A DNA stretch of 57,554 nucleotides from a bacterium HR11 (GTDB lineage Bacteria; Acidobacteriota; HRBIN11), in the NCBI GenBank assembly GCA_002898535.1, contig BEHN01000019.1, forward strand, positions 1 through 57,554, in the 5' to 3' direction. The notes beneath the pieces were generated by a model. The model was given only the letters and a program-made list of their open reading frames with translations. It was not told where the DNA came from and ran no database searches. Each line of letters opens with the position of its first letter. The stretch's first letter is position 1. The position numbers and the translations under genes were made by a program. Below, piece by piece: positions 1-57,554 of the stretch.

Positions 1-35
1 GGCGATGTTTTTCTGGTAGGTCGGTAGCCGTGCCA
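1..35 (-). CDS. 5' end of an unidentified gene running off the left edge
   Basis: An ATG at 35 reading leftwards begins MARLPTYQKNIA and stays open to the window edge. A GAGGAG ribosome-binding site lies about 8 bases upstream, and a perfect TATAAT box lies a further 30 bases out. Only 11 complete codons are visible, so no function can be assigned. Confidence 0.45.
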
Positions 36-67
36 TGCAGGACTCCTCGGGCCACCCCGGCGGGTAT

Positions 68-73
68 ATTATA
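68..73 (-). promoter_or_regulatory. -10 box of the left-edge gene
   Basis: The minus strand reads TATAAT here, about 33 bases ahead of the ATG at 35. No convincing -35 hexamer is seen 16-18 bases upstream. The same TATAATATA string recurs ahead of acnA near 51286, which supports a genuine housekeeping promoter element. Confidence 0.5.
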
Positions 74-433
74 GTCCCCGGCCGACGGGGGTGGGGGGCG
101 GAGGAAATAAGTACCCGGTGACGACGCATGGCAAAGCTCGGTCCTGGGGGCCGGAGGCCGAGTCCCAGGAAAGAGGGGGAGGCCGAGAGGCTGAGACTCA
201 GGGTCGGCTTACGGGAAACTCGAGAAAGACGGTTTTTCGGGCTCTGCCCCTGTAGCTTCCTGACGACGTCGACCCGACAGGCTCGCGAAGGGCGAAGGGT
301 CTGGGGTCGTTCCCGGGCCCTGTCCTGACATCACGACGCCTCTTTGGCCTGTAAAAACGTATCTGCCGGGGGTCCCAATTCAGCGCTCGAGCCCCTTTTC
401 GTCGGGGTGAACCGTTCCGTTCGGAGGCGGCGC

Positions 434-1180
434 ATGGGCTGGAAGACGGTAGCGGCAAGGGTCGCCGGGGTCGGGAGCCTTGGCCTGTGGGTCGTCGGGG
501 CCACGTGGCTGGGCCAGATGCTGGGGCATCCCTGGGTCCTGCCGGTCCTTCAGACCCTGCCCGTCTATGGTCTCATGGTCTGGCTCTTACGCCGGGGGGC
601 CTGGCGGGCGGCCATCCGGTGGATGTGGCTGTGGGCGGCCACCCTGGGCGTCGTCGGGACCCTGTGGGCCTACCGGCAGGGGCCGGCCATTGCGCCTCTG
701 GTCTTGTACGGGGAAACTTACCGGCAAAGGATGTTGGACTGGCTTCGGACCGGCCGGGGCGAAGAATCGGACCCTCGTCAATTCTTGCGTCGTCATGGGG
801 TCGAGCTGGGGCTGTTTGTGGTCACGTCTCTGGCCACGGCGAGCCTGCTCTCCATGCATGGGGGAACCGTCTTGATGAACTACATGAGCTACTACGTGGG
901 CTCGCTGATGCGACACAGCGACACCCCCCTTTGGACCTTCCTGACGGCCTGGCCGGTTTATGCCGTCCTGCGGGTCCTGGCCTACGTCGTCCTGGGGGTC
1001 CTGCTGGCCGAGCCTCTCCTGTACCGCCTCGACCCGGACCGACGGGCGGCCTACCGACTGCGGGACCGCGGACGCTGGCTGGCTTTGGCCGCCGCGGGCC
1101 TCGTCGCGGACGTCCTGCTGAAGGCCTGGCTGGCGCCCCTGTATCGGCTCTGGATTCTGACCCACGTGCGGCTTCCCTGA
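434..1180 (+). CDS. multi-pass membrane protein of unknown function
   Basis: This 248-residue protein has about six hydrophobic segments, near residues 7-27, 33-55, 60-83, 120-150, 170-195 and 215-240. Short Arg-rich connections lie between them, as expected for an integral inner-membrane protein. I chose the ATG at 434 because GGAGGCGG precedes it at 423-430; a TTG 90 bases upstream would add only a basic, low-complexity tail. I recognise no catalytic motif or family. It stands alone, with repeat-rich DNA on both sides, so context gives no clue. Confidence 0.7.
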   Translation: MGWKTVAARVAGVGSLGLWVVGATWLGQMLGHPWVLPVLQTLPVYGLMVWLLRRGAWRAAIRWMWLWAATLGVVGTLWAYRQGPAIAPLVLYGETYRQRMLDWLRTGRGEESDPRQFLRRHGVELGLFVVTSLATASLLSMHGGTVLMNYMSYYVGSLMRHSDTPLWTFLTAWPVYAVLRVLAYVVLGVLLAEPLLYRLDPDRRAAYRLRDRGRWLALAAAGLVADVLLKAWLAPLYRLWILTHVRLP

Positions 1181-1664
1181 AGTTCCCACCTGCCTCTTGT
1201 CCTGTGGTGTCTTATGGCATAAACACACTGTCTACGCCGCTGAACACACCAGCCGGACCGGGTGGGGTCGGAGGCCTGCGGAAGCCGTAGGGGAGAGCGG
1301 AGGCCCGCCGGGAACCTCGGGACGGCATGGATCTTGCTGAAGACCCCGGACGTTCCGTCCGTCGAGACGACGGGTGCGCACGGCGACGTTTTCGGCGGCG
1401 GTTGGCCGCACGCTGAAGCCCCGATGCGGGTGGGCGGGAGGCGTCTACCTCGAGGTGGTGGTCAGTGGTTTCGGCGGTGGCGGCGGGGGAGGGCCCGCGA
1501 GCGAAGACAGCGGGTCTATGTCGGCTCAGAAGACAGATTCAGACAGGCTCCCCCTCATCCGGCACCCCGCGAAGCCCTTAGAACCGTTTCAAAGCTCCTT
1601 TTTCCCGGAAGCCGATCCTGAGTCCCGGCGTCTCCCTTTTCCCGGGACCCGAGACCGAATTTAG
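1181..1664. other. intergenic island without a convincing gene
   Basis: Short open frames here are Gly/Arg-rich and lack ribosome-binding sites. The stretch contains one copy of a dispersed repeat (1426-1502). A motif at 1225-1246 (CTACGCCGCTGAACAC) resembles, in the opposite orientation, one at about 5905-5930. Confidence 0.5.
1426..1502 (+). repeat. dispersed repeat A, copy 1
   Basis: About 77 bp starting GCGGGTGGGCGGGAGGCGTC and ending GGGAGGGCCCGCGAGCG. It recurs in inverted orientation at 5631-5705 with few changes. Both copies are intergenic. Confidence 0.7.
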
Positions 1665-2408
1665 CTAACGTCGGGTCTTAGGCGGATTCCCGGGGCGCCG
1701 TCCGGTCCCCAGCAAGACGTAGCCCCGCGGGGTCGCGAGCACCTGAAGGTCACCGGTCCGGGCTTCGACCGGGACCGAGGCGAGGACCCGCATCCGGCAT
1801 AAGCCGGTCCGCCGAAGCAGGCGAAAGGCATCGTCCAGAAACGGCTCACTCATCCGCTCGATGTCCCGCGTGAGGATGAAAGTGCCGACCCGCTCCTGAA
1901 AGCCGATCCAGAGTGGACGATGGAGGGAAGGGAGCAAGAGCCATCGAACGGCCGGGGGACATTCGACAAAGGCCCCGACGACGAACCACCGGAGGCCTCG
2001 CCCGGCCTGCTGGACGGGCGTCAGACTCGGGACCTCCGGCTCGAGGCGGACGACCCATGCCCCGCCCCCGCTCGGCCGGACCCGAACGACACCGACGGGC
2101 TTTACGTCCAGACCGTCAAGGCGCTGGTAGTGCGCCGCCCACGGCCATGCCAGGATGCCGGCGACCCCGGCCAGGCCCAGAAGCCCAAGACCCCACCGCC
2201 CGGCCTTCCGCACCCGGACCGGGACCGTCGCCCCCGGCCAGTCGGGGTAGCGCCGGCGCCGACGCCATCCTCGCACCGTCCCCACGACGGCATAGATGCT
2301 CAAGCCGACGCCGACCGACGCGAACACCCCTGCGATCAACGCCAGCCGGATGCCGACGAACTGCTCCAGCCAAAACCGTACCGTCTCATCGGGAATCCAT
2401 CGAAACAT
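1665..2408 (-). CDS. membrane-anchored protein of unknown function
   Basis: This 247-residue protein has two N-terminal hydrophobic segments (about residues 18-45 and 72-92) separated by a very basic stretch, WRRRRRYP. About 150 residues of mixed soluble sequence follow, rich in Arg and Val. I see no catalytic motif or named domain. It lies 78 bases downstream of the DciA-like gene on the same strand and may be co-transcribed with it. The start is the first ATG, with only a weak GGGA upstream. Confidence 0.6.
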   Translation of the reverse strand: MFRWIPDETVRFWLEQFVGIRLALIAGVFASVGVGLSIYAVVGTVRGWRRRRRYPDWPGATVPVRVRKAGRWGLGLLGLAGVAGILAWPWAAHYQRLDGLDVKPVGVVRVRPSGGGAWVVRLEPEVPSLTPVQQAGRGLRWFVVGAFVECPPAVRWLLLPSLHRPLWIGFQERVGTFILTRDIERMSEPFLDDAFRLLRRTGLCRMRVLASVPVEARTGDLQVLATPRGYVLLGTGRRPGNPPKTRR

Positions 2409-2486
2409 CGGTCCCAGGTACTGGGTGTCCGAGAAGACCGAAGTCCGATCTCAAACTACTCGGGAGGTCAGCAGATGGGCAGATGG

Positions 2487-2942
2487 TCAGAAACTGTGCC
2501 GGGCCTGCCAGTAAGCCCGACAGGCCCGGATAAAATGGCGTCGCAGACAGGCGTCCGGGATCGAGCGGGCCATCGTTTCGAGGAGGTCCTCCAATTCCGG
2601 GGACAAGCGGGCCGCCTGGAGCGGGCGAGATGCCGGCTCGGACCGCTTCCGGCGAGTCGGCCGGACCTCCCATTGAATGTCGGCGACATCGCACCAGGGA
2701 CACCGCTCTCGAATGTTCTGAAGGAGCATGTCGGTATGCTGACGAAGCTCGGCGAGCCACGCAGGGTGGACGACCTGGACCGTCAGGGACCGGTCCTGCA
2801 AACGGACGGGTGCCGACACCCGGGCCAAGGCTTCCCCGACGATGGTCGGCCACAGTCGCATGAGGCCGACCCACTGCCATGCCGGATGGCCGGGGGCGTT
2901 CCGAATGATCCAAGCCGTCAGGACGTCCGAAGCTGTCTGCAT
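2487..2942 (-). CDS. DciA-like (DUF721) protein
   Basis: This 151-residue protein has the DUF721 layout. An N-terminal segment holds LWPTIVGEALARVSAPVRL. Next comes the LTVQVVHPAWLAEL strand-helix signature and a region around QNIRERCP. DciA is the ancestral bacterial loader of the replicative helicase DnaB; the family is broad, so that role is inferred. The C-terminal third is basic and unlike the core. I start at the ATG at 2942 (MQTASDVL); upstream codons read through low-complexity intergenic DNA. Confidence 0.72.
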   Translation of the reverse strand: MQTASDVLTAWIIRNAPGHPAWQWVGLMRLWPTIVGEALARVSAPVRLQDRSLTVQVVHPAWLAELRQHTDMLLQNIRERCPWCDVADIQWEVRPTRRKRSEPASRPLQAARLSPELEDLLETMARSIPDACLRRHFIRACRAYWQARHSF

Positions 2943-3071
2943 AGGCCCGAGAGCAAGGCAGTAAGGCAATAGGGCAGTTAGGTATTGGACACGGCCCGTG
3001 CCCAAGCACTTGACATCTAACACCCCGTGTCCTCCGACCCCAAGAGCCCTACGGCCTTACGACCTTTACTT

Positions 3072-3869
3072 TCACCGTCCATGAAACCGAGGCTCTCGCT
3101 TTTCCAAGAAGGCCCGGGTGCCCTCCCGCATATCTTCGGTCGCCGTCGTCAGAGCGAACAGGCTCGCTTCGTGGAGAAGCCCCATCTCGAGAGGCATCTC
3201 TAAGCCCTCTTGGACGGCCCGCAGGGCGAGCCGGACGGCGACGGGGCCGTTGGCCAGGATCTGCCGGGCCAGGGCCTTCGCCTCGTCCAAGAGCTGTTCC
3301 CGGGGTACGATGCGATTGACCAGACCGATCCGGTAGGCTTCCTCGGCCGTGTAGTGGGCGCCCGTCAAGATCCACTCAAGGGCCCGGCCCTTGCCGATGA
3401 CGCGGGGCAGACGCTGGGTCCCCCCATAGCCGGGAATGATACCCAGCCGGACCTCCGGCTGGCCGAAGCGGGCCTCCGGACAGGCCAGCCGGATGTGACA
3501 GGCCAGGGCCAGCTCACAGCCGCCCCCGAGGGCATACCCGTTGACGGCGGCGATGACCGGGATCGGGAGGGCCTCCAAGGCATTGAGGACGGCCTGCCCC
3601 TGGCGGGTATACTCGTAGCCCTCGACCGGCGTCAGGCGGGACAGCTCCTCGATGTCGGCGCCCGAGACGAAGGCCTTGTCGCCGGCGCCCGTGATGATGA
3701 GGGCTCGGATCGAGGCCCCGATGCCTTCCTGACGGGCGATGGCCTCGACGACCTGGCCGATTTCCCGGACCGTCTGATGGCTCAGGGCGTTGCGCCGCTC
3801 GGGCCGATTCACCGTCAGGACGGCGACGCCGTCGGGTTCAACTTCCAGGCGAATGTGTTGAAACTCCAT
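3072..3869 (-). CDS. enoyl-CoA hydratase/isomerase (crotonase family)
   Basis: The protein is 265 residues, a normal crotonase length, and would hydrate trans-2-enoyl-CoA in beta-oxidation or butyrate-type metabolism. The oxyanion-hole segment FVSGADIEEL is at 67-76 and GYALGGGCELA at 111-121. Both hydratase glutamates are present: E119 in GGGCELA and E139 in GQPE, followed by GIIPGYGGTQRLPR. The gene is last in a three-gene run behind a 3-hydroxyacyl-CoA dehydrogenase and a 26-codon ORF, so the two enzymes catalyse consecutive steps. Substrate chain length cannot be read from the sequence. Confidence 0.92.
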   Translation of the reverse strand: MEFQHIRLEVEPDGVAVLTVNRPERRNALSHQTVREIGQVVEAIARQEGIGASIRALIITGAGDKAFVSGADIEELSRLTPVEGYEYTRQGQAVLNALEALPIPVIAAVNGYALGGGCELALACHIRLACPEARFGQPEVRLGIIPGYGGTQRLPRVIGKGRALEWILTGAHYTAEEAYRIGLVNRIVPREQLLDEAKALARQILANGPVAVRLALRAVQEGLEMPLEMGLLHEASLFALTTATEDMREGTRAFLEKREPRFHGR

Positions 3870-3881
3870 CGACCGACCCCC

Positions 3882-3962
3882 TCAACGCAGGCGGCGGTAT
3901 TCTTTTACGCTGAGACCCGTCAGGACGTGCCACGTGGGGGTGAACTTCGGGATCCGCTTCAT
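3882..3962 (-). CDS. 26-residue mini-ORF between dehydrogenase and hydratase
   Basis: The ATG at 3962 overlaps the TGA of the upstream dehydrogenase (ATGA, 3959-3962). The frame runs 26 codons (MKRIPKFTPTWHVLTG at the start, EYRRLR at the end) to a TGA at 3882, only 12 bases before the enoyl-CoA hydratase ATG. The tight coupling on both sides suggests it is translated. It could be a real micro-protein, a coupling leader for the hydratase, or a remnant. I do not recognise it with confidence. Confidence 0.5.
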   Translation of the reverse strand: MKRIPKFTPTWHVLTGLSVKEYRRLR

Positions 3963-4843
3963 CCGGCCCTCCCCTCCTCTTTCTTCGTGTAGTCGTAGAA
4001 ACCTCGGCCCGTCTTGCGGCCGTGGAAGCCGGCCAGGACCATCCGCTTCAGGAGCGGCGGCGGCGCATACCGGGGGTCCTTGAATTCGTCATACATCGCC
4101 TGAGCGATGTAGTACGTCGTGTCGAGGCCGACGAAGTCGAGGAGCGTAAAAGGCCCCATCGGATGGCCACAGCCGAGGACCATGGCCTGATCGATCTCCT
4201 CCGGCGTCGACAGGCCCTCCTCGAGGCACCGGACGGCGTCCAGGAGGTAAGGGACGAGGAGACGATTGACGATAAAGCCTGGTCGGTCCGGCGCCCGGAC
4301 GGGCGTCTTGCCCAGGGTTTGCACGAACCCGAGGACCGTCTCGACCGTCTCCGGGGCCGTCAGGTCCGTCCGGATGATTTCGACGAGCTTCATGACGGGG
4401 ACTGGGTTGAAGAAGTGAAGACCCAGAAATCGGGCCGGCCGTTTCGTGACGACGGCCATCTCGGTGATGCACAACGACGACGTGTTACTGGCGAAGATAG
4501 CTTCCGGCTTACAGATCTTGTCCAGTTCCCGGAAGAGCTGTTTCTTCATGTCCATGTTTTCGGTGATGGCCTCGATGACGAGGTCGCAGTCGGCCAGGGG
4601 CTGGAGTTCGGTCGTGAACTGGATGCGGGCGACCAAGGATTGGCCCTCTTCTTCCGTCATTTGACCCTTTCGGACCGACCAGCGCTGGATAGAATTCCGC
4701 ACGTTCTGAATGCCCTTTTCCAAGAGTTCTGGTGAGACCTCCCGGACGACGACCGAGTAGCCCGCATGGGCCGTCACGTGAGCGATGCCCGACCCCATCA
4801 GGCCGCATCCGACGACGCCGACTTTCCGGATGGAAACGGCCAT
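3959..4843 (-). CDS. 3-hydroxyacyl-CoA (3-hydroxybutyryl-CoA) dehydrogenase
   Basis: The protein is 294 residues, the length of stand-alone Hbd/PaaH enzymes that oxidise (S)-3-hydroxyacyl-CoA with NAD. It opens with the Rossmann motif GCGLMGSG (12-19). SNTSSL lies near 119-124, and the catalytic pair H143 and E155 sits in HFFNPVPVMKLVEII. The C-terminal half has the usual helical domain with GRGFYDY. I start at the ATG at 4843, preceded by AAGGAGA. Its stop overlaps the following mini-ORF by four bases. NAD versus NADP preference is not resolved. Confidence 0.93.
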   Translation of the reverse strand: MAVSIRKVGVVGCGLMGSGIAHVTAHAGYSVVVREVSPELLEKGIQNVRNSIQRWSVRKGQMTEEEGQSLVARIQFTTELQPLADCDLVIEAITENMDMKKQLFRELDKICKPEAIFASNTSSLCITEMAVVTKRPARFLGLHFFNPVPVMKLVEIIRTDLTAPETVETVLGFVQTLGKTPVRAPDRPGFIVNRLLVPYLLDAVRCLEEGLSTPEEIDQAMVLGCGHPMGPFTLLDFVGLDTTYYIAQAMYDEFKDPRYAPPPLLKRMVLAGFHGRKTGRGFYDYTKKEEGRAG

Positions 4844-5294
4844 GGTCTGCTTCTCCTTGGAGCTCAAAGATAGTCTAAAAGGGGGATGCCTCAGGCCACC
4901 GTCAAGATACAGGATGCGAGACGCAGGATGCAAGATGCGAAGTGACTGTTCCAAAACCGGTGGGGGAAAGGGCGGAAAAGCTCATCCCAGCTGGCTGCGG
5001 CTCGGACCGGGGGCGGATTCCAAGAAAAACCGCTCCAGGCCTACATATCTGACCGATTCGCCCACCCAAAATGAAACAGTCACAACGCGAAGCGAAGGGT
5101 CAGGAAACCGAGAGTAGAGGCGGGCTCGGGTCACCTGTTCGGGCGACCCGGGTGCCTCTCGGGTTTTGGACCGGCGTTCAGCCTTCGGCGGCGGACGCAA
5201 GGTTCGGTCGAACCGAATCTCGAAGATCAAACGCCGGCGATCTGCCTTACGATGCTTCTGCCGAGACCCGACACCCAGGGCCCGGCACCTTGAT
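4844..5294. repeat. intergenic island with GATGCAG-type heptamer repeat
   Basis: At 4904-4941 there are degenerate 7-bp units (GATACAG, GATGCGA, GACGCAG, GATGCAA, GATGCGA). This family recurs near 10820-10870, 16441-16468, 29660-29685, 34070-34107, 43550-43600 and 44957. I see no gene in the remainder. Confidence 0.7.
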
Positions 5295-5510
5295 TTACCG
5301 TGTCCGCTTCCAGGCGACCCACCCCGTGATGACGGTCAGGAGCAAGAGCAGACTGAGGAGACTCGGCAAGAGGACCAGGGAGACCGGAAAGCCCACGATG
5401 AGAAACAGCAAGACGCCCAGGTCCACGGGGTGGACCTTAAAGAAGGATTTAGGGAAAGAGTCGGCTGGGGGACGATGCGATTCCTCTTTCCGAAGGCGGA
5501 GTAACGCCAT
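5295..5510 (-). CDS. small two-helix membrane protein
   Basis: A 71-residue protein starts at the ATG at 5510, preceded by ACGGAGG. The first 35 residues are polar and charged (MALLRLRKEESHRPP). Two hydrophobic segments follow, VDLGVLLFLIVGFPVSLVL and LLSLLLLLTVITGWVAW, ending in KRTR. It looks like a small inner-membrane protein of unknown role. The frame stays open upstream into repeat A, but that part is Gly-rich repeat sequence rather than coding sequence. Confidence 0.6.
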   Translation of the reverse strand: MALLRLRKEESHRPPADSFPKSFFKVHPVDLGVLLFLIVGFPVSLVLLPSLLSLLLLLTVITGWVAWKRTR

Positions 5511-6198
5511 GCTCGACCTCCGTGCGTCCAGGGGTTTCACCCAAGCCATACGCCTCCATGAAAAGGGGTTCGGGGATTGGGGAACGGGAGTCTGAGGTAT
5601 GCGGATCATGGCAGGGTTCCCCCCGTCGCCCGCGGGCCCTCCCCCGCCGCCACCGCCGAGACACCGTGCCACCACCTCAGGGTAGACGCCACCCGCCCAC
5701 CCGCACTCGGGTTCCCGGCGTACGGCCACCCGCCGGACTTGACGTCACGAACGCGCGCATCCGCCGTCCACCGGCGGAACGTCTCAACGTCTTGTGCAAA
5801 CCCCGTGCCATTGAGAGTTTTACTACATCTAATGCCGTCCCAAGGCATCTCCCGAAGACCCCTCTCCGAGGCGCCGAGTCCACTCGTGTTTACAGGATTC
5901 GACACCCGTGTTTACGGCACTGAACACTGGACAAGACGGGGGGAGTAGCCGCCGGTATGACGGCCGGTGTCGGGGCAGGGCGACGCCATCCTCGCGGGGG
6001 ACGTCCTGATTTGCTGGGTCCCGCTGGGCCACCCCCGGGGGCACGTACTTGCCCATCTGCCTATATCTGCCGGACTGCCCGCCTGCCCATCTGCCGACCC
6101 GTCACGGTACTTCCTTCCCGGGGGACGGGAAAGGCCGTTCAAACCAGCACGCCCGCAAACCGCACGTCTCCAGACGGCGGTCCGGACGGGGGCACTTG
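5511..6198. other. repeat-rich intergenic island
   Basis: It holds the second copy of repeat A (5631-5705), a GTAAACACG-type motif near 5885-5930, and a hairpin CCGCCGGTATGACGGCCGGTG near 5951-5971. That hairpin matches the hairpin family clustered at 27120-27480. No supported gene. Confidence 0.5.
5631..5705 (-). repeat. dispersed repeat A, copy 2 (inverted)
   Basis: The reverse complement begins GCGGGTGGGCGGGTGGCGTC and runs to GGGAGGGCCCGCGGGCG, matching 1426-1502 over nearly its full length. Confidence 0.7.
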
Positions 6199-6227
6199 TT
6201 GGCAAGAAGGCTATCCGTCAGTATGAT
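6199..6227 (+). promoter_or_regulatory. sigma-70-type promoter of the symporter gene
   Basis: TTGGCA (6199-6204), a 17-base spacer, then TATGAT (6222-6227). The predicted transcript start lies about 25 bases before the ATG at 6260. Confidence 0.7.
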
Positions 6228-6259
6228 GAGGCATCGAGCTTTTTGGCCCCGAAGGGTCT

Positions 6260-7516
6260 ATGCATCACCGCCGGATCTTCTTAGGCTTCGTGATAGGGAC
6301 CGTCTTGGGCCTGACAGCCCATCTGGCCTGGCCGGACTCGCCGACGCTGGCCTGGGTCGTCGACCGGGTCGCCGAGCCTATCGGTCGCATATTCCTGCGC
6401 ATGCTCCTGATGATCGTGATCCCCTTGGTCTTCTCGGCCCTGGTCTTAGGCGTGGCCGGGCTCGGCGATATCCGGCGGGTGGGCCGCATCGGACTGAAGA
6501 CCCTGGCTTACACGGTGACCGTCAGCGCCGCGGCCGTCCTGATCGGGTTCACGCTGGCCAATACCGTTCGGCCCGGCCTCCGTCTGGCACCGGAGCACCG
6601 GCAAGCGCTCCTCGAGCAGGTCCGGGCCGGGACGACCTTCGCAGTCCCGCCCCGGGCGACGGGCGTCGAGTCCATCGTCCGCATCGTGCCCGACAATCCC
6701 CTCCGGGCGATGGCCGAAAACGACATGCTGGCCGTCATGTTCTTTGCCCTCGTCTTCGGCATCGCCCTGTCGATGACGCCGGCGCCCAAGACCCAGCCCG
6801 TCGTGGACTTCCTCGAGGGCGTGTTTGAGGTCGCCATGCGGATGGTCGACCTGGCGATGCGGCTGGCCCCCATCGGCGTGGCGGCCCTGCTATTTACGGC
6901 CACGGCCCGCCTGGGATTCTCGATCCTGGGCTCGTTGGGCCTCTACGTGCTGATCGTCCTCGCCGGCCTGGCCCTCCATCAGTTTGGGACCTACAGCTTG
7001 GCCCTGTGGCTCCTGGCCCGGACCCATCCCCCCCGGTTTTTCCGGCAGATCCGCGAGGTCATGCTGACGGCCTTCTCGACGAGCTCCAGCAACGCGACCC
7101 TGCCGACGGCCTTGCGGGTCGCCGAAAATGAACTTCACTTGCGACCCGAAGTCGCCCGATTTGTCCTGACGCTCGGGGCCACGGCAAACCAAAACGGCAC
7201 GGCCCTCTACGAAGGCGTCACGGTCCTCTTCCTGAGCCAGTTGTTCCTGGGCCATTCGCTCCCCTGGAGCGACCAGCTGATGGTCTTGCTGTTGGCCATC
7301 CTGGGGGGCGTCGGGACGGCGGGCGTGCCGGCTGGGTCGCTCCCCTTCGTCGCCATGGTCCTGGCGACGGTCGGCGTCCCGCCGGAGGGCATCGGCATCA
7401 TCCTGGGCATCGACCGGATTCTGGACATGTGTCGAACGGTCCTCAACGTGACGGGCGACATGGTCGCCGCCGTCGTGATCGACGCGACGGAGAAAGCCCC
7501 GGCGGCCGCCCTGTGA
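6260..7516 (+). CDS. dicarboxylate/amino acid:cation symporter (SLC1/DAACS family)
   Basis: This 418-residue multi-pass protein belongs to the GltP/DctA family, which couples uptake of glutamate, aspartate or C4-dicarboxylates to sodium or protons. The serine-rich hairpin 1 tip reads STSSSNATLPT. TM7 carries ANQNGTALYEG, a variant of the usual NMDGT motif. Hairpin 2 reads GGVGTAGVPAGSLP, and TM8 has DRILDMCRTVLNVTGD. An Arg in TM8 at this place is typical of acidic amino-acid carriers, but substrate and coupling ion are not certain. AAGGG precedes the ATG, and a good promoter lies upstream. Confidence 0.92.
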   Translation: MHHRRIFLGFVIGTVLGLTAHLAWPDSPTLAWVVDRVAEPIGRIFLRMLLMIVIPLVFSALVLGVAGLGDIRRVGRIGLKTLAYTVTVSAAAVLIGFTLANTVRPGLRLAPEHRQALLEQVRAGTTFAVPPRATGVESIVRIVPDNPLRAMAENDMLAVMFFALVFGIALSMTPAPKTQPVVDFLEGVFEVAMRMVDLAMRLAPIGVAALLFTATARLGFSILGSLGLYVLIVLAGLALHQFGTYSLALWLLARTHPPRFFRQIREVMLTAFSTSSSNATLPTALRVAENELHLRPEVARFVLTLGATANQNGTALYEGVTVLFLSQLFLGHSLPWSDQLMVLLLAILGGVGTAGVPAGSLPFVAMVLATVGVPPEGIGIILGIDRILDMCRTVLNVTGDMVAAVVIDATEKAPAAAL

Positions 7517-7520
7517 CCGG

Positions 7521-7713
7521 CAGTTCGGGCATTCGGTAGCTCGGGAGTTCGGGAATTCGGCATTACGGCCGTCGGGCGATACGGTCGGTAGGAGATTCGG
7601 GCAGTCGGCCCTCCGAGCCGGGTCGCCCTATGCTGGGACTGCCCGACGGCCTGGTTCCCCTACCGCCGAGTTCCCGAACTCCCGAATTCCCGGACTCCCG
7701 AACCGAGGAGGTC
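7521..7713. repeat. TTCGGGAA-type 8-9-bp repeats between symporter and fabD
   Basis: Units such as CAGTTCGGGCATTCGGTAG and GAGTTCGGGAATTCGG face their reverse complement (CCGAGTTCCCGAACTCCCG) near 7668-7700, so the block is also an inverted repeat. The same units recur at 8668-8712 and 15500-15525. Confidence 0.7.
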
Positions 7714-7717
7714 CGCC

Positions 7718-8656
7718 GTGCAGGTCGCCGTCGTCTTCCCGGGGCAGGGCGTTCAGACGGTCGGCATGGGACGCGATGTCGCCGATCGATATCCCGAAGC
7801 CCGAGTCGTCTTTGAAGAAGCCGATCGGGCGCTGGGCTTCCCCCTCAGCCGTCTCTGCTGGGAAGGACCGGCCGAGGACTTGACCCTGACGTACCATGTG
7901 CAACCGGCCATCGTGACCGTCAGTTACGCCCTGTGGACCCTCCTGACCCGGTACGGCTCGATCCGACCGGACTACGTCGCCGGCCATTCCCTGGGGGAAT
8001 ATACGGCCCTGGCCGCCGCCGGGGCTCTCTCCTTTCCGGATACGGTCCGCCTGGTCTACGACCGGGGCCGTTTCATGCAGGAAGCCGTCCCCGTCGGGGT
8101 CGGGACGATGGCGGCCGTCCTCGGGCTTTCGGAAGAAGTCGTCGTCGAGGTGTGTAACCGCCTGAACCGGCCGGACGCCGTCGTCACGCCGGCCAACTTC
8201 AATGCCCCCGACCAGGTCGTCATCGCCGGTCACCGGCCGGCCGTCGAGGCGGCCGCCGAGGAGCTGAAACGCCGGGGCGCCCGGCGTATCGTGTTCTTGC
8301 AGGTCTCGGCCCCCTTTCATTGCGTCCTCATGAAGCCGGCCGAGGAACGGATGGCCGAACGGCTGGACCGGGTCCCCTGGCGGGACCCCTCGATCCCCTG
8401 GCTGAACAACGTAAACGCCGAACCCATCACGGACGGCTCGACGGCCCGGGAAGTCCTCAAGCGTCAGATCACGGCGCCCGTCCTGTGGACCCGGATCGTC
8501 CGGCGCCTGTGGGAGCTGGGCGTACGCACGTTCGTGGAAGTCGGGCCCGGTCGGGTCTTGACGGGCCTGATCAAGCGAATCATACCGGACGCCGAATGCG
8601 TCAACGTGAACGACCTGGAGACCCTCGAGGCGGCCCTCCGGCGGTGGCCCCGATGA
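7718..8656 (+). CDS. fabD: malonyl-CoA:ACP transacylase
   Basis: This 312-residue FabD loads malonyl groups from CoA onto acyl carrier protein to feed fatty-acid elongation. VFPGQGVQTVGMG opens the protein. The nucleophile S91 sits in GHSLGEY, and H201 in SAPFHC is the catalytic partner, the spacing known from E. coli FabD. NNVNAEPI and VGPGRVLTGLIKR are also conserved. Translation starts at GTG 7718 behind GAGGAGG. The FabG gene follows on the same strand after about 250 bases of repeat-bearing DNA. Confidence 0.95.
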   Translation: MQVAVVFPGQGVQTVGMGRDVADRYPEARVVFEEADRALGFPLSRLCWEGPAEDLTLTYHVQPAIVTVSYALWTLLTRYGSIRPDYVAGHSLGEYTALAAAGALSFPDTVRLVYDRGRFMQEAVPVGVGTMAAVLGLSEEVVVEVCNRLNRPDAVVTPANFNAPDQVVIAGHRPAVEAAAEELKRRGARRIVFLQVSAPFHCVLMKPAEERMAERLDRVPWRDPSIPWLNNVNAEPITDGSTAREVLKRQITAPVLWTRIVRRLWELGVRTFVEVGPGRVLTGLIKRIIPDAECVNVNDLETLEAALRRWPR

Positions 8657-8905
8657 ATGCGGCAACCCGGCAGTTCGGGAATTCGGGAGTCCGGGAACTC
8701 GGGAATTCGGCCGATGGGCGTAAAAGGCCAACCCGATGCGGGCGTTTCCCGACCCACATATCAGGTAGGCAAGGAGGCAGAAGGCCTGTAAGGCTGAAGC
8801 TCCGACCAGATGCGACTCCTCGTCTTCTTGTCTTCTGTCTCCTCTTCCGGGGCCGCCCATGCGCCGGACTCCCGAATGCCCGAATCCCGATTCCGGAGTC
8901 TTCCC
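8657..8905. repeat. repeat-bearing spacer between fabD and fabG
   Basis: At 8668-8712 there are TTCGGGAATTCGGGA-type units, and related CCGAATGCCCGAATCCCG units at 8872-8890. No gene is supported. The fabG frame stays open upstream, but that part lacks family similarity. Confidence 0.6.
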
Positions 8906-9664
8906 ATGGAATGGCCGGTATATCCGGACCTGAAGGGGCAGGTCGCCCTCGTCACGGGTGCATCGCAGGGGATCGGGGCGGCCATCGCCCGGGCCCTGGG
9001 CCGACAGGGCGCCGTCGTGGGTCTGATGGCCCGCTCCCGGGAGAAACTGGAAGAAGTGGCGGCCGCCATCCGGGCTGAAGGCGCCCGCGGTTTTCCTCTG
9101 GTCGCCGATGTCTCCCAAGGGGAGGCGGTCCAAGCCGCTATCCAGGAATTCATCCGGGAGGTCGGTCCCGTCACTCTATTGGTCAACAATGCGGGCATCA
9201 CGCGGGACCAACTCTTGCTGGGTCTAAAGCCCGAGGATTGGCACACCGTCCTGGCCGTGGACCTGACGGGGGCCTACTGGGTCACGCGGGCCGTCCTCCG
9301 GGACATGTTGAAGGTCCGGCGGGGAAGCATCGTGAACATCAGTTCCGTCGTGGCCCTGACGGGGAATCCGGGTCAGACGGCCTATGCCGCGGCCAAGGCG
9401 GGCCTCATCGGGTTTACCAAATCGCTGGCCCGCGAGCTGGCATCTCGGGGCATCCGAGTCAATGCCATCGCGCCGGGGTACATCGAGACGGAGATGACGG
9501 CCCGGCTGGGCGAAGCGCTCCGGGCCGAGTACCAGAAGGCCATCCCCTTGGGTTTCTTTGGGACGCCCGACGACGTAGCCCAGGCTACGCTGTTCCTGCT
9601 GTCCTCGGCGTCCCGCTACATCACGGGGACGGTCCTCAACGTATCGGGCGGGCTTTATATGTAA
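8906..9664 (+). CDS. fabG: 3-oxoacyl-ACP reductase (SDR family)
   Basis: This 252-residue short-chain dehydrogenase reduces 3-oxoacyl-ACP with NADPH. The cofactor motif TGASQGIG is at 17-24 and NNAG at 94-97. The catalytic triad is S147, Y160 and K164 within NISSVVALTG and YAAAKAG, and the protein ends with ITGTVLNVSGGLYM, as FabG does. The start at 8906 follows CGGAG. Its position behind fabD supports a fatty-acid synthesis role, although the SDR family is broad and a hydroxyalkanoate role remains possible. Confidence 0.92.
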   Translation: MEWPVYPDLKGQVALVTGASQGIGAAIARALGRQGAVVGLMARSREKLEEVAAAIRAEGARGFPLVADVSQGEAVQAAIQEFIREVGPVTLLVNNAGITRDQLLLGLKPEDWHTVLAVDLTGAYWVTRAVLRDMLKVRRGSIVNISSVVALTGNPGQTAYAAAKAGLIGFTKSLARELASRGIRVNAIAPGYIETEMTARLGEALRAEYQKAIPLGFFGTPDDVAQATLFLLSSASRYITGTVLNVSGGLYM

Positions 9665-9746
9665 AGGCGGTGTCCGGTCGGGTACCGGGTGTCAGGCGCT
9701 CAGCGGTCCTTTAGCCACGAACCTACCATCCTACTGCCTTATTGCC

Positions 9747-10796
9747 TCACTGCCTCACGATCACCCGGGCCATCGCTTGGGCCATCGGCCGGACGGTCCC
9801 GATGACCCGCGCCGAGAACCCGTCGGCTTCCAGGGCGGCACAGAAGTCCTCAGCCGCCGCCGGCGACAGGGCAATCAGCAATCCTCCGGACGTCTGGGGC
9901 TCAAAGAGGGCCCGCTCCCACCGCTCGGCCGCCTCCGGGGGGTCCCATACGACGTGGGCGCCGTAGTACTTCGCGTTCGTCCGGCTGGCGCCCGTCCAGA
10001 GGCCTTGCGCCCACAGGCGGGCGGCCGGCTCGTAGACGGGCACGTCGGCCCAGTGCAGGACCAGGTCGACCCGGCTGGCGACGGCCAGGTGCCAGGCGTG
10101 GCCGCCCAGGCCGAAGCCCGTCACGTCCGTCGCCGCATGAGCCCCCCAGCGGACCATGTGACGGGCGGCGCTGGCATTCAAACGGGCCATGCCTTCGAAC
10201 ACGGGCCGGGCCTCGGCTTCCGAGAGGCCGCCGCCCTTGAACTGCTCGATGACGATGCCCGTCCCGATGGGCTTCGTCAGGATGAGGACGTCACCCGGCC
10301 GAGCCCCCCGCATGGAAACGACCCGGTCCGGTCGGGCATGGCCCGTGACGGCCAGACCGTAGAATACGTTGGCTTCCTTCAGGGTATGGCCGCCCAGGGA
10401 CACGGCCCCCGCCTCGGCCAGGGCGTCCAGACCGCCCTGGACGATACGGGCCGCCACGTCGGCCGGGACTTTCGAGGGCGGCAGGGCCAGGACGTGAAGG
10501 GCACAGAGGGGGGCGGCCCCCCGGGCGTACAGGTCGCTCAAGGCATTGGCGGCGGCGATCCGTCCGTACAGGTAGGGGTCGTCGCACGGCGGGGCGATGA
10601 TATCGACGGACTGAAACAGTAAGGCCCCGTCGGGTAGGCAGACGCCCCCCGCATCGTCCATCGGGGCCGTCTCCGACCACCGGCGTTCATCCGGCACGAC
10701 GTACAAACGCTCGAGGATCGCCGCCAGGTCCGCCGGACCCAGCTTGGCGGCTCAACCCCCGGCGGCGCACAACTGCGTAAGCCGCACCTCTTCCAT
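9747..10796 (-). CDS. selD: selenide, water dikinase with UGA-encoded selenocysteine
   Basis: SelD makes selenophosphate from selenide and ATP. The long open part (from a TTG at 10706) lacks the usual N-terminus. Reading through one in-frame TGA (10752-10754) to the ATG at 10796 restores it: MEEVRLTQLCAAGG, U15, then AAKLGPADLAAIL. This is the active-site position (GG-U/C-xxK) in the family, and the 349-residue total is normal. GRIAAANALSDLYA, TDVTGFGLGGH and EPQTSGGLL are standard SelD motifs. A strong hairpin directly follows the TGA. The ATG follows GGGGAGG. No selA, selB or selC is in the window. Confidence 0.93.
10720..10751 (-). promoter_or_regulatory. SECIS-like hairpin directly after the selD UGA
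   Basis: The 32 bases after the TGA fold into a lower stem GCCGCCA/TGGCGGC, a one-sided AGCTG bulge containing a U, an upper stem GGTCC/GGACC and a GGC loop. A bulged U below a short, G-containing apical loop is the pattern SelB recognises in bacterial SECIS elements. The hairpin lies inside the coding sequence, as bacterial SECIS elements do. Confidence 0.75.
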
Positions 10797-11129
10797 CGAG
10801 GGCCTCCCCAAGGGGCGCAAGATGAGGATAGAGGATACAAGATACAAGATGCAGGGTGCAAGGTGCAGGATGAGGCGCTGGGTCTCGGGTTCGGGCATTC
10901 GGGCGTTCGGCCAGCGGGCCATCTTCATCCCGGCCCCGCTCGCCCGAGCGGGGTCGCCGCTTCAGCGGGACGTCGTGGCGTCGGGACGGGTTTGAATCAG
11001 GGCCTCGGACGACAGGCTCCAGGCCCATTCGCCACTCGCTACTCGCCATTCGCCACTCGCCATTCGCCATTCACTACTCGCCATTCGCTGTTCGCTACTC
11101 GCTGTTCGCCATTCACCATCCGCCGTTCG
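10797..11129. repeat. intergenic island with heptamer, GAGCGGGG hairpin and ATTCGCC repeats
   Basis: In order: GATACAAGATGCAGGGTGCA-type heptamers (10820-10870); a near-perfect hairpin CCCCGCTCGCCCGAGCGGGG (10934-10953) with a downstream GGGACGTCGTGGCGTCGGGACG tail; then about twelve CCATTCGC/CTACTCGC units from 11025 into the 3' end of the next gene. No gene supported. Confidence 0.75.
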
Positions 11130-12149
11130 CTATTCTCCATAAATCCCGACTTTTCGGTGGCCCACCTCCCCCGGGGACCCGGCCCCCGGGACCTGAGACC
11201 GGATGGGGAGCGGCCGGCCTTCCGAAAAGGCCAGGTACAGGGCGGCCGGCAGGGCACTCAGGAGGATCACGGCCTCATACGTGACATGCGTGAGCAGGGC
11301 GACCGGCGCTTGGGCCTCCGAGCCCGTCACGGCCAGCCACGCCAGCTCCCACGTGCCCAGGTGGAGCCAGCCGTGAAGGGGGATTTCCCGACTCAGCTCG
11401 GCCGCCACCAGCGCCTGAAAGAGGGTCGAGACCGAAACGGACGGCATCCCATACGCCGTGACCCATCCGTGATATAGGACAGTCAGCCCGACGTACTTCA
11501 GGGTCACGATGGCGACCGAGAGGGCGGCCCACAGGCCCCATTGCCCCGGGGTTCGCCGCTGGAAAATCAGGGATAGACCGACCCAGGCCCACCAGCCGGC
11601 CCGAAAGCGGTCTCGGCGCATCCGGTGACGCCGCCGGAACCACGTCGGGACGAATCGGCGAAAGGAAACGCCGAGCCCGACGAGACAGGCCGTCAGGCCC
11701 CACAGGGCCAGGCCGACCTCCCACGGAAGGAACCACTGGAGATACAGGGCCGTCGCCAGGACGTCGCCCAGGCTCGCCCCGACCATGCTCGCCAGGATGC
11801 GCCGCCAGCGCATACCCGTCAGGAAACGGCTCAGGACCGGATACGTGAGGACGCCCGAGCGGAACGGCAGGAAGTCGATGGCCGCATGATGGACGTATGC
11901 GATGGCGACGACCGGCCGTCCGACCGTCGCCGGGCCGCCCAAGAGGAGCCAGTACCGCACGCCCCGCAGGCCCGTCCACAGGACGTAACATCCGGCAAAC
12001 CACCCGATGGCCGCCCAGGGCGGGCCCGGCGCTTCCCGAATCCGTCGGGTCTCGGGAAATCCGAACCACAGGGCGCCGACGGCCGCCGCCGTGACGACTA
12101 ACGGCGCCCACCGCCAGACCGGCGAGGCTCGAACCGATTCAAGTGGCAC
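11130..12149 (-). CDS. flippase-like membrane protein (LPG synthase TM / UPF0104-like)
   Basis: This 339-residue protein has about eight hydrophobic segments. In its N-terminal half, GVRYWLLLGG and FLPFRSGVLTYPVLSRFLTG resemble the arginine/proline signatures of the lysylphosphatidylglycerol-synthase membrane domain family. The family includes lipid flippase-like proteins and stand-alone proteins of unknown substrate. The start is GTG 12149, preceded by GGAGG six bases upstream; further upstream the frame runs into a heptamer repeat. The C-terminal 20 residues are polar, and the stop lies beside ATTCGCC repeats. Family assignment is moderate and function unknown. Confidence 0.6.
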   Translation of the reverse strand: MPLESVRASPVWRWAPLVVTAAAVGALWFGFPETRRIREAPGPPWAAIGWFAGCYVLWTGLRGVRYWLLLGGPATVGRPVVAIAYVHHAAIDFLPFRSGVLTYPVLSRFLTGMRWRRILASMVGASLGDVLATALYLQWFLPWEVGLALWGLTACLVGLGVSFRRFVPTWFRRRHRMRRDRFRAGWWAWVGLSLIFQRRTPGQWGLWAALSVAIVTLKYVGLTVLYHGWVTAYGMPSVSVSTLFQALVAAELSREIPLHGWLHLGTWELAWLAVTGSEAQAPVALLTHVTYEAVILLSALPAALYLAFSEGRPLPIRSQVPGAGSPGEVGHRKVGIYGE

Positions 12150-12207
12150 CCGATCCCTCCATCCTGTATCCTGCATTTTACATCCTACCTTACTCCGGAG
12201 GTCCGTC

Positions 12208-12624
12208 ATGAGAGTTTATGCCCAGGGTCCCGTCTGGGTCGTCGCCCTCGAACCCGACGAATCGGTCATCGACCGACTCCTGGAGGCCGCCCGTCAGCAC
12301 GACTGGCAGGCCGTCGCCGTCTGGGGGATCGGGGCCGTCCGGGACGTCGTGGTCGGGTGCTACGTCGTCGGCGAACGACGTTACGCTCAGATACGACTGC
12401 CCGGGGATTGGGAGCTCGTCGCGTGTCACGGCACCCTCTCGACCCGGGAGGGCGAACCGTTCCTGCACCTCCACGTCGTACTGAGCGACCGGGAGGGCCA
12501 TACCCGGGGCGGACACCTCTTCGAGGCCCGGGTCAGCGGCGTCGGCGAATTCGTCGTCCTCCCCCTCCCGCATCCGATGGTCCGTCGGAAGGACGACCGC
12601 ACGGGATTGTACGCACTTCATTGA
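12208..12624 (+). CDS. PPC/DUF296 domain protein
   Basis: This 138-residue protein matches the plants-and-prokaryotes-conserved (PPC, DUF296) fold in length and order. There is an N-terminal beta segment with LEPDESVIDRLLEAA, then AVAVWGIGAVRDVVVG, then the metal-site-like stretch GEPFLHLHVVLSDREG and GGHLFEARV. Bacterial members form small trimers and have no proven general function; some are described as DNA-binding. The ATG follows CCGGAGG. It overlaps or abuts the methyltransferase-like gene that follows, so the two are probably co-transcribed. Confidence 0.85.
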   Translation: MRVYAQGPVWVVALEPDESVIDRLLEAARQHDWQAVAVWGIGAVRDVVVGCYVVGERRYAQIRLPGDWELVACHGTLSTREGEPFLHLHVVLSDREGHTRGGHLFEARVSGVGEFVVLPLPHPMVRRKDDRTGLYALH

Positions 12625-12638
12625 TGCAAAGGTGCGGG

Positions 12639-13193
12639 ATGGCCATGAGCCGCCAGTGGGTCCGGCCGGCCTGGCGGGTGTGGTCCGGCATCGGGCTGGC
12701 CGCCCTCGGCACGGTCATGGCACGGCCGGCCCTGCCGGGCCTCATCGTCGGGACGTTGTGCGTCGCCTACGGCCTGGCCTGGCGATTCTGGGCGGCGGGC
12801 CATGTCCAAAAGGGGGCGACCATCACGACGACCGGGCCCTACCGCCTGCACCGGCATCCCCTGTACTGGGGAACGTTCTGGCTGGGCGTCGGCTTCGCGT
12901 GGATGATCAACCGCCCGTGGTTCTGGGCGGCCTTCCTCGCCTACTACGCCCTCGTGTACGGCCTGACGATGGTCCAAGAGGAAGCCTTCCTGCAAAGGCG
13001 CTTTGGGCCCCTCTACGAAGCATACGCCGCCCGCGTCCCCCGGTGGCTCCCCCTGGGCCGTGGACCCCGACTGGCCGACCCGTCGACCCGGTGGTCCTGG
13101 GCCCGGGCCCGTCGCCATCGGGAGCACCGGACCCTCATCGCGGTCGGCCTGTGGAGTCTCCTTTTCTGGCTCCGGTGGAAATGGGCCCTATAA
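12639..13193 (+). CDS. isoprenylcysteine carboxyl methyltransferase-like membrane protein
   Basis: This 184-residue protein has three to five membrane segments and the ICMT/PEMT-type C-terminal signature: GPYRLHRHPLYWG, then EEAFLQRRFGPLYEAY and VPRWLP. The family uses SAM to methylate lipid or protein carboxyl or amino groups at the membrane; the bacterial substrates are mostly unknown. Candidate starts are ATG 12624 (overlapping the preceding stop), 12639 and 12645. I use 12639 because AAAGGTG precedes it. Confidence 0.82.
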   Translation: MAMSRQWVRPAWRVWSGIGLAALGTVMARPALPGLIVGTLCVAYGLAWRFWAAGHVQKGATITTTGPYRLHRHPLYWGTFWLGVGFAWMINRPWFWAAFLAYYALVYGLTMVQEEAFLQRRFGPLYEAYAARVPRWLPLGRGPRLADPSTRWSWARARRHREHRTLIAVGLWSLLFWLRWKWAL

Positions 13194-13342
13194 ATTCGAT
13201 TCGAATGTGGGGGTACGGGACGTGAGATACGGCCCGCCCACCTGAAGCATCGGGTCCGGCCCTGCTCTCGGACGAGCGGGGCTTGGATGCTCATCGGTCC
13301 CGCGCCGCACGTCCACGGGGCCTGCATTCCCCCGCTTCTCTG
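13194..13342. repeat. spacer with a degenerate GAGCGGGG hairpin
   Basis: CCTGCTCTCGGACGAGCGGGGCTTGG at 13261-13286 is a diverged member of the hairpin family at 10934, 29746, 43833 and 45190. It lies between two convergent genes and could act as a transcript 3' structure. Confidence 0.5.
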
Positions 13343-15481
13343 TCAGAACACCCGTTCCACCTCGACCTGCCAGCGGTGGAAGTCGGCTAACTGCTCGAAG
13401 AGGGTCCGGATTTCGTAGAGCAGAGCGAGCCGGTTGCGCCGCAGGTCAGCGTCTTCGACCATCACGAAGACCTGCTCGAAGAACGTATGGAGGACGGGGC
13501 TCAGGGAGGCCAGGTGGCGGACGGCGTCCGCATATCGTCGTTCGACGATGGCCTCGGTGACCGGCTCCCGAAGGCGGCGATAGAACTCCCAGAGCTGGCG
13601 CTCCTCGTCCTGCTGGAACCGATGGGTCTCGACCCGGCCCGGAGCCGCCGGGAGGTCCTTCGTGATGCTGTACAGGCGCTTGAACACGAGGCCGATGCGG
13701 TACACGTCATCGGGGTCGGACTCTCGGAAAGCCCGCAGACGTCGGTCCAGATCCCAGGGATCCCAGGGTCGCCGGTCGATGAGGGAATCGATGAAGTCGG
13801 GACGGGCGCCCTGGGCCTCCCAGTAGGCGGCCAGTCGACCTTGCAGGAACGAAAGAAGCTCTGGCTGTTTCAGGTAACAATCATGGTACAACCGGCCCTT
13901 CGCCACGTCGGTCGCCGACGTGACGGACGGGTCGGTCAGACGCCGGTACACGTCCTCCAGGAGTTTCGGAATGTCCGCCGAGATGCCGCCCTCGATGAGA
14001 ATCCGTAAGAGGCCCAAGGCCCAGCGCCGCTGGCCCAGGGGGTCCCGGGAGCCGGACGGCTGATGGCCCAGCCCGAAGCTGATCCACAGACTGTCCAGGC
14101 GGTCCAGGAAGGCCAGGCACTGCCCGAGCGGCGTGGACGGGATGGGGTCCTCCATCCGCTGGGGCCGCACGTGCTCATAGATGGCCCGCCACAGGGGTTC
14201 CGGCCGGCCCTCCTGCCGGGCCAGGAGGCCCCCGGCGATGCCCTCCAGCTCGGGAAACTCGCCGACCAGTTGGCTGACCAGGTCGGCCTTGGCCAGCCGG
14301 ACGGCCTGCTCGAGCAGGGTCTGCTCCGGGGGCGACAGCCGCCACAGCGGGGCGACGACCGAGGCGAGGGCGTGAAGCCGATAGACCTTGTCGGCATACG
14401 TGCCGCCGCCTTCCAGGAACTGGACCTGACTCAGCCGGGCCGCGTAGGCCTCGAGGCCCTGCCGACAGTCCTCGTGCCAGAAGAAGTCGGCGTCCCGAAA
14501 GCGGGCGACGAGGACCCGCTCGTGACCCGTCCGGACGGTCGGCCCGTGGGACGGGTGGGTCTGGAGCAGGGTCAAAAAACGGGGCTGGAGTCGGCCCCGG
14601 CTGTTCACGACGGCCAGGTACTTCTGGTGATGACGCATCGCCGTGATGAGGATCTCGGCCGGCAGACGCAGGAACTGGGGGTCAAAGGCCCCGACCAAGA
14701 CGGTCGGCCATTCGGTCAGATGGACCCAGAGGTCCAGGAGTTCGGGGTCCTCCACGGGCCGAGCGTCGGGGACGTCGGCCAGGGCTTGACGGATCTCGGC
14801 CTCAAACTGTTGACGGCGCTTTTCGTTGGAGACAAGGACCCGGACCTCCTCCAGGAGGGCCTCGTAGCGGGCCGCATCGGGGACCTCAATGCGGCGGTTC
14901 CCCGTCAGGAGGCGATGGCCGTACGTGAATCGGTCCGCCGTCACGCCGGCGAACTGCCACGGCACGACCGTATCACCCCAGAGGGCCAGGATCCAGCGGA
15001 CGGGTCGGCTGAAGGCGACAGGGCTCCCCGGCCAGCGCATCCGCTTCCGGAAGGGGATGCTTTCAAAGAGAGGCGTTAAGATCTCCGGGAGGACCTCGAC
15101 GGCGGGGCGACCCGGGACTTGCCGTTCCAAAACGACATAAGCCCCTCGGGGACCCTCCTCGATGCGGACGTCTTCCGGCGAAGCGCCGTAGCGCCGCAGA
15201 AAGCCCATCAGGGCCGGCGTCGGACGGCCTTCGGCGTCCAGGGCCGTGTGTTTCGGCGGACCCTTGATGACCTCCGTCCGTGTCGGCTGGACGGCCGGGA
15301 AGCGCTCGACGTAGAGGACGATCCGGCGCGGCGTCGTCCAGACGACCGTCGGGACATCCGTCCAGCCATAGGCCCGGAGGCGTTCCGGCCAGACCTCCTG
15401 AATGTACTGGCGGGCCGTCTTCTGTTCCTCGACCGGCAATTCTTCCGTGCCGACCTCGACGACGAGGGCCTGGGCATCCAT
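13343..15481 (-). CDS. glyS: glycyl-tRNA synthetase beta subunit
   Basis: This 712-residue protein matches GlyS, the tRNA-recognising subunit of the heterotetrameric bacterial GlyRS. It starts LVVEVGTEELPVEEQK and contains TPRRIVLYVE, IPFRKRMRW, FSRPVRWILALWG and TYGHRLLTG. MRHHQKYLAVV precedes the HD-type segment, and a DALR-type anticodon-binding end closes the protein. The ATG follows AGGAGA. The alpha subunit gene glyQ, usually directly upstream of glyS, is not here: the upstream neighbour is a repeat island and then a LolA-like gene. Confidence 0.95.
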   Translation of the reverse strand: MDAQALVVEVGTEELPVEEQKTARQYIQEVWPERLRAYGWTDVPTVVWTTPRRIVLYVERFPAVQPTRTEVIKGPPKHTALDAEGRPTPALMGFLRRYGASPEDVRIEEGPRGAYVVLERQVPGRPAVEVLPEILTPLFESIPFRKRMRWPGSPVAFSRPVRWILALWGDTVVPWQFAGVTADRFTYGHRLLTGNRRIEVPDAARYEALLEEVRVLVSNEKRRQQFEAEIRQALADVPDARPVEDPELLDLWVHLTEWPTVLVGAFDPQFLRLPAEILITAMRHHQKYLAVVNSRGRLQPRFLTLLQTHPSHGPTVRTGHERVLVARFRDADFFWHEDCRQGLEAYAARLSQVQFLEGGGTYADKVYRLHALASVVAPLWRLSPPEQTLLEQAVRLAKADLVSQLVGEFPELEGIAGGLLARQEGRPEPLWRAIYEHVRPQRMEDPIPSTPLGQCLAFLDRLDSLWISFGLGHQPSGSRDPLGQRRWALGLLRILIEGGISADIPKLLEDVYRRLTDPSVTSATDVAKGRLYHDCYLKQPELLSFLQGRLAAYWEAQGARPDFIDSLIDRRPWDPWDLDRRLRAFRESDPDDVYRIGLVFKRLYSITKDLPAAPGRVETHRFQQDEERQLWEFYRRLREPVTEAIVERRYADAVRHLASLSPVLHTFFEQVFVMVEDADLRRNRLALLYEIRTLFEQLADFHRWQVEVERVF

Positions 15482-15820
15482 CCGACGGGTCTCCTATCCG
15501 GGAGTTCGGGAATTCGGGAATTCGGCAGGTGGGCAGGTGGGCAGGTCGGCAGATGGGTAGTTCGGCAGATGGGCAGGTGGGCAGATGGGCAGATGGGGAG
15601 GGAGGGGCCGCACTTGGATGCGGACATCTCCCCTCAGGCGGTGGGCGTCATCCGGCCGCCGTCCCGGGTAGCTCCGGATGAGGATGGCGACCATCCGCTC
15701 CCCGGGCCATCATCGGGAGGTCGCCCCTACTCCGCCTTCCCGACCCCCGACCTGCCGACCTGCCCACCTGCCGACCTGCCTATCTGCCCACCTGCCGACC
15801 TGCCGAATTCCCGAATGGCC
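15482..15820. repeat. repeat island (TTCGGGAA and GGGCAGRT octamers)
   Basis: 15500-15600 runs from TTCGGGAATTCGGG units into about nine GGGCAGGT/GGGCAGAT octamers. 15750-15815 carries the same octamers in reverse complement (ACCTGCCG, ACCTGCCC), so the two form an inverted pair around 150 bp of unique sequence. No gene supported. Confidence 0.75.
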
Positions 15821-16450
15821 TTACTGCCCCAACTCCGACAGGGGCACGCGTTCGCACGTCGCCGGGAACGACACGTGCCATACGTCTTTTTGCTCGGCCT
15901 CGGCCCAGACCCGGGCGTCGGTCCGAAGCCGGTACTCGACCCGCTGGTGAAGCCAGTCGGTCGTCTCGACCGTCAGCTCGGCGGTCCGGGGGCGCCAGCG
16001 GATCGCCACACGGGACCAGGGGACCCGGGGGTCTGTCTCGGCCGTCGGGGGCGCCTCGAAGACCCAGCGGGTCTCGTCGGGTTTCGACTCGAACTGCCGG
16101 AGTTCCATCGTGAGTCCCGAAAAATCGCAGTCTCGTATGAAGGCCAGTAAGGGGTGCGCCTGAAGCCGGACCTCAGGCTGGCCCTCATAATACACGATGC
16201 AATCGGCTTCCACGTAAAACTCCATCCGACCCGGGGTCCACACGAAAATCTTCGTCTCCGGCCGGTCGTACTGCCACCACAGGCGGTCGGGCCGGACCCA
16301 GGCGAAGCGGCCGGATTCCTGGAGTTTGCGGCGGGTCGCCGGGTTTTCGCTGACCTGGACGAAGGCGCCCCCGACCCGGGTCAGCCGGGTGCACACGTCC
16401 CGAAGCGCCAGGAGTCCGGGGGCAACGCCTTCATTGAAGGATGCCTGCAT
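15821..16450 (-). CDS. LolA-like outer-membrane lipoprotein carrier protein
   Basis: About 209 residues from ATG 16450. ESGRFAWVRPDRLWWQYDRP, TKIFVWTPGRMEFYVEADCI and LTVETTDWLHQRVEYRL follow the LolA fold, which ferries lipoproteins across the periplasm. LolA needs a signal peptide. The frame continues upstream through LRAIVIAIGLILSQC, an obvious hydrophobic signal, but without an ATG/GTG/TTG until ATG 16573, which lies inside the divergent neighbour. The start may therefore be CTG 16516 or ATG 16573. A heptamer repeat (GATGCAAGATGCAAG) is embedded at the signal/mature junction, which is unusual. Confidence 0.65.
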   Translation of the reverse strand: MQASFNEGVAPGLLALRDVCTRLTRVGGAFVQVSENPATRRKLQESGRFAWVRPDRLWWQYDRPETKIFVWTPGRMEFYVEADCIVYYEGQPEVRLQAHPLLAFIRDCDFSGLTMELRQFESKPDETRWVFEAPPTAETDPRVPWSRVAIRWRPRTAELTVETTDWLHQRVEYRLRTDARVWAEAEQKDVWHVSFPATCERVPLSELGQ

Positions 16451-16525
16451 CTTGCATCTTGCATCCTGAAGACACTGGGATAGGATCAGGCCGATGGCGA
16501 TGACGATAGCTCGCAGGAGATTCCC

Positions 16526-17251
16526 ATGAAGCGAATGATCGCCCTGGGCGGCGGGTGCTACGGATTTCTGCATGTCTCCCACCTCTTGAAGGCCCGGGCC
16601 AAGGGCCGCATCGAATTCGACCGCATCGTGGTCGTCGACCGCCATGCCGTCCCCCCGGTCCGGCAACGGCTGGGCGACCACCCGGACGTCGAGTACGTGC
16701 AAGACACGTGGGAAAACTTCCTGTACCAGTATGCCCGAGACGGGGTCCTGGGTCCAGACGATGAGGTCGTGCCGCCCTGCATCGGGCCGCACCTGACGCT
16801 GATATGGCTTCGGGAACGGATCAACCGGGAGACGCCCTACCGGGCCGAGGTCGTCCCCTGGGACATTCGCATCGGGACGCCCTTCGAGGTCACGCTCCCG
16901 GTCGGCACGCACGCCGTCAGCTACGCCCTGTGGCGGTGTCCCTCGACGTGTATCGAGCCGCCCCTCTGTCCGGCCGTCCGGGGACCCCGGAATTGGGACA
17001 TGGGGACGTTCGTCCTTCGGCATTTTTCCCAATGGACCGTCCAGGGGCGGCCTATCGACCACTGCGAGGTCTTTTACAGCCGACATCGGGCCTGGGGCGT
17101 GGCGACGTATCCGGCCGTCCGATTCCTGGAGGCCTGGGGGCGAGTCGAGCGCCTGTGGCAGAGCGAACCCGACCGGGAATGGCGGGTCCTGGTCGCCACC
17201 GTTTCGGCCTGTCACGGGCTTTTGGGGCTCCTGCACATCGTGCGGCCGTAG
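16526..17251 (+). CDS. unrecognised 241-residue protein with clustered cysteines
   Basis: It starts MKRMIALGGGCYG behind AGGAGA. A GGGC-containing strand-turn is followed by FDRIVVVDRH, suggesting a nucleotide-binding-like N-terminus. Near residues 147-158, CPSTCIEPPLC places three Cys close together, and C86 and further Cys lie elsewhere, so metal or Fe-S binding is possible. There is no signal peptide or membrane segment. It is divergent from, and possibly overlaps, the LolA-like gene. I do not recognise the family. Confidence 0.65.
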   Translation: MKRMIALGGGCYGFLHVSHLLKARAKGRIEFDRIVVVDRHAVPPVRQRLGDHPDVEYVQDTWENFLYQYARDGVLGPDDEVVPPCIGPHLTLIWLRERINRETPYRAEVVPWDIRIGTPFEVTLPVGTHAVSYALWRCPSTCIEPPLCPAVRGPRNWDMGTFVLRHFSQWTVQGRPIDHCEVFYSRHRAWGVATYPAVRFLEAWGRVERLWQSEPDREWRVLVATVSACHGLLGLLHIVRP

Positions 17252-17296
17252 GGCGCGAGGCCTGCCCAGCGCCGATACACTTCGGCCCTGCGTCGC

Positions 17297-18208
17297 CTAT
17301 CGGAAGAGGTGGCGGAGGATGAACCCCACGTTGGCCGGTCGCTCAGCCAGCCGCCGCATGAAGTAGGGATACCAGTGGGTCCCGTAGGGGACGTACACCC
17401 GAAGGGGCCAGCCCTCTTCCAGGAGCTTCTGCTGAAGGTCTCGCCGGATACCGTAAATCATCTGGAACTCAAAGGTCCGAGGCGGGGTAATGCCGTGAGC
17501 CCGTACGTACTCGACGGCGTGCCGGATCATCCGAATGTCGTGGGTGGCGATGGCGAAGCGGGGCGCCTCGGCCAGGAGGATGTCCATCAGGCGGCGGTAG
17601 TTCTCGTCGACTTGCCGCTTGCGGGGAAAGGCCCGGTCGGGCGGCTCCCGGTAGGCGCCCTTGACGAGCCGGACCTTAATGCCCCGGCTGATGAGCGCCC
17701 GCAGGTCCCGCTCGCTCCGATAGAGGTAGGCCTGGATGGCGACGCCGACGCCCTCGAACTCGTCTCGGAGACGGTGAACGACCTCAAGGGTCCGGTCCGT
17801 GTAGTCGCTCCCCTCCATGTCGATCTCCACGTCCCGGCCATAACCCTGGGCCCGCTCGACGATGGCCCGGACCAGCTCGAAGCACAGGTCGGTCGACAGG
17901 TCCAGGCCGAGCTGGGTGAGCTTGACAGAGATGTTACTGTCGAGGTCCCGCCGGTGGATTTCCTCGACCTGCCGGAAGTACTCGGACTGAGCCGCCCGGG
18001 CTTCATCGGGTGTGTGCACGTTCTCGCCCAGAAAGTTCAGGCTGGCCTTACTGCCCCTACGGTTGAGCTCGACGATGGCCGTGAGGGCCTCCGTCAGGGA
18101 TTCCCCGGCGATGAAGCGGCGGGCCGCCCGGCGCGTCGGGGCAAATCGCACGATGCGGTCCTGCATCCGAGGAACCCGACTGAGGTAAAGGAAGAAGGCA
18201 CGAAGCAT
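17297..18208 (-). CDS. proline dehydrogenase
   Basis: This 303-residue monofunctional PRODH has the Thermus/Deinococcus-type length. It oxidises proline to pyrroline-5-carboxylate with FAD and passes electrons to the membrane quinone pool. NISVKLTQLGLD, VEIDMEGSDYTDRTL, VRLVKGAYREP, FAIATHDIRMI and EFQMIYGIR follow the family order. The C-terminal proline-binding motif YFMRRLAERPANV is complete. The ATG follows GGGAGGG. No P5C dehydrogenase gene is adjacent. Confidence 0.93.
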   Translation of the reverse strand: MLRAFFLYLSRVPRMQDRIVRFAPTRRAARRFIAGESLTEALTAIVELNRRGSKASLNFLGENVHTPDEARAAQSEYFRQVEEIHRRDLDSNISVKLTQLGLDLSTDLCFELVRAIVERAQGYGRDVEIDMEGSDYTDRTLEVVHRLRDEFEGVGVAIQAYLYRSERDLRALISRGIKVRLVKGAYREPPDRAFPRKRQVDENYRRLMDILLAEAPRFAIATHDIRMIRHAVEYVRAHGITPPRTFEFQMIYGIRRDLQQKLLEEGWPLRVYVPYGTHWYPYFMRRLAERPANVGFILRHLFR

Positions 18209-19063
18209 AACAACCCTCCCTTTCCGTAAAACGCCCCTGGGGCCATCGGGGGTCCCAAGGTCGGTAGACGGGCCGTTCGGCCATCCGGCAGGTGGGCCAT
18301 TGGGCAGGTCAGCCGATGGGCAGATAGGCAGTTCGGCAGGTGGATAGAGGGAAATGAGTTGAATACCCAGCCGTCCGTAGGAAGCCTGGGAATACTACTT
18401 TGTCATCAGAGTCGTTCGCCTCGTGAAAACCCGTATGGATTCGGCTTTTCGACCCTTCGGGGAGGACGGTTTTTCAAGCCAAGGGCCATTCGGCAGTTCG
18501 GGAATCCGGGAAGGCCGCTCGGCGGCCGACGTAGAAGGCAGGGGCATCCATCGTTCCAAGTCCCTACGTCTCCCTGAAGTTTTCCTGACCCTTCGCCGCA
18601 TGGGCTCATGACCCCTATTGGCTCATAGCTCATGGCTCATAGCTCATAGTCCCATGAGCCATCAGCTGTGAGCCATGAGCCAATGCGGCTATGAACGAAC
18701 TCGTCTCAAAAGTCCCTGATCTCAGCGAGAGAGAAGCTTTAGATCAAGGCCCTCACCCTACCCTCTCCCCCAGGGAGAGGGTTTTGAGATGAGTTCAACC
18801 ATAAATCACCCTGGCTCGCCACTTCGTCACTCCGTCACTTTGAAAAATCGTGCTTCCCGGGGGATGGGAAAGGTTGTTCCGACGCCATTTTCACGAACCG
18901 AACGGCTCTGCTATCTGGCGAGCTACCCATCTGCCCGACTGCCGAATGCTCGAACGACACCCGTACCGAATGCCCCATAAAGGGGCAGACCGGGAAACAC
19001 TCCCGGGCCGCCCCTTTCAAGCGATCGAGCGCCATCGTCCGACTCCTCGGTTCAGGCCCCACC
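18209..19063. repeat. 855-bp repeat island without a supported gene
   Basis: It contains GGGCAGRT octamers (about 18290-18345); a dispersed element at 18420-18490 matching the reverse complement of about 40218-40290; GCTCATAG/GCTCATGG units and their inverse (18602-18682); a hairpin CCCTCTCCC-CCA-GGGAGAGGG followed by TTTT (18757-18781); and a CCCGGGGGATGGGAAAGG element near 18857. The hairpin plus T-run could terminate transcription. Confidence 0.7.
18757..18781 (+). terminator. REP-like hairpin with T-run
   Basis: CCCTCTCCC and GGGAGAGGG pair perfectly around a CCA loop and are followed by TTTT. The CCCTCACCCTACCCTCTCCC context is seen as a dispersed palindromic element in many genomes, so repeat identity is as likely as terminator function. 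Confidence 0.45.
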
Positions 19064-19357
19064 TCACGGCAAGGCGGCGATGATTCGGCGGTATTCGTCT
19101 TCCGGAAAAGCCTTCAGGGTCTCCGTCTTCACATTCCCCTGCATGCCGATGGTTAGAAGCAGGCGGGCCGCCGTCTCATCGTCGGGGGCCTCGATGATGC
19201 TCACGGCATCGTATCGACCGAAGGTCAGGTAGAACGCCTTCATGGCCCCCCCTGCAGACTGGAGGAGCTGGCGGACAGCGTCGACCCGTTGGGGTCCCTG
19301 CTTGATGTTCTCGATGCCCTTTTGGGTGTACCGGATCAACACGATGTAGGTGGCCAT
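19064..19357 (-). CDS. GYD-domain protein
   Basis: This 97-residue protein has the GYD-domain pattern (PF08734): MATYIVLIRYTQKGIENIK, then VRQLLQSAGGAMKAFYLTFGRYDAVSIIEAPDD and a final SEC-like strand with TLKAFPEDEY. Members are small ferredoxin-fold proteins of unknown function. I start at the ATG at 19357; the upstream extension does not match the family. It is monocistronic, with repeat DNA downstream. Confidence 0.88.
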   Translation of the reverse strand: MATYIVLIRYTQKGIENIKQGPQRVDAVRQLLQSAGGAMKAFYLTFGRYDAVSIIEAPDDETAARLLLTIGMQGNVKTETLKAFPEDEYRRIIAALP

Positions 19358-19641
19358 GGCCGACCTCCAGGGTGTCGGGATTGGGTCTCCGGCGTTCAGT
19401 GTCGGGTGCTCGTTCGCCCATCCCAAACCACCGAAAACCGAACCCCGAGGCCCATATCCAGCTCGATAGGTCGCAACTTCCGGTGGCCTTGCATGGCCTG
19501 GGATCCGACCTTACTATCTTACCAGGTCCGTTCGATTCGTGAGAGCCGGCCTGAGGTCCGCGCTTCGTATCTTCTCATCTGCCCATCTGCCCGAGACGAC
19601 GGCTCATTACGCCGTCCCTTCGTCGCGAGGTAAGCTGTCGC
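19358..19641. other. divergent intergenic region upstream of alaS
   Basis: About 280 bases between divergent genes, presumably holding both promoters. A short CATCTGCCCATCTGCCCGAG stretch at 19578-19597 is a remnant of the GGGCAGAT octamer family. I see no clear -35/-10 pair. Confidence 0.4.
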
Positions 19642-22311
19642 ATGAACAGCCGAGACATTCGGGAAACGTTTTTACAATTCTTTGAGGCCCGGGGCCACCA
19701 GCGGGTCCCCAGCTCGCCCCTCGTCCCGGCCCGGGACCCGACGCTCCTCTTCACGAACGCCGGCATGAATCAGTTCAAGGACGTGTTCCTGGGCGTCGAA
19801 CGGCGGCCCTACCGGCGGGCGACGACGGTCCAGAAGTGCATGCGGGCCGGGGGCAAGCACAACGACCTGGACAACGTCGGCTTCACGCCCCGCCATCACA
19901 CGTTCTTCGAGATGCTCGGCAACTTCTCTTTCGGCGACTACTTCAAGCGGGAGGCCATCCCCTGGGCCTGGGAACTCGTGACCGACGTCTTCCGCCTCCC
20001 GACAGACCGCCTGTGGGTGACGATCTACGAGACCGACGACGAGGCCTTTGACATCTGGCACCGGGACGTCGGCGTCCCGGCCGACCGCATCGTCCGCCTC
20101 GGCAAAGCCGACAACTTCTGGGCGATGGGCGAGACGGGGCCCTGCGGTCCCTGTTCGGAGATTCACTACGACCTGGGCCCCGAGTTGGGCTGTGGCCGGC
20201 CGACTTGTGCCCCCGGCTGTGACTGCGGCCGTTTCCTGGAATTCTGGAACCTCGTGTTCATGCAGTACAACTGCAACGAGCGGGGCGAGCTGGAGCCCCT
20301 GCCGAATCCGTCCATCGACACGGGCATGGGCCTCGAGCGGATGGCCAGCATCCTCCAAGGTACGTTCGACAACTTCCATACGGACCTCTTCCGACCCATC
20401 CTTGAGGTCATCGCCGACGAGTTCCACGTGAGCTACCCGACGGGGGACCGGGCGAAAGACATCGCCCTGCGCGTCATGGCCGACCACGCTCGGGCCATCG
20501 CCTTCGTGCTGTCCGAGGGCGTCCTCCCGTCCAACGAGGGCCGGGGTTACGTCATGCGGAAGATCATCCGGCGGGCCCTCCGCTTTGGCCAGGTCTTCGA
20601 CCGACACGAGCCTTACATGTACAAGTTTGCCCTGTTCGTCGTCGACCTCATGAAGGACGTGTACCCCGAGCTGGAGCTGGGGAAGGACATCGTCCGGAAT
20701 GCTTGCTACGCCGAGGAGGAGCGCTTCTTCCGGGTCATCGAGACGGGCCTCGAGCGCCTCCGGGAGGTCCTGGACCGCCATCGGGCCGACGGCGTCCTGC
20801 CGGGCGCCGAAGTCTTCCGGCTGTACGACACCTACGGCCTCCCCGTGGACCTGGCCGAGGAGGTCGCCCGGGAGGCGGGCTTACGGGTCGACCTGGAGGG
20901 CTTCGAGCGGGAGCTCCGGGAACAGCAGGAGCGGGCCCGGCGGGCCTGGAAGGGCGAGGAGGCCCTCGAGGACATCGCCGTCTACCGGGAATTGTCCCAG
21001 CGGTACGAGACCCGCTTTCACGGTTACAGGCACCTCCGCTGGGAGGACGCCCGGGTCCTGGCCCTCCTGAACGAGCAGAAGCGGTCGGTCCGGGAACTTC
21101 GGGAGGGCGAGCGGGGCGAGGTCATCTTGGACGAGACGGTCTTTTACGGGGAATCCGGCGGTCAGGTCGGCGACGTCGGTGTCATCCACACGCCCCATGC
21201 GCAGGTCCAGGTCGTCGATACGAAGATTTACTTCCACCGCCTGATCGTCCACCACGTCGTCGTCCGGGAAGGTGTCCTGCGGGTCGGCGACAGCGTCTCG
21301 ATGGAAGTCCCTTACAATCGGCGGTGGTCGACGATGCGGCACCACACGGGGACCCACCTCATTCACTGGGCCCTCCGGGAGCGCCTGGGCTACCACGTCA
21401 AGCAGGCCGGGTCCTTGGTCGCCCCGGACCGCCTCCGGTTTGACTTCACGCACTTTTCGGCCCTGAGCCTCTCGGACATCGAGGAGCTCGAGCGGATGGT
21501 CAACCTGAAGGTCTGGGACGACTACGAGGTCGAGGAAAAGTTCATGCCCCTCGAGGAAGCTCTCCGCCGGGGGGCCTTGGCCTTCTTTGGGGAGAAGTAC
21601 CCCGACGTCGTGCGGGTCATCCAGATCGGGGACTTCAGTAAAGAGCTTTGCGGCGGGACCCACGTGTATCATACGGGTTGGATCGGCCCCTTCGTGATCG
21701 TGCGGGAGTCCAGCATCGGGGCCGGCCTGCGCCGGATCGAGGCCCTCGCCGGGGAACCGGCCGTCCGGTATCTCCAGACCCAACGGGCACTCGTCCAGAA
21801 GGCCCTTCAGGTCGTCAAGAGCGCCGAGCACGAGCTCATCGACCGGCTCCAGGAACTCCTCGAGCGGAACCGGAACCTCCAGAAGGAGCTGGAGCGTCTC
21901 CGCCGGAAGCAGTTAGAAGGCGAGACGGTCGCCACGCTGTTTCATGCCGACGAGACCGTCCACGGCGTCCACGTGATGGTCCGGGGCTATACGGACGTCC
22001 CCGTCGAGGACCTCCGGGCCCTGGCCGACCGGGCAAGGACGCGAGACCATACGGTCGTCGTCTTGGGCTCCCGAGTCCAGGACCGGGCCTTCCTCGTCGT
22101 CGGCGTCCACAAGGGGCTGACGGACCGCCTGCCGGCCCACGAGTTGATTCGGTCCCTGGCCCCCCTCATCGGGGGCGGGGGCGGGGGGCGCCCCGACTTT
22201 GCCCAGGCGGGGGGCACCCGGCCGGACCGTCTGGAGGCGGCCCTCCGAGAGGCCCTGGCTTTCGTGCGGCAGAGAATCGAGGCGCCGGCCATATCCCGGG
22301 ATCATGCCTGA
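19642..22311 (+). CDS. alaS: alanyl-tRNA synthetase
   Basis: Full-length 889-residue AlaRS. The N-terminal catalytic domain has PTLLFTNAGMNQFKDVFLG, GKHNDLDNVG, HHTFFEMLGNFSFGDYFK and GMGLERMASILQG. The editing domain carries the zinc motif HHTGTH (H568, H572) with C670 and H674 of CGGTH, plus SSIGAGLRRIEA. The C-Ala end has GGGGGGRPDFAQAGG. The ATG follows GAGGTAAG. It is essential and not visibly regulated here. Confidence 0.97.
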   Translation: MNSRDIRETFLQFFEARGHQRVPSSPLVPARDPTLLFTNAGMNQFKDVFLGVERRPYRRATTVQKCMRAGGKHNDLDNVGFTPRHHTFFEMLGNFSFGDYFKREAIPWAWELVTDVFRLPTDRLWVTIYETDDEAFDIWHRDVGVPADRIVRLGKADNFWAMGETGPCGPCSEIHYDLGPELGCGRPTCAPGCDCGRFLEFWNLVFMQYNCNERGELEPLPNPSIDTGMGLERMASILQGTFDNFHTDLFRPILEVIADEFHVSYPTGDRAKDIALRVMADHARAIAFVLSEGVLPSNEGRGYVMRKIIRRALRFGQVFDRHEPYMYKFALFVVDLMKDVYPELELGKDIVRNACYAEEERFFRVIETGLERLREVLDRHRADGVLPGAEVFRLYDTYGLPVDLAEEVAREAGLRVDLEGFERELREQQERARRAWKGEEALEDIAVYRELSQRYETRFHGYRHLRWEDARVLALLNEQKRSVRELREGERGEVILDETVFYGESGGQVGDVGVIHTPHAQVQVVDTKIYFHRLIVHHVVVREGVLRVGDSVSMEVPYNRRWSTMRHHTGTHLIHWALRERLGYHVKQAGSLVAPDRLRFDFTHFSALSLSDIEELERMVNLKVWDDYEVEEKFMPLEEALRRGALAFFGEKYPDVVRVIQIGDFSKELCGGTHVYHTGWIGPFVIVRESSIGAGLRRIEALAGEPAVRYLQTQRALVQKALQVVKSAEHELIDRLQELLERNRNLQKELERLRRKQLEGETVATLFHADETVHGVHVMVRGYTDVPVEDLRALADRARTRDHTVVVLGSRVQDRAFLVVGVHKGLTDRLPAHELIRSLAPLIGGGGGGRPDFAQAGGTRPDRLEAALREALAFVRQRIEAPAISRDHA

Positions 22312-22335
22312 TTCCCGATGTTTTGGGAGGGGACG

Positions 22336-23028
22336 ATGCCAGCGACGCTTCCCCTGGACGCATACGAAGCCCTGGAGGAGGAGCTGGGGAAGGAACGGGC
22401 CCGCAGGCTGATCCAGGCCCTGGAGAAGGCCGTGGACGCCGTCGTCGAGAGCAAGTGGTCTCAAGTCCGGGACGAACTCATCGCCCGGCTGGTCACGAAA
22501 GAAGAGTTTCAGGCGGGCTTGGACCACACGCGGACGGAACTGACGGCCCAGATCGGGCAGGTCCGGACAGAACTGACGGCCCGCATCGAACAGGTCCGGA
22601 CGGAACTGACGGCCCGCATCGACCGCGTCTATGCCGAGCTGAGCGCCCGCATCGACCAAGTCTACGCCGAGCTGAGCGCCCGCATCGAACAGGTCCGGAC
22701 CGAGCTGACGGCTCGGATCGAGCAAGTCCGGACGGAACTGACAGCCCGCATCGAACAGGTCCAGACAGAACTGAACGCCCGCATCGACCGCGTCTACGCC
22801 GAGCTGAGCGCCCGCATCGAACAGGTCCAGACCGAGCTGACGGTTCGGATCGAGCAAGTCCGGACGGAATTGATAGCCCGCATCGAGCAGACTGCCGCCA
22901 CCTTGGACGCGAAAATCGACCGCCTGAACATGAAGCTGAACTTTGTCCTGCTCCTGCTGCTCCTCATCGCGACCCTCTGGAACCCGGCCGTCGCCGATTT
23001 GATCCGGAAACTTTTAGGCCTCGGATGA
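22336..23028 (+). CDS. membrane-anchored hendecad coiled-coil protein
   Basis: This 230-residue protein begins DAYEALEEELGKERARRLIQALEKAVD, like the DUF1640/CCDC90 family. From about residue 66 to 185 it consists of about eleven 11-residue units of the type VRTELTARIEQ or VYAELSARIDR, then LDAKIDRLNMKL and a C-terminal membrane segment NFVLLLLLLIATLW. The 11-residue period predicts a right-handed, stalk-like coiled coil. The ATG at 22336 follows GGAGGGG. It starts 24 bases after alaS. No function is known; some DUF1640 genes neighbour toxin or transport genes. Confidence 0.8.
   Translation: MPATLPLDAYEALEEELGKERARRLIQALEKAVDAVVESKWSQVRDELIARLVTKEEFQAGLDHTRTELTAQIGQVRTELTARIEQVRTELTARIDRVYAELSARIDQVYAELSARIEQVRTELTARIEQVRTELTARIEQVQTELNARIDRVYAELSARIEQVQTELTVRIEQVRTELIARIEQTAATLDAKIDRLNMKLNFVLLLLLLIATLWNPAVADLIRKLLGLG
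22531..22890 (+). repeat. 33-bp tandem repeat inside the coiled-coil gene
   Basis: About eleven imperfect 33-bp units (CGGACGGAACTGACGGCCCG-like) encode the 11-residue repeat. Near-identical units at 22558-22624 and 22687-22756 suggest recent duplication or slippage. Confidence 0.8.
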
Positions 23029-23096
23029 GCCCTCGGTGGCCTCTTCGATGACCGGGGCCCCGGCGGTCGGGCCTCAGACCCGGGACGAGAAGGGCC

Positions 23097-23735
23097 ATGG
23101 ATATCGTCCACCCCCGTATCGAATCGTACCTGCGGTCGCTGGCCGAGGACGGCGAGCCCGTCCTTTGGGAGATGGAGCGGCGGGCTTCCGAGCTCCAGTT
23201 TCCCGTCGTCGGCCTCCTGGTCGGACGCATGCTCTATCAGCTGGCGTCCCTGATCGGGGCCCGGCGGGTCTTTGAGCTGGGGTCCGGCTTCGGATACTCG
23301 GCCTTCTTCTTCGCCCAGGCCGTCGGCCCCGGCGGCCGGGTCGTCTGCACGGACCGCTCGGAGCGGAACCGTCAGCAGGCGGAAGTCTTCCTGAAGCGGG
23401 CCGGCCTGTGGGACCGTATCGAGTTTCACGTCGGCCACGCCCTGACCGTCCTCCAGCAGGTCGGCGGGACCTGGGACGTCATCTTCAACGACATCGATAA
23501 GGAAGACTACCCGGCGACCATCGAGCTGGCGTATCGACACCTGCGGCCCGGCGGCCTGTTCATCACCGACAACGTCCTGTGGGGCGGTCGGGTCCTGGAC
23601 GACTCGGGCGACGACTCGCCGGCGACCCGGGCGATCCGAGAGTTCAACCGCCAGCTTTTTGCCCACCCGGGCTTCTACACCGTCGTCTACCCCGTCCGGG
23701 ACGGGGTCGCCGTCGCCGTCCGCCGGCCCGGCTAA
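23097..23735 (+). CDS. SAM-dependent O-methyltransferase (COMT-like)
   Basis: This 212-residue class I methyltransferase is of the caffeoyl-CoA/catechol O-methyltransferase family (PF01596). VGRMLYQLASLIGARRVFELGSGFGYSA carries the SAM-binding loop. VVCTDRSERNRQQAE is motif II, and DVIFNDIDKEDYP holds the metal-binding aspartates. The end (ITDNVLWGGRVLDD, then REFNRQLFAHPGF) is also typical. The substrate is unknown. It lies downstream of the coiled-coil gene and converges on the OsmC-like gene, overlapping it by four bases. Confidence 0.9.
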   Translation: MDIVHPRIESYLRSLAEDGEPVLWEMERRASELQFPVVGLLVGRMLYQLASLIGARRVFELGSGFGYSAFFFAQAVGPGGRVVCTDRSERNRQQAEVFLKRAGLWDRIEFHVGHALTVLQQVGGTWDVIFNDIDKEDYPATIELAYRHLRPGGLFITDNVLWGGRVLDDSGDDSPATRAIREFNRQLFAHPGFYTVVYPVRDGVAVAVRRPG

Positions 23736-24253
23736 CCGGCCGTCACGACCGTCTCGACGGGGATGGGCTTCGTCAGACAGTACATCCCCGGGCAGTGCCG
23801 GTCGGCTTGCTCCTTCAACTGCCGGAGCGTCGCTTCGTCCAGGGGGGCCGAGACCTTCACGTGGATCCGGACCTGCTCGACGATGGGCTCGTCCGAAAGC
23901 CCCAGGGCGGGCCGGAAGTTGATGTCGTTCTCGATCCGCACCTGGACGGTCCCCAGGTTGATGCCGGCCTCGGCGGCGACCGAGACGAGGGTCCCGACAT
24001 AACAGGCCGCCGAACCGTACAGGCAGTAGTGGAGCGGACCCAGCTCCCGACCGGCCCCGCCCATGAAGGGCGGCTGTTCGGAGCGGAGGACGTGGGTCCG
24101 ACCGCCCCATTCGATTTCGCTGACGAACTGACCCGTCTCGGGGTCCCACCGGCCCTCGACGACGTTCGTCCGTCGGGCGGCGGCCGGGTTCCTCTCGAAT
24201 TCCTGACGGGTCTTGGCCAAAACGTCCAGGTCGATGCCGTTGCGTCGGACCAT
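23732..24253 (-). CDS. OsmC-like protein
   Basis: This 173-residue protein is of the OsmC/Ohr superfamily, which reduces hydroperoxides using two cysteines. GPLHYCLYGSAACYVGTL carries the first Cys region and HCPGMYCLTKPIPVET the second, at the family positions. GINLGTVQVRIENDINFRPALG lies between. I start at the ATG at 24253, preceded by GGAGGG. True Ohr and OsmC enzymes differ in detail, so a redox role is inferred. Confidence 0.88.
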   Translation of the reverse strand: MVRRNGIDLDVLAKTRQEFERNPAAARRTNVVEGRWDPETGQFVSEIEWGGRTHVLRSEQPPFMGGAGRELGPLHYCLYGSAACYVGTLVSVAAEAGINLGTVQVRIENDINFRPALGLSDEPIVEQVRIHVKVSAPLDEATLRQLKEQADRHCPGMYCLTKPIPVETVVTAG

Positions 24254-24613
24254 GACGCTACCCTCCGTGGAAAGATGATGGTGGGATGGAGTGACGAGGG
24301 ACAGGATTGGCACGACCGAGTCACGCCATCCCTTCCAAGAGTCCGGTGGGCCGTGCCCCCGCCCGGATGGCGGGAAAAGCCGACGGCGGGCGCACGCTTC
24401 CAGGTCCCAGGACTCTGCTCACTATTAGACATCCGGGCCGGACCAGGGGTTACAGCCGATTCGGGCGGCTCACCGATACGAATCCCCCAGCGTCCCGAGG
24501 GGCGCATTGGAAAGACGCCTGCATGACGACCCGCGCGTGAAGCATGCCGTACAGGCAGGTCGTTCTCGAAAACCGCTCATCGGGTCGGCATAGGAGACGC
24601 TGAGGTCAGGGGT
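24254..24613. other. 360-bp spacer with no visible gene
   Basis: I see neither an ORF with a ribosome-binding site nor one of the window's repeat families. It lies upstream of the OsmC-like gene and downstream of the aldolase gene, both leftward, so it should hold the OsmC-like gene's promoter. Confidence 0.4.
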
Positions 24614-25435
24614 TTAACTCCTGCGGGGCAGGCGGCGGACTTCCCGGGTGACGACCCAACGAAAGCCCTGGGCGAGCCGCTGGGGGACGTCCTCGGGGTC
24701 GGCGGCGATCCCGCAGACGACGCCGCGCGCCTGACAGACGGCCAGGACGTGGGCGATGGCCTCCTGGACGGCCGGATGCTTCGTCTGGCCCGGGACGCCG
24801 AGGGCGAAGGACAGGTCATACGGCCCGATCATGACGACGCCGACGCCGGGGACCCGGACGATGGCCTCCAGTTGGTCGAGGCCTTCCCGCGTCTCGACCA
24901 TGACGACCAGCAGGAGCTCGCCGTCAGGATTCAAGGGCCACAGGTCGGCCCGGGCGACGTACTCCTCCTGGGTCAGGCCCCAATAGCGAGCGGCCATCGC
25001 CGGGCGGGCACCCCGGTAGCCCCGGGGCTCGGGATAGGGACTGTCCGACGCCGGAGGGTACCGGACGGCCCGGACGGCGGCCGCCGCGTCCTCGGCCGAA
25101 TGGACGTGGGGGACGACGATCCCCAAAAAACCCAGGTCGAGGACTTGTTTGATGATCCAGTAATTCCGTTCATAGCCGTAGGCCGGAATCCGGGCGATGG
25201 GCGTGACCGGCGGGTCGCCGGCCCGGTCCCGACGCCGGTCGATGAAGAACTGGAGCCAGACCCGGAGCGATTCGATGTCAAAGGGGCCGTGCTCCATGTC
25301 GTAGAGGACGAAGTCGAGGTCGGCCGAGGCATAGAAGGCCGCCCCGTCCGGGCTTCGGTCCGTCGCCCAGACGCCGACGGCCGCCTGGCCGGCCCGGAGT
25401 CGCCGGATAGTCTGGTTCAAGTGAATGGGGTGCAT
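24614..25435 (-). CDS. HpcH/HpaI aldolase/citrate lyase family protein
   Basis: This 273-residue class II pyruvate-type aldolase homologue would cleave 2-keto-4-hydroxy acids. VLYDMEHGPFD has the catalytic His-Gly region. ARIPAYGYERNYWIIKQVLDLGFLGIVVPHV carries the phosphate/carboxylate site. MVETREGLDQLEAI has the metal-binding Glu, and GVVMIGPYDLSFALG the metal-binding Asp. An insertion near YPEPRGYRGARPAM is common in this subgroup. I start at the ATG at 25435 (MHPIHLNQTIRRL). The physiological substrate is unknown. Confidence 0.9.
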   Translation of the reverse strand: MHPIHLNQTIRRLRAGQAAVGVWATDRSPDGAAFYASADLDFVLYDMEHGPFDIESLRVWLQFFIDRRRDRAGDPPVTPIARIPAYGYERNYWIIKQVLDLGFLGIVVPHVHSAEDAAAAVRAVRYPPASDSPYPEPRGYRGARPAMAARYWGLTQEEYVARADLWPLNPDGELLLVVMVETREGLDQLEAIVRVPGVGVVMIGPYDLSFALGVPGQTKHPAVQEAIAHVLAVCQARGVVCGIAADPEDVPQRLAQGFRWVVTREVRRLPRRS

Positions 25436-25543
25436 CGTCGGACCCGGCTCTCGATATCCGAATTCCCCAGACAAGGGAAACGTCCGGAAGATGGTGCCGG
25501 TTCGAGATTACAGAGTCAAGCCCGAACATCATCGCCACGACTT

Positions 25544-25572
25544 TTGACAGCTTCGTGAGAACCCGTTAAATT
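25544..25572 (+). promoter_or_regulatory. sigma-70-type promoter of the mglA-like gene
   Basis: A perfect TTGACA (25544-25549), a 17-base spacer, then TAAATT (25567-25572). The predicted transcript start is about 30 bases ahead of the ATG at 25608. Confidence 0.72.
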
Positions 25573-25607
25573 GGGAGCAGAGCCTTCCGCAATGACCGGA
25601 GTCTCGT

Positions 25608-26993
25608 ATGGCCTTTGTCAACTTCTCGACCCGGGAGATCCTGGTCAAGATCGTCTATTACGGGCCGGGACTGGGCGGAAAGACGACGTCGCTCCAGTAT
25701 ATTTACAATTCCCTGCCGGGGACCCATCGGGGCAAGATGATCTCCCTGGCGACGGACGAGGACCGGACGATCTACTTTGACTTTCTGCCCGTCTACCTCG
25801 GGAAGCTTCAGGGCTTCACGGTCCGACTCCAGCTGTATACCGTCCCGGGCCAGGTCCGGTACAATCAGACCCGCCGCCTCGTCCTGAAGGGCGTCGACGG
25901 GGTCGTCTTCGTGGCCGACCTTCAGCGGCATCGCAAGTTCTCTAACATCGAGAGCTATCAGAACCTGGAAGAAAACCTGGCTTACTACGGCCTTCAACTC
26001 GCCCAGCTTCCTCACGTCATCCAATACAACAAGATCGACCTGCCGAACATCATGCCCGTCGAGGAGCTGAACGAGACCCTCAACAAGTACCAGGCGCCGT
26101 ACTTCCGGACCTGCGCCACGACGGGCGAGGGCATCCTGGATGCCCTGACGACGATCTCGAAGATGGTCTTTGAGGACCTGCGCAAGCGAGGCTTGCGGGA
26201 CGTGTCGAAGCCGCCGGCCTCCGAGGCGACCGAACGGCCTGGAGAAAAGCGGCCGGCCGCCCCGGTCGAGGTCGTGGACGTCACGACGGCCGGCACCGAA
26301 GCCCTTGCCTCGACTCCCTCGCTGGCGGAGATCGCCCCCGAGGAAATCGAAGTTACCGACGACGAGCTGGCCGTCATCGAACCGGCGACGACGGCGACGT
26401 TCTCGTCCCCGGCGGGCCTACGTCCTTCGACACCCCCGGAGGAAGCCCTCGAGGCCGAGGACTTCAGCGCCCTGGAAGAATCCGAGGCCGAGGCCTTCCC
26501 GGTGGAATCGGGGGCTTTCGAGTCCGCCGAGTCCGAGTCGCCCCCGCCCTATCGGGGCGAAGAGACGGTCTTGATGCATGTCCCGCCCCGGGAAGACTTG
26601 GAAGCCCGGGTCGGGGAGCCGCCCAAGCGACGGCCGTCGGAAGTCCCGACGACTCGGATCCCGTCGCCGCGTGTGGACTGGTGGTGGGCCGCCGTCCCGG
26701 AGGAAGTCCTTCCCCTTTGGCAGGACATCCAGTACGCTTGGCAGGACCAGGACCCGACGGCTTTCCGGATCAGCTTTCAGTCTCTCTACGAGTCCCTCTC
26801 GCACCTGGTCGGGGCATCCCCCGAGACGCTCCTACCGGAAGCCGTCCGCATGTTCTGGCCGATGGCCCGCCATTACGTCGAGACCCAGTCGATCTGGACG
26901 GAGGACTACACCCGTTGGGGCTGGCTCCTCCTCTGGGGCTTGGGCTGGGTCTACTGGCTCCGTCGGATCGCCGGGGGCCGGTCCGCCGAGTGA
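25608..26993 (+). CDS. MglA-family Ras-like GTPase with a long C-terminal extension
   Basis: The 461 residues fall into three parts. Residues 1-195 are a complete MglA GTPase: P-loop GPGLGGKT (19-26), the MglA-specific T78 and Q82 in YTVPGQ, and YNKIDLP. MglA sets cell polarity and directs motility or secretion machinery, cycling with its GAP MglB. Residues about 200-345 are an acidic, Pro/Ser-rich linker. Residues about 350-461 form a Trp-rich domain ending in the hydrophobic stretch WGWLLLWGLGWVYWLRRI. Ordinary MglA is about 195 residues, so the tail is unusual and might anchor the protein to the membrane. No mglB is adjacent. Confidence 0.9.
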   Translation: MAFVNFSTREILVKIVYYGPGLGGKTTSLQYIYNSLPGTHRGKMISLATDEDRTIYFDFLPVYLGKLQGFTVRLQLYTVPGQVRYNQTRRLVLKGVDGVVFVADLQRHRKFSNIESYQNLEENLAYYGLQLAQLPHVIQYNKIDLPNIMPVEELNETLNKYQAPYFRTCATTGEGILDALTTISKMVFEDLRKRGLRDVSKPPASEATERPGEKRPAAPVEVVDVTTAGTEALASTPSLAEIAPEEIEVTDDELAVIEPATTATFSSPAGLRPSTPPEEALEAEDFSALEESEAEAFPVESGAFESAESESPPPYRGEETVLMHVPPREDLEARVGEPPKRRPSEVPTTRIPSPRVDWWWAAVPEEVLPLWQDIQYAWQDQDPTAFRISFQSLYESLSHLVGASPETLLPEAVRMFWPMARHYVETQSIWTEDYTRWGWLLLWGLGWVYWLRRIAGGRSAE

Positions 26994-27750
26994 GGGAGAT
27001 GCCCCAGGCCCGTCGCCGGCCTATTTTTAGTACCGGGTGGGCCAGTGGCGGCCCCCAAGGGACCCGCCGTCGCTTTCCGGCAACCCGTCGGGCGAAGGGG
27101 CGGGCCCGATGTGCGCGTTCCAGCCGGGCACCCGCCGTCATGCGGGCGTCTGAAAACTCACATAACAGAGCCATTTGGGAGGCGAGAAGTGCGATGGGAA
27201 GCGGAAAGGGCACCTCCACGAAAGCACGATGTTTCAGGCATTCGGCAGATGGGCAGGTGGGCAGATAGGCAGATGGGCATTTGGCAGGTGGGCAGGTCGG
27301 CAGATAGGCAGGTGGGCATTCGGCCGGTCGGGCGACGGGCGTCGATCCCCGGAACACCGGCCGTCATGCCGGTGGCTTCCGGAGAGAGCCCGCCGTCCTG
27401 CGGGCGTCATCCCCATGCACCGCCCGTCCTGGCCGGGTCGATCCCCTCTGAACACCGCCCGTCATGGCGGTGGCATCCTTCACAAGCTTGAAACATCGCG
27501 ATCGCCGGGCCACCGTTTTCCCGGATGGGAACCGCATTTCTCCCAACCGGACGGCTCTGATAATCGGGTATGCAGAAAGCCGGCTCACCGGCCTGTTTAT
27601 CCTGAACCGGTAGAGCCTGTTTCAAAACTCACCGCCGAGGCGCAGAGGACGCAGAGGATGAGGGTTTTTCTTCGATTTTTTCTCTGCGTTCTCGGCGTCT
27701 CAGCGGTGGAATGGAGTTTTTGAAATACGCTCTACGGTCGATAAGGACCC
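26994..27750. repeat. repeat island between the mglA-like and molybdoenzyme genes
   Basis: Five hairpins share a CGTCATG or CGTCCTG loop: CACCCGCCGTCATGCGGGCG (27128), CACCGGCCGTCATGCCGGTG (27355), CCGCCGTCCTGCGGGCG (27389), CGCCCGTCCTGGCCGGG (27421) and CACCGCCCGTCATGGCGGTG (27453). GGGCAGRT octamers lie at 27245-27320. An inverted repeat at 27624-27716 pairs CGCAGAGGACGCAGAG-type sequence with CTCTGCGTTCTCGGCG. No gene supported. Confidence 0.7.
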
Positions 27751-28401
27751 ATGCGTCACAACCGGATCCGGAGTCCCAACCTTCAGCGCCCTACGCCGCC
27801 GGGGCAGGTCTACGTGGACACCTTTCCGATCTACGACATCACGCCCCGTCGGCCCGTCTTTGACCCGGCGACCTGGCGATTCCGCATCTGGGGCACCGTC
27901 GAACGGCCGGCCGAGTGGACCTGGGACGAGCTCTTACGGCTTCCGACCGTCGAGGTCGTCGCCGACTTTCACTGCGTGACCCGCTGGTCCAAGCGGGCCT
28001 TAGTCTGGGAAGGCATCCCGGTCGGAGTCCTCTTGGAGCACGTCCGGCCGAAGCCGGAAGCCGTCCAGGTCATGGCCCACAGTATGGAGGGCTACACGAC
28101 CAACGTGCCCCTGGAGTACCTCCGCCGGGAGGACAGTCTGCTGGCGTTCCGGCTGAACGGCCAGCCCCTGACGCCGGAACACGGGGCCCCGCTTCGACTG
28201 GTCGTCCCTCAGTTGTACGCCTGGAAGAGCGCCAAATATCTGTGCGGCCTCGAATTTCAGACAGACTGGATACCGGGCTTTTGGGAACAGCGGGGCTATC
28301 ACTTGATCGGCGACCCCTGGGAGGAACAGCGGTACTGGGAGCCCATCGAGCGGGTCCGGGCCTGGTGGCGTCGCGTTCGCGTCCGTCGCGTCGAACGCTG
28401 A
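27751..28401 (+). CDS. molybdopterin-dependent oxidoreductase (sulfite oxidase fold)
   Basis: This 216-residue single-domain member of the Oxidored_molyb family (PF00174) is related to MsrP/YedY. C75 in DFHCVTRWS is the molybdenum-ligating cysteine. VWEGIPVGVLLEHV, DSLLAFRLNGQPLTPEHGAPLRLVVP and YAWKSAKYLCGLEF are family landmarks. No twin-arginine signal precedes it, so it is probably cytoplasmic, unlike MsrP. No heme partner is adjacent. The ATG follows AAGGA. The substrate is unknown. Confidence 0.9.
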   Translation: MRHNRIRSPNLQRPTPPGQVYVDTFPIYDITPRRPVFDPATWRFRIWGTVERPAEWTWDELLRLPTVEVVADFHCVTRWSKRALVWEGIPVGVLLEHVRPKPEAVQVMAHSMEGYTTNVPLEYLRREDSLLAFRLNGQPLTPEHGAPLRLVVPQLYAWKSAKYLCGLEFQTDWIPGFWEQRGYHLIGDPWEEQRYWEPIERVRAWWRRVRVRRVER

Positions 28402-28509
28402 AGGGGTCCGGGCGGTGAGGCCTTTGGGTGCTGGGGATTAGGCCCTTCAAAAGCATAAAACCGAATACCTAACACCGAACACCCGCTACCCCACTGAGAG
28501 GTCCTGCCC

Positions 28510-29641
28510 ATGCTGGTCGAAGAGATGGAACGTACGTGGGAGAGTCTCCGAGAGAAGTGGTCTGAATTGCGAGGCTACCTTTGATTGGGACGCGGTTCGT
28601 GCCCGACGGGAGGCCTTGGAGGCCCAACTTCATGACCCGACGGTATGGCGAGAGCCCGTCCGCATGTCGCAGATCGCTCGGGAAAAGACCCGCTTGGAAA
28701 GTCTCCTGGCCGAGTTGGACCGGGTCGAGCGTCAGTTGGAAGACCTCCAGGTCTATCTGGAGCTGGCCCGGGAGGGCGAAGACGTCGAGCCCGAATTCCG
28801 CCAGGCCGTGGAGAGACTGGAGAAGGCCCTCCAGGAAATGGAGACCCGCCTCCTGTTGAATGAAGAAGACGACGAACGGAACGCTATTCTCAGCATCCAC
28901 GCCGGGGCCGGGGGGACCGAGGCCCAGGACTGGGCCGAACTCCTCCTGCGGATGTACCTGCGATGGGCCGAAGCGCACGGCTTCAAGGCTCAGGTCGTGG
29001 ACGTCCTGCCGGGCGAAGAGGCCGGCCTCAAGAGCGTCACGGTCCGGGTCGAGGGGCCCTATGCCTTTGGCCGCCTCAAGGGCGAGACGGGCGTCCACCG
29101 TCTCGTGCGGATCTCGCCCTTTGACGCCAACCGGCGGCGGCACACGTCCTTCGCCTCCGTGTTCGTCATCCCGGAGGTCGAGGACGACATCGAGGTCGAG
29201 ATCCGACCCGAGGACCTGCGGATCGAGACCTTCCGGGCCGGAGGCCACGGCGGCCAGCACGTCAACATGACGGACTCGGCCGTCCGGATCACGCATATCC
29301 CGACGGGCATCGTCGTCCAGTGTCAGAACGAGCGGTCCCAGCACCAGAACAAGCGGATCGCCCTGCAAATCTTGCGGGCCCGTCTGTACGACTACTACAA
29401 GCGCAAGCGGGAGGAGGAGTTTCAGCAAAAGTTCGAGTCGGCCAAGACGGACATCAGCTTTGGCCATCAGATCCGGTCCTACATCTTGCATCCTTACAAG
29501 CTGGTCAAGGATCACCGCACGGGCCACGAGGACCCGCAGGCCGAGCTCGTCTTAGACGGGGAACACCTGGACGACTTCATCCGGGCCTATCTCATCTACC
29601 GTCGGCGTCAGAAAGGCATGGCCGACATCGTTCGGGCTTAA
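28510..29641 (+). CDS. prfB: peptide chain release factor 2, with programmed +1 frameshift
   Basis: The zero frame starts at ATG 28510 (MLVEEMERTW) and stops after 24 codons at TGA 28582-28584. A +1 shift after CTT (28579-28581) continues as DWDAVRARREALEAQLHDP and gives a 376-residue RF2. The SPF tripeptide (SPFDANRRRH) that reads UGA and UAA is present, as is GGQ in GGHGGQHVNM, the peptide-release loop. RF2 thereby regulates itself: low RF2 slows termination at UGA and favours the shift. The same cell uses UGA for Sec in selD. A plain ORF call would begin wrongly at about 28616. Confidence 0.95.
28571..28584 (+). promoter_or_regulatory. RF2 +1 frameshift site
   Basis: GAGGC-TAC-CTT-TGA: a short internal Shine-Dalgarno-like GAGG, then the slippery CTT and an in-frame TGA, as in E. 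coli prfB. The base after TGA is T rather than the usual C. Confidence 0.88.
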
Positions 29642-29866
29642 GCCGTGGCGGGAGGCCGGGATGCAAGATGCAGGATACAGGATGGGGAACAAGGTCCCGG
29701 GTCCCAGGAGAGAGGTCTGGAGCCATTGCGGAATAGGCGTCTCCGCCCCGCTCGCCCGAGCGGGGTCGCGACTCCAACGTGGCGGCATGACGTCGTGACG
29801 ACGTTACGGAGTCCGATGATGACCGCCGACCCCAAACCATTCGCCGTTCGCCATCGGAGGCGCGAG
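29642..29866. repeat. spacer with heptamer and GAGCGGGG hairpin repeats
   Basis: GATGCAAGATGCAGGATACA units (29660-29680) are followed by the hairpin CCCCGCTCGCCCGAGCGGGG (29746-29765) and a tail GGCGGCATGACGTCGTGACG. The arrangement resembles 10934-10990. Confidence 0.7.
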
Positions 29867-31063
<1,197 letters not shown>

Positions 31064-31214
31064 ACATTCGGCGTCAGGTGCTCTGGGCGTTAGCCGTCAC
31101 CGGGAGTCATCCGGGAATGACTCGATGGTCCGCGCGGGGTCTGTGTGGACTGCGGTCCCTTTTCGGGACCCGGCACACGGTACCTGAGACCATGGCTCAT
31201 CCAGGAGAGCCCCT

Positions 31215-32036
31215 ATGACCGCATCCGTTCCGAGCCGATGGACGGTCGGTCTCGTGCAGTACGCCCCGGCGTTCGGACGGAAGGCCGCAAACCTGGCCGC
31301 CGTCGAAGCTCTCTTACGGGACACCCGAGCGGACCTGATCGTCCTGCCTGAGCTGTTTGCGACGGGCTATCTGTTCCGGGACGCCGCCGAGGCCTACGAG
31401 CTGGCCGAGCCGATCCCGGACGGGCCGACGTGCCGGGCCCTGCGGGACTGGTCCCGACGGTGGGACATGGCCATCGTGGCCGGCATCGCCGAACGGGCAC
31501 CCGACGGCGTTTACAACAGCGCCGTCCTGGTCGATGCCCGGACGGATACCCTCGAGGTCTACCGGAAGATCCACTTGTTCAACGAAGAGAAGGTCTGGTT
31601 CCGACCGGGGAATCTGGGTTTCCGAGTTTTCTCCGTTCGGGGCGTCCAGGTCGGTGTGATGGTCTGCTTCGACTGGATTTTTCCCGAAGCCTGCCGGACT
31701 CTGGCGCTGAAGGGCGCTCAGGTCGTGGCCCATCCGGCCAATCTGGTCTTGCCGTACTGCCAGCGGGCGATGCCCATCCGGAGCCTGGAAAATCGGGTCT
31801 TCTGCGTCACGGCCAACCGCACCGGCGAGGACGTCCGGGAGGACGGCCGCCGGTTGGCCTTCACGGGCCAGAGCCTCATCACAGCGCCGGACGCTTCGAG
31901 CCTTCTGACGCTGGGACCCGACGAGGTCCGGGCCGCCGTCGTCGAGATCGACCCCCGGACGGCTTTGGACAAGCAGGTGACGGCTCGGAACCACGTTTTC
32001 CACGACCGCCGGCCGGAGTATTACCGTGTGAGTTAG
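31215..32036 (+). CDS. carbon-nitrogen hydrolase (nitrilase superfamily amidase)
   Basis: This 273-residue protein has the Glu-Lys-Cys triad: E46 in LPELFATGY, K118 in YRKIHLF and C151 in MVCFDWIFPE. These enzymes hydrolyse amides, carbamoyl compounds or omega-amides through a thioester. AHPANLVLPYCQRAM and FCVTANRTGED fit the omega-amidase/N-carbamoyl branch, but the exact substrate is unknown. The ATG follows AGGAGAG. It precedes the C1-cofactor genes on the same strand, separated by repeat-free DNA, and could be transcribed with them. Confidence 0.92.
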   Translation: MTASVPSRWTVGLVQYAPAFGRKAANLAAVEALLRDTRADLIVLPELFATGYLFRDAAEAYELAEPIPDGPTCRALRDWSRRWDMAIVAGIAERAPDGVYNSAVLVDARTDTLEVYRKIHLFNEEKVWFRPGNLGFRVFSVRGVQVGVMVCFDWIFPEACRTLALKGAQVVAHPANLVLPYCQRAMPIRSLENRVFCVTANRTGEDVREDGRRLAFTGQSLITAPDASSLLTLGPDEVRAAVVEIDPRTALDKQVTARNHVFHDRRPEYYRVS

Positions 32037-32165
32037 GTCCCGGGTCTCAGGAAGAGAGGACCATGGACCTGAGGCCGCCCGGTCGACCGAGGCAGGTCTA
32101 CGGTCCTTTCCTGGAACCCGGTACCTGGGACTTGATGCCCCTTGATCCCGCACCCCGAGACGTCT

Positions 32166-33038
32166 ATGAAGGTCGCCATCCTCAGCGGCGGGGACGGCTG
32201 GCACGTTCAGGAACTCCAACGGGCCTTGATCGCCCGAGGCCATGGAGCCACCCGGCTCCCCATCCAACGTCTGATCGGGCGCATCGAAGGGCCCTCGGTC
32301 CTCCACGTCGGTTCCGTCTGCTTGGACGACTGGGACGCCGTCCTCGTCCGGACCATCCCACGGGGGTCCCTCGAGCAGATTATTTTCCGGATGGATGCCC
32401 TGCACCTGCTGGAGGCCCGGGGCGTTCGGGTCCTCAATCCCCCCAAGGCCATCGAGCGCACCGTGGACAAGTACTACACGTCGGGTCTGCTGGCCCAGGC
32501 CGGCCTGCCCACGCCCCGGACGGTCGTGTGCGAGCAGTCCGACGACGCCCTCGAGGCCTTTGAGGCCCTCGGCGGCGACGTCATCGTCAAGCCCCTGTTT
32601 GGCTCGATGGGCCTCGGGATGGTCCGCATCGAGAGCCCGGACGTCGCCTACCGAGTGTTTAAAGCCCTCGAGCTGGAGCGGGCCGTCTACTATCTCCAGG
32701 AGACGATTCCCCACGGGGGTCGGGACATCCGGGCCTTCGTCCTGGGCGGTCGCGTCCTGGCGGCCATGGAGCGGGTCGCCGACGGCTGGCGGACGAACGT
32801 GGCGCAGGGGGCTCGGGTCCGCCCGGCTCGGCTGACGTCGGAGCAGGAAGCCCTCTGTCTTCGGGCCGTCGAGGTCGTCGGCGCCGAGTACGCCGGCGTG
32901 GACCTGCTACCCGGCCCGGACGGGACCTGCTACGTCCTGGAAGTCAACGGCATCCCCGGCTGGCAGGGCCTTCAGACGACGACGGACCGGGACATCGCCG
33001 CTGAGATCGTCGCCTACCTGGAGCGGACGGCCGTCTAA
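32166..33038 (+). CDS. RimK-like ATP-grasp ligase, probably in H4MPT/MFR metabolism
   Basis: This 290-residue ATP-grasp enzyme resembles RimK and archaeal MptN, which add glutamate to an acceptor carboxylate. MKVAILSGGDGWHVQELQRA is the N-terminal domain. VDKYYTSGLLAQAGLPTPRT, then VIVKPLFGSMGLGM, form the ATP-binding lid. YYLQETIPHGGRDIRAFVLG and CYVLEVNGIPGWQGLQ carry the metal-binding acidic residues and Asn. Homologues sit in methylotroph H4MPT clusters. The next genes (CitG-like, PTPS-like, FolK-MptA) make side-chain ligation of H4MPT or methanofuran the best guess. I start at ATG 32166. Confidence 0.88.
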   Translation: MKVAILSGGDGWHVQELQRALIARGHGATRLPIQRLIGRIEGPSVLHVGSVCLDDWDAVLVRTIPRGSLEQIIFRMDALHLLEARGVRVLNPPKAIERTVDKYYTSGLLAQAGLPTPRTVVCEQSDDALEAFEALGGDVIVKPLFGSMGLGMVRIESPDVAYRVFKALELERAVYYLQETIPHGGRDIRAFVLGGRVLAAMERVADGWRTNVAQGARVRPARLTSEQEALCLRAVEVVGAEYAGVDLLPGPDGTCYVLEVNGIPGWQGLQTTTDRDIAAEIVAYLERTAV

Positions 33039-33053
33039 CGGGCGATTCCCTTC

Positions 33054-33083
33054 TTTGCAGGCTTGACGATCCGCCATTAAACT
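33054..33083 (+). promoter_or_regulatory. possible promoter of the CitG-like gene
   Basis: TTTGCA (33054-33059), an 18-base spacer and TAAACT (33078-33083). The first match is imperfect. It lies between the ATP-grasp stop and the CitG-like start. Confidence 0.4.
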
Positions 33084-33176
33084 GTCGTAGAAGTCAAGAC
33101 GTAGCGACGGCGTGACGGGGCCATGCCCATGGAAAACCCCGTCACACCGTCACGTCATCACGCCGTCACTCTCTGT

Positions 33177-34049
33177 ATGCCCTACGACCCCGACACCGTT
33201 GCCGTGGCCGCTCAGCTCGCCTGTCTCCTGGAGGCCAGTGCCGAAAAGCCTGGCAACGTCACGCCGACCCGCCGATTCGAGGACCTGGACTATGAAGACT
33301 TCCTGCGGGCGGCGGCGGCCATCGGTCCCGAGATGGCCCGGGCCGGCACACGCGGGGTCGGTGAGACCGTCTGGGCGGCCGTGACGGCGACCCGACGGTG
33401 GACCCGGACGAACGTCAACCTGGGGATCGTCCTCCTGCTGGCGCCCCTGGCTCGGGCGGCCCTGTTGGGCGACCCGACGGCGGAGGGCCTCGCCCCGGCC
33501 GAGGCCCTGCGGGTCCGTCTCCGGCGGGTCCTGCGGGACCTGACCGTCGAGGACGCCCGCTACGCCTATGCGGCCATCCGGCTGGCCGCCCCGGGCGGCC
33601 TGGGGACGGTCGAACGGCACGACGTCCGGACCGAGCCGACCGTGACCCTGCGGGAAGCCATGGCGGCGGCCGCCGACCGGGATAGCATCGCCGCCGAGTA
33701 CGTGACCGACTATGCTATTACGTTCGAGCGAGCCCGACCGGCCTTACGGCAGGCCCTCGCCCGGGGCCTTTCCTACCGGCAGGCCGCCGTCCAGGTCTTC
33801 CTGGAAGTCCTGGCGGCCGTCCCGGACACGTTGATCGCTCGAAAAGTCGGCCGGCCCGTCGCCGAGGCCGTCTCGCGGCAGGCCGCCCGGGTCGTCGCCG
33901 CCGGGGGCGTCTTCACCGAAGCCGGTCGGCGGGCCCTGGCCCGACTGGACCGCCGCCTCCGCCGAGACGGCCACCGCCTCAATCCCGGTACGACGGCCGA
34001 CCTCGTCGCCGCCGCCCTCTTCGTCGTCCTCTTGGAGGATGCGGGATAG
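33177..34049 (+). CDS. CitG-family (triphosphoribosyl-dephospho-CoA synthase-like) protein
   Basis: This 290-residue all-helical protein has the CitG/MdcB family signatures: LEASAEKPGNVTPTRRFEDLDYEDFL at the N-terminus, then TNVNLGIVLLLAPLARA and LNPGTTADLVAAALFVVLLE at the C-terminus. Classical members make the prosthetic-group precursor of citrate or malonate lyase. No lyase genes are here, and relatives recur in bacterial and archaeal H4MPT/MFR neighbourhoods, so it may act in C1-cofactor synthesis. I use ATG 33177; ATG 33123 would prepend a GTCACACCGTCACG repeat-like stretch. Confidence 0.87.
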   Translation: MPYDPDTVAVAAQLACLLEASAEKPGNVTPTRRFEDLDYEDFLRAAAAIGPEMARAGTRGVGETVWAAVTATRRWTRTNVNLGIVLLLAPLARAALLGDPTAEGLAPAEALRVRLRRVLRDLTVEDARYAYAAIRLAAPGGLGTVERHDVRTEPTVTLREAMAAAADRDSIAAEYVTDYAITFERARPALRQALARGLSYRQAAVQVFLEVLAAVPDTLIARKVGRPVAEAVSRQAARVVAAGGVFTEAGRRALARLDRRLRRDGHRLNPGTTADLVAAALFVVLLEDAG

Positions 34050-34128
34050 AAGAATAGGGAAATCCCGGCTTGCATCTTGTATCCTGGATCCTGCATCCTG
34101 TATCTTGCCTATGTCCCGGAGCGTCGGG

Positions 34129-34623
34129 ATGGAACGGTTTCGCATCACCATCGCCAAAGAATACCTGGGGTTCTGCGCCGCCCACTTCATCACCTACGAG
34201 GGCCATCTCTGTGAGGCGCTCCACGGCCACAACTACCACGTCCGTATCACCCTGGAGGGACCCATCGACGAGAACTACTACGTGATGGACTTCATCCGGG
34301 TCAAGAAGATGATGAAGGGGATCTGCGACCGACTGGATCACCGGATGCTCCTTCCCATGCACAACCCCCACCTGGTCTTAGAGACGACCGAGGACCGGGT
34401 GTCGGTCCGCTATAAGCACCGGCTCTTCGTGTTTCCCCGGGAAGACGTCGTCCTCCTTCCGATTCCCAACACGACGGCCGAGATGTTGGCCCGGTACCTG
34501 TGCGAGCAGGCCCTGGCGGAGCTGGCCCGGATGAGAGCGCCGTCCCTTCAGATGATCGAGGTCGAGGTCGAGGAGGCCCCCGGCCAGTCGGCCATCTACC
34601 GGCGGGACCTGGCGGCGGGATGA
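34129..34623 (+). CDS. 6-pyruvoyl-tetrahydropterin synthase/QueD family protein
   Basis: This 164-residue T-fold protein has the zinc histidines and catalytic cysteine in place: FCAAHFITYEGH, then LCEALHGHNYHVRI (Cys-x3-HGH). VMDFIRVKKMMKGICDRLDHRML follows, and NTTAEMLARYL near the end. The family converts dihydroneopterin triphosphate to pyruvoyl- or carboxy-tetrahydropterin, or acts in pterin salvage. Thirty-five bases separate it from FolK-MptA, so a step in H4MPT pterin synthesis is more likely than queuosine synthesis, though QueD activity cannot be excluded. ATG 34129 has CGGAG upstream. Confidence 0.88.
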   Translation: MERFRITIAKEYLGFCAAHFITYEGHLCEALHGHNYHVRITLEGPIDENYYVMDFIRVKKMMKGICDRLDHRMLLPMHNPHLVLETTEDRVSVRYKHRLFVFPREDVVLLPIPNTTAEMLARYLCEQALAELARMRAPSLQMIEVEVEEAPGQSAIYRRDLAAG

Positions 34624-34657
34624 TGGGAATGGACGGAACGGCTATGCCGAGGGAGTC

Positions 34658-36124
34658 ATGGCGGAGGTGACCGTTTACATCGGCCTGGGAAGCAATCTCG
34701 GCGACCGGCGGAGCAACCTCCTCGAGGCCATCCGCCAGCTCCGCCAGAAAGTCCAAGTCGAGCGACTGTCGTCGGTCTACGAGACCGAACCGGCCTACGT
34801 CACCGACCAACCCCGCTTCCTCAACATGGTCCTCCAAGGGCGGACGGAGCTCTCGCCCCGGGAGCTTCTGGAGTTCTTGAAGGGCATCGAGCGGCGCATG
34901 GGTCGCCTGGCCTCCGAACGCTATGGCCCCCGGCCCATCGACCTGGACATCCTGCTATACGACGACCTGCGGGTCGACGAACCGGACCTGACGATTCCCC
35001 ACCCGCGATTGACGGAACGGGCCTTCGTCTTGATCCCTCTGGCCGAGATCGCCCCGGACCTGGTCCTGCCGGGTCAGACGGAACCCGTGGCCGTCCTGGC
35101 CTGCCGCGTCGAGGGCGTCGGCCGGGTCGTCCGGGTCGAGCGGGGCCTGAGCATTCGGCTCATCCGGGACGTCCAGGAAGAGCCGCCGCCCGTCCGCCTC
35201 AGCCTGACGAAGGCCGGCGTCACGGGCATCCGCCGCGTCATCCGCCTCCAGGGTCCAAACGGAGACGAGCTCTTCGAGGCCGAGATGGACCTCTACGTCG
35301 AGCTTCGGCCCGACCAGAAGGGCGTTCACATGTCCCGCTTCAGCGATACCATCGAGGAGATCTTCGGCGAGATCGAGATCGAGTCCGTCTCGACCCTGGA
35401 GCGGCTGGCCGAGCGGATCGCCCTGCAACTCTTACGGGACCAGCGGACCGTCCGGTCCGACGTCCACATCCGGGCCCGTTTCCCGCAAGAGCGCTTCACG
35501 CCCGTCTCCGGCAAGCGGACCCAGGAGCTGTACACCCTCATCGGGATGGCGGCGGCGACCCAGCGGCGGGTCGTCCACCTCGTCGGCGTCGAGGCCGAGG
35601 GCCTGATGGCCTGCCCCTGCGCTCAGGACATGATGGCCGCTTACGCCCGGGAGCACCTCGCCGAGGCCGGCTTCTCGCCCGAACAGATCGAGCGCATCCT
35701 GGCCGTCGTCCCGACGGCGACCCACAACCAGCGGGGCCGGGGGACGCTCCTGGTCGGAAGCGACGCGATCATCGACGCCCGTGACCTCGTCAGCATCGTG
35801 GAAAACGCCATGAGTAGCGAAAACTACGACCTCCTCAAGCGGCCCGACGAGCTGTTCGTCGTCGCCAAGGCCCACCGGCGGCCCCGCTTCGTCGAGGACG
35901 CCGTCCGGGAGATGATCCTCGGCCTCGTCGAGCTGTACCCGGACCTGCCCGACGACACCTTCGTCCTGGCCCGCCAGACGAACATGGAGTCCATCCACAA
36001 GCACGACGTCTACGCCGAACGCTCCGGCACGCTCGGCGAACTCCGTCGGGAACTCGCCGGCCCCGATTACGTCACGCCCCACACGACCCTCGACGCTTGG
36101 CTCCGGACCCGACTGGAACAGTAG
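34658..36124 (+). CDS. fusion of 6-hydroxymethyl-dihydropterin pyrophosphokinase (FolK) and GTP cyclohydrolase MptA
   Basis: The protein is 488 residues. Residues 1 to about 165 are HPPK: YIGLGSNLGDRRSNLLEAI, RFLNMV and YGPRPIDLDILLYDD. Residues about 185-488 are an MptA/FolE2-type cyclohydrolase: AGVTGIRRVIRL, EMDLYVELRPDQKGVHMSRF, ACPCAQDMM with its paired Cys, and VPTATHNQRGRG. MptA is Fe(II)-dependent and opens the H4MPT pterin pathway from GTP; FolK activates the hydroxymethylpterin for later condensation. One chain thus carries an early and a late step. The ATG follows GAGGGAG. Confidence 0.93.
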   Translation: MAEVTVYIGLGSNLGDRRSNLLEAIRQLRQKVQVERLSSVYETEPAYVTDQPRFLNMVLQGRTELSPRELLEFLKGIERRMGRLASERYGPRPIDLDILLYDDLRVDEPDLTIPHPRLTERAFVLIPLAEIAPDLVLPGQTEPVAVLACRVEGVGRVVRVERGLSIRLIRDVQEEPPPVRLSLTKAGVTGIRRVIRLQGPNGDELFEAEMDLYVELRPDQKGVHMSRFSDTIEEIFGEIEIESVSTLERLAERIALQLLRDQRTVRSDVHIRARFPQERFTPVSGKRTQELYTLIGMAAATQRRVVHLVGVEAEGLMACPCAQDMMAAYAREHLAEAGFSPEQIERILAVVPTATHNQRGRGTLLVGSDAIIDARDLVSIVENAMSSENYDLLKRPDELFVVAKAHRRPRFVEDAVREMILGLVELYPDLPDDTFVLARQTNMESIHKHDVYAERSGTLGELRRELAGPDYVTPHTTLDAWLRTRLEQ

Positions 36125-36606
36125 CGTGGGCAGATGGGCAGGTCGGCAGATAGGCAGATGGGCAGGTGGGCAGATGGGCAGGTCGGCAGATGGGGAGGTA
36201 GAAATGGGGACATATTTTTGCTATTCGCCATTCGCCGTTCGCTATTCGCCCTTAACCTCGGACGGTGGGAAAGGCCGACCGGACGCCACCCTTACAAACC
36301 GAACCCCTCCGTCAAGCGAGGTTTTAAGCTATGGCCTACCGGGTGACCGTTCCGGAATCCGTGGAATTTTATTCCCGGATTCCTTCCTGCTTCCTCGCGG
36401 GGATACTCGTAGACCGACCCGCAGGGGCCGTTCCGCCGCAGAGCCCCGCTCCACAGGCTTGACTTCCCGCGGAACTCGCGGTAGGGCCGTTTTCGGGCAC
36501 GCGCCCGAGGGCGGCCAGCCCGACCTCCCGTTGGTTCTCCGGGAGAGAAAATGCCGCAAAAGTCCACACAGAATACCTGCCCGGTCAGCTGCTGTCAACC
36601 CTTTAG
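36125..36606. repeat. repeat island after folK-mptA
   Basis: About nine GGGCAGAT/GGGCAGGT octamers (36128-36200), then ATTCGCC units (36224-36252) and a GTGGGAAAGGCCGACCGGACG element near 36264. From 36300 to 36606 I see no supported gene. An ATG at 36551 with GGGAG upstream gives only 26 codons. Confidence 0.65.
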
Positions 36607-36804
36607 TACGACCGGGAGGGAGATTACTTAGAAGTGACCCTCGAGCGCCGGCCTGGCTGGTGGCGCACGACGGACGACGATGCGGTGATGGTGAAAGTGG
36701 ATGAACAGGGGCGGATGATCGGCTTTTCCGTGCAGGGCCTGAGTCGGAAGGACCGGCAAGAGGTCTGCATTCTAACGACTGAGCGGGTCACGCCCGAGCC
36801 TTAG
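36607..36804 (+). pseudogene. 5'-truncated DUF2283-like gene
   Basis: The frame reads YDREGDYLEVTLERRPGWW, then TTDDDAVMVKVDEQGRMIGF and SVQGLSRKDRQEV, the typical DUF2283 pattern. These are small proteins of unknown role, often near toxin-antitoxin genes. A TAG at 36604-36606 lies directly before the Y where the family normally has three to five more residues and its Met. A GTG at 36634 (56 residues) could still start a shortened protein, but GGGAGG is about 14 bases away. I read it as a remnant. Confidence 0.55.
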
Positions 36805-36852
36805 GCCGATGGGTGCCGGGTATTCCACGCCCCCCGATCCGCATTCCGACCC

Positions 36853-38166
36853 CTATCCCGACCGTCGGGCGTACATCTGACCCAGGGCCGCCGTCCGGGC
36901 CGCCAGTTCCCGGAAGTCGACCCGCTCATAGCCGATGACGTAACTCTCCAAGCAGTCCCCCAACGGTGCCCGCCAGCGTTCGGGAATCGCCGAGGCCCCC
37001 CGGACCGTCCCGAGGATGGCCCCGACGATGCCGGCCGCCGTGTCCGTGTCCCCGCCGCATTGGACGGCCAGGACGACGCTCCGACTGAAGTCCCCTTCGC
37101 CGAACCACAGGGCCACGAGGACGGCCGCCAGGTTCGGGAACGTATGAAGCCAGTGATACTCGCCGAGAATCTCGGCCTCGACCGACGCCCACGCCTCGGC
37201 CCAGTCGGACGCCTCGGCACACCATCGCAGGACCTGCCGAGCGACGGCCATGAATTGACTCCGGGGCGGCACGAAGTGAAGGGCGATCTCGGTCAGGCGG
37301 CGGGGGTCCGACTCGACGAAGGCGGCGGCGGTCATCGCCGCAATGAACAACGCTCCGTAGACGCCCTCCGTCTCGTGGGCGATGACGGCGTCCCGGTAGG
37401 CCAGCTCGATAGCCGCTTCGGGTCGGCCCGGGGCCAGCCAGCCGCAGATCTCGGCCTTCATCATCGCCCCGACCCAATGGCTCAGGGGGTTGTCCGTCGA
37501 GCCCGACTCCGGTGGGAAAATACCCCGTCGGAGATTTTCCAGGGCGATGGCCTCGGCCGTGTAAGCCCGGGGAAGGCGCTCAAGCCACGCCAGGCCGAGC
37601 TGTTCGCTGGTGAAGTCCAGGCCGTACTGCTCGGCGACATGGAGCAGGACGAGGGGATACGCCGTGTCGTCGTTGAGGCTCGACGGCGGCGCCAGGTAGT
37701 CTGTAACAGTTCCATAGGTCTCGGCGATGCGGGCCCGGGGCCACCCCTCGACAGGACTGCCGAGGGCTCCGCCGATGACCTTTCCGAGCCAGCCGCCGAG
37801 GACCCGGTCCTCGTGGTCCCTGAAGCCATAGGCCGGAAGCTCGGGGGCTGGCGGGAGGGACGCCCGAATGTCTTTTAGGGTCACGGGCCGCTCGATGCCC
37901 GGCAGGGGGACCGGCGGGGCGTGCCGGAGGGCATGGTGGATGCAGGCCATCACGACGAGCAGACGGTCCCACTCGCCGGCCTCGTATAGCCGCTGGCCCT
38001 CCGGGAGAAGGGCCTCGGCCGCCCGGACGTCGTAGCCCTTCTGGCCCATCGCCCGAACGAGGGCCTCCGTCGGACGGACGACGACCCCCGTATCGGTCAC
38101 GAGCTCCCAACGGCGGCGGATCTCCTCCACTCGCTTTGACCGTTCCTCCATCCCCGACCGTTCCAT
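36853..38166 (-). CDS. ADP-ribosylglycohydrolase family protein
   Basis: This 437-residue protein belongs to the ARH/DraG family, which removes ADP-ribose from proteins or small molecules with two Mg ions. The N-terminal 130 residues are an extra helical region. The core begins EDRVLGGWLGKVIGGALGSP, with SSLNDDTAYPLVLLHV as the first metal site. WVGAMMKAEICGWLAPG follows, and CGGDTDTAAGIVGAILG is the second metal site. It is transcribed against the C1 genes around it and shares the 38167-38323 region with the cyclo-ligase gene. The substrate is unknown. I start at the ATG at 38166. Confidence 0.9.
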   Translation of the reverse strand: MERSGMEERSKRVEEIRRRWELVTDTGVVVRPTEALVRAMGQKGYDVRAAEALLPEGQRLYEAGEWDRLLVVMACIHHALRHAPPVPLPGIERPVTLKDIRASLPPAPELPAYGFRDHEDRVLGGWLGKVIGGALGSPVEGWPRARIAETYGTVTDYLAPPSSLNDDTAYPLVLLHVAEQYGLDFTSEQLGLAWLERLPRAYTAEAIALENLRRGIFPPESGSTDNPLSHWVGAMMKAEICGWLAPGRPEAAIELAYRDAVIAHETEGVYGALFIAAMTAAAFVESDPRRLTEIALHFVPPRSQFMAVARQVLRWCAEASDWAEAWASVEAEILGEYHWLHTFPNLAAVLVALWFGEGDFSRSVVLAVQCGGDTDTAAGIVGAILGTVRGASAIPERWRAPLGDCLESYVIGYERVDFRELAARTAALGQMYARRSG

Positions 38167-38190
38167 AGGCGTCCTGGGGCATTTCGGAAA

Positions 38191-38218
38191 TTCCCATCGG
38201 CGGCAGTTTCTATATAAT
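38191..38218 (+). promoter_or_regulatory. promoter of the cyclo-ligase-ftr operon
   Basis: TTCCCA (38191-38196), a 16-base spacer and a perfect TATAAT (38213-38218). The AT-rich core TATATAATAT could also serve the divergent ADP-ribosylglycohydrolase gene. Confidence 0.6.
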
Positions 38219-38323
38219 ATCGTCGGTGGTGGGCATTGGGGAGCGGGGTCCTGAAGGGGTCGACCCCGAACGCCGTACACCTACCACCCAAGACCTAACA
38301 CCGATTGCCTCAGGAGTCGGACG

Positions 38324-38959
38324 ATGGACGAGACGACCGTCAAGGACGAGGCCGCTTTAAAAGAAGAGCTCCGGAAGCGCATCACGAAGGCCCGCGTGGC
38401 CGAGCCCGACAAGGACGAAAAGAGCCGGGTCATCATGGAAAAGGTCTTCGCCCTGCCGGCCTTCCAGGAGGCCCGGGTCGTCCAGTTTTACATCGACGCC
38501 GCCAGCGAGGTCCGGACCCGAAGCTTCATCCCCAAGGCGATGGAGCTGGGTAAAAAGGTCATCGTCCCCTACTGCACGAAGGACGAACAGGGCGACGACA
38601 TCCTCAGGCTCTTCCCCCTGACGAGCTTCGACGAACTGGAGGTCGGGGCCTTCAACATCCTGGAGCCCAAGGTCAGCCTCCGGGACTTGCCCGACCGGCA
38701 GTGGGACGTCCGGGACGTCGACTTCATCATCGTGCCCGGCGTCGTCTTCGACCGGCGGGGCGGCCGGATCGGCCACGGGTGGGCGTACTACGACAAGCTG
38801 TTGCGTCTGGCCCGGCCCGACTGCTGGCTCGTCGGCATCGCCTACGAGTGCCAGGTCGTGGACTACGTCCCGATGGGGCCCCACGACGTGTACATGGACC
38901 TGGTCGTGACGGAGCAGAACATCTATGAGGGCTTGCGGCTGAAGGAGCGGCGTCGATGA
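38324..38959 (+). CDS. 5-formyltetrahydrofolate cyclo-ligase-like protein
   Basis: This 211-residue protein has the MTHFS fold: VVQFYIDAASEVRTRSFIPKA, GKKVIVPYC, DFIIVPGVVFDRRGGRIGHG and WAYYDKLLR. The usual GRGGGYYDRLL loop is altered to GHGWAYYDKLL. Classical enzymes convert 5-formyl-H4F to 5,10-methenyl-H4F with ATP. Here its stop overlaps the ftr start by four bases (ATGA), so the partner may be H4MPT or a formyl-H4MPT repair/salvage step rather than folate; that is inference. CAGGAG precedes the ATG. Confidence 0.9.
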   Translation: MDETTVKDEAALKEELRKRITKARVAEPDKDEKSRVIMEKVFALPAFQEARVVQFYIDAASEVRTRSFIPKAMELGKKVIVPYCTKDEQGDDILRLFPLTSFDELEVGAFNILEPKVSLRDLPDRQWDVRDVDFIIVPGVVFDRRGGRIGHGWAYYDKLLRLARPDCWLVGIAYECQVVDYVPMGPHDVYMDLVVTEQNIYEGLRLKERRR

Positions 38960-39894
38960 GCCGGTCTCTCCTGGACCTCGTCGAGGACACCTACGTCGAG
39001 GCCTTTCGGAGCGTCTATGCGGCCGTCCTGATCACGGCCCGGGACAAGACGTGGCTCGACCATGCCGTCGCCGCCGTCACGGGCCACGCCTCGAGTACGA
39101 TCATGTGCGACTGCGAGGCCGGCCTCGACCGTTACGTCTACGAAGGGACGCCGGACGGCCGCATCGGGGCCATCGTCCAGTTCCACGTCCCCAAGTTCCG
39201 GAAGGACCACGTGCGGGCCTTGGAACTCACGCTGATCCGCCGCCTCGGCCAGGACGTCCTGACGTGTCCGACGGCCGCCGTCTGGAACGTCCTCCCGACC
39301 CAGAACGCCTTTCCTATCGGCCGGAAGTTGGCCTTCTTCGGCGACGGCTACCAGGAGCGGGTCCGCCTGTACGACCGGGACGTGTGGCAGGTCCCCGTCA
39401 TGGGCGGCGTGTTTCTGGCTGAGGAGCTGATCGGCTACGCCGACGGCCTCATGGGCGGGATGCTGTGGCTGTTGGCCGAAGACCTCGACGCCGGTTTGGC
39501 CGCCGCCGAGAAGGCCGTCGAGGCGATCCGCCATGGGGCGCCCGGCGTCATCATGCCGTTTCCCGGCGGCATCACGTGGTCCGGCTCGAAGGCCGGGAGC
39601 CGGTACAAGTTCCTGTTCGCCTCGACCAATCACCCCTTCTGTCCGACCCTGCGGGACCGCATCCCGGACTCCCGCGTGCCCGAGGGCGTCCGGGCCATCC
39701 TGGAGATCATCATCAACGGGGAGAGCGTCGAGGCCGTCGCCCGGGCCATGCGGGTCGGCATGCAGGCCGTCCGGGACTGTCCGGGCCTCGTCCGCATCTC
39801 GGCGGGCAACTACGGGGGCCGCCTGGGGAAGACCAAGATTTACCTGCGGGAGTTGGTGCAAGGGATAGAGGGAGGTAGGGAGATAGGGAGATAG
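38956..39894 (+). CDS. ftr: formylmethanofuran:tetrahydromethanopterin formyltransferase
   Basis: The 312-residue protein is close to the family length (about 300). Ftr (FhcD in methylotrophs) moves the formyl group between methanofuran and N5 of H4MPT. DTYVEAFRSVYAAVLITARD, STIMCDCEAGLDRYV, QDVLTCPTAAVWN, FFGDGYQERVRLYDRDVW, IMPFPGGITWSGSKAGSRYK and STNHPFCPTLR match the conserved order. In bacteria it normally works in the Fhc complex (FhcABCD); A, B and C are not in this window. The C-terminal 12 residues enter GGGAGATAGGCAG repeat DNA, so the natural end may have drifted. Confidence 0.94.
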   Translation: MSRSLLDLVEDTYVEAFRSVYAAVLITARDKTWLDHAVAAVTGHASSTIMCDCEAGLDRYVYEGTPDGRIGAIVQFHVPKFRKDHVRALELTLIRRLGQDVLTCPTAAVWNVLPTQNAFPIGRKLAFFGDGYQERVRLYDRDVWQVPVMGGVFLAEELIGYADGLMGGMLWLLAEDLDAGLAAAEKAVEAIRHGAPGVIMPFPGGITWSGSKAGSRYKFLFASTNHPFCPTLRDRIPDSRVPEGVRAILEIIINGESVEAVARAMRVGMQAVRDCPGLVRISAGNYGGRLGKTKIYLRELVQGIEGGREIGR

Positions 39895-40317
39895 GCAGAT
39901 GGGCAGTCGGCAGATGGGCAGATAGGGAATCGCCGTTCGTCATTTTCTATGCTGGGAGCGCCGGTATCCTTGCCGGCCGACGGACAAGCGGGAAGTATAG
40001 GAAGGGAGGTAGGGTTCCCTAAGAGTCTATCTCACAAATCCATCTCCCTATGGGAGAGACCTGGAAGAGGGTCTTCGTTTCTACTCCCTTTGCCCGCTGG
40101 GAGAGAGGCATCGAGGGTAAGAGCCCGGGCATCGGATTGATGAGATCCCATTCGCCATTCGCTCCCTGGGGTCTCGGCGATGGCTTTTCCCCTGGCCCAT
40201 CTGCCGACCTGCCCACCTGCCCAATGCTGGGAAAAATCGGCCTCCCCGAAGGGTCGGAAGGGCCGAATCCATCCGGATTCACGGGCCGAACGGCCCTGTG
40301 ATTTCAGGTCCCCCGCC
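39895..40317. repeat. repeat island between ftr and mfnB
   Basis: GGCAGATGGGCAG octamers (39894-39925), a CGCCGTTCG unit, reverse-complement CCATCTGCCGACCTGCCC octamers (40197-40222), and at 40218-40290 a dispersed element whose reverse complement matches 18420-18490. No gene supported. Confidence 0.65.
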
Positions 40318-41028
40318 ATGAAGCTCCTCGTCAGCGTGGTCGACCCGGAAGAAGCGCAGACGGCCCTCGCCGCCGGGGTCGACATCTTGGACGTCAAGAA
40401 CCCGGCGGAAGGCTCCCTGGGGGCGCCCTCGCCGGAGACCGTCCGGCGTATTCGGGCGATAACGCCGCCGGTCGTCCCCCTCAGCGTGGCCATCGGAGAC
40501 ATGCCGAACCTGCCGGGCACGGCCGCCTTAGCCGCCTATGGAGCCGCTCGCCTCGGGGCGACTTACGTGAAGGTCGGCCTGTGGGGCGTCTCGACGGAGG
40601 CCGAGGCCTGGACCCTCCTCCGAGCCGTCCAGGCGGCCTGTGCCGAATTCCCGACCGTCCGGGTGATCGCCTGCGGATATGCCGATGCCGACCGGCTTCC
40701 CCACCGCCCCCTGCCGCCCCTCTGCCTGCCGGCCGTCGCCCGAGCCGCCGGCGTGCACGGTTGCATGCTGGATACGGCCCTCAAGGACGGCCGTCGGCTG
40801 TGGGACTTCCTGTCGGAGGCCGACCTCCGGGCTTTCATTGCGGCGGCTCATGAGGCCGGGCTTCTCGTGGCCCTGGCCGGCTCGCTTCAAGCGGAGGACC
40901 TCCCCCGCCTCCGGGGCCTCGGGGCCGACGTCGTCGGTGTGCGCTCGGCCGCCTGTCGGGACGGTCGCCGGACCGGTCCCCTGGACGTCGAGCGCCTCCG
41001 TCAGCTCCGGGCGCTCTCGTGGGGGTGA
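40318..41028 (+). CDS. mfnB: (5-formylfuran-3-yl)methyl phosphate synthase (DUF556), methanofuran pathway
   Basis: This 236-residue TIM-barrel enzyme condenses two molecules of glyceraldehyde 3-phosphate to the furan phosphate from which methanofuran is built. Schiff-base lysine K27 lies in LDVKNPAEGSLGA, and the second lysine K156 in MLDTALKDGR, matching positions 27 and 155 described for the Methanocaldococcus enzyme. LPGTAALAAYGAARLGATYVKVGLWG and VGVRSAAC are conserved. Its presence shows the organism makes a methanofuran-type cofactor, which ftr needs. The start at 40318 has only a weak ribosome-binding site. Confidence 0.94.
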   Translation: MKLLVSVVDPEEAQTALAAGVDILDVKNPAEGSLGAPSPETVRRIRAITPPVVPLSVAIGDMPNLPGTAALAAYGAARLGATYVKVGLWGVSTEAEAWTLLRAVQAACAEFPTVRVIACGYADADRLPHRPLPPLCLPAVARAAGVHGCMLDTALKDGRRLWDFLSEADLRAFIAAAHEAGLLVALAGSLQAEDLPRLRGLGADVVGVRSAACRDGRRTGPLDVERLRQLRALSWG

Positions 41029-41091
41029 CGTCGTGACGAAGTCGAACCCCTGACCCCGTGCGGCCTGGGCGACGGCTCTCTCCCTGATTCA

Positions 41092-41763
41092 TCACGCCCA
41101 GGCATCGCCCACGCCGAGCAGGTTCATCAGGAGCCGCAGGACCGGCACGAGCAGGGTCCCGAAGAAACCGGGAATCAGAAAGAGGGCCATCAACATGAAG
41201 GGCATGAAGGGCTTGGCTTGATACCAGTAGACGAGCCACCGGCGGGGCAGGAGACCCTCGGCGACCCAGCTCCCGTCGAGGGGAAATAGGGGCAGGAGGT
41301 TGAAGAGAGCCAAGGCGATATTGAGCTGGACGCCGACGAGGCAGATGGCTAAGACGAGTTCGGCGACCAGGCCCAGGCGGAGGCCGCCGGTAAATGTCAG
41401 CCGGAGAAGGTGATACACAAGCGCGAAGAACGTCGCCAACAGCAGATTGCTGACGGGCCCCGCCAGGGCCGTCAGCATCTGGCCCCGCCGGGGGTGCCGA
41501 AAGTACCGGGCATCGACGGGCGTCGGCTTGGCCCATCCGATGACGATTCCCCCGGCGATCAGGGAAATCAGGGGCAGGAGGATGGTCCCGATGGGATCGA
41601 TATGGGGAAGGGGGTTCAAGGTAATACGGCCTTGATAGCGGGCCGTCGGGTCGCCCAGTCGCCAGGCCGTCCAGGCGTGGGCGCTTTCATGGAACGACAG
41701 GCTCAAGAGTAAGTGGACAAAGTACAGGAGGACGGTCCACAGGTGAAGCATGGAATCGCTCAT
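41092..41763 (-). CDS. site-2-protease-like M50 membrane metallopeptidase
   Basis: This 223-residue protein has five to six membrane segments. The zinc motif HESAH (25-29) is in the first, and NLLPLFPLDGSWV supplies the third ligand Asp. ALAGPVSNLLLA is also typical of the small FwdE-independent M50B branch. It would cleave membrane-embedded substrates, which are unknown. Its ATG overlaps the gatA stop (ATGA), so it is last in the gatC-gatA operon, an arrangement without an obvious functional reason. Confidence 0.92.
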   Translation of the reverse strand: MSDSMLHLWTVLLYFVHLLLSLSFHESAHAWTAWRLGDPTARYQGRITLNPLPHIDPIGTILLPLISLIAGGIVIGWAKPTPVDARYFRHPRRGQMLTALAGPVSNLLLATFFALVYHLLRLTFTGGLRLGLVAELVLAICLVGVQLNIALALFNLLPLFPLDGSWVAEGLLPRRWLVYWYQAKPFMPFMLMALFLIPGFFGTLLVPVLRLLMNLLGVGDAWA

Positions 41764-43232
41764 GCGTCGACTCCGGGAGGGACTTCGCGGTAAAAGGGCC
41801 GTAACTGCTCGACCCACATGGCGAACTGGTAGAGGCGCTCCTCTTGGAAATGGGGGCCGATGACCTGGAGGCCGATGGGCAGGCCCTGGCGGTCCTTCCC
41901 GATGGGGACCGAGATGGCCGGGAGGCCGGCCAGGGAGGCCGGCACCGTGTAGATGTCCGACAGGTACATCTTGAGGGGGTCGTCCAGCTTTTCGCCCAGC
42001 CGCCAGGCCGTCGAAGGGCTCGTCGGCGTCAGGACCAGGTCCACGGTCTCGAAGGCCCGGGCGAAGTCCTGGGCGATGAGCGTCCGGGCCCGAGCGGCCG
42101 TGAGATAGTAAGCGTCATAGTAGCCGGCGCTCAGGGCAAAGGTCCCCAGCATGATACGGCGCTTGACCTCGGGGCCAAAGCCATCGGCCCGGGTTCGGGC
42201 GTACATCTCCCGAAAGGTCCGGGCGGCGGCCCGGCGGCCGTACCGCACGCCGTCGTAGCGGGCCAGGTTGCTACTGGCCTCGGACGTGCAGATGACATAG
42301 TAGGTCGCGATGGCATACGGCGAGTGAGGCAGTGAGATTTCGAGGACCTCACAGCCCTCCCGGGCGAGTTCCTCGACGAGCGTCCGGATGGCCGTCCGGG
42401 TGTCTTCGTCGAGGCCCTCGGCGAAGGCCTCCCGGGGGAGGCCCAGACGCCACCGTCGATGGGACTCCCACCGCCGGACGGCGTCCAGGGAAAAGACCGG
42501 TACGTCGGCCGTCGTCTGGTCCATCTCGTCATACCCGGCGATGACGTGCAGGACGACGGCGTTGTCCCACACCCGGCGGGTAATGACGCCGATGACGTCC
42601 AGCGACGAGGCGAAGGCCACCAGGCCGTATCGGGAGACCCGCCCGTAGGTCGGCTTCATGCCGACGACGCCGCACAGGGCCGCCGGCTGACGGACCGAGC
42701 CACCCGTATCCGAGCCCAGGGCCGCCGGGACCATCCCGGCCGCCACGGCCGCCGCCGAGCCGCCCGACGAACCGCCCGGCACCCGGGTCAGGTCCCACGG
42801 ATTCCGGGTCGGAAAGTACCCCGAATTCTCCGTCGACGACCCCATCGCAAACTCGTCCATGTTCGTCTTACCGAAATAGCTGTAGCCGGCCGCCTTCAGG
42901 CGGGCGACGGCCGTGGCGTCGTAGGGCGCGATAAAGCCTTCCAGGATGCGGGACGCGCAGGTCGTCGGATAGCCCTCCGTGCAGATGTTGTCCTTGATGG
43001 CGACGGGGATTCCGTACAGGAGCGGCCATCCGTCCGACGGCCGGGGCAGGCGCCGGACGGCGTCCCGGACCGTCTCGGCGTCCCAGTGGAGGAAGGCCCG
43101 GACCTGCGGGTCCAGGGCTTCCGTCCGTTCGGCAAACGCCCGGACGACCTCTTGCGGATGAAGCGTCCCCCGACGGTAAGCGCTCTGAAAGTCGTCGACC
43201 GTCCACGTCCACCACTCGGTCGGAATCTTCAA
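41760..43232 (-). CDS. gatA: Asp-tRNA(Asn)/Glu-tRNA(Gln) amidotransferase subunit A
   Basis: This 490-residue amidase subunit releases ammonia from glutamine for transamidation of misacylated tRNA. The Ser-cis-Ser-Lys triad is K80 in AIKDN, S155 in GGSSGGS and S179 in DTGGSVR. FGKTNMDEFAMGSSTENS and PTYGRVSRYGLVAFASSLD are GatA signatures. It overlaps gatC by four bases upstream and the M50 gene by four downstream. gatB is not in the window. Confidence 0.96.
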   Translation of the reverse strand: MKIPTEWWTWTVDDFQSAYRRGTLHPQEVVRAFAERTEALDPQVRAFLHWDAETVRDAVRRLPRPSDGWPLLYGIPVAIKDNICTEGYPTTCASRILEGFIAPYDATAVARLKAAGYSYFGKTNMDEFAMGSSTENSGYFPTRNPWDLTRVPGGSSGGSAAAVAAGMVPAALGSDTGGSVRQPAALCGVVGMKPTYGRVSRYGLVAFASSLDVIGVITRRVWDNAVVLHVIAGYDEMDQTTADVPVFSLDAVRRWESHRRWRLGLPREAFAEGLDEDTRTAIRTLVEELAREGCEVLEISLPHSPYAIATYYVICTSEASSNLARYDGVRYGRRAAARTFREMYARTRADGFGPEVKRRIMLGTFALSAGYYDAYYLTAARARTLIAQDFARAFETVDLVLTPTSPSTAWRLGEKLDDPLKMYLSDIYTVPASLAGLPAISVPIGKDRQGLPIGLQVIGPHFQEERLYQFAMWVEQLRPFYREVPPGVDA

Positions 43233-43525
43233 CGCTCACCTCCGATGACCTTCGGGACCTTGAAATACTGATCGTCGTGCAGGGGCGCATTGCGTAAGGC
43301 CTGCGCTCGGTCCAGACCGGGCGCCGGGACGTCGTCCCGATAGGCCTGCGGGCGCGGGACCCAGTTCCGGAAGGGCGGGACATCCCGCAGGTCCAGCGTC
43401 TGGAGCTGATCGATGTATTCCAGGATGCGGTTCAACTGCTCGGTGTACAGGGCGTACTCGGCCTCCGTCAGCTCCAGGGCCGCCAGCTGGGCCACGTGAG
43501 CGACCATCTCCCGCGTGATCTTCAT
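43229..43525 (-). CDS. gatC: Asp-tRNA(Asn)/Glu-tRNA(Gln) amidotransferase subunit C
   Basis: This 98-residue GatC wraps around and stabilises the GatA-GatB interface. REMVAHVAQLAALELTEAE, LNRILEYIDQLQTLD and LRNAPLHDDQYFKVPKVI are conserved. It is first in the gatC-gatA-M50 run. A GATGCAG heptamer repeat block starts about 25 bases upstream of its ATG. Confidence 0.95.
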   Translation of the reverse strand: MKITREMVAHVAQLAALELTEAEYALYTEQLNRILEYIDQLQTLDLRDVPPFRNWVPRPQAYRDDVPAPGLDRAQALRNAPLHDDQYFKVPKVIGGER

Positions 43526-43659
43526 CTCGGGCCTCCATGCCTCCGACGCGAGATGCAGGATACAAAAGGCAGGATGCAGGATGCAAGATGCAGGGTGCGG
43601 GATCGCCGGAAACCCGCATGGTCATTTCCGGTCTCGGGCCCCGGGCCAGGGGGAAGACC
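43526..43659. repeat. heptamer repeats upstream of gatC
   Basis: 43550-43600 carries GAGATGCAGGATACA, GGCAGGATGCAGGATGCA and similar 7-bp units. No gene supported. Confidence 0.65.
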
Positions 43660-44086
43660 GAATGGCGAGTAGCGAGTAGCGAGTGGCGAGTGGCGAATGG
43701 CGAACGGCGAGTGGCGAATAGCGAGTAGCGAATGGCGAGTGGCGAATAGTTTGTAGGGTCTGGGATCGATATCGGACCCCGGCTCGCCGTCCCGCCGTCA
43801 CGACGCCACGTTGAAATAGCGACCCCGCTCTTGCGAGCGGGGCTTGGATCCCTTTTCGGTCATTCGGGCGTTCGGCCCCTTCACGACGAATTTCCCGGGT
43901 CCCGGACGTCCGGCATCAATCCGACCATGGACCATAGGCCACAGACCATGGACCGGCTTGGGCCCCGGGGGTCTATGGTCCATGGTCCATGGTCTGTGGT
44001 CTGTGGTCTATGGTCCATGGTCGGATTGATGAGACCGGTTCTATTCTCCCGTTCCCGATCCCCATCCCGCATCCTGGATCTTGCAT
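43660..44086 (+). repeat. left arm of a long inverted repeat flanking the zap cassette
   Basis: Blocks in order: GCGAGTGGCGAAT units, GGATCGATATCGGACCCCGG, the CGCTCTTGCGAGCGGGG hairpin, GGTCATTCGGGCGTTCGGCC, CCGGACGTCCGGCATC, a nested palindrome of CCATGGACCATAG/CTATGGTCCATGG units, then GGATTGATGAGACCGGTTCT. All return in reverse order and strand at 44948-45380 with few mismatches. Confidence 0.88.
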
Positions 44087-44120
44087 CAATCCTCCCCCAT
44101 CATCCCGGAACGGAAGTTTT

Positions 44121-44149
44121 TTGATCAGACGTGACGGTTGTGCTAAACT
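44121..44149 (+). promoter_or_regulatory. promoter of the zapB-like/zapA pair
   Basis: TTGATC (44121-44126), a 17-base spacer and TAAACT (44144-44149). A hairpin CCTCGAT/ATCGAGG sits at 44155-44178 in the predicted 5' leader, just before the GAGGAG ribosome-binding site. Confidence 0.62.
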
Positions 44150-44186
44150 GAAGGCCTCGATAAGCAGGGCCATCGAGGAGATTCCG

Positions 44187-44609
44187 TTGGCGACTTCCAG
44201 GTCCGACCGAGACGTGCACGCCAGCCCGCCGACCGCCGTCTCCCGGGAATTGCCGAAGACCGTCCCTTCCGACGAGGCCGTCGGGCGAGGACTGGGGAGC
44301 CGCCCCGGGCCCAAGGTTGGAGCCGCTTCCGATGAGTGGAACCAGCCGGGGCCGCCCATGACCGAGCAACAGACGCTCGAACAGCTCCTCGAGTACGTCC
44401 GGCGGCTCATCAAAAAATACCAAGCCCTGGAGGCGGAGAATCAGGCCCTGCGGCGGCGGATAGACGACCTCCAGCAGAGAGCGGACGCGACGGAACAGGA
44501 GAACCAGAAACTTCGAGCCCGCCTGGAAACCTTGGAAGCCGAACGGGACGCCATCCGCCTCCAGGTCGCCGAGCTCGTGCGCGAGCTTGAGAACCTCGAA
44601 TTGGAATGA
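44187..44609 (+). CDS. ZapB-like coiled-coil protein
   Basis: The last 83 residues (from an internal ATG at 44358, MTEQQTLEQLLEYV) form one uninterrupted coiled coil: IKKYQALEAENQALRRRIDD and so on to LVRELENLELE. Small coiled coils directly upstream of zapA resemble ZapB-type division proteins that bundle with ZapA at the Z-ring. I begin at TTG 44187 because GAGGAG sits six bases before it and the promoter lies just upstream, which gives a 140-residue protein with a disordered N-terminus. The shorter ATG start lacks a good ribosome-binding site but is possible. Confidence 0.6.
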   Translation: MATSRSDRDVHASPPTAVSRELPKTVPSDEAVGRGLGSRPGPKVGAASDEWNQPGPPMTEQQTLEQLLEYVRRLIKKYQALEAENQALRRRIDDLQQRADATEQENQKLRARLETLEAERDAIRLQVAELVRELENLELE

Positions 44610-44615
44610 GGCCCC

Positions 44616-44939
44616 ATGCCGGTCCGGGTTCAGATCCTGGGCGTGCAACTGCAATTACGCACCACCGTCCCCCACGACGTCCTGATTCAGGTCCTCCAGG
44701 ACGTCGAGGCCCGGGCCCGTCAGATCATGGAACTCACCGGAGAGACGAACCGGGCCCACGTGTTCCTCATCACGGCCCTCAACCTGGCCTTGGAACTCCA
44801 CGAGGCTCGACAGGGCTACCGGTCCCTTTCCCAGACGGCCGGCCATCTCCTGAAAGAGCTTCAAGCCTGCCTGCAAGAGGAGTCCCGAGAGACCTCCCGG
44901 CTGGACATCCTGACCACACCGGAGGAATCGACGGATTGA
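44616..44939 (+). CDS. zapA: cell division protein ZapA
   Basis: This 107-residue protein matches ZapA: VRVQILGVQLQLRTTVP at the N-terminal beta region, then IQVLQDVEARARQIMELTG and a long helix ending in SLSQTAGHLLKELQA. ZapA crosslinks FtsZ filaments. It follows the ZapB-like gene by six bases. The usual downstream neighbours 6S RNA and cyclo-ligase are absent here; the right arm of a long inverted repeat begins within about 10 bases of the stop. Confidence 0.82.
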   Translation: MPVRVQILGVQLQLRTTVPHDVLIQVLQDVEARARQIMELTGETNRAHVFLITALNLALELHEARQGYRSLSQTAGHLLKELQACLQEESRETSRLDILTTPEESTD

Positions 44940-44947
44940 GGGGGAGG

Positions 44948-45380
44948 ACCCCGACCAGGATGCAGGATGGGGATCGGGAACGGGAGAATAGAACCGGTCT
45001 CATCAATCCGACCATGGACCATAGACCACAGACCACAGACCATGGACCATGGACCATAGACCCCCGGGGCCCAAGCCGGTCCATGGTCTGTGGTCTATGG
45101 TCCATGGTCGGATGGATGCCGGACGTCCGGGAACCCGGGAAATTCGTCGTGAAGGGGCCGAACGCCCGAATGACCGAAAAGGGATCCAAGCCCCGCTCGC
45201 AAGAGCGGGGGCGCTATTTCAACGCGGCGTCGTGACGGCGGGACGGCGAGCCGGGGTCCGATATCGATCCCGGACTTTACAAACTATTCGCCACTCGCTA
45301 CTCGCCATTCGCCATTCGCCATTCGCCATTCGCTACTCGCTATTCGCCACTCGCCACTCGCCGTTCGCCATTCGCCCTAT
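44948..45380 (-). repeat. right arm of the long inverted repeat
   Basis: Reverse complement of 43660-44086 block by block: GAACCGGTCTCATCAATCC, the CCATGGACCATAGACCACAG palindrome, GATGCCGGACGTCCGG, GGCCGAACGCCCGAATGACC, the CCCCGCTCGCAAGAGCGGGG hairpin, TCCGATATCGATCC and about twelve ATTCGCC/ACTCGCC units. Confidence 0.88.
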
Positions 45381-45432
45381 TAAAAACCGGGACCCGGCAC
45401 CGGATACCCGGGACCTGACTTCACAGTCCGCC

Positions 45433-46176
45433 ATGACGAGTGTCGCTTCGTATCGTCTGTGGGAATGGCCTTGGCAGTGGGTCCGGGACCTCGTCCCCGG
45501 GACGTTCGACACGGTCCTCTTGCCCGTCGGGACGATGGAGGCTCACGGCGTTATCCCGCTGGGGACGGATGCCCTCGTGCCCCTGGCCCTGGCCGAGGCG
45601 CTGGCACCCCGCCTGCCGGCCGTCGTGGCGCCCCCTATTTACTACGGCCTGACGAGTTCCTTCCGGCACTACCCGGGTTCGATGACGCTCCCGGCTCGGT
45701 TATTTACAGCTTACGCAGGTCACGTGCTCGCCGAGCTGGCCCGGATGGGCTTCCGGAAGCTGGTCGTCCTGAACGGCCACGGGGGACAAGCCGCTGAGGT
45801 TCGGGAAGCCGCCCGGCGGGTCCACCGGAGGGCCGCTTGCGGAGTTGTCGTCCTCGAGTGGTGGGAGCATGCGCCCGTCCCCGACTTCATGGGGCCGCCC
45901 GGAAGCCACGGCGGGACGGCCGAGACGGCGGCCGTCCAGGCAATCCGACCCGAGTGGGTCTACCGGGACCTGTGGCGGGAGGACCTCCAGGCACCCGTCC
46001 GACCGGGCCTGCAGGCCTACCCCTTCCCGGGTCCCGTCATGCAGGTCGAAGGCGAGACGCTCCGGTTCCTGTCGGAGGCCGAGGCCCGGGCCTACTTCGA
46101 CAGCGTCGTGGCCGTCGTGGAAGCGACTCTCCGCCGGGTCTTCCGCCAGTGGTCCGACCTGGGGTTGGTGGAATAG
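45433..46176 (+). CDS. creatininase-family amidohydrolase
   Basis: This 247-residue metal-dependent amidohydrolase belongs to the creatininase family (PF02633). LLPVGTMEAHGVIPLGTDAL binds metal through Glu and His; YYGLTSSFRHYPGSMTL, VVLNGHGGQ and GSHGGTAETAAV complete the site. Members cleave creatinine, formamidopyrimidine intermediates of riboflavin/F420-type pathways (ArfB-like) or peptide tails (MftE-like). No mycofactocin genes are here. I start at the ATG at 45433, just after the inverted-repeat arm. The substrate is not determinable. Confidence 0.9.
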   Translation: MTSVASYRLWEWPWQWVRDLVPGTFDTVLLPVGTMEAHGVIPLGTDALVPLALAEALAPRLPAVVAPPIYYGLTSSFRHYPGSMTLPARLFTAYAGHVLAELARMGFRKLVVLNGHGGQAAEVREAARRVHRRAACGVVVLEWWEHAPVPDFMGPPGSHGGTAETAAVQAIRPEWVYRDLWREDLQAPVRPGLQAYPFPGPVMQVEGETLRFLSEAEARAYFDSVVAVVEATLRRVFRQWSDLGLVE

Positions 46177-46230
46177 TCGGTGCTGGGTGTCGGGCCTGGG
46201 CCTCAGGGGCCCAGACCGGTTCACCTCGCA

Positions 46231-46509
46231 TCACGCCGCTTCCGTCGACTGGATGGCCTTTGGCTTGCGGCGCTTGCCCAACAGACGGGCGACCAACGTG
46301 GCGGGCATCAGGGCCGACAGGACCACGTGACCCGTGTCCAGGATCAGGACGGAACGGGTCTGACGGCCCTCCGTCACGTCGATGACCTTTCCCATCTGCT
46401 TGGCTTCCTTGCGGAGGCGCTTGATGGGAGCCGAACGGGGCGACACGATGGCGATGATGCGGCTGGCGATCACGGCGTTGCCGTGACCCACGTTCAAGAT
46501 CTCACGCAT
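46231..46509 (-). CDS. RemA/DUF370 family regulatory protein
   Basis: This 92-residue protein has the DUF370 pattern: ILNVGHGNAVIASRIIAIVSP, then SAPIKRLRKEAKQMGKVIDVTEG and TRSVLILDTGHVVLSAL. In Bacillus, RemA forms DNA-binding ring oligomers that activate matrix genes; outside Firmicutes it often sits near gmk/rpoZ and its role is unknown. The C-terminus adds basic residues. I start at the ATG at 46509, behind AGGAAAGGG. Confidence 0.9.
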   Translation of the reverse strand: MREILNVGHGNAVIASRIIAIVSPRSAPIKRLRKEAKQMGKVIDVTEGRQTRSVLILDTGHVVLSALMPATLVARLLGKRRKPKAIQSTEAA

Positions 46510-46641
46510 ACCCTTTCCTCTCTGGGATCCGATCTCATCCTCCCTCACGGGCCCGCGCCCTGTCCGAGCGGACAGGGGCATTCCTCCCATCTGGAAGGCC
46601 CCACGGTCGAATCGGCGACCGCGCGCAGTATCAACTGTAAT

Positions 46642-48489
46642 TTAGTCCTTCCGGAGCCAAGCGTAAAGGGCTTCGGCCCGCCGGCGACCGACGACCCGAG
46701 CGATCTCCTCGACGGGGGTCTCCCGCAGGACGTCCAGACTCCCGAAGCGTTCGAGGAGCCGACGGGCCAGGCGGGGACCGATGCCCGGGACTTCCGTCAG
46801 GGCCAACTGAAGCTCGGCCCGGCGGTGGAGACGCCGGTAGTAGCCGATGACCCAGCGGTGGGCCTCGTCCCGGACGTGCTGGAGGAGCCGCAGGGCCGGT
46901 GTATGGCGGGGCCACCGGAGGGGCTCCGGCGAGGTAGGCACGTAGATTTCTTCCTCTCGCTTCGCCAGGGCGATGACGGGGATGTGGCCACAGCCGGCCT
47001 GGGCCAGGGCCTCTTGAGCCGCATGAAGCTGGCCCCGGCCGCCGTCGATCAGGATCAGGTCAGGAAGTGGCAATCGCTCCCGCAGGGAACCGGCGTAGCG
47101 CCGGTAGACGGCCTCCCGCATGCAGGCGTAGTCGTCGGGACCCTCGACGGTCCGAATCCGAAAGCGCCGGTATTCAGACTTCTTGGGCCGACCGCCCTCG
47201 AAGACGACGACCCCGCCGACGTTCCACTGCCCTTGGATGTTCGAGATGTCGAAGCCCTCGATGCGGTACGGAAACGTCGGCAGGTTCAGCATGTGCTGAA
47301 GCGACCGGAGGGTCGCATATTCGTCGGCGGCCTCGCCCTCGGGGGCGCTCCGCAGGAGCTGACGGGCGTGGTGGCCGACCCACTCGAGACGGTCCCGGTC
47401 GGCGTCCGACAGTTCAGCCGGGACCCGAAGACGGACGGGCCGACCGAAGTGCCGCTCGAGCCAGGCCTCCAGTTCAGACCGCTCGGCCAGGTCCACGGGA
47501 AGCCAGACCTCGTCAGGCGGCTGGGCGACCGTCAGGTAAAACTGGGTCAGGACCTGGACCCACCACTCGTCGTCGAGCAGGACCTCCGTCTCGGGCGGCG
47601 GCTCGAGGCCCGGGAGCCGGTCCCAGACGAACTCCCGCCGGTCCACGAAGAGGCCGTGGCGGATGAGGAAGACGACGAGGACCACGCGCCCGCCCTCGAC
47701 GGCGGCGCCGACGAGGTCGACGGACCGCCCGGTCGGGTCGACGATGCGGGACGTCGGCGTCCAGTCCCGGAGGGCCCGGACGGCGTCCCGATAGAAGGCG
47801 GCCGCCTCGAACTCCATCCGGCGGGCGTGCTCTTGCATCCGGCGTTCCAGCTCGGCCAGGACGCCCGCCCGGTCGCCCTCGAGGAAGCGGACGGCGGCCT
47901 CGGCGTCGGCCCGGTAGGCGTCCCGGTCGATGTAGTGCATGCAGGGGCCCGAGCACCGCCGGATGTGGTACAGCAAGCACACGGGGTACGTCCGGGTCCC
48001 GTCCAGGGGCAGGTCGCAGGCCCGGATGCGGAAGATGCGGTGGACGAACTGGAGGACCCGGCGGGCGTGGCCGACCGAGAGGAAGGGCCCGAAGTAGCGA
48101 GCCCCGTCGTTTTCGATGCGGAAGGCGACCTCGGCCCGAGGATACGGCTCCTGGAGGGTGATGCGGACGTACGGAAGGTTGCGGGTGTCCTTCAGGAGGG
48201 CATTGTACCGGGGCTGGTGCCGCCGGATCATCTGAGCCTCGAGGATGAGGGCCTCGAGGGGCGTCTGGGTCGCGACCCAGTCGACGTAGGCCGCCTCCCG
48301 GAGGAGGTAGGGGACCATCGGGCGGGTGTCGTGGCCCGAAAAGTACTGGCGGACCCGGTCCCGAAGGGAATTGGCCTTCCCGATGTACAGGAAGCGGCCC
48401 CGGCGGTCCTTAAAAAAGTAGACCCCCGGCTGATTCGGCATCTTCCGGACCCGCTCGACGAGACTCGAACGAACGTTCCCAGTGACCAT
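46642..48489 (-). CDS. uvrC: excinuclease ABC subunit C
   Basis: This 615-residue UvrC makes both incisions around UvrAB-bound DNA lesions. The GIY-YIG nuclease comes first (GVYFFKDRRGRFLYIGKA), then the Cys-bearing region RRCSGPCM. The UVR motif for UvrB contact is near MQEHARRMEFEAAAFYRD. The RNase H-like nuclease has IEGFDISNIQGQ and LILIDGGRGQL, and helix-hairpin-helix EVPGIGPRLARRLLERFGS ends the protein. Its ATG directly follows the acnA stop with no gap, implying translational coupling. Confidence 0.96.
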   Translation of the reverse strand: MVTGNVRSSLVERVRKMPNQPGVYFFKDRRGRFLYIGKANSLRDRVRQYFSGHDTRPMVPYLLREAAYVDWVATQTPLEALILEAQMIRRHQPRYNALLKDTRNLPYVRITLQEPYPRAEVAFRIENDGARYFGPFLSVGHARRVLQFVHRIFRIRACDLPLDGTRTYPVCLLYHIRRCSGPCMHYIDRDAYRADAEAAVRFLEGDRAGVLAELERRMQEHARRMEFEAAAFYRDAVRALRDWTPTSRIVDPTGRSVDLVGAAVEGGRVVLVVFLIRHGLFVDRREFVWDRLPGLEPPPETEVLLDDEWWVQVLTQFYLTVAQPPDEVWLPVDLAERSELEAWLERHFGRPVRLRVPAELSDADRDRLEWVGHHARQLLRSAPEGEAADEYATLRSLQHMLNLPTFPYRIEGFDISNIQGQWNVGGVVVFEGGRPKKSEYRRFRIRTVEGPDDYACMREAVYRRYAGSLRERLPLPDLILIDGGRGQLHAAQEALAQAGCGHIPVIALAKREEEIYVPTSPEPLRWPRHTPALRLLQHVRDEAHRWVIGYYRRLHRRAELQLALTEVPGIGPRLARRLLERFGSLDVLRETPVEEIARVVGRRRAEALYAWLRKD

Positions 48490-51234
<2,745 letters not shown>

Positions 51235-51285
51235 GACGGCGTCTCCTCGGGGGCCGAAGATGTCAGAGAGGGCGGCGTCGGATAT

Positions 51286-51291
51286 ATTATA
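51286..51291 (-). promoter_or_regulatory. -10 box of acnA
   Basis: The minus strand reads TATAATATATCC here, about 52 bases before the acnA ATG. No convincing -35 hexamer is visible, the same situation as at 68-73. Confidence 0.5.
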
Positions 51292-51378
51292 GGCGGTGGG
51301 GCCGTAAGGCAGTAGGGTCGCTCGAGGGCCCGGCCGTTCGGGCCAGCTCCCGAATCCCGCAGGGCCGAATTCCCGGAT

Positions 51379-51942
51379 ATGGACAAGGAACGGCGCGCAC
51401 GGGACGAGATCGTCCTCCTGGTCGACGACCGGGACCGTTTCACGGGCCGGTATGCCTCTCGGGCCGAGGCCCATCGGGGCGACGGCCTCCATCACCGGGC
51501 CTTCGTCTGTATCCTGTTCGACCGGGCCGGCCGGGTCTTGCTTCAACGTCGGCGCCACTGGCTGTGGGACGGCCTGTGGGACCTGACGGCCGTCAGCCAT
51601 GTCCTCTACCGGGACGGCCGCCGGGAGACTTATGCTCAGGCCGCCGCTCGGGCGCTTCGGAAGGAGATGGGCATCACCGGCGTTCGGGTCCGAAAAGCGA
51701 CGGGCTTCAACTACTTCGTCCGGCACCCGGCCCGAGACGCCTGCGAAAACGAGTACTGCGCCGTTTTGGTCGGCTCCTACGACGGTCCCGTCCGGCCGGA
51801 CGCCGAGGACGTCTACGAGTATTGCTGGGTGGCCTGGGAAGACTTCGTCCGGGACGTGAAGACCCGTCCCGAGGCGTACACGCCCTGGGCCCGCCTGAGC
51901 GTCGAGGCCCTGGCCCGGGTCGGCTGGGAGCCTGGGAGATAG
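51379..51942 (+). CDS. Nudix protein resembling type 1 isopentenyl-diphosphate isomerase
   Basis: The 187-residue protein follows the IDI-1 layout: [74 protein letters not shown] and [12 protein letters not shown]. Type 1 IDI needs a Cys in the (N/T)xxCxHP motif; here it reads LTAVSH, so the Cys is missing, while the Glu in NEYC remains. The canonical Nudix box is also degenerate ([10 protein letters not shown]). It may be a house-cleaning hydrolase or a non-isomerase relative. Confidence 0.78.
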
Positions 51943-52024
51943 GTGCCGGGTGTCGGGTGTTCGACGTCGGAAGGACCTGACACCCGGCCCCCCACACCGA
52001 ACATCCGACGGGGAGGTTACGGAG

Positions 52025-53074
52025 ATGAGCGACCGCTTGGGACGGACCCAGCAGGCCCTGAAGGCCGTCACGCAGGGGGCGGCCTTGGACTTTGCGACGG
52101 CCCGCCAGCTCGGCGAGGACATCGCCTCTGGGGAACTCCCGCCGGAGCTGGTCGGCGCCGTCCTGACGGCCCTGGCCATGCGGGGGGAGGCCCCTTCGGA
52201 GATCGCCGGCCTGGCGGACGCCATGCGTTCGCAGGCCCGGCGGGTCGAGCATCCCCTGACGCGGACGGCGGTCGACACGTGCGGCACGGGCGGGGACGGC
52301 TTCCATACGTGGAACGTCTCGACGGCGGCGGCCTTCGTCGTGTCCTCGCTGGGTGTGCCTGTCGTCAAGCACGGCAATCGGGCCGTCTCCTCCCAGTGCG
52401 GGAGCGCCGACGTCCTGCAGGCCCTGGGTATCGCCTGGCCCGACACGCCGGAGAAGGCCGCCCAGCTCCTTCACGACACGCACTTCACCTTTCTCTTCGC
52501 ACCCTATTTCCATCCGGCCATGAAGGCCGTCGCCCCGATCCGGCGGCATTTGGGCATCCGGACCGTCTTCAACATCCTGGGACCCCTCACGAATCCGGCC
52601 TTCGTGCGGTACCAGATGATCGGCGTCTTCCGGCGGGACCTCTTGGAGCGCTTGGCCCCTGTATTTACCCACCTGGGTCACGAGCGGGTCCTCCTGGTCC
52701 ATCACGAGACCGGTATGGACGAAGCCGCCTCCTTCGGCCAGACCTACGTCGTCCGGGTCGAGCGGCAGGGGACCGACGTGACCTTTCACGAGGATTGTCT
52801 GAACCCTCGGGCCTGGGGCCTCGGGTCCGGCTCGGTCGAGGACCTGCGGGGCGGTTCGCCGGAGGAGAACGCCCAGATCATCGGGGACCTCTTGCGGAAT
52901 CGGGACCGGGGCCCCCGGCGGGACACCCTGCTCGTGAACTCGGCCCTGGCCCTCTGGGCCGCCGGTCGGGTCGGTACGGTCGAAGAGGGCCTGGCCCAGG
53001 CCGAGGAAGCCCTGACCAGCGGGCGTGCCTATGACCAGCTCGAGCGTCTCCGCCAGCGGTCCGGCCCGGCGTGA
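52025..53074 (+). CDS. trpD: anthranilate phosphoribosyltransferase
   Basis: This 349-residue TrpD joins anthranilate and PRPP in tryptophan synthesis. [19 protein letters not shown] binds [41 protein letters not shown] and [14 protein letters not shown] complete the active site. It is isolated from other trp genes here and overlaps pbpC by about 44 bases. Some TrpD-family proteins act outside tryptophan synthesis, but the motifs here are canonical. ATG 52025 follows GGGGAGG. Confidence 0.93.
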
Positions 53075-55391
53075 CGCCCTCCCCGACGGCTTTCGGGCCT
53101 TTCGCCGACGATGGCCGGGCCTCCTCGTCGCGTGGGCCGGGATGGGGGTCGCCGCGCTGGGCCGGGCCCCGCTCCCGGCCGGGGTCCATGCCCCCTACTC
53201 TCAGGTCGTCTACGACCGCCGCGGGGAGGTCTTGCGGATATTCCTGACGCCCGACGAGAAGTGGCGCATCGAGGCCCGTCTGGACGAGATCGACCCTCTC
53301 CTCGTCCGGGCGACGGTCTGCTTTGAGGACCGCTTCTTCTGGTTTCATCCCGGCGTGAACCCCCTGGCCGTCCTCCGGGCGGCCTGGCAGAACGTGCGGG
53401 CCGGCCGCATCGTCTCGGGCGGCTCGACCCTCTCGATGCAGTCGGCCCGCATCGTGGAGCCCCGTCCCCGCACCTGGCGGGCCAAGCTGGTCGAGGCCCT
53501 TCGCGCCTTCCAGTACGAGCTTCGCCTGGGCAAGCGGCGGATTCTCGAACTCTACCTCAGTCGGGCCCCTTACGGCGGCAACCTGGAGGGCGTGACGGCG
53601 GCGGCCCTGGCCTACTTCGGTCGCCCGCCCCGGCGGCTCACGCCGGCCGAGGTCGCCTTCCTGGTGAGCCTGCCCCAGGCGCCCGTGTCCCGCTCCCTCC
53701 TGCGGGCTTCGCCGTCCGAGGTGAGAAAGGCTCGGGACCGCGTCCTGGCCCGTATGCGGGCCTGCGGCCTCCTGTCGGAAGCGGCCTACCGGTCGGCCCT
53801 GCGGGAAAGCGTCCCGACGGGCCTGCGGCCCATGCCGGCCCGGGCGCTCCACGCTACGGACTATCTGCACGCCCTCTTCCCCCAGGCGGCTCGCATCCGT
53901 TCGACCCTGGACGCCGACGTTCAGCGGACCGTCGAGAGCCTCGTCCAGGCCTATCGGCCCGTGGTCTACCGGAACGGGGCTACGAACGTGAGCGTCGTCG
54001 TCATCGAAAACTCGACGCGGAAGGTCCGGGCCCTGGTCGGGTCCCTGGACTACTGGGACGAGGCTCACGACGGTCAGGTCCCGGGCTTTCTGGCGCCCCG
54101 GTCACCGGGCTCGGCCCTGAAGCCCTTCCTGTATGCTCTCGCCCTCCAGAAGGGGGTCATCACGACGGAAACGCTCTTAGAAGACTATCCGACGAGCATC
54201 CGGGGGTACCAGCCCGTCAACTTCAGCGGCACGTTCCGGGGCCTCGTCCGGGCCGAGGAGGCCCTGGCCTATTCCCTGAACGTCCCCTTCGTCCACCTCC
54301 TCCGGCGGACGGGATTCCGGGACTTTCTCCGGCTCCTCGAACGGGGCGGGATCGACGTCCGGTCCGGCGTGGACTACGGCCTCTCGGTCATCACGGGCGC
54401 CCTGGAGGTGCGGCTCCTGGACCTGACGAACCTGTACGTGACCCTGGCCCGGGACGGCCGGCACGGCCCGCCGGTCCTCGTCGAGGACGCGTCCCGTCCG
54501 GAGACCGAACGCCGGCTCCTCCATCCCGGCGCCGTCGTCCTGACCCGCCGGGCTTTGGCCCTGCGGGACCGACCCGACGCCCCCCACCTTCGAGCGGTCA
54601 CGCTTCCCCGGGCGACCGTCTACTGGAAGACGGGGACCTCCTGGGGACGGCGGGACGCCTGGAGCGTCGGCTTCCACGCGGGCTATACCGTCGGCGTGTG
54701 GGTCGGCAACTTCTCGGGCGAGGGCGCCGAAGGGATCGTCGGCGGGGAGCTGGCGGCGCCCCTCATGTTCGACGTCCTGAACGCCCTGCCGGCGCCGGCC
54801 CCCGAACTGCGGCCCCCGCCGGACGCCGACCTGACGCGGGTCCCCGTGTGCCCCTTCTCCGGGGAGCGGCCGACCGACGCCTGCCCCGGCGTCCGCTGGG
54901 TCCTCGCCGTGCGGGACGCCGCTCCGCTTCGGGCGTGTCCCTACCACCGGCGCCTGCTCGTCGAGCGGGACTCGGGCCGCCGGATGTGCCCCTGGAGGTC
55001 CTATGCCCCGGACGAAGTCACGGCCCGGGTCTTTACCGTCCTGCCGCCCCTGGCGGCGGCCTTTCTGGGCATGCCGGCTTCGACCGAGCCGCCCCCCTCA
55101 GAGTCGTGCGGCCCACCGGAGGCGGCCCCGGAGCTCCGCATCCTCAGCCCCCTGGACGGGGCGACCTACCTGCTGAGCGCCGACGTCCGGGGAAGCGGCG
55201 GCATCCCCTTGCGGGCCGTGACGCCGGCGCCGGACCGTCGCATCTTCTGGTTCGTCAACGACCGGTTCGTCGGCTCGACGGCCTCGGGCGGCGTTCAGGT
55301 CATCCGGCTTCCGCCGGGACCGGTCACCGTCGTCGCCGTCGACTCGACGGGCCGCGCCGACCGGGCCCACCTGCACGTCCTCCCCCCGTGA
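53031..55391 (+). CDS. pbpC: penicillin-binding protein 1C
   Basis: The protein is 786 residues. A short N-terminal membrane anchor precedes the GT51 glycosyltransferase (CFEDRFFWFHPG, then GGSTLSMQSARIVEPRPRTW). The transpeptidase has SxxK in SPGSALKPF, SxN in YSLNVP and KTG in YWKTGTSWG. The Cys-bearing region VCPFSGERPTDACPG and a C-terminal BiPBP domain are PBP1C hallmarks. It polymerises and crosslinks peptidoglycan, and PBP1C often pairs with an alpha-2-macroglobulin gene, absent here. Start ATG 53031 or GTG 53025 lies inside trpD. Confidence 0.93.
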   Translation: MTSSSVSASGPARRDALPDGFRAFRRRWPGLLVAWAGMGVAALGRAPLPAGVHAPYSQVVYDRRGEVLRIFLTPDEKWRIEARLDEIDPLLVRATVCFEDRFFWFHPGVNPLAVLRAAWQNVRAGRIVSGGSTLSMQSARIVEPRPRTWRAKLVEALRAFQYELRLGKRRILELYLSRAPYGGNLEGVTAAALAYFGRPPRRLTPAEVAFLVSLPQAPVSRSLLRASPSEVRKARDRVLARMRACGLLSEAAYRSALRESVPTGLRPMPARALHATDYLHALFPQAARIRSTLDADVQRTVESLVQAYRPVVYRNGATNVSVVVIENSTRKVRALVGSLDYWDEAHDGQVPGFLAPRSPGSALKPFLYALALQKGVITTETLLEDYPTSIRGYQPVNFSGTFRGLVRAEEALAYSLNVPFVHLLRRTGFRDFLRLLERGGIDVRSGVDYGLSVITGALEVRLLDLTNLYVTLARDGRHGPPVLVEDASRPETERRLLHPGAVVLTRRALALRDRPDAPHLRAVTLPRATVYWKTGTSWGRRDAWSVGFHAGYTVGVWVGNFSGEGAEGIVGGELAAPLMFDVLNALPAPAPELRPPPDADLTRVPVCPFSGERPTDACPGVRWVLAVRDAAPLRACPYHRRLLVERDSGRRMCPWRSYAPDEVTARVFTVLPPLAAAFLGMPASTEPPPSESCGPPEAAPELRILSPLDGATYLLSADVRGSGGIPLRAVTPAPDRRIFWFVNDRFVGSTASGGVQVIRLPPGPVTVVAVDSTGRADRAHLHVLPP

Positions 55392-55999
55392 GCCGGTCCG
55401 GGGGAAACCAACGCCGGAGAGCCTCCCGAAACTTATGGAAAGCAGGGTCCTGGCAACCTTTCAGGCTGACCCGTGTGGCCAATTGATGATACAAGGCTGA
55501 CGAGCGAGGAATCCCCCTCCTTTGCAAAACTTCTTCCACTGCCTCCTTGGGTCGCTCCGGTTTGCGTCCCACTCCACCCCCGTATCGGGCTACGACTTGG
55601 CACCAGAGGTCCCTATCGCCGCCTGCCAGGACTTCCACGACGTGAGGGGATGAGGTAAAAACCCACACCTCCAGCTCGGGATCCAGCACGATGACGACAG
55701 ATCGGTCCCTCCATCCCGATTGATCCAGCTGATCTTGTACTGCGGCTTCTAATTGTTGCGCCGTCTTCTCCTCATCTCCGCATCCTTCCCGGTCAAACAT
55801 GACCAACGCATACCGAGAATCGGACCGGTAAGGTTGCAGGAGAGCCGAAGCATTCCGGCGCACACCGGGGTCCTTATGGGGATGACGGATGATCTCGAAG
55901 GTGACAGGCCGTATCCCCAATGCTTTGGGGGCGTGACAGCAGTCCGCGGACGGCCATCTCCATGTCCAGGTCTGCGACCAAGACGATGAGATCCCGCAT
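55324..55999 (-). pseudogene. DUF4276-like protein interrupted by a +1 frameshift
   Basis: The ATG at 55999 overlaps the upstream ATPase stop (ATGA) and begins MRDLIVLVADLDMEMAVRGL, continuing LSRPQS. It then shifts frame and ends after 41 residues. In the +1 frame, from 55920, the protein continues LGIRPVTFEIIRHPHKDPG, YALVMFDREGCG and VIVLDPELEVWVFTSSPHV for 198 residues. The break lies at CCCCAAAGCATTGGGG; omitting one base joins the halves into about 224 residues. This Toprim-like family commonly partners AAA15-type ATPases. It could be a mutation, a sequence error or programmed shifting. Confidence 0.72.
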
Positions 56000-57267
56000 C
56001 ACCCCAAAATCCCGCTGGCCAGGAGGTCGCCCAGGCTGACTTCTCGCCGCCACTCTTGAAGCCTGGGATGGCGGTCGCCACTCACGATGTCCGTAGCGCC
56101 GCTTTCTGTCCGGGCGAAACACAACAGGTCTTTCGGCTCTGCAAGATTCAAAAAGACCGGCGAGTGAGTCGCACAGAGCACTTGGCCCGCATACGCCGAT
56201 GAGAGCGATTGATACACGGCTTCCGCGGCTCGGGGGTGGATGCCGTTCTCCGGCTCTTCGATGAGGTAAATCCTGTCGGCTTCGGGCAAATAGGCCAGTA
56301 GCGTGAGGGCGAAAAATCGTAGCGTTCCGTCAGAGAGGAGCCATGAAGGGAGTTTTAGCCCCGAACAGAACTCCACCTCGATGTACCGGTGTCGGTCTTC
56401 CTCGCGTTCGGCCACACGAATCGTCTTGATGTCTGGGAGGACCGTCCGGACATGGTCTACCCAGTGTTGCAGTCTGTCTTGGCCCAACCGCTGGAGGAGG
56501 ATCGGCAGGTTGGACCCGTCCGGCTGGAAGCTTACCGGAGCATCGGGCGAGCAGGGGGACCGCATCAGCCGACTGTTGAGCTGAAGGAGCTGGATGCCCT
56601 CCGACAGGACTCGACGGGTCCATACGGTCGCGCCGAACCGGTCCTCCTCCTCAGGTACGGCCATAAGCCCCGCTTTTCCTGACGGAGGCCGGAGTGGGAA
56701 ATTCCAATCCGTGGTCTCTGAGCGAATATATACCCGCCCTTCCGGCGTGCGCATCATGATTTTCCGCCAACCCGGCGGTGTATGCTTACCCGGTTCGATC
56801 ATGATGGTCGGCGGTGGCAGAAGGTCTTGGGGGAAAAGGGGGAGCTGGCGTTTGGGTTCCCCTTTCGAGTGTACGGCAGATTCCTTCAGCAACCAGAAAT
56901 TCTCTGCCAGCAGCCCGATGCTTCCGTCTTCCCGCCGACCGACACGGACTTCATAGCGCACGTAGGGGTAATGGGCGGAATCCTTGGGATCCTTGAGCCT
57001 TTCGGTCAATCCTTCCGGTAGTCGCATGTCAATGGCCAGTTCAAAGGCGTTGCCTTCCCGACGCCAGAGGAGCTCCTCCAATTGCCGGGCCCGCTCACGG
57101 ACGGCAGGTTCGACGCCTTGCCATAGCAGGTCACGCAAAAAGGTCAATACGTCCAGAAACGTGCTTTTCCCGCTGGCGTTGGGTCCGATGAGGACCTGGA
57201 AGCGTCGCAGGGATTGAGAGATGTAGCGTAGACACTTATACGACAGGACTTCCACCCGAGTGATCAT
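55999..57267 (-). CDS. AAA family ATPase (RecF/OLD-like AAA15/21)
   Basis: This 422-residue SMC/RecF-type ATPase starts MITRVEVLSYKCLR and has Walker A GPNASGKST near residue 28. The middle is long and lineage-specific. The signature-like LLSDGTLRFFALTLLAYL, Walker B IYLIEEPENGIHP and H-loop CATHSPVFLNL complete the ATPase. Such ATPases pair with Toprim or DUF4276-like partners in several phage-defence systems, and here the partner overlaps by four bases. That role is inferred. GGGGTGGGG precedes ATG 57267. Confidence 0.87.
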   Translation of the reverse strand: MITRVEVLSYKCLRYISQSLRRFQVLIGPNASGKSTFLDVLTFLRDLLWQGVEPAVRERARQLEELLWRREGNAFELAIDMRLPEGLTERLKDPKDSAHYPYVRYEVRVGRREDGSIGLLAENFWLLKESAVHSKGEPKRQLPLFPQDLLPPPTIMIEPGKHTPPGWRKIMMRTPEGRVYIRSETTDWNFPLRPPSGKAGLMAVPEEEDRFGATVWTRRVLSEGIQLLQLNSRLMRSPCSPDAPVSFQPDGSNLPILLQRLGQDRLQHWVDHVRTVLPDIKTIRVAEREEDRHRYIEVEFCSGLKLPSWLLSDGTLRFFALTLLAYLPEADRIYLIEEPENGIHPRAAEAVYQSLSSAYAGQVLCATHSPVFLNLAEPKDLLCFARTESGATDIVSGDRHPRLQEWRREVSLGDLLASGILG

Positions 57268-57300
57268 CCCCACCCCTTGCCTCAACCACTTACCTGAGCT

Positions 57301-57554
57301 TTATGATTCACGGGGAAACCCCACCTGCACCTGGGCGGGGTCTATACCTGCCGCTCGAAGGATGCGAACGGCGTTGCGAAGGCAGTCCTTGGCATCAAAC
57401 CAGGTCTCCAAATGGTAACCATCCATTAGCTCAAAGGGTTTATGCAGGCTCCGCAGATCACGTACGATTAACCGTCCCAAAGGGAGCCGGCCCCGCTCCT
57501 TCAAGCGTGGGAACGCCCATCGAGCGACGGCGGTGAGCAATCCCTTCCATGTCG
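57301..57554 (-). CDS. partial unknown protein at the right edge
   Basis: The C-terminal 84 or so residues are visible. The frame is open to the window edge, running LLTAVARWAFPRLKERGR, then GYHLETWFDAKDCLRNA, and ending QVGFPRES. It stops 33 bases before the AAA ATPase start, on the same strand, so it may be first in that operon. I do not recognise it. Confidence 0.45.
   Translation of the reverse strand, partial: TWKGLLTAVARWAFPRLKERGRLPLGRLIVRDLRSLHKPFELMDGYHLETWFDAKDCLRNAVRILRAAGIDPAQVQVGFPRES

Follow-up and report, generated by a model that had tools for sequence, protein, structure and literature searches.

A tetrahydromethanopterin and methanofuran C1 module in an acidobacterial genome, with a predicted selenocysteine formylmethanofuran dehydrogenase and a second formyltransferase beside 5-formyltetrahydrofolate cyclo-ligase

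The gene group at positions 32166 to 41028 of the DNA analyzed here (the window, 57,554 nucleotides from bacterium HR11) is very probably one of three groups that together encode a complete tetrahydromethanopterin (H4MPT)/methanofuran module for C1 oxidation in a member of the Acidobacteriota, ending in a formylmethanofuran dehydrogenase (Fwd) with selenocysteine (Sec) in its FwdB subunit. The simplest reading, as we infer it, is oxidative and runs from methanol via formaldehyde and formyl-methanofuran to CO2. The window group would make the carriers, with a FolK-MptA fusion, a PTPS family enzyme, and an MptN-like ligase for the pterin and MfnB for the furan. An XoxF-type dehydrogenase would oxidize methanol to formaldehyde, Fae would load this onto H4MPT, and MtdB and Mch would take it onward to formyl-H4MPT, after which the Ftr encoded on contig C1 would pass the formyl group from H4MPT to methanofuran and Fwd, with its Sec-FwdB, would convert it to CO2.

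Results

A preliminary description of the window had placed MptA fused to FolK, a PTPS enzyme, a RimK-like ligase, a CitG protein, MfnB, and Ftr in this interval. All are present with strong profile matches, but the list was incomplete: a gene for 5-formyltetrahydrofolate cyclo-ligase (MTHFS; 38324 to 38959, TIGR02727 135 bits, cut-off 85) had been overlooked. The genes lie on the forward strand, with starts chosen by codon scoring, and the cluster is interrupted by an ADP-ribosylglycohydrolase gene of unassigned role on the reverse strand (36853 to 38151; Pfam, 2.8e-53). The first gene (32166 to 33038; Pfam RimK, 4e-30) encodes a RimK-family ATP-grasp ligase of the H4MPT:glutamate ligase type, which scores 203 bits with the RimK family profile, above the family cut-off, and 263.7 bits with the MptN profile NF040720, below its cut-off of 350 bits. 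Homologues of this MptN-like protein, 52 to 55% identical, adjoin fwd/mch genes in Bathyarchaeota and Acidobacteriota. The CitG-family protein (33177 to 34049; Pfam CitG, 3.5e-73) has a homologue in genome G109 that is encoded beside mptN and mptG, and its role in H4MPT synthesis is assumed from gene context.

The PTPS family enzyme (34111 to 34623; Pfam PTPS, 2.4e-25) carries the hybrid PTPS-I/III motif CEALHGH, has the Plasmodium-type proteins 1y13 and 2a0s as its closest solved relatives, and is predicted to yield 6-hydroxymethyl-dihydropterin. Both halves of the fusion protein (34658 to 36124) match above cut-off, the FolK (HPPK) half with 144 bits (cut-off 54) and the GTP cyclohydrolase half with 291 bits (TIGR00294, cut-off 220); the latter reaches only 132 bits with the FolE2 profile (cut-off 215) and is of the MptA type. 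The fusion recurs in SKYB104 at 93% protein identity. The pterin steps cannot be ordered with confidence, because the product of MptA, a cyclic phosphate, differs from the known PTPS substrate. MfnB, the (5-formylfuran-3-yl)methyl phosphate synthase (40318 to 41028; Pfam, 1.8e-74), had been credited with both catalytic lysines, and its motifs DVKNP and YVKVGL do align with those of MJ1099 (4rc1/4u9p).

The source genome is a metagenome-assembled genome (MAG) of 2.99 Mb, about 95% complete. Within the genus, another, independent MAG (JANXAA010000057.1, "Acidobacteria bacterium isolate SKYB104," our G002) holds the same cluster at 85 to 94% protein identity, which, together with the profile E-values, rules out chance matches. 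Mis-binning of the window is ruled out by that same cluster, by a tetranucleotide composition that matches the other contigs of the genome (r, 0.94 to 0.98), and by species-specific intergenic repeats common to the window and those contigs.

The preliminary description had listed the window protein as Ftr. It does belong to the family, but the genome contains two such genes: the fwd-linked copy lies on contig C1, and the window gene (38956 to 39894), which overlaps mthfs by 4 bp (ATGA), encodes a second, distinct paralogue that we call Ftr2. With 330 bits against the TIGR03119 equivalog cut-off of 293, and with the 60 core positions that both Ftr types conserve, E245 of the Methanopyrus kandleri enzyme among them, Ftr2 may simply be an ordinary second H4MPT formyltransferase, used for example in different conditions or with a different Fwd/Fhc complex, the adjacency to MTHFS being ancestral and without joint function. 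We give this reading slightly less than an even chance. In the tree, Ftr2 falls into a separate clade (n = 32) common with Planctomycetota (support, 100/98) and apart from every fwd/fhc-linked Ftr. What argues against an ordinary Ftr is that this clade has changes of its own, namely an inserted PxFxK stretch, replacement of R22 by E (the acidobacterial pair has A instead), and a position 171 occupied by Trp in all 32 members, and that Ftr2 persists beside an FhcD-type copy in 20 of the 22 planctomycetes that encode it. Moreover, the adjacency to MTHFS has been kept while all other neighbors have changed: mthfs lies directly upstream of ftr2 on the same strand in 17 of these 22 genomes as well as in G000 and SKYB104, and no other conserved neighbor of ftr2 was found in the loci compared. 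In view of the clade-specific changes, H4MPT is a putative acceptor of Ftr2.

The retained adjacency and the separate FhcD-type copy also speak for a more tentative and rather less probable proposal, in which Ftr2 and MTHFS bridge the methanofuran and folate pools and replace formate-tetrahydrofolate (THF) ligase where the formyl group leaves as CO2 and not as formate. Ftr2 would move the formyl group between formyl-methanofuran and tetrahydrofolate (H4F) to give 5-formyl-H4F, which MTHFS would convert with ATP to 5,10-methenyl-H4F; such a bridge would add to the oxidative module and is compatible with it. The product of Ftr is N5-formylated, the type of substrate that MTHFS uses, and the MTHFS in question is the sole copy in this genome and in each genome with the pair. 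Formate-THF ligase was not found in any of the three genus members or in 18 of the 22 planctomycetes with Ftr2, but all three Acidobacteriota in which no Ftr2 turned up (G022, G109, and G112) encode it. This anticorrelation, however, is only suggestive (Fisher p, 0.07, phylogenetically confounded), and Mariniblastus lacks both. The two genes are, moreover, apart in five planctomycetes, the ATP loop of the window MTHFS reads GHGWAYYDK in place of GHGKGYYDK, and G109 has a related MTHFS (56%) but no Ftr2. MTHFS could still be just an unrelated housekeeping neighbor, being the only MTHFS of these genomes and a relative of the unpaired G109 protein. A limited literature search found no paper that treats formyltetrahydrofolate cyclo-ligase together with formylmethanofuran and tetrahydromethanopterin formyltransferase.

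With regard to the remainder of the module, fae, mtdB, mch, fhcABC, and mptG had been listed as missing. This holds for the window but not for the genome, where a search as originally suggested locates mch, mtdB, fae, and mptG on another contig, accompanied by fwd genes instead of fhcABC. Contig C1 carries fae, mtdB, a DHPS-like gene, and ATP-grasp genes at 276 to 284 kb and an mfnD-like gene, mch, ftr, mptG, and fwdCABD at 371 to 384 kb. Profile matches lie above cut-off for Mch (430 bits), Fae (259 bits), FwdA (719 bits), FwdB (514 bits; TIGR03129, cut-off 328), FwdC (279 bits), MptG (RFAP synthase, 170 bits; TIGR00144), and the Mpt_N domain of an MtdA/B-type protein; no MfnE was seen in the genome stretches read. 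Hence, fae, mtdA/B, mch, ftr, fwd, and mptG, the set that marks H4MPT-linked formaldehyde oxidation, occur in one genome, and the presence of mch, fwd, mptG, and fae supports the earlier suggestion that both carriers are made and used, a suggestion that would have fallen with the absence of mch, fhc, or mptG. In addition, the translations include two PQQ alcohol dehydrogenases with the motifs WDYDGVNE and WDWDAENE, in which the Asp two residues past the catalytic Asp is presumably the lanthanide Asp of XoxF-type enzymes, an assignment made by motif and not by tree. One of the two genes is followed downstream by genes for a MoxJ-type protein and a cytochrome.

The preliminary description had left the direction of the route open. 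Because Fae, an NAD(P)-type MtdB, and XoxF-like methanol dehydrogenases are encoded, oxidation is favored; here, as for all the enzyme activities, we infer function from gene content and intact motifs. The opposite possibility, that CO2 is fixed through Fwd as in the archaeal-type Wood-Ljungdahl pathway, would draw on an FwdB that appears catalytically equipped for CO2 reduction and on the use of Fwd for this purpose by methanogens, yet it is quite improbable in view of these same three enzymes, which point to oxidation.

The terminal enzyme is, to judge from its sequence, a true formylmethanofuran dehydrogenase and not the usual bacterial hydrolase Fhc. FwdB retains the N-terminal [4Fe-4S] motif CTFCGCVC, matches solved Fwd B subunits with 345 to 390 bits, and falls on the Fwd side of a tree in which Fwd and Fhc are separate (support, 100/100). 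FwdD is also present (Pfam Molydop_binding, 6e-13), although with 84.5 bits it stays below the cut-off of 175 of the archaeal-type profile NF042908. Canonical Fhc is ruled out by the ligand site, by the presence of FwdD, and by the mere 57 bits that FwdB scores with FhcB 6s6y_B. At the position of the Mo/W ligand, residue 116, fwdB has a single in-frame TGA, for which Sec is predicted. The same site has TGA in G000, G001, and G022 and Cys in G109, G112, Bathyarchaeota, and two gammaproteobacterial Fwd operons; it is lost in FhcB, and the best solved match, 9sfi_Q, shows X. The genome encodes tRNA-Sec (75 bits, anticodon TCA) and SelB (296 bits, cut-off 242), and it has a SECIS-like stem whose loop reads AGGU, kept in G022 with an AGUU loop despite two changed paired positions; the hairpin is only mildly better than shuffled sequences (z, -2.3 with flanks and -0.6 without). 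It is most unlikely that the TGA is a real stop that reflects a pseudogene or sequencing error and leaves the complex non-functional, since, albeit the only in-frame stop in the gene, it recurs in three genomes that are 77 to 98% identical, coincides exactly with the Cys of orthologues, precedes an intact frame, and is accompanied by Sec machinery.

Discussion

In the methylotrophs studied so far, Fhc frees the methanofuran-bound formyl group as formate, and formate-THF ligase returns formate to folate. Neither canonical Fhc nor formate-THF ligase was found in this genome, a MAG that is about 95% complete, which points to a bacterial methylotrophy that would burn C1 units directly to CO2. The Ftr2-MTHFS pair offers a concrete proposal for how the folate pool might then be fed. 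If true, Planctomycetota and this acidobacterial genus would have in common a formate-free link between two C1 carrier systems, and 5-formyl-H4F would lie on a main metabolic route. Furthermore, the known bacterial distribution of Fwd-type enzymes is extended to Acidobacteriota of several families, a point of relevance to the origin of Fhc from Fwd.

Compared with known systems, Ftr2 shares fold family and core positions with FhcD/Ftr but is linked to MTHFS and not to fwd/fhc. Likewise, the PTPS enzyme has CExxHGH, the signature of the PTPS-I/III hybrid (PMC5041015), in common with the Plasmodium and bacterial PTPS-III proteins (PMC2229834, PMC5041015) but is encoded in a methanopterin cluster rather than a folate or queuosine cluster. 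With archaeal W/Mo Fwd/Fmd, the complex shares FwdA, B, C, and D and the Sec/Cys ligand, whereas here the host is bacterial, no FwdE/F/G were seen in the operon, and the enzyme is coupled to Fae/MtdB. Methylotrophic Proteobacteria (fae-mtdB-mch-fhcABCD) have Fae, MtdB, Mch, Ftr, FwdA/FhcA, and FwdC/FhcC in common with this genome, as well as MptG, MfnB, MfnD-like, HisA-like, and DUF447 genes and methanol dehydrogenases; unlike proteobacterial FhcB, which has lost the ligand site, FwdB here has the Fe-S cysteines and the (Sec) metal ligand and is accompanied by FwdD. Bacterial Fwd with fmdD/fwdD has been described before, with a Sec-containing FmdB in planctomycete P2 (PMC4807772) and with a Cys ligand in the Hakuba actinobacterium (fwdDBA-ftr-fwdC; PMC7325909), so that Sec-FwdB in bacteria, given the reported planctomycete precedent, is not new in itself. 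The present case, however, belongs to another phylum and, in contrast to the Hakuba genome, which is without H4MPT synthesis genes (PMC7325909), combines Fwd with full H4MPT synthesis and a Fae/MtdB/Mch route.

Results

The preliminary description had placed a tetrahydromethanopterin (H4MPT)/methanofuran cofactor cluster at 32166-41028 of the window, and every cofactor gene that it named is indeed present there: an MptN-like ligase (32166-33038), a CitG-like protein (33177-34049), a PTPS (34111-34623), a FolK-MptA fusion (34658-36124), an Ftr, here Ftr2 (38956-39894), and MfnB (40318-41028). It overlooked a gene for 5-formyltetrahydrofolate cyclo-ligase (MTHFS; 38324-38959), which overlaps the Ftr2 gene in the sequence ATGA. 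An ADP-ribosylglycohydrolase gene (36853-38151) lies on the strand opposite to the cluster genes. The PTPS motif, CEALHGH, fits the CExxHGH pattern that marks PTPS-I/III hybrids (PMC5041015), and the nearest solved relatives of this protein are Plasmodium-type enzymes (1y13, 2a0s); the PTPS-type enzyme of P. falciparum yields 6-hydroxymethyl-dihydropterin (PMC2229834). Together, the PTPS and the FolK-MptA fusion could plausibly build the pterin head. The order of the PTPS and MptA steps is uncertain because, to our knowledge, the cyclic phosphate formed by a true MptA is not among the known PTPS substrates.

The rest of the pathway is found in the HR11 genome (2.99 Mb, 49 contigs, 95.4% complete) on contig C1, which tetranucleotide composition and common intergenic repeats assign to one genome with the window. 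One stretch (C1:276044-283537) carries fae, a pterin dehydratase gene, a DHPS-like gene, mtdB, an mfnF-like gene (so named from reading the sequence only), and an ATP-grasp gene; another (C1:371645-383586) carries mfnD-like and hisA-like genes, mch, ftr, mptG, a DUF447 gene, and fwdC, fwdA, fwdB, and fwdD. Hence, fae, mtdB, mch, and mptG, listed as missing from the window, are on C1, while fhcABC is not, with fwdA/B/C/D there instead; the occurrence of such homologues in the genome bears out the reading of the cluster. A HEPN-nucleotidyltransferase pair of the toxin-antitoxin type lies between ftr and mch (C1:374758-375544), as it also does in the same-genus genome G001.

HR11 and its genus have two PQQ alcohol dehydrogenases. 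In translation, both HR11 proteins show the additional Asp that characterizes lanthanide-dependent enzymes; genes for a MoxJ-type protein and a cytochrome come after one of them. Two related sorbosone-dehydrogenase-like proteins of the PQQ type (window 29876-31063 and C1:384081-385205) are encoded one near each of two one-carbon clusters, and a MoxJ-like protein fused to cytochrome c is encoded at C1:385491-386453.

The fwdB frame of HR11 contains a single in-frame stop, TGA, at residue 116 (DSHTSL-U-HGPTE), the position at which archaeal FwdB carries its Mo/W-binding Cys or Sec. TGA is kept at this site in three genomes (HR11, G001, and the further acidobacterial genome G022), and Cys is found in two other Acidobacteriota (G109 and G112), in Bathyarchaeota, and in two gammaproteobacterial operons. 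HR11 has a tRNA-Sec (anticodon TCA) and SelB, and a hairpin with an AGGU loop lies 3' of the TGA; this hairpin also occurs in G022, where two changes leave its pairing intact. The gammaproteobacterial MAGs L053 and L058 have tandem operons, one of the catalytic Fwd type with a Cys ligand and one canonical Fhc, the former sharing 56% (FwdB) and 64% (Ftr) identity with the acidobacterial genes.

The two Ftr proteins of HR11 are 49% identical to each other. In the tree, the C1 copy clusters with fwd-linked Ftrs, and Ftr2 joins the protein of SKYB104, a same-genus record labelled Acidobacteria, and 30 others, nearly all from Planctomycetota, in a clade with an SH-aLRT of 98% in the full tree and support of 100/98 in a thinned tree built with more care. 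The SKYB104 contig includes the same-genus stretch G002 without a single difference. Ftr2 retains 60 core positions, among them E245 of the M. kandleri enzyme. Clade-wide changes, including a PxFxK insertion, an altered residue at R22, and Trp at position 171, would be compatible with an altered acceptor.

In 17 of the 22 planctomycete genomes with Ftr2, its gene immediately follows MTHFS in the same orientation, and no other conserved neighbor was found among the loci compared. These planctomycetes have one MTHFS per genome, and 20 of the 22 have a second, FhcD-type Ftr. No formate-THF ligase was found in the HR11 genus or in 18 of the 22; G022, G109, and G112 have this ligase, and Ftr2 was not found in them. 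This correlation alone is not significant (P = 0.07). Acidobacterial MTHFS was found in HR11 and SKYB104, both with Ftr2, and also in G109; it was not found in G022, G112, or G001, in the last possibly owing to an assembly gap in a fragmented genome. Two points counsel caution about a joint function with Ftr2. The ATP loop of the window MTHFS is unusual: the HR11 genus has GHGWAYYDK where planctomycetes have GHGKGYYDK. In addition, the MTHFS family includes paralogues that serve different roles (PMC5041015).

Short tandem arrays of 7- or 8-base units (GGTCTAT, CCATTCG, GGCAGATG, CGGGAATT) crowd the intergenic gaps of the window (7666-8711, 11025-11140, 15521-15806, 27237-27324, 36127-36194, 43659-43745, 43970-44022, 45010-45062, and 45286-45376). 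Some of these words recur on contigs C1, C2, C14, C17, and C18; none was found in the small stretches checked of relatives, same genus included. An inverted repeat of about 100 bases (43930-44085/44955-45060), which includes GGTCTAT/GACCATA arrays, flanks two genes, a short one for a coiled-coil protein and a ZapA-like one. Tandem repeats of 33 bases (22531-22890) encode a coiled coil within the gene at 22318-23028.

Discussion

Ftr forms an N5-formyl pterin, and 5-formyl-H4F, inert in most organisms, is the exact substrate of MTHFS. Were Ftr2 to act on H4F, it would produce 5-formyl-H4F, which MTHFS would convert with ATP to methenyl-H4F. Such a pair could supply folate where formyl-methanofuran is oxidized straight to CO2 and formate-THF ligase is absent. 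We offer this feeding of the folate pool from formyl-methanofuran tentatively, as a possibility that is rather unlikely to be correct.

While the H4MPT/methanofuran pathway as a whole is already known from bacteria, new here are an Fwd form with predicted Sec in Acidobacteriota and the conserved Ftr2-MTHFS pair. Sec-FmdB has been reported in two unclassified bacteria as well as in planctomycete P2 (PMC4807772). So far as the searched literature shows, the Sec predicted in FwdB would thus be a known trait in a new phylum. The Fwd and Fhc B subunits are split in the tree at 100/100 and, in contrast to HR11 FwdB with its TGA at the ligand site, proteobacterial FhcB has lost that site.
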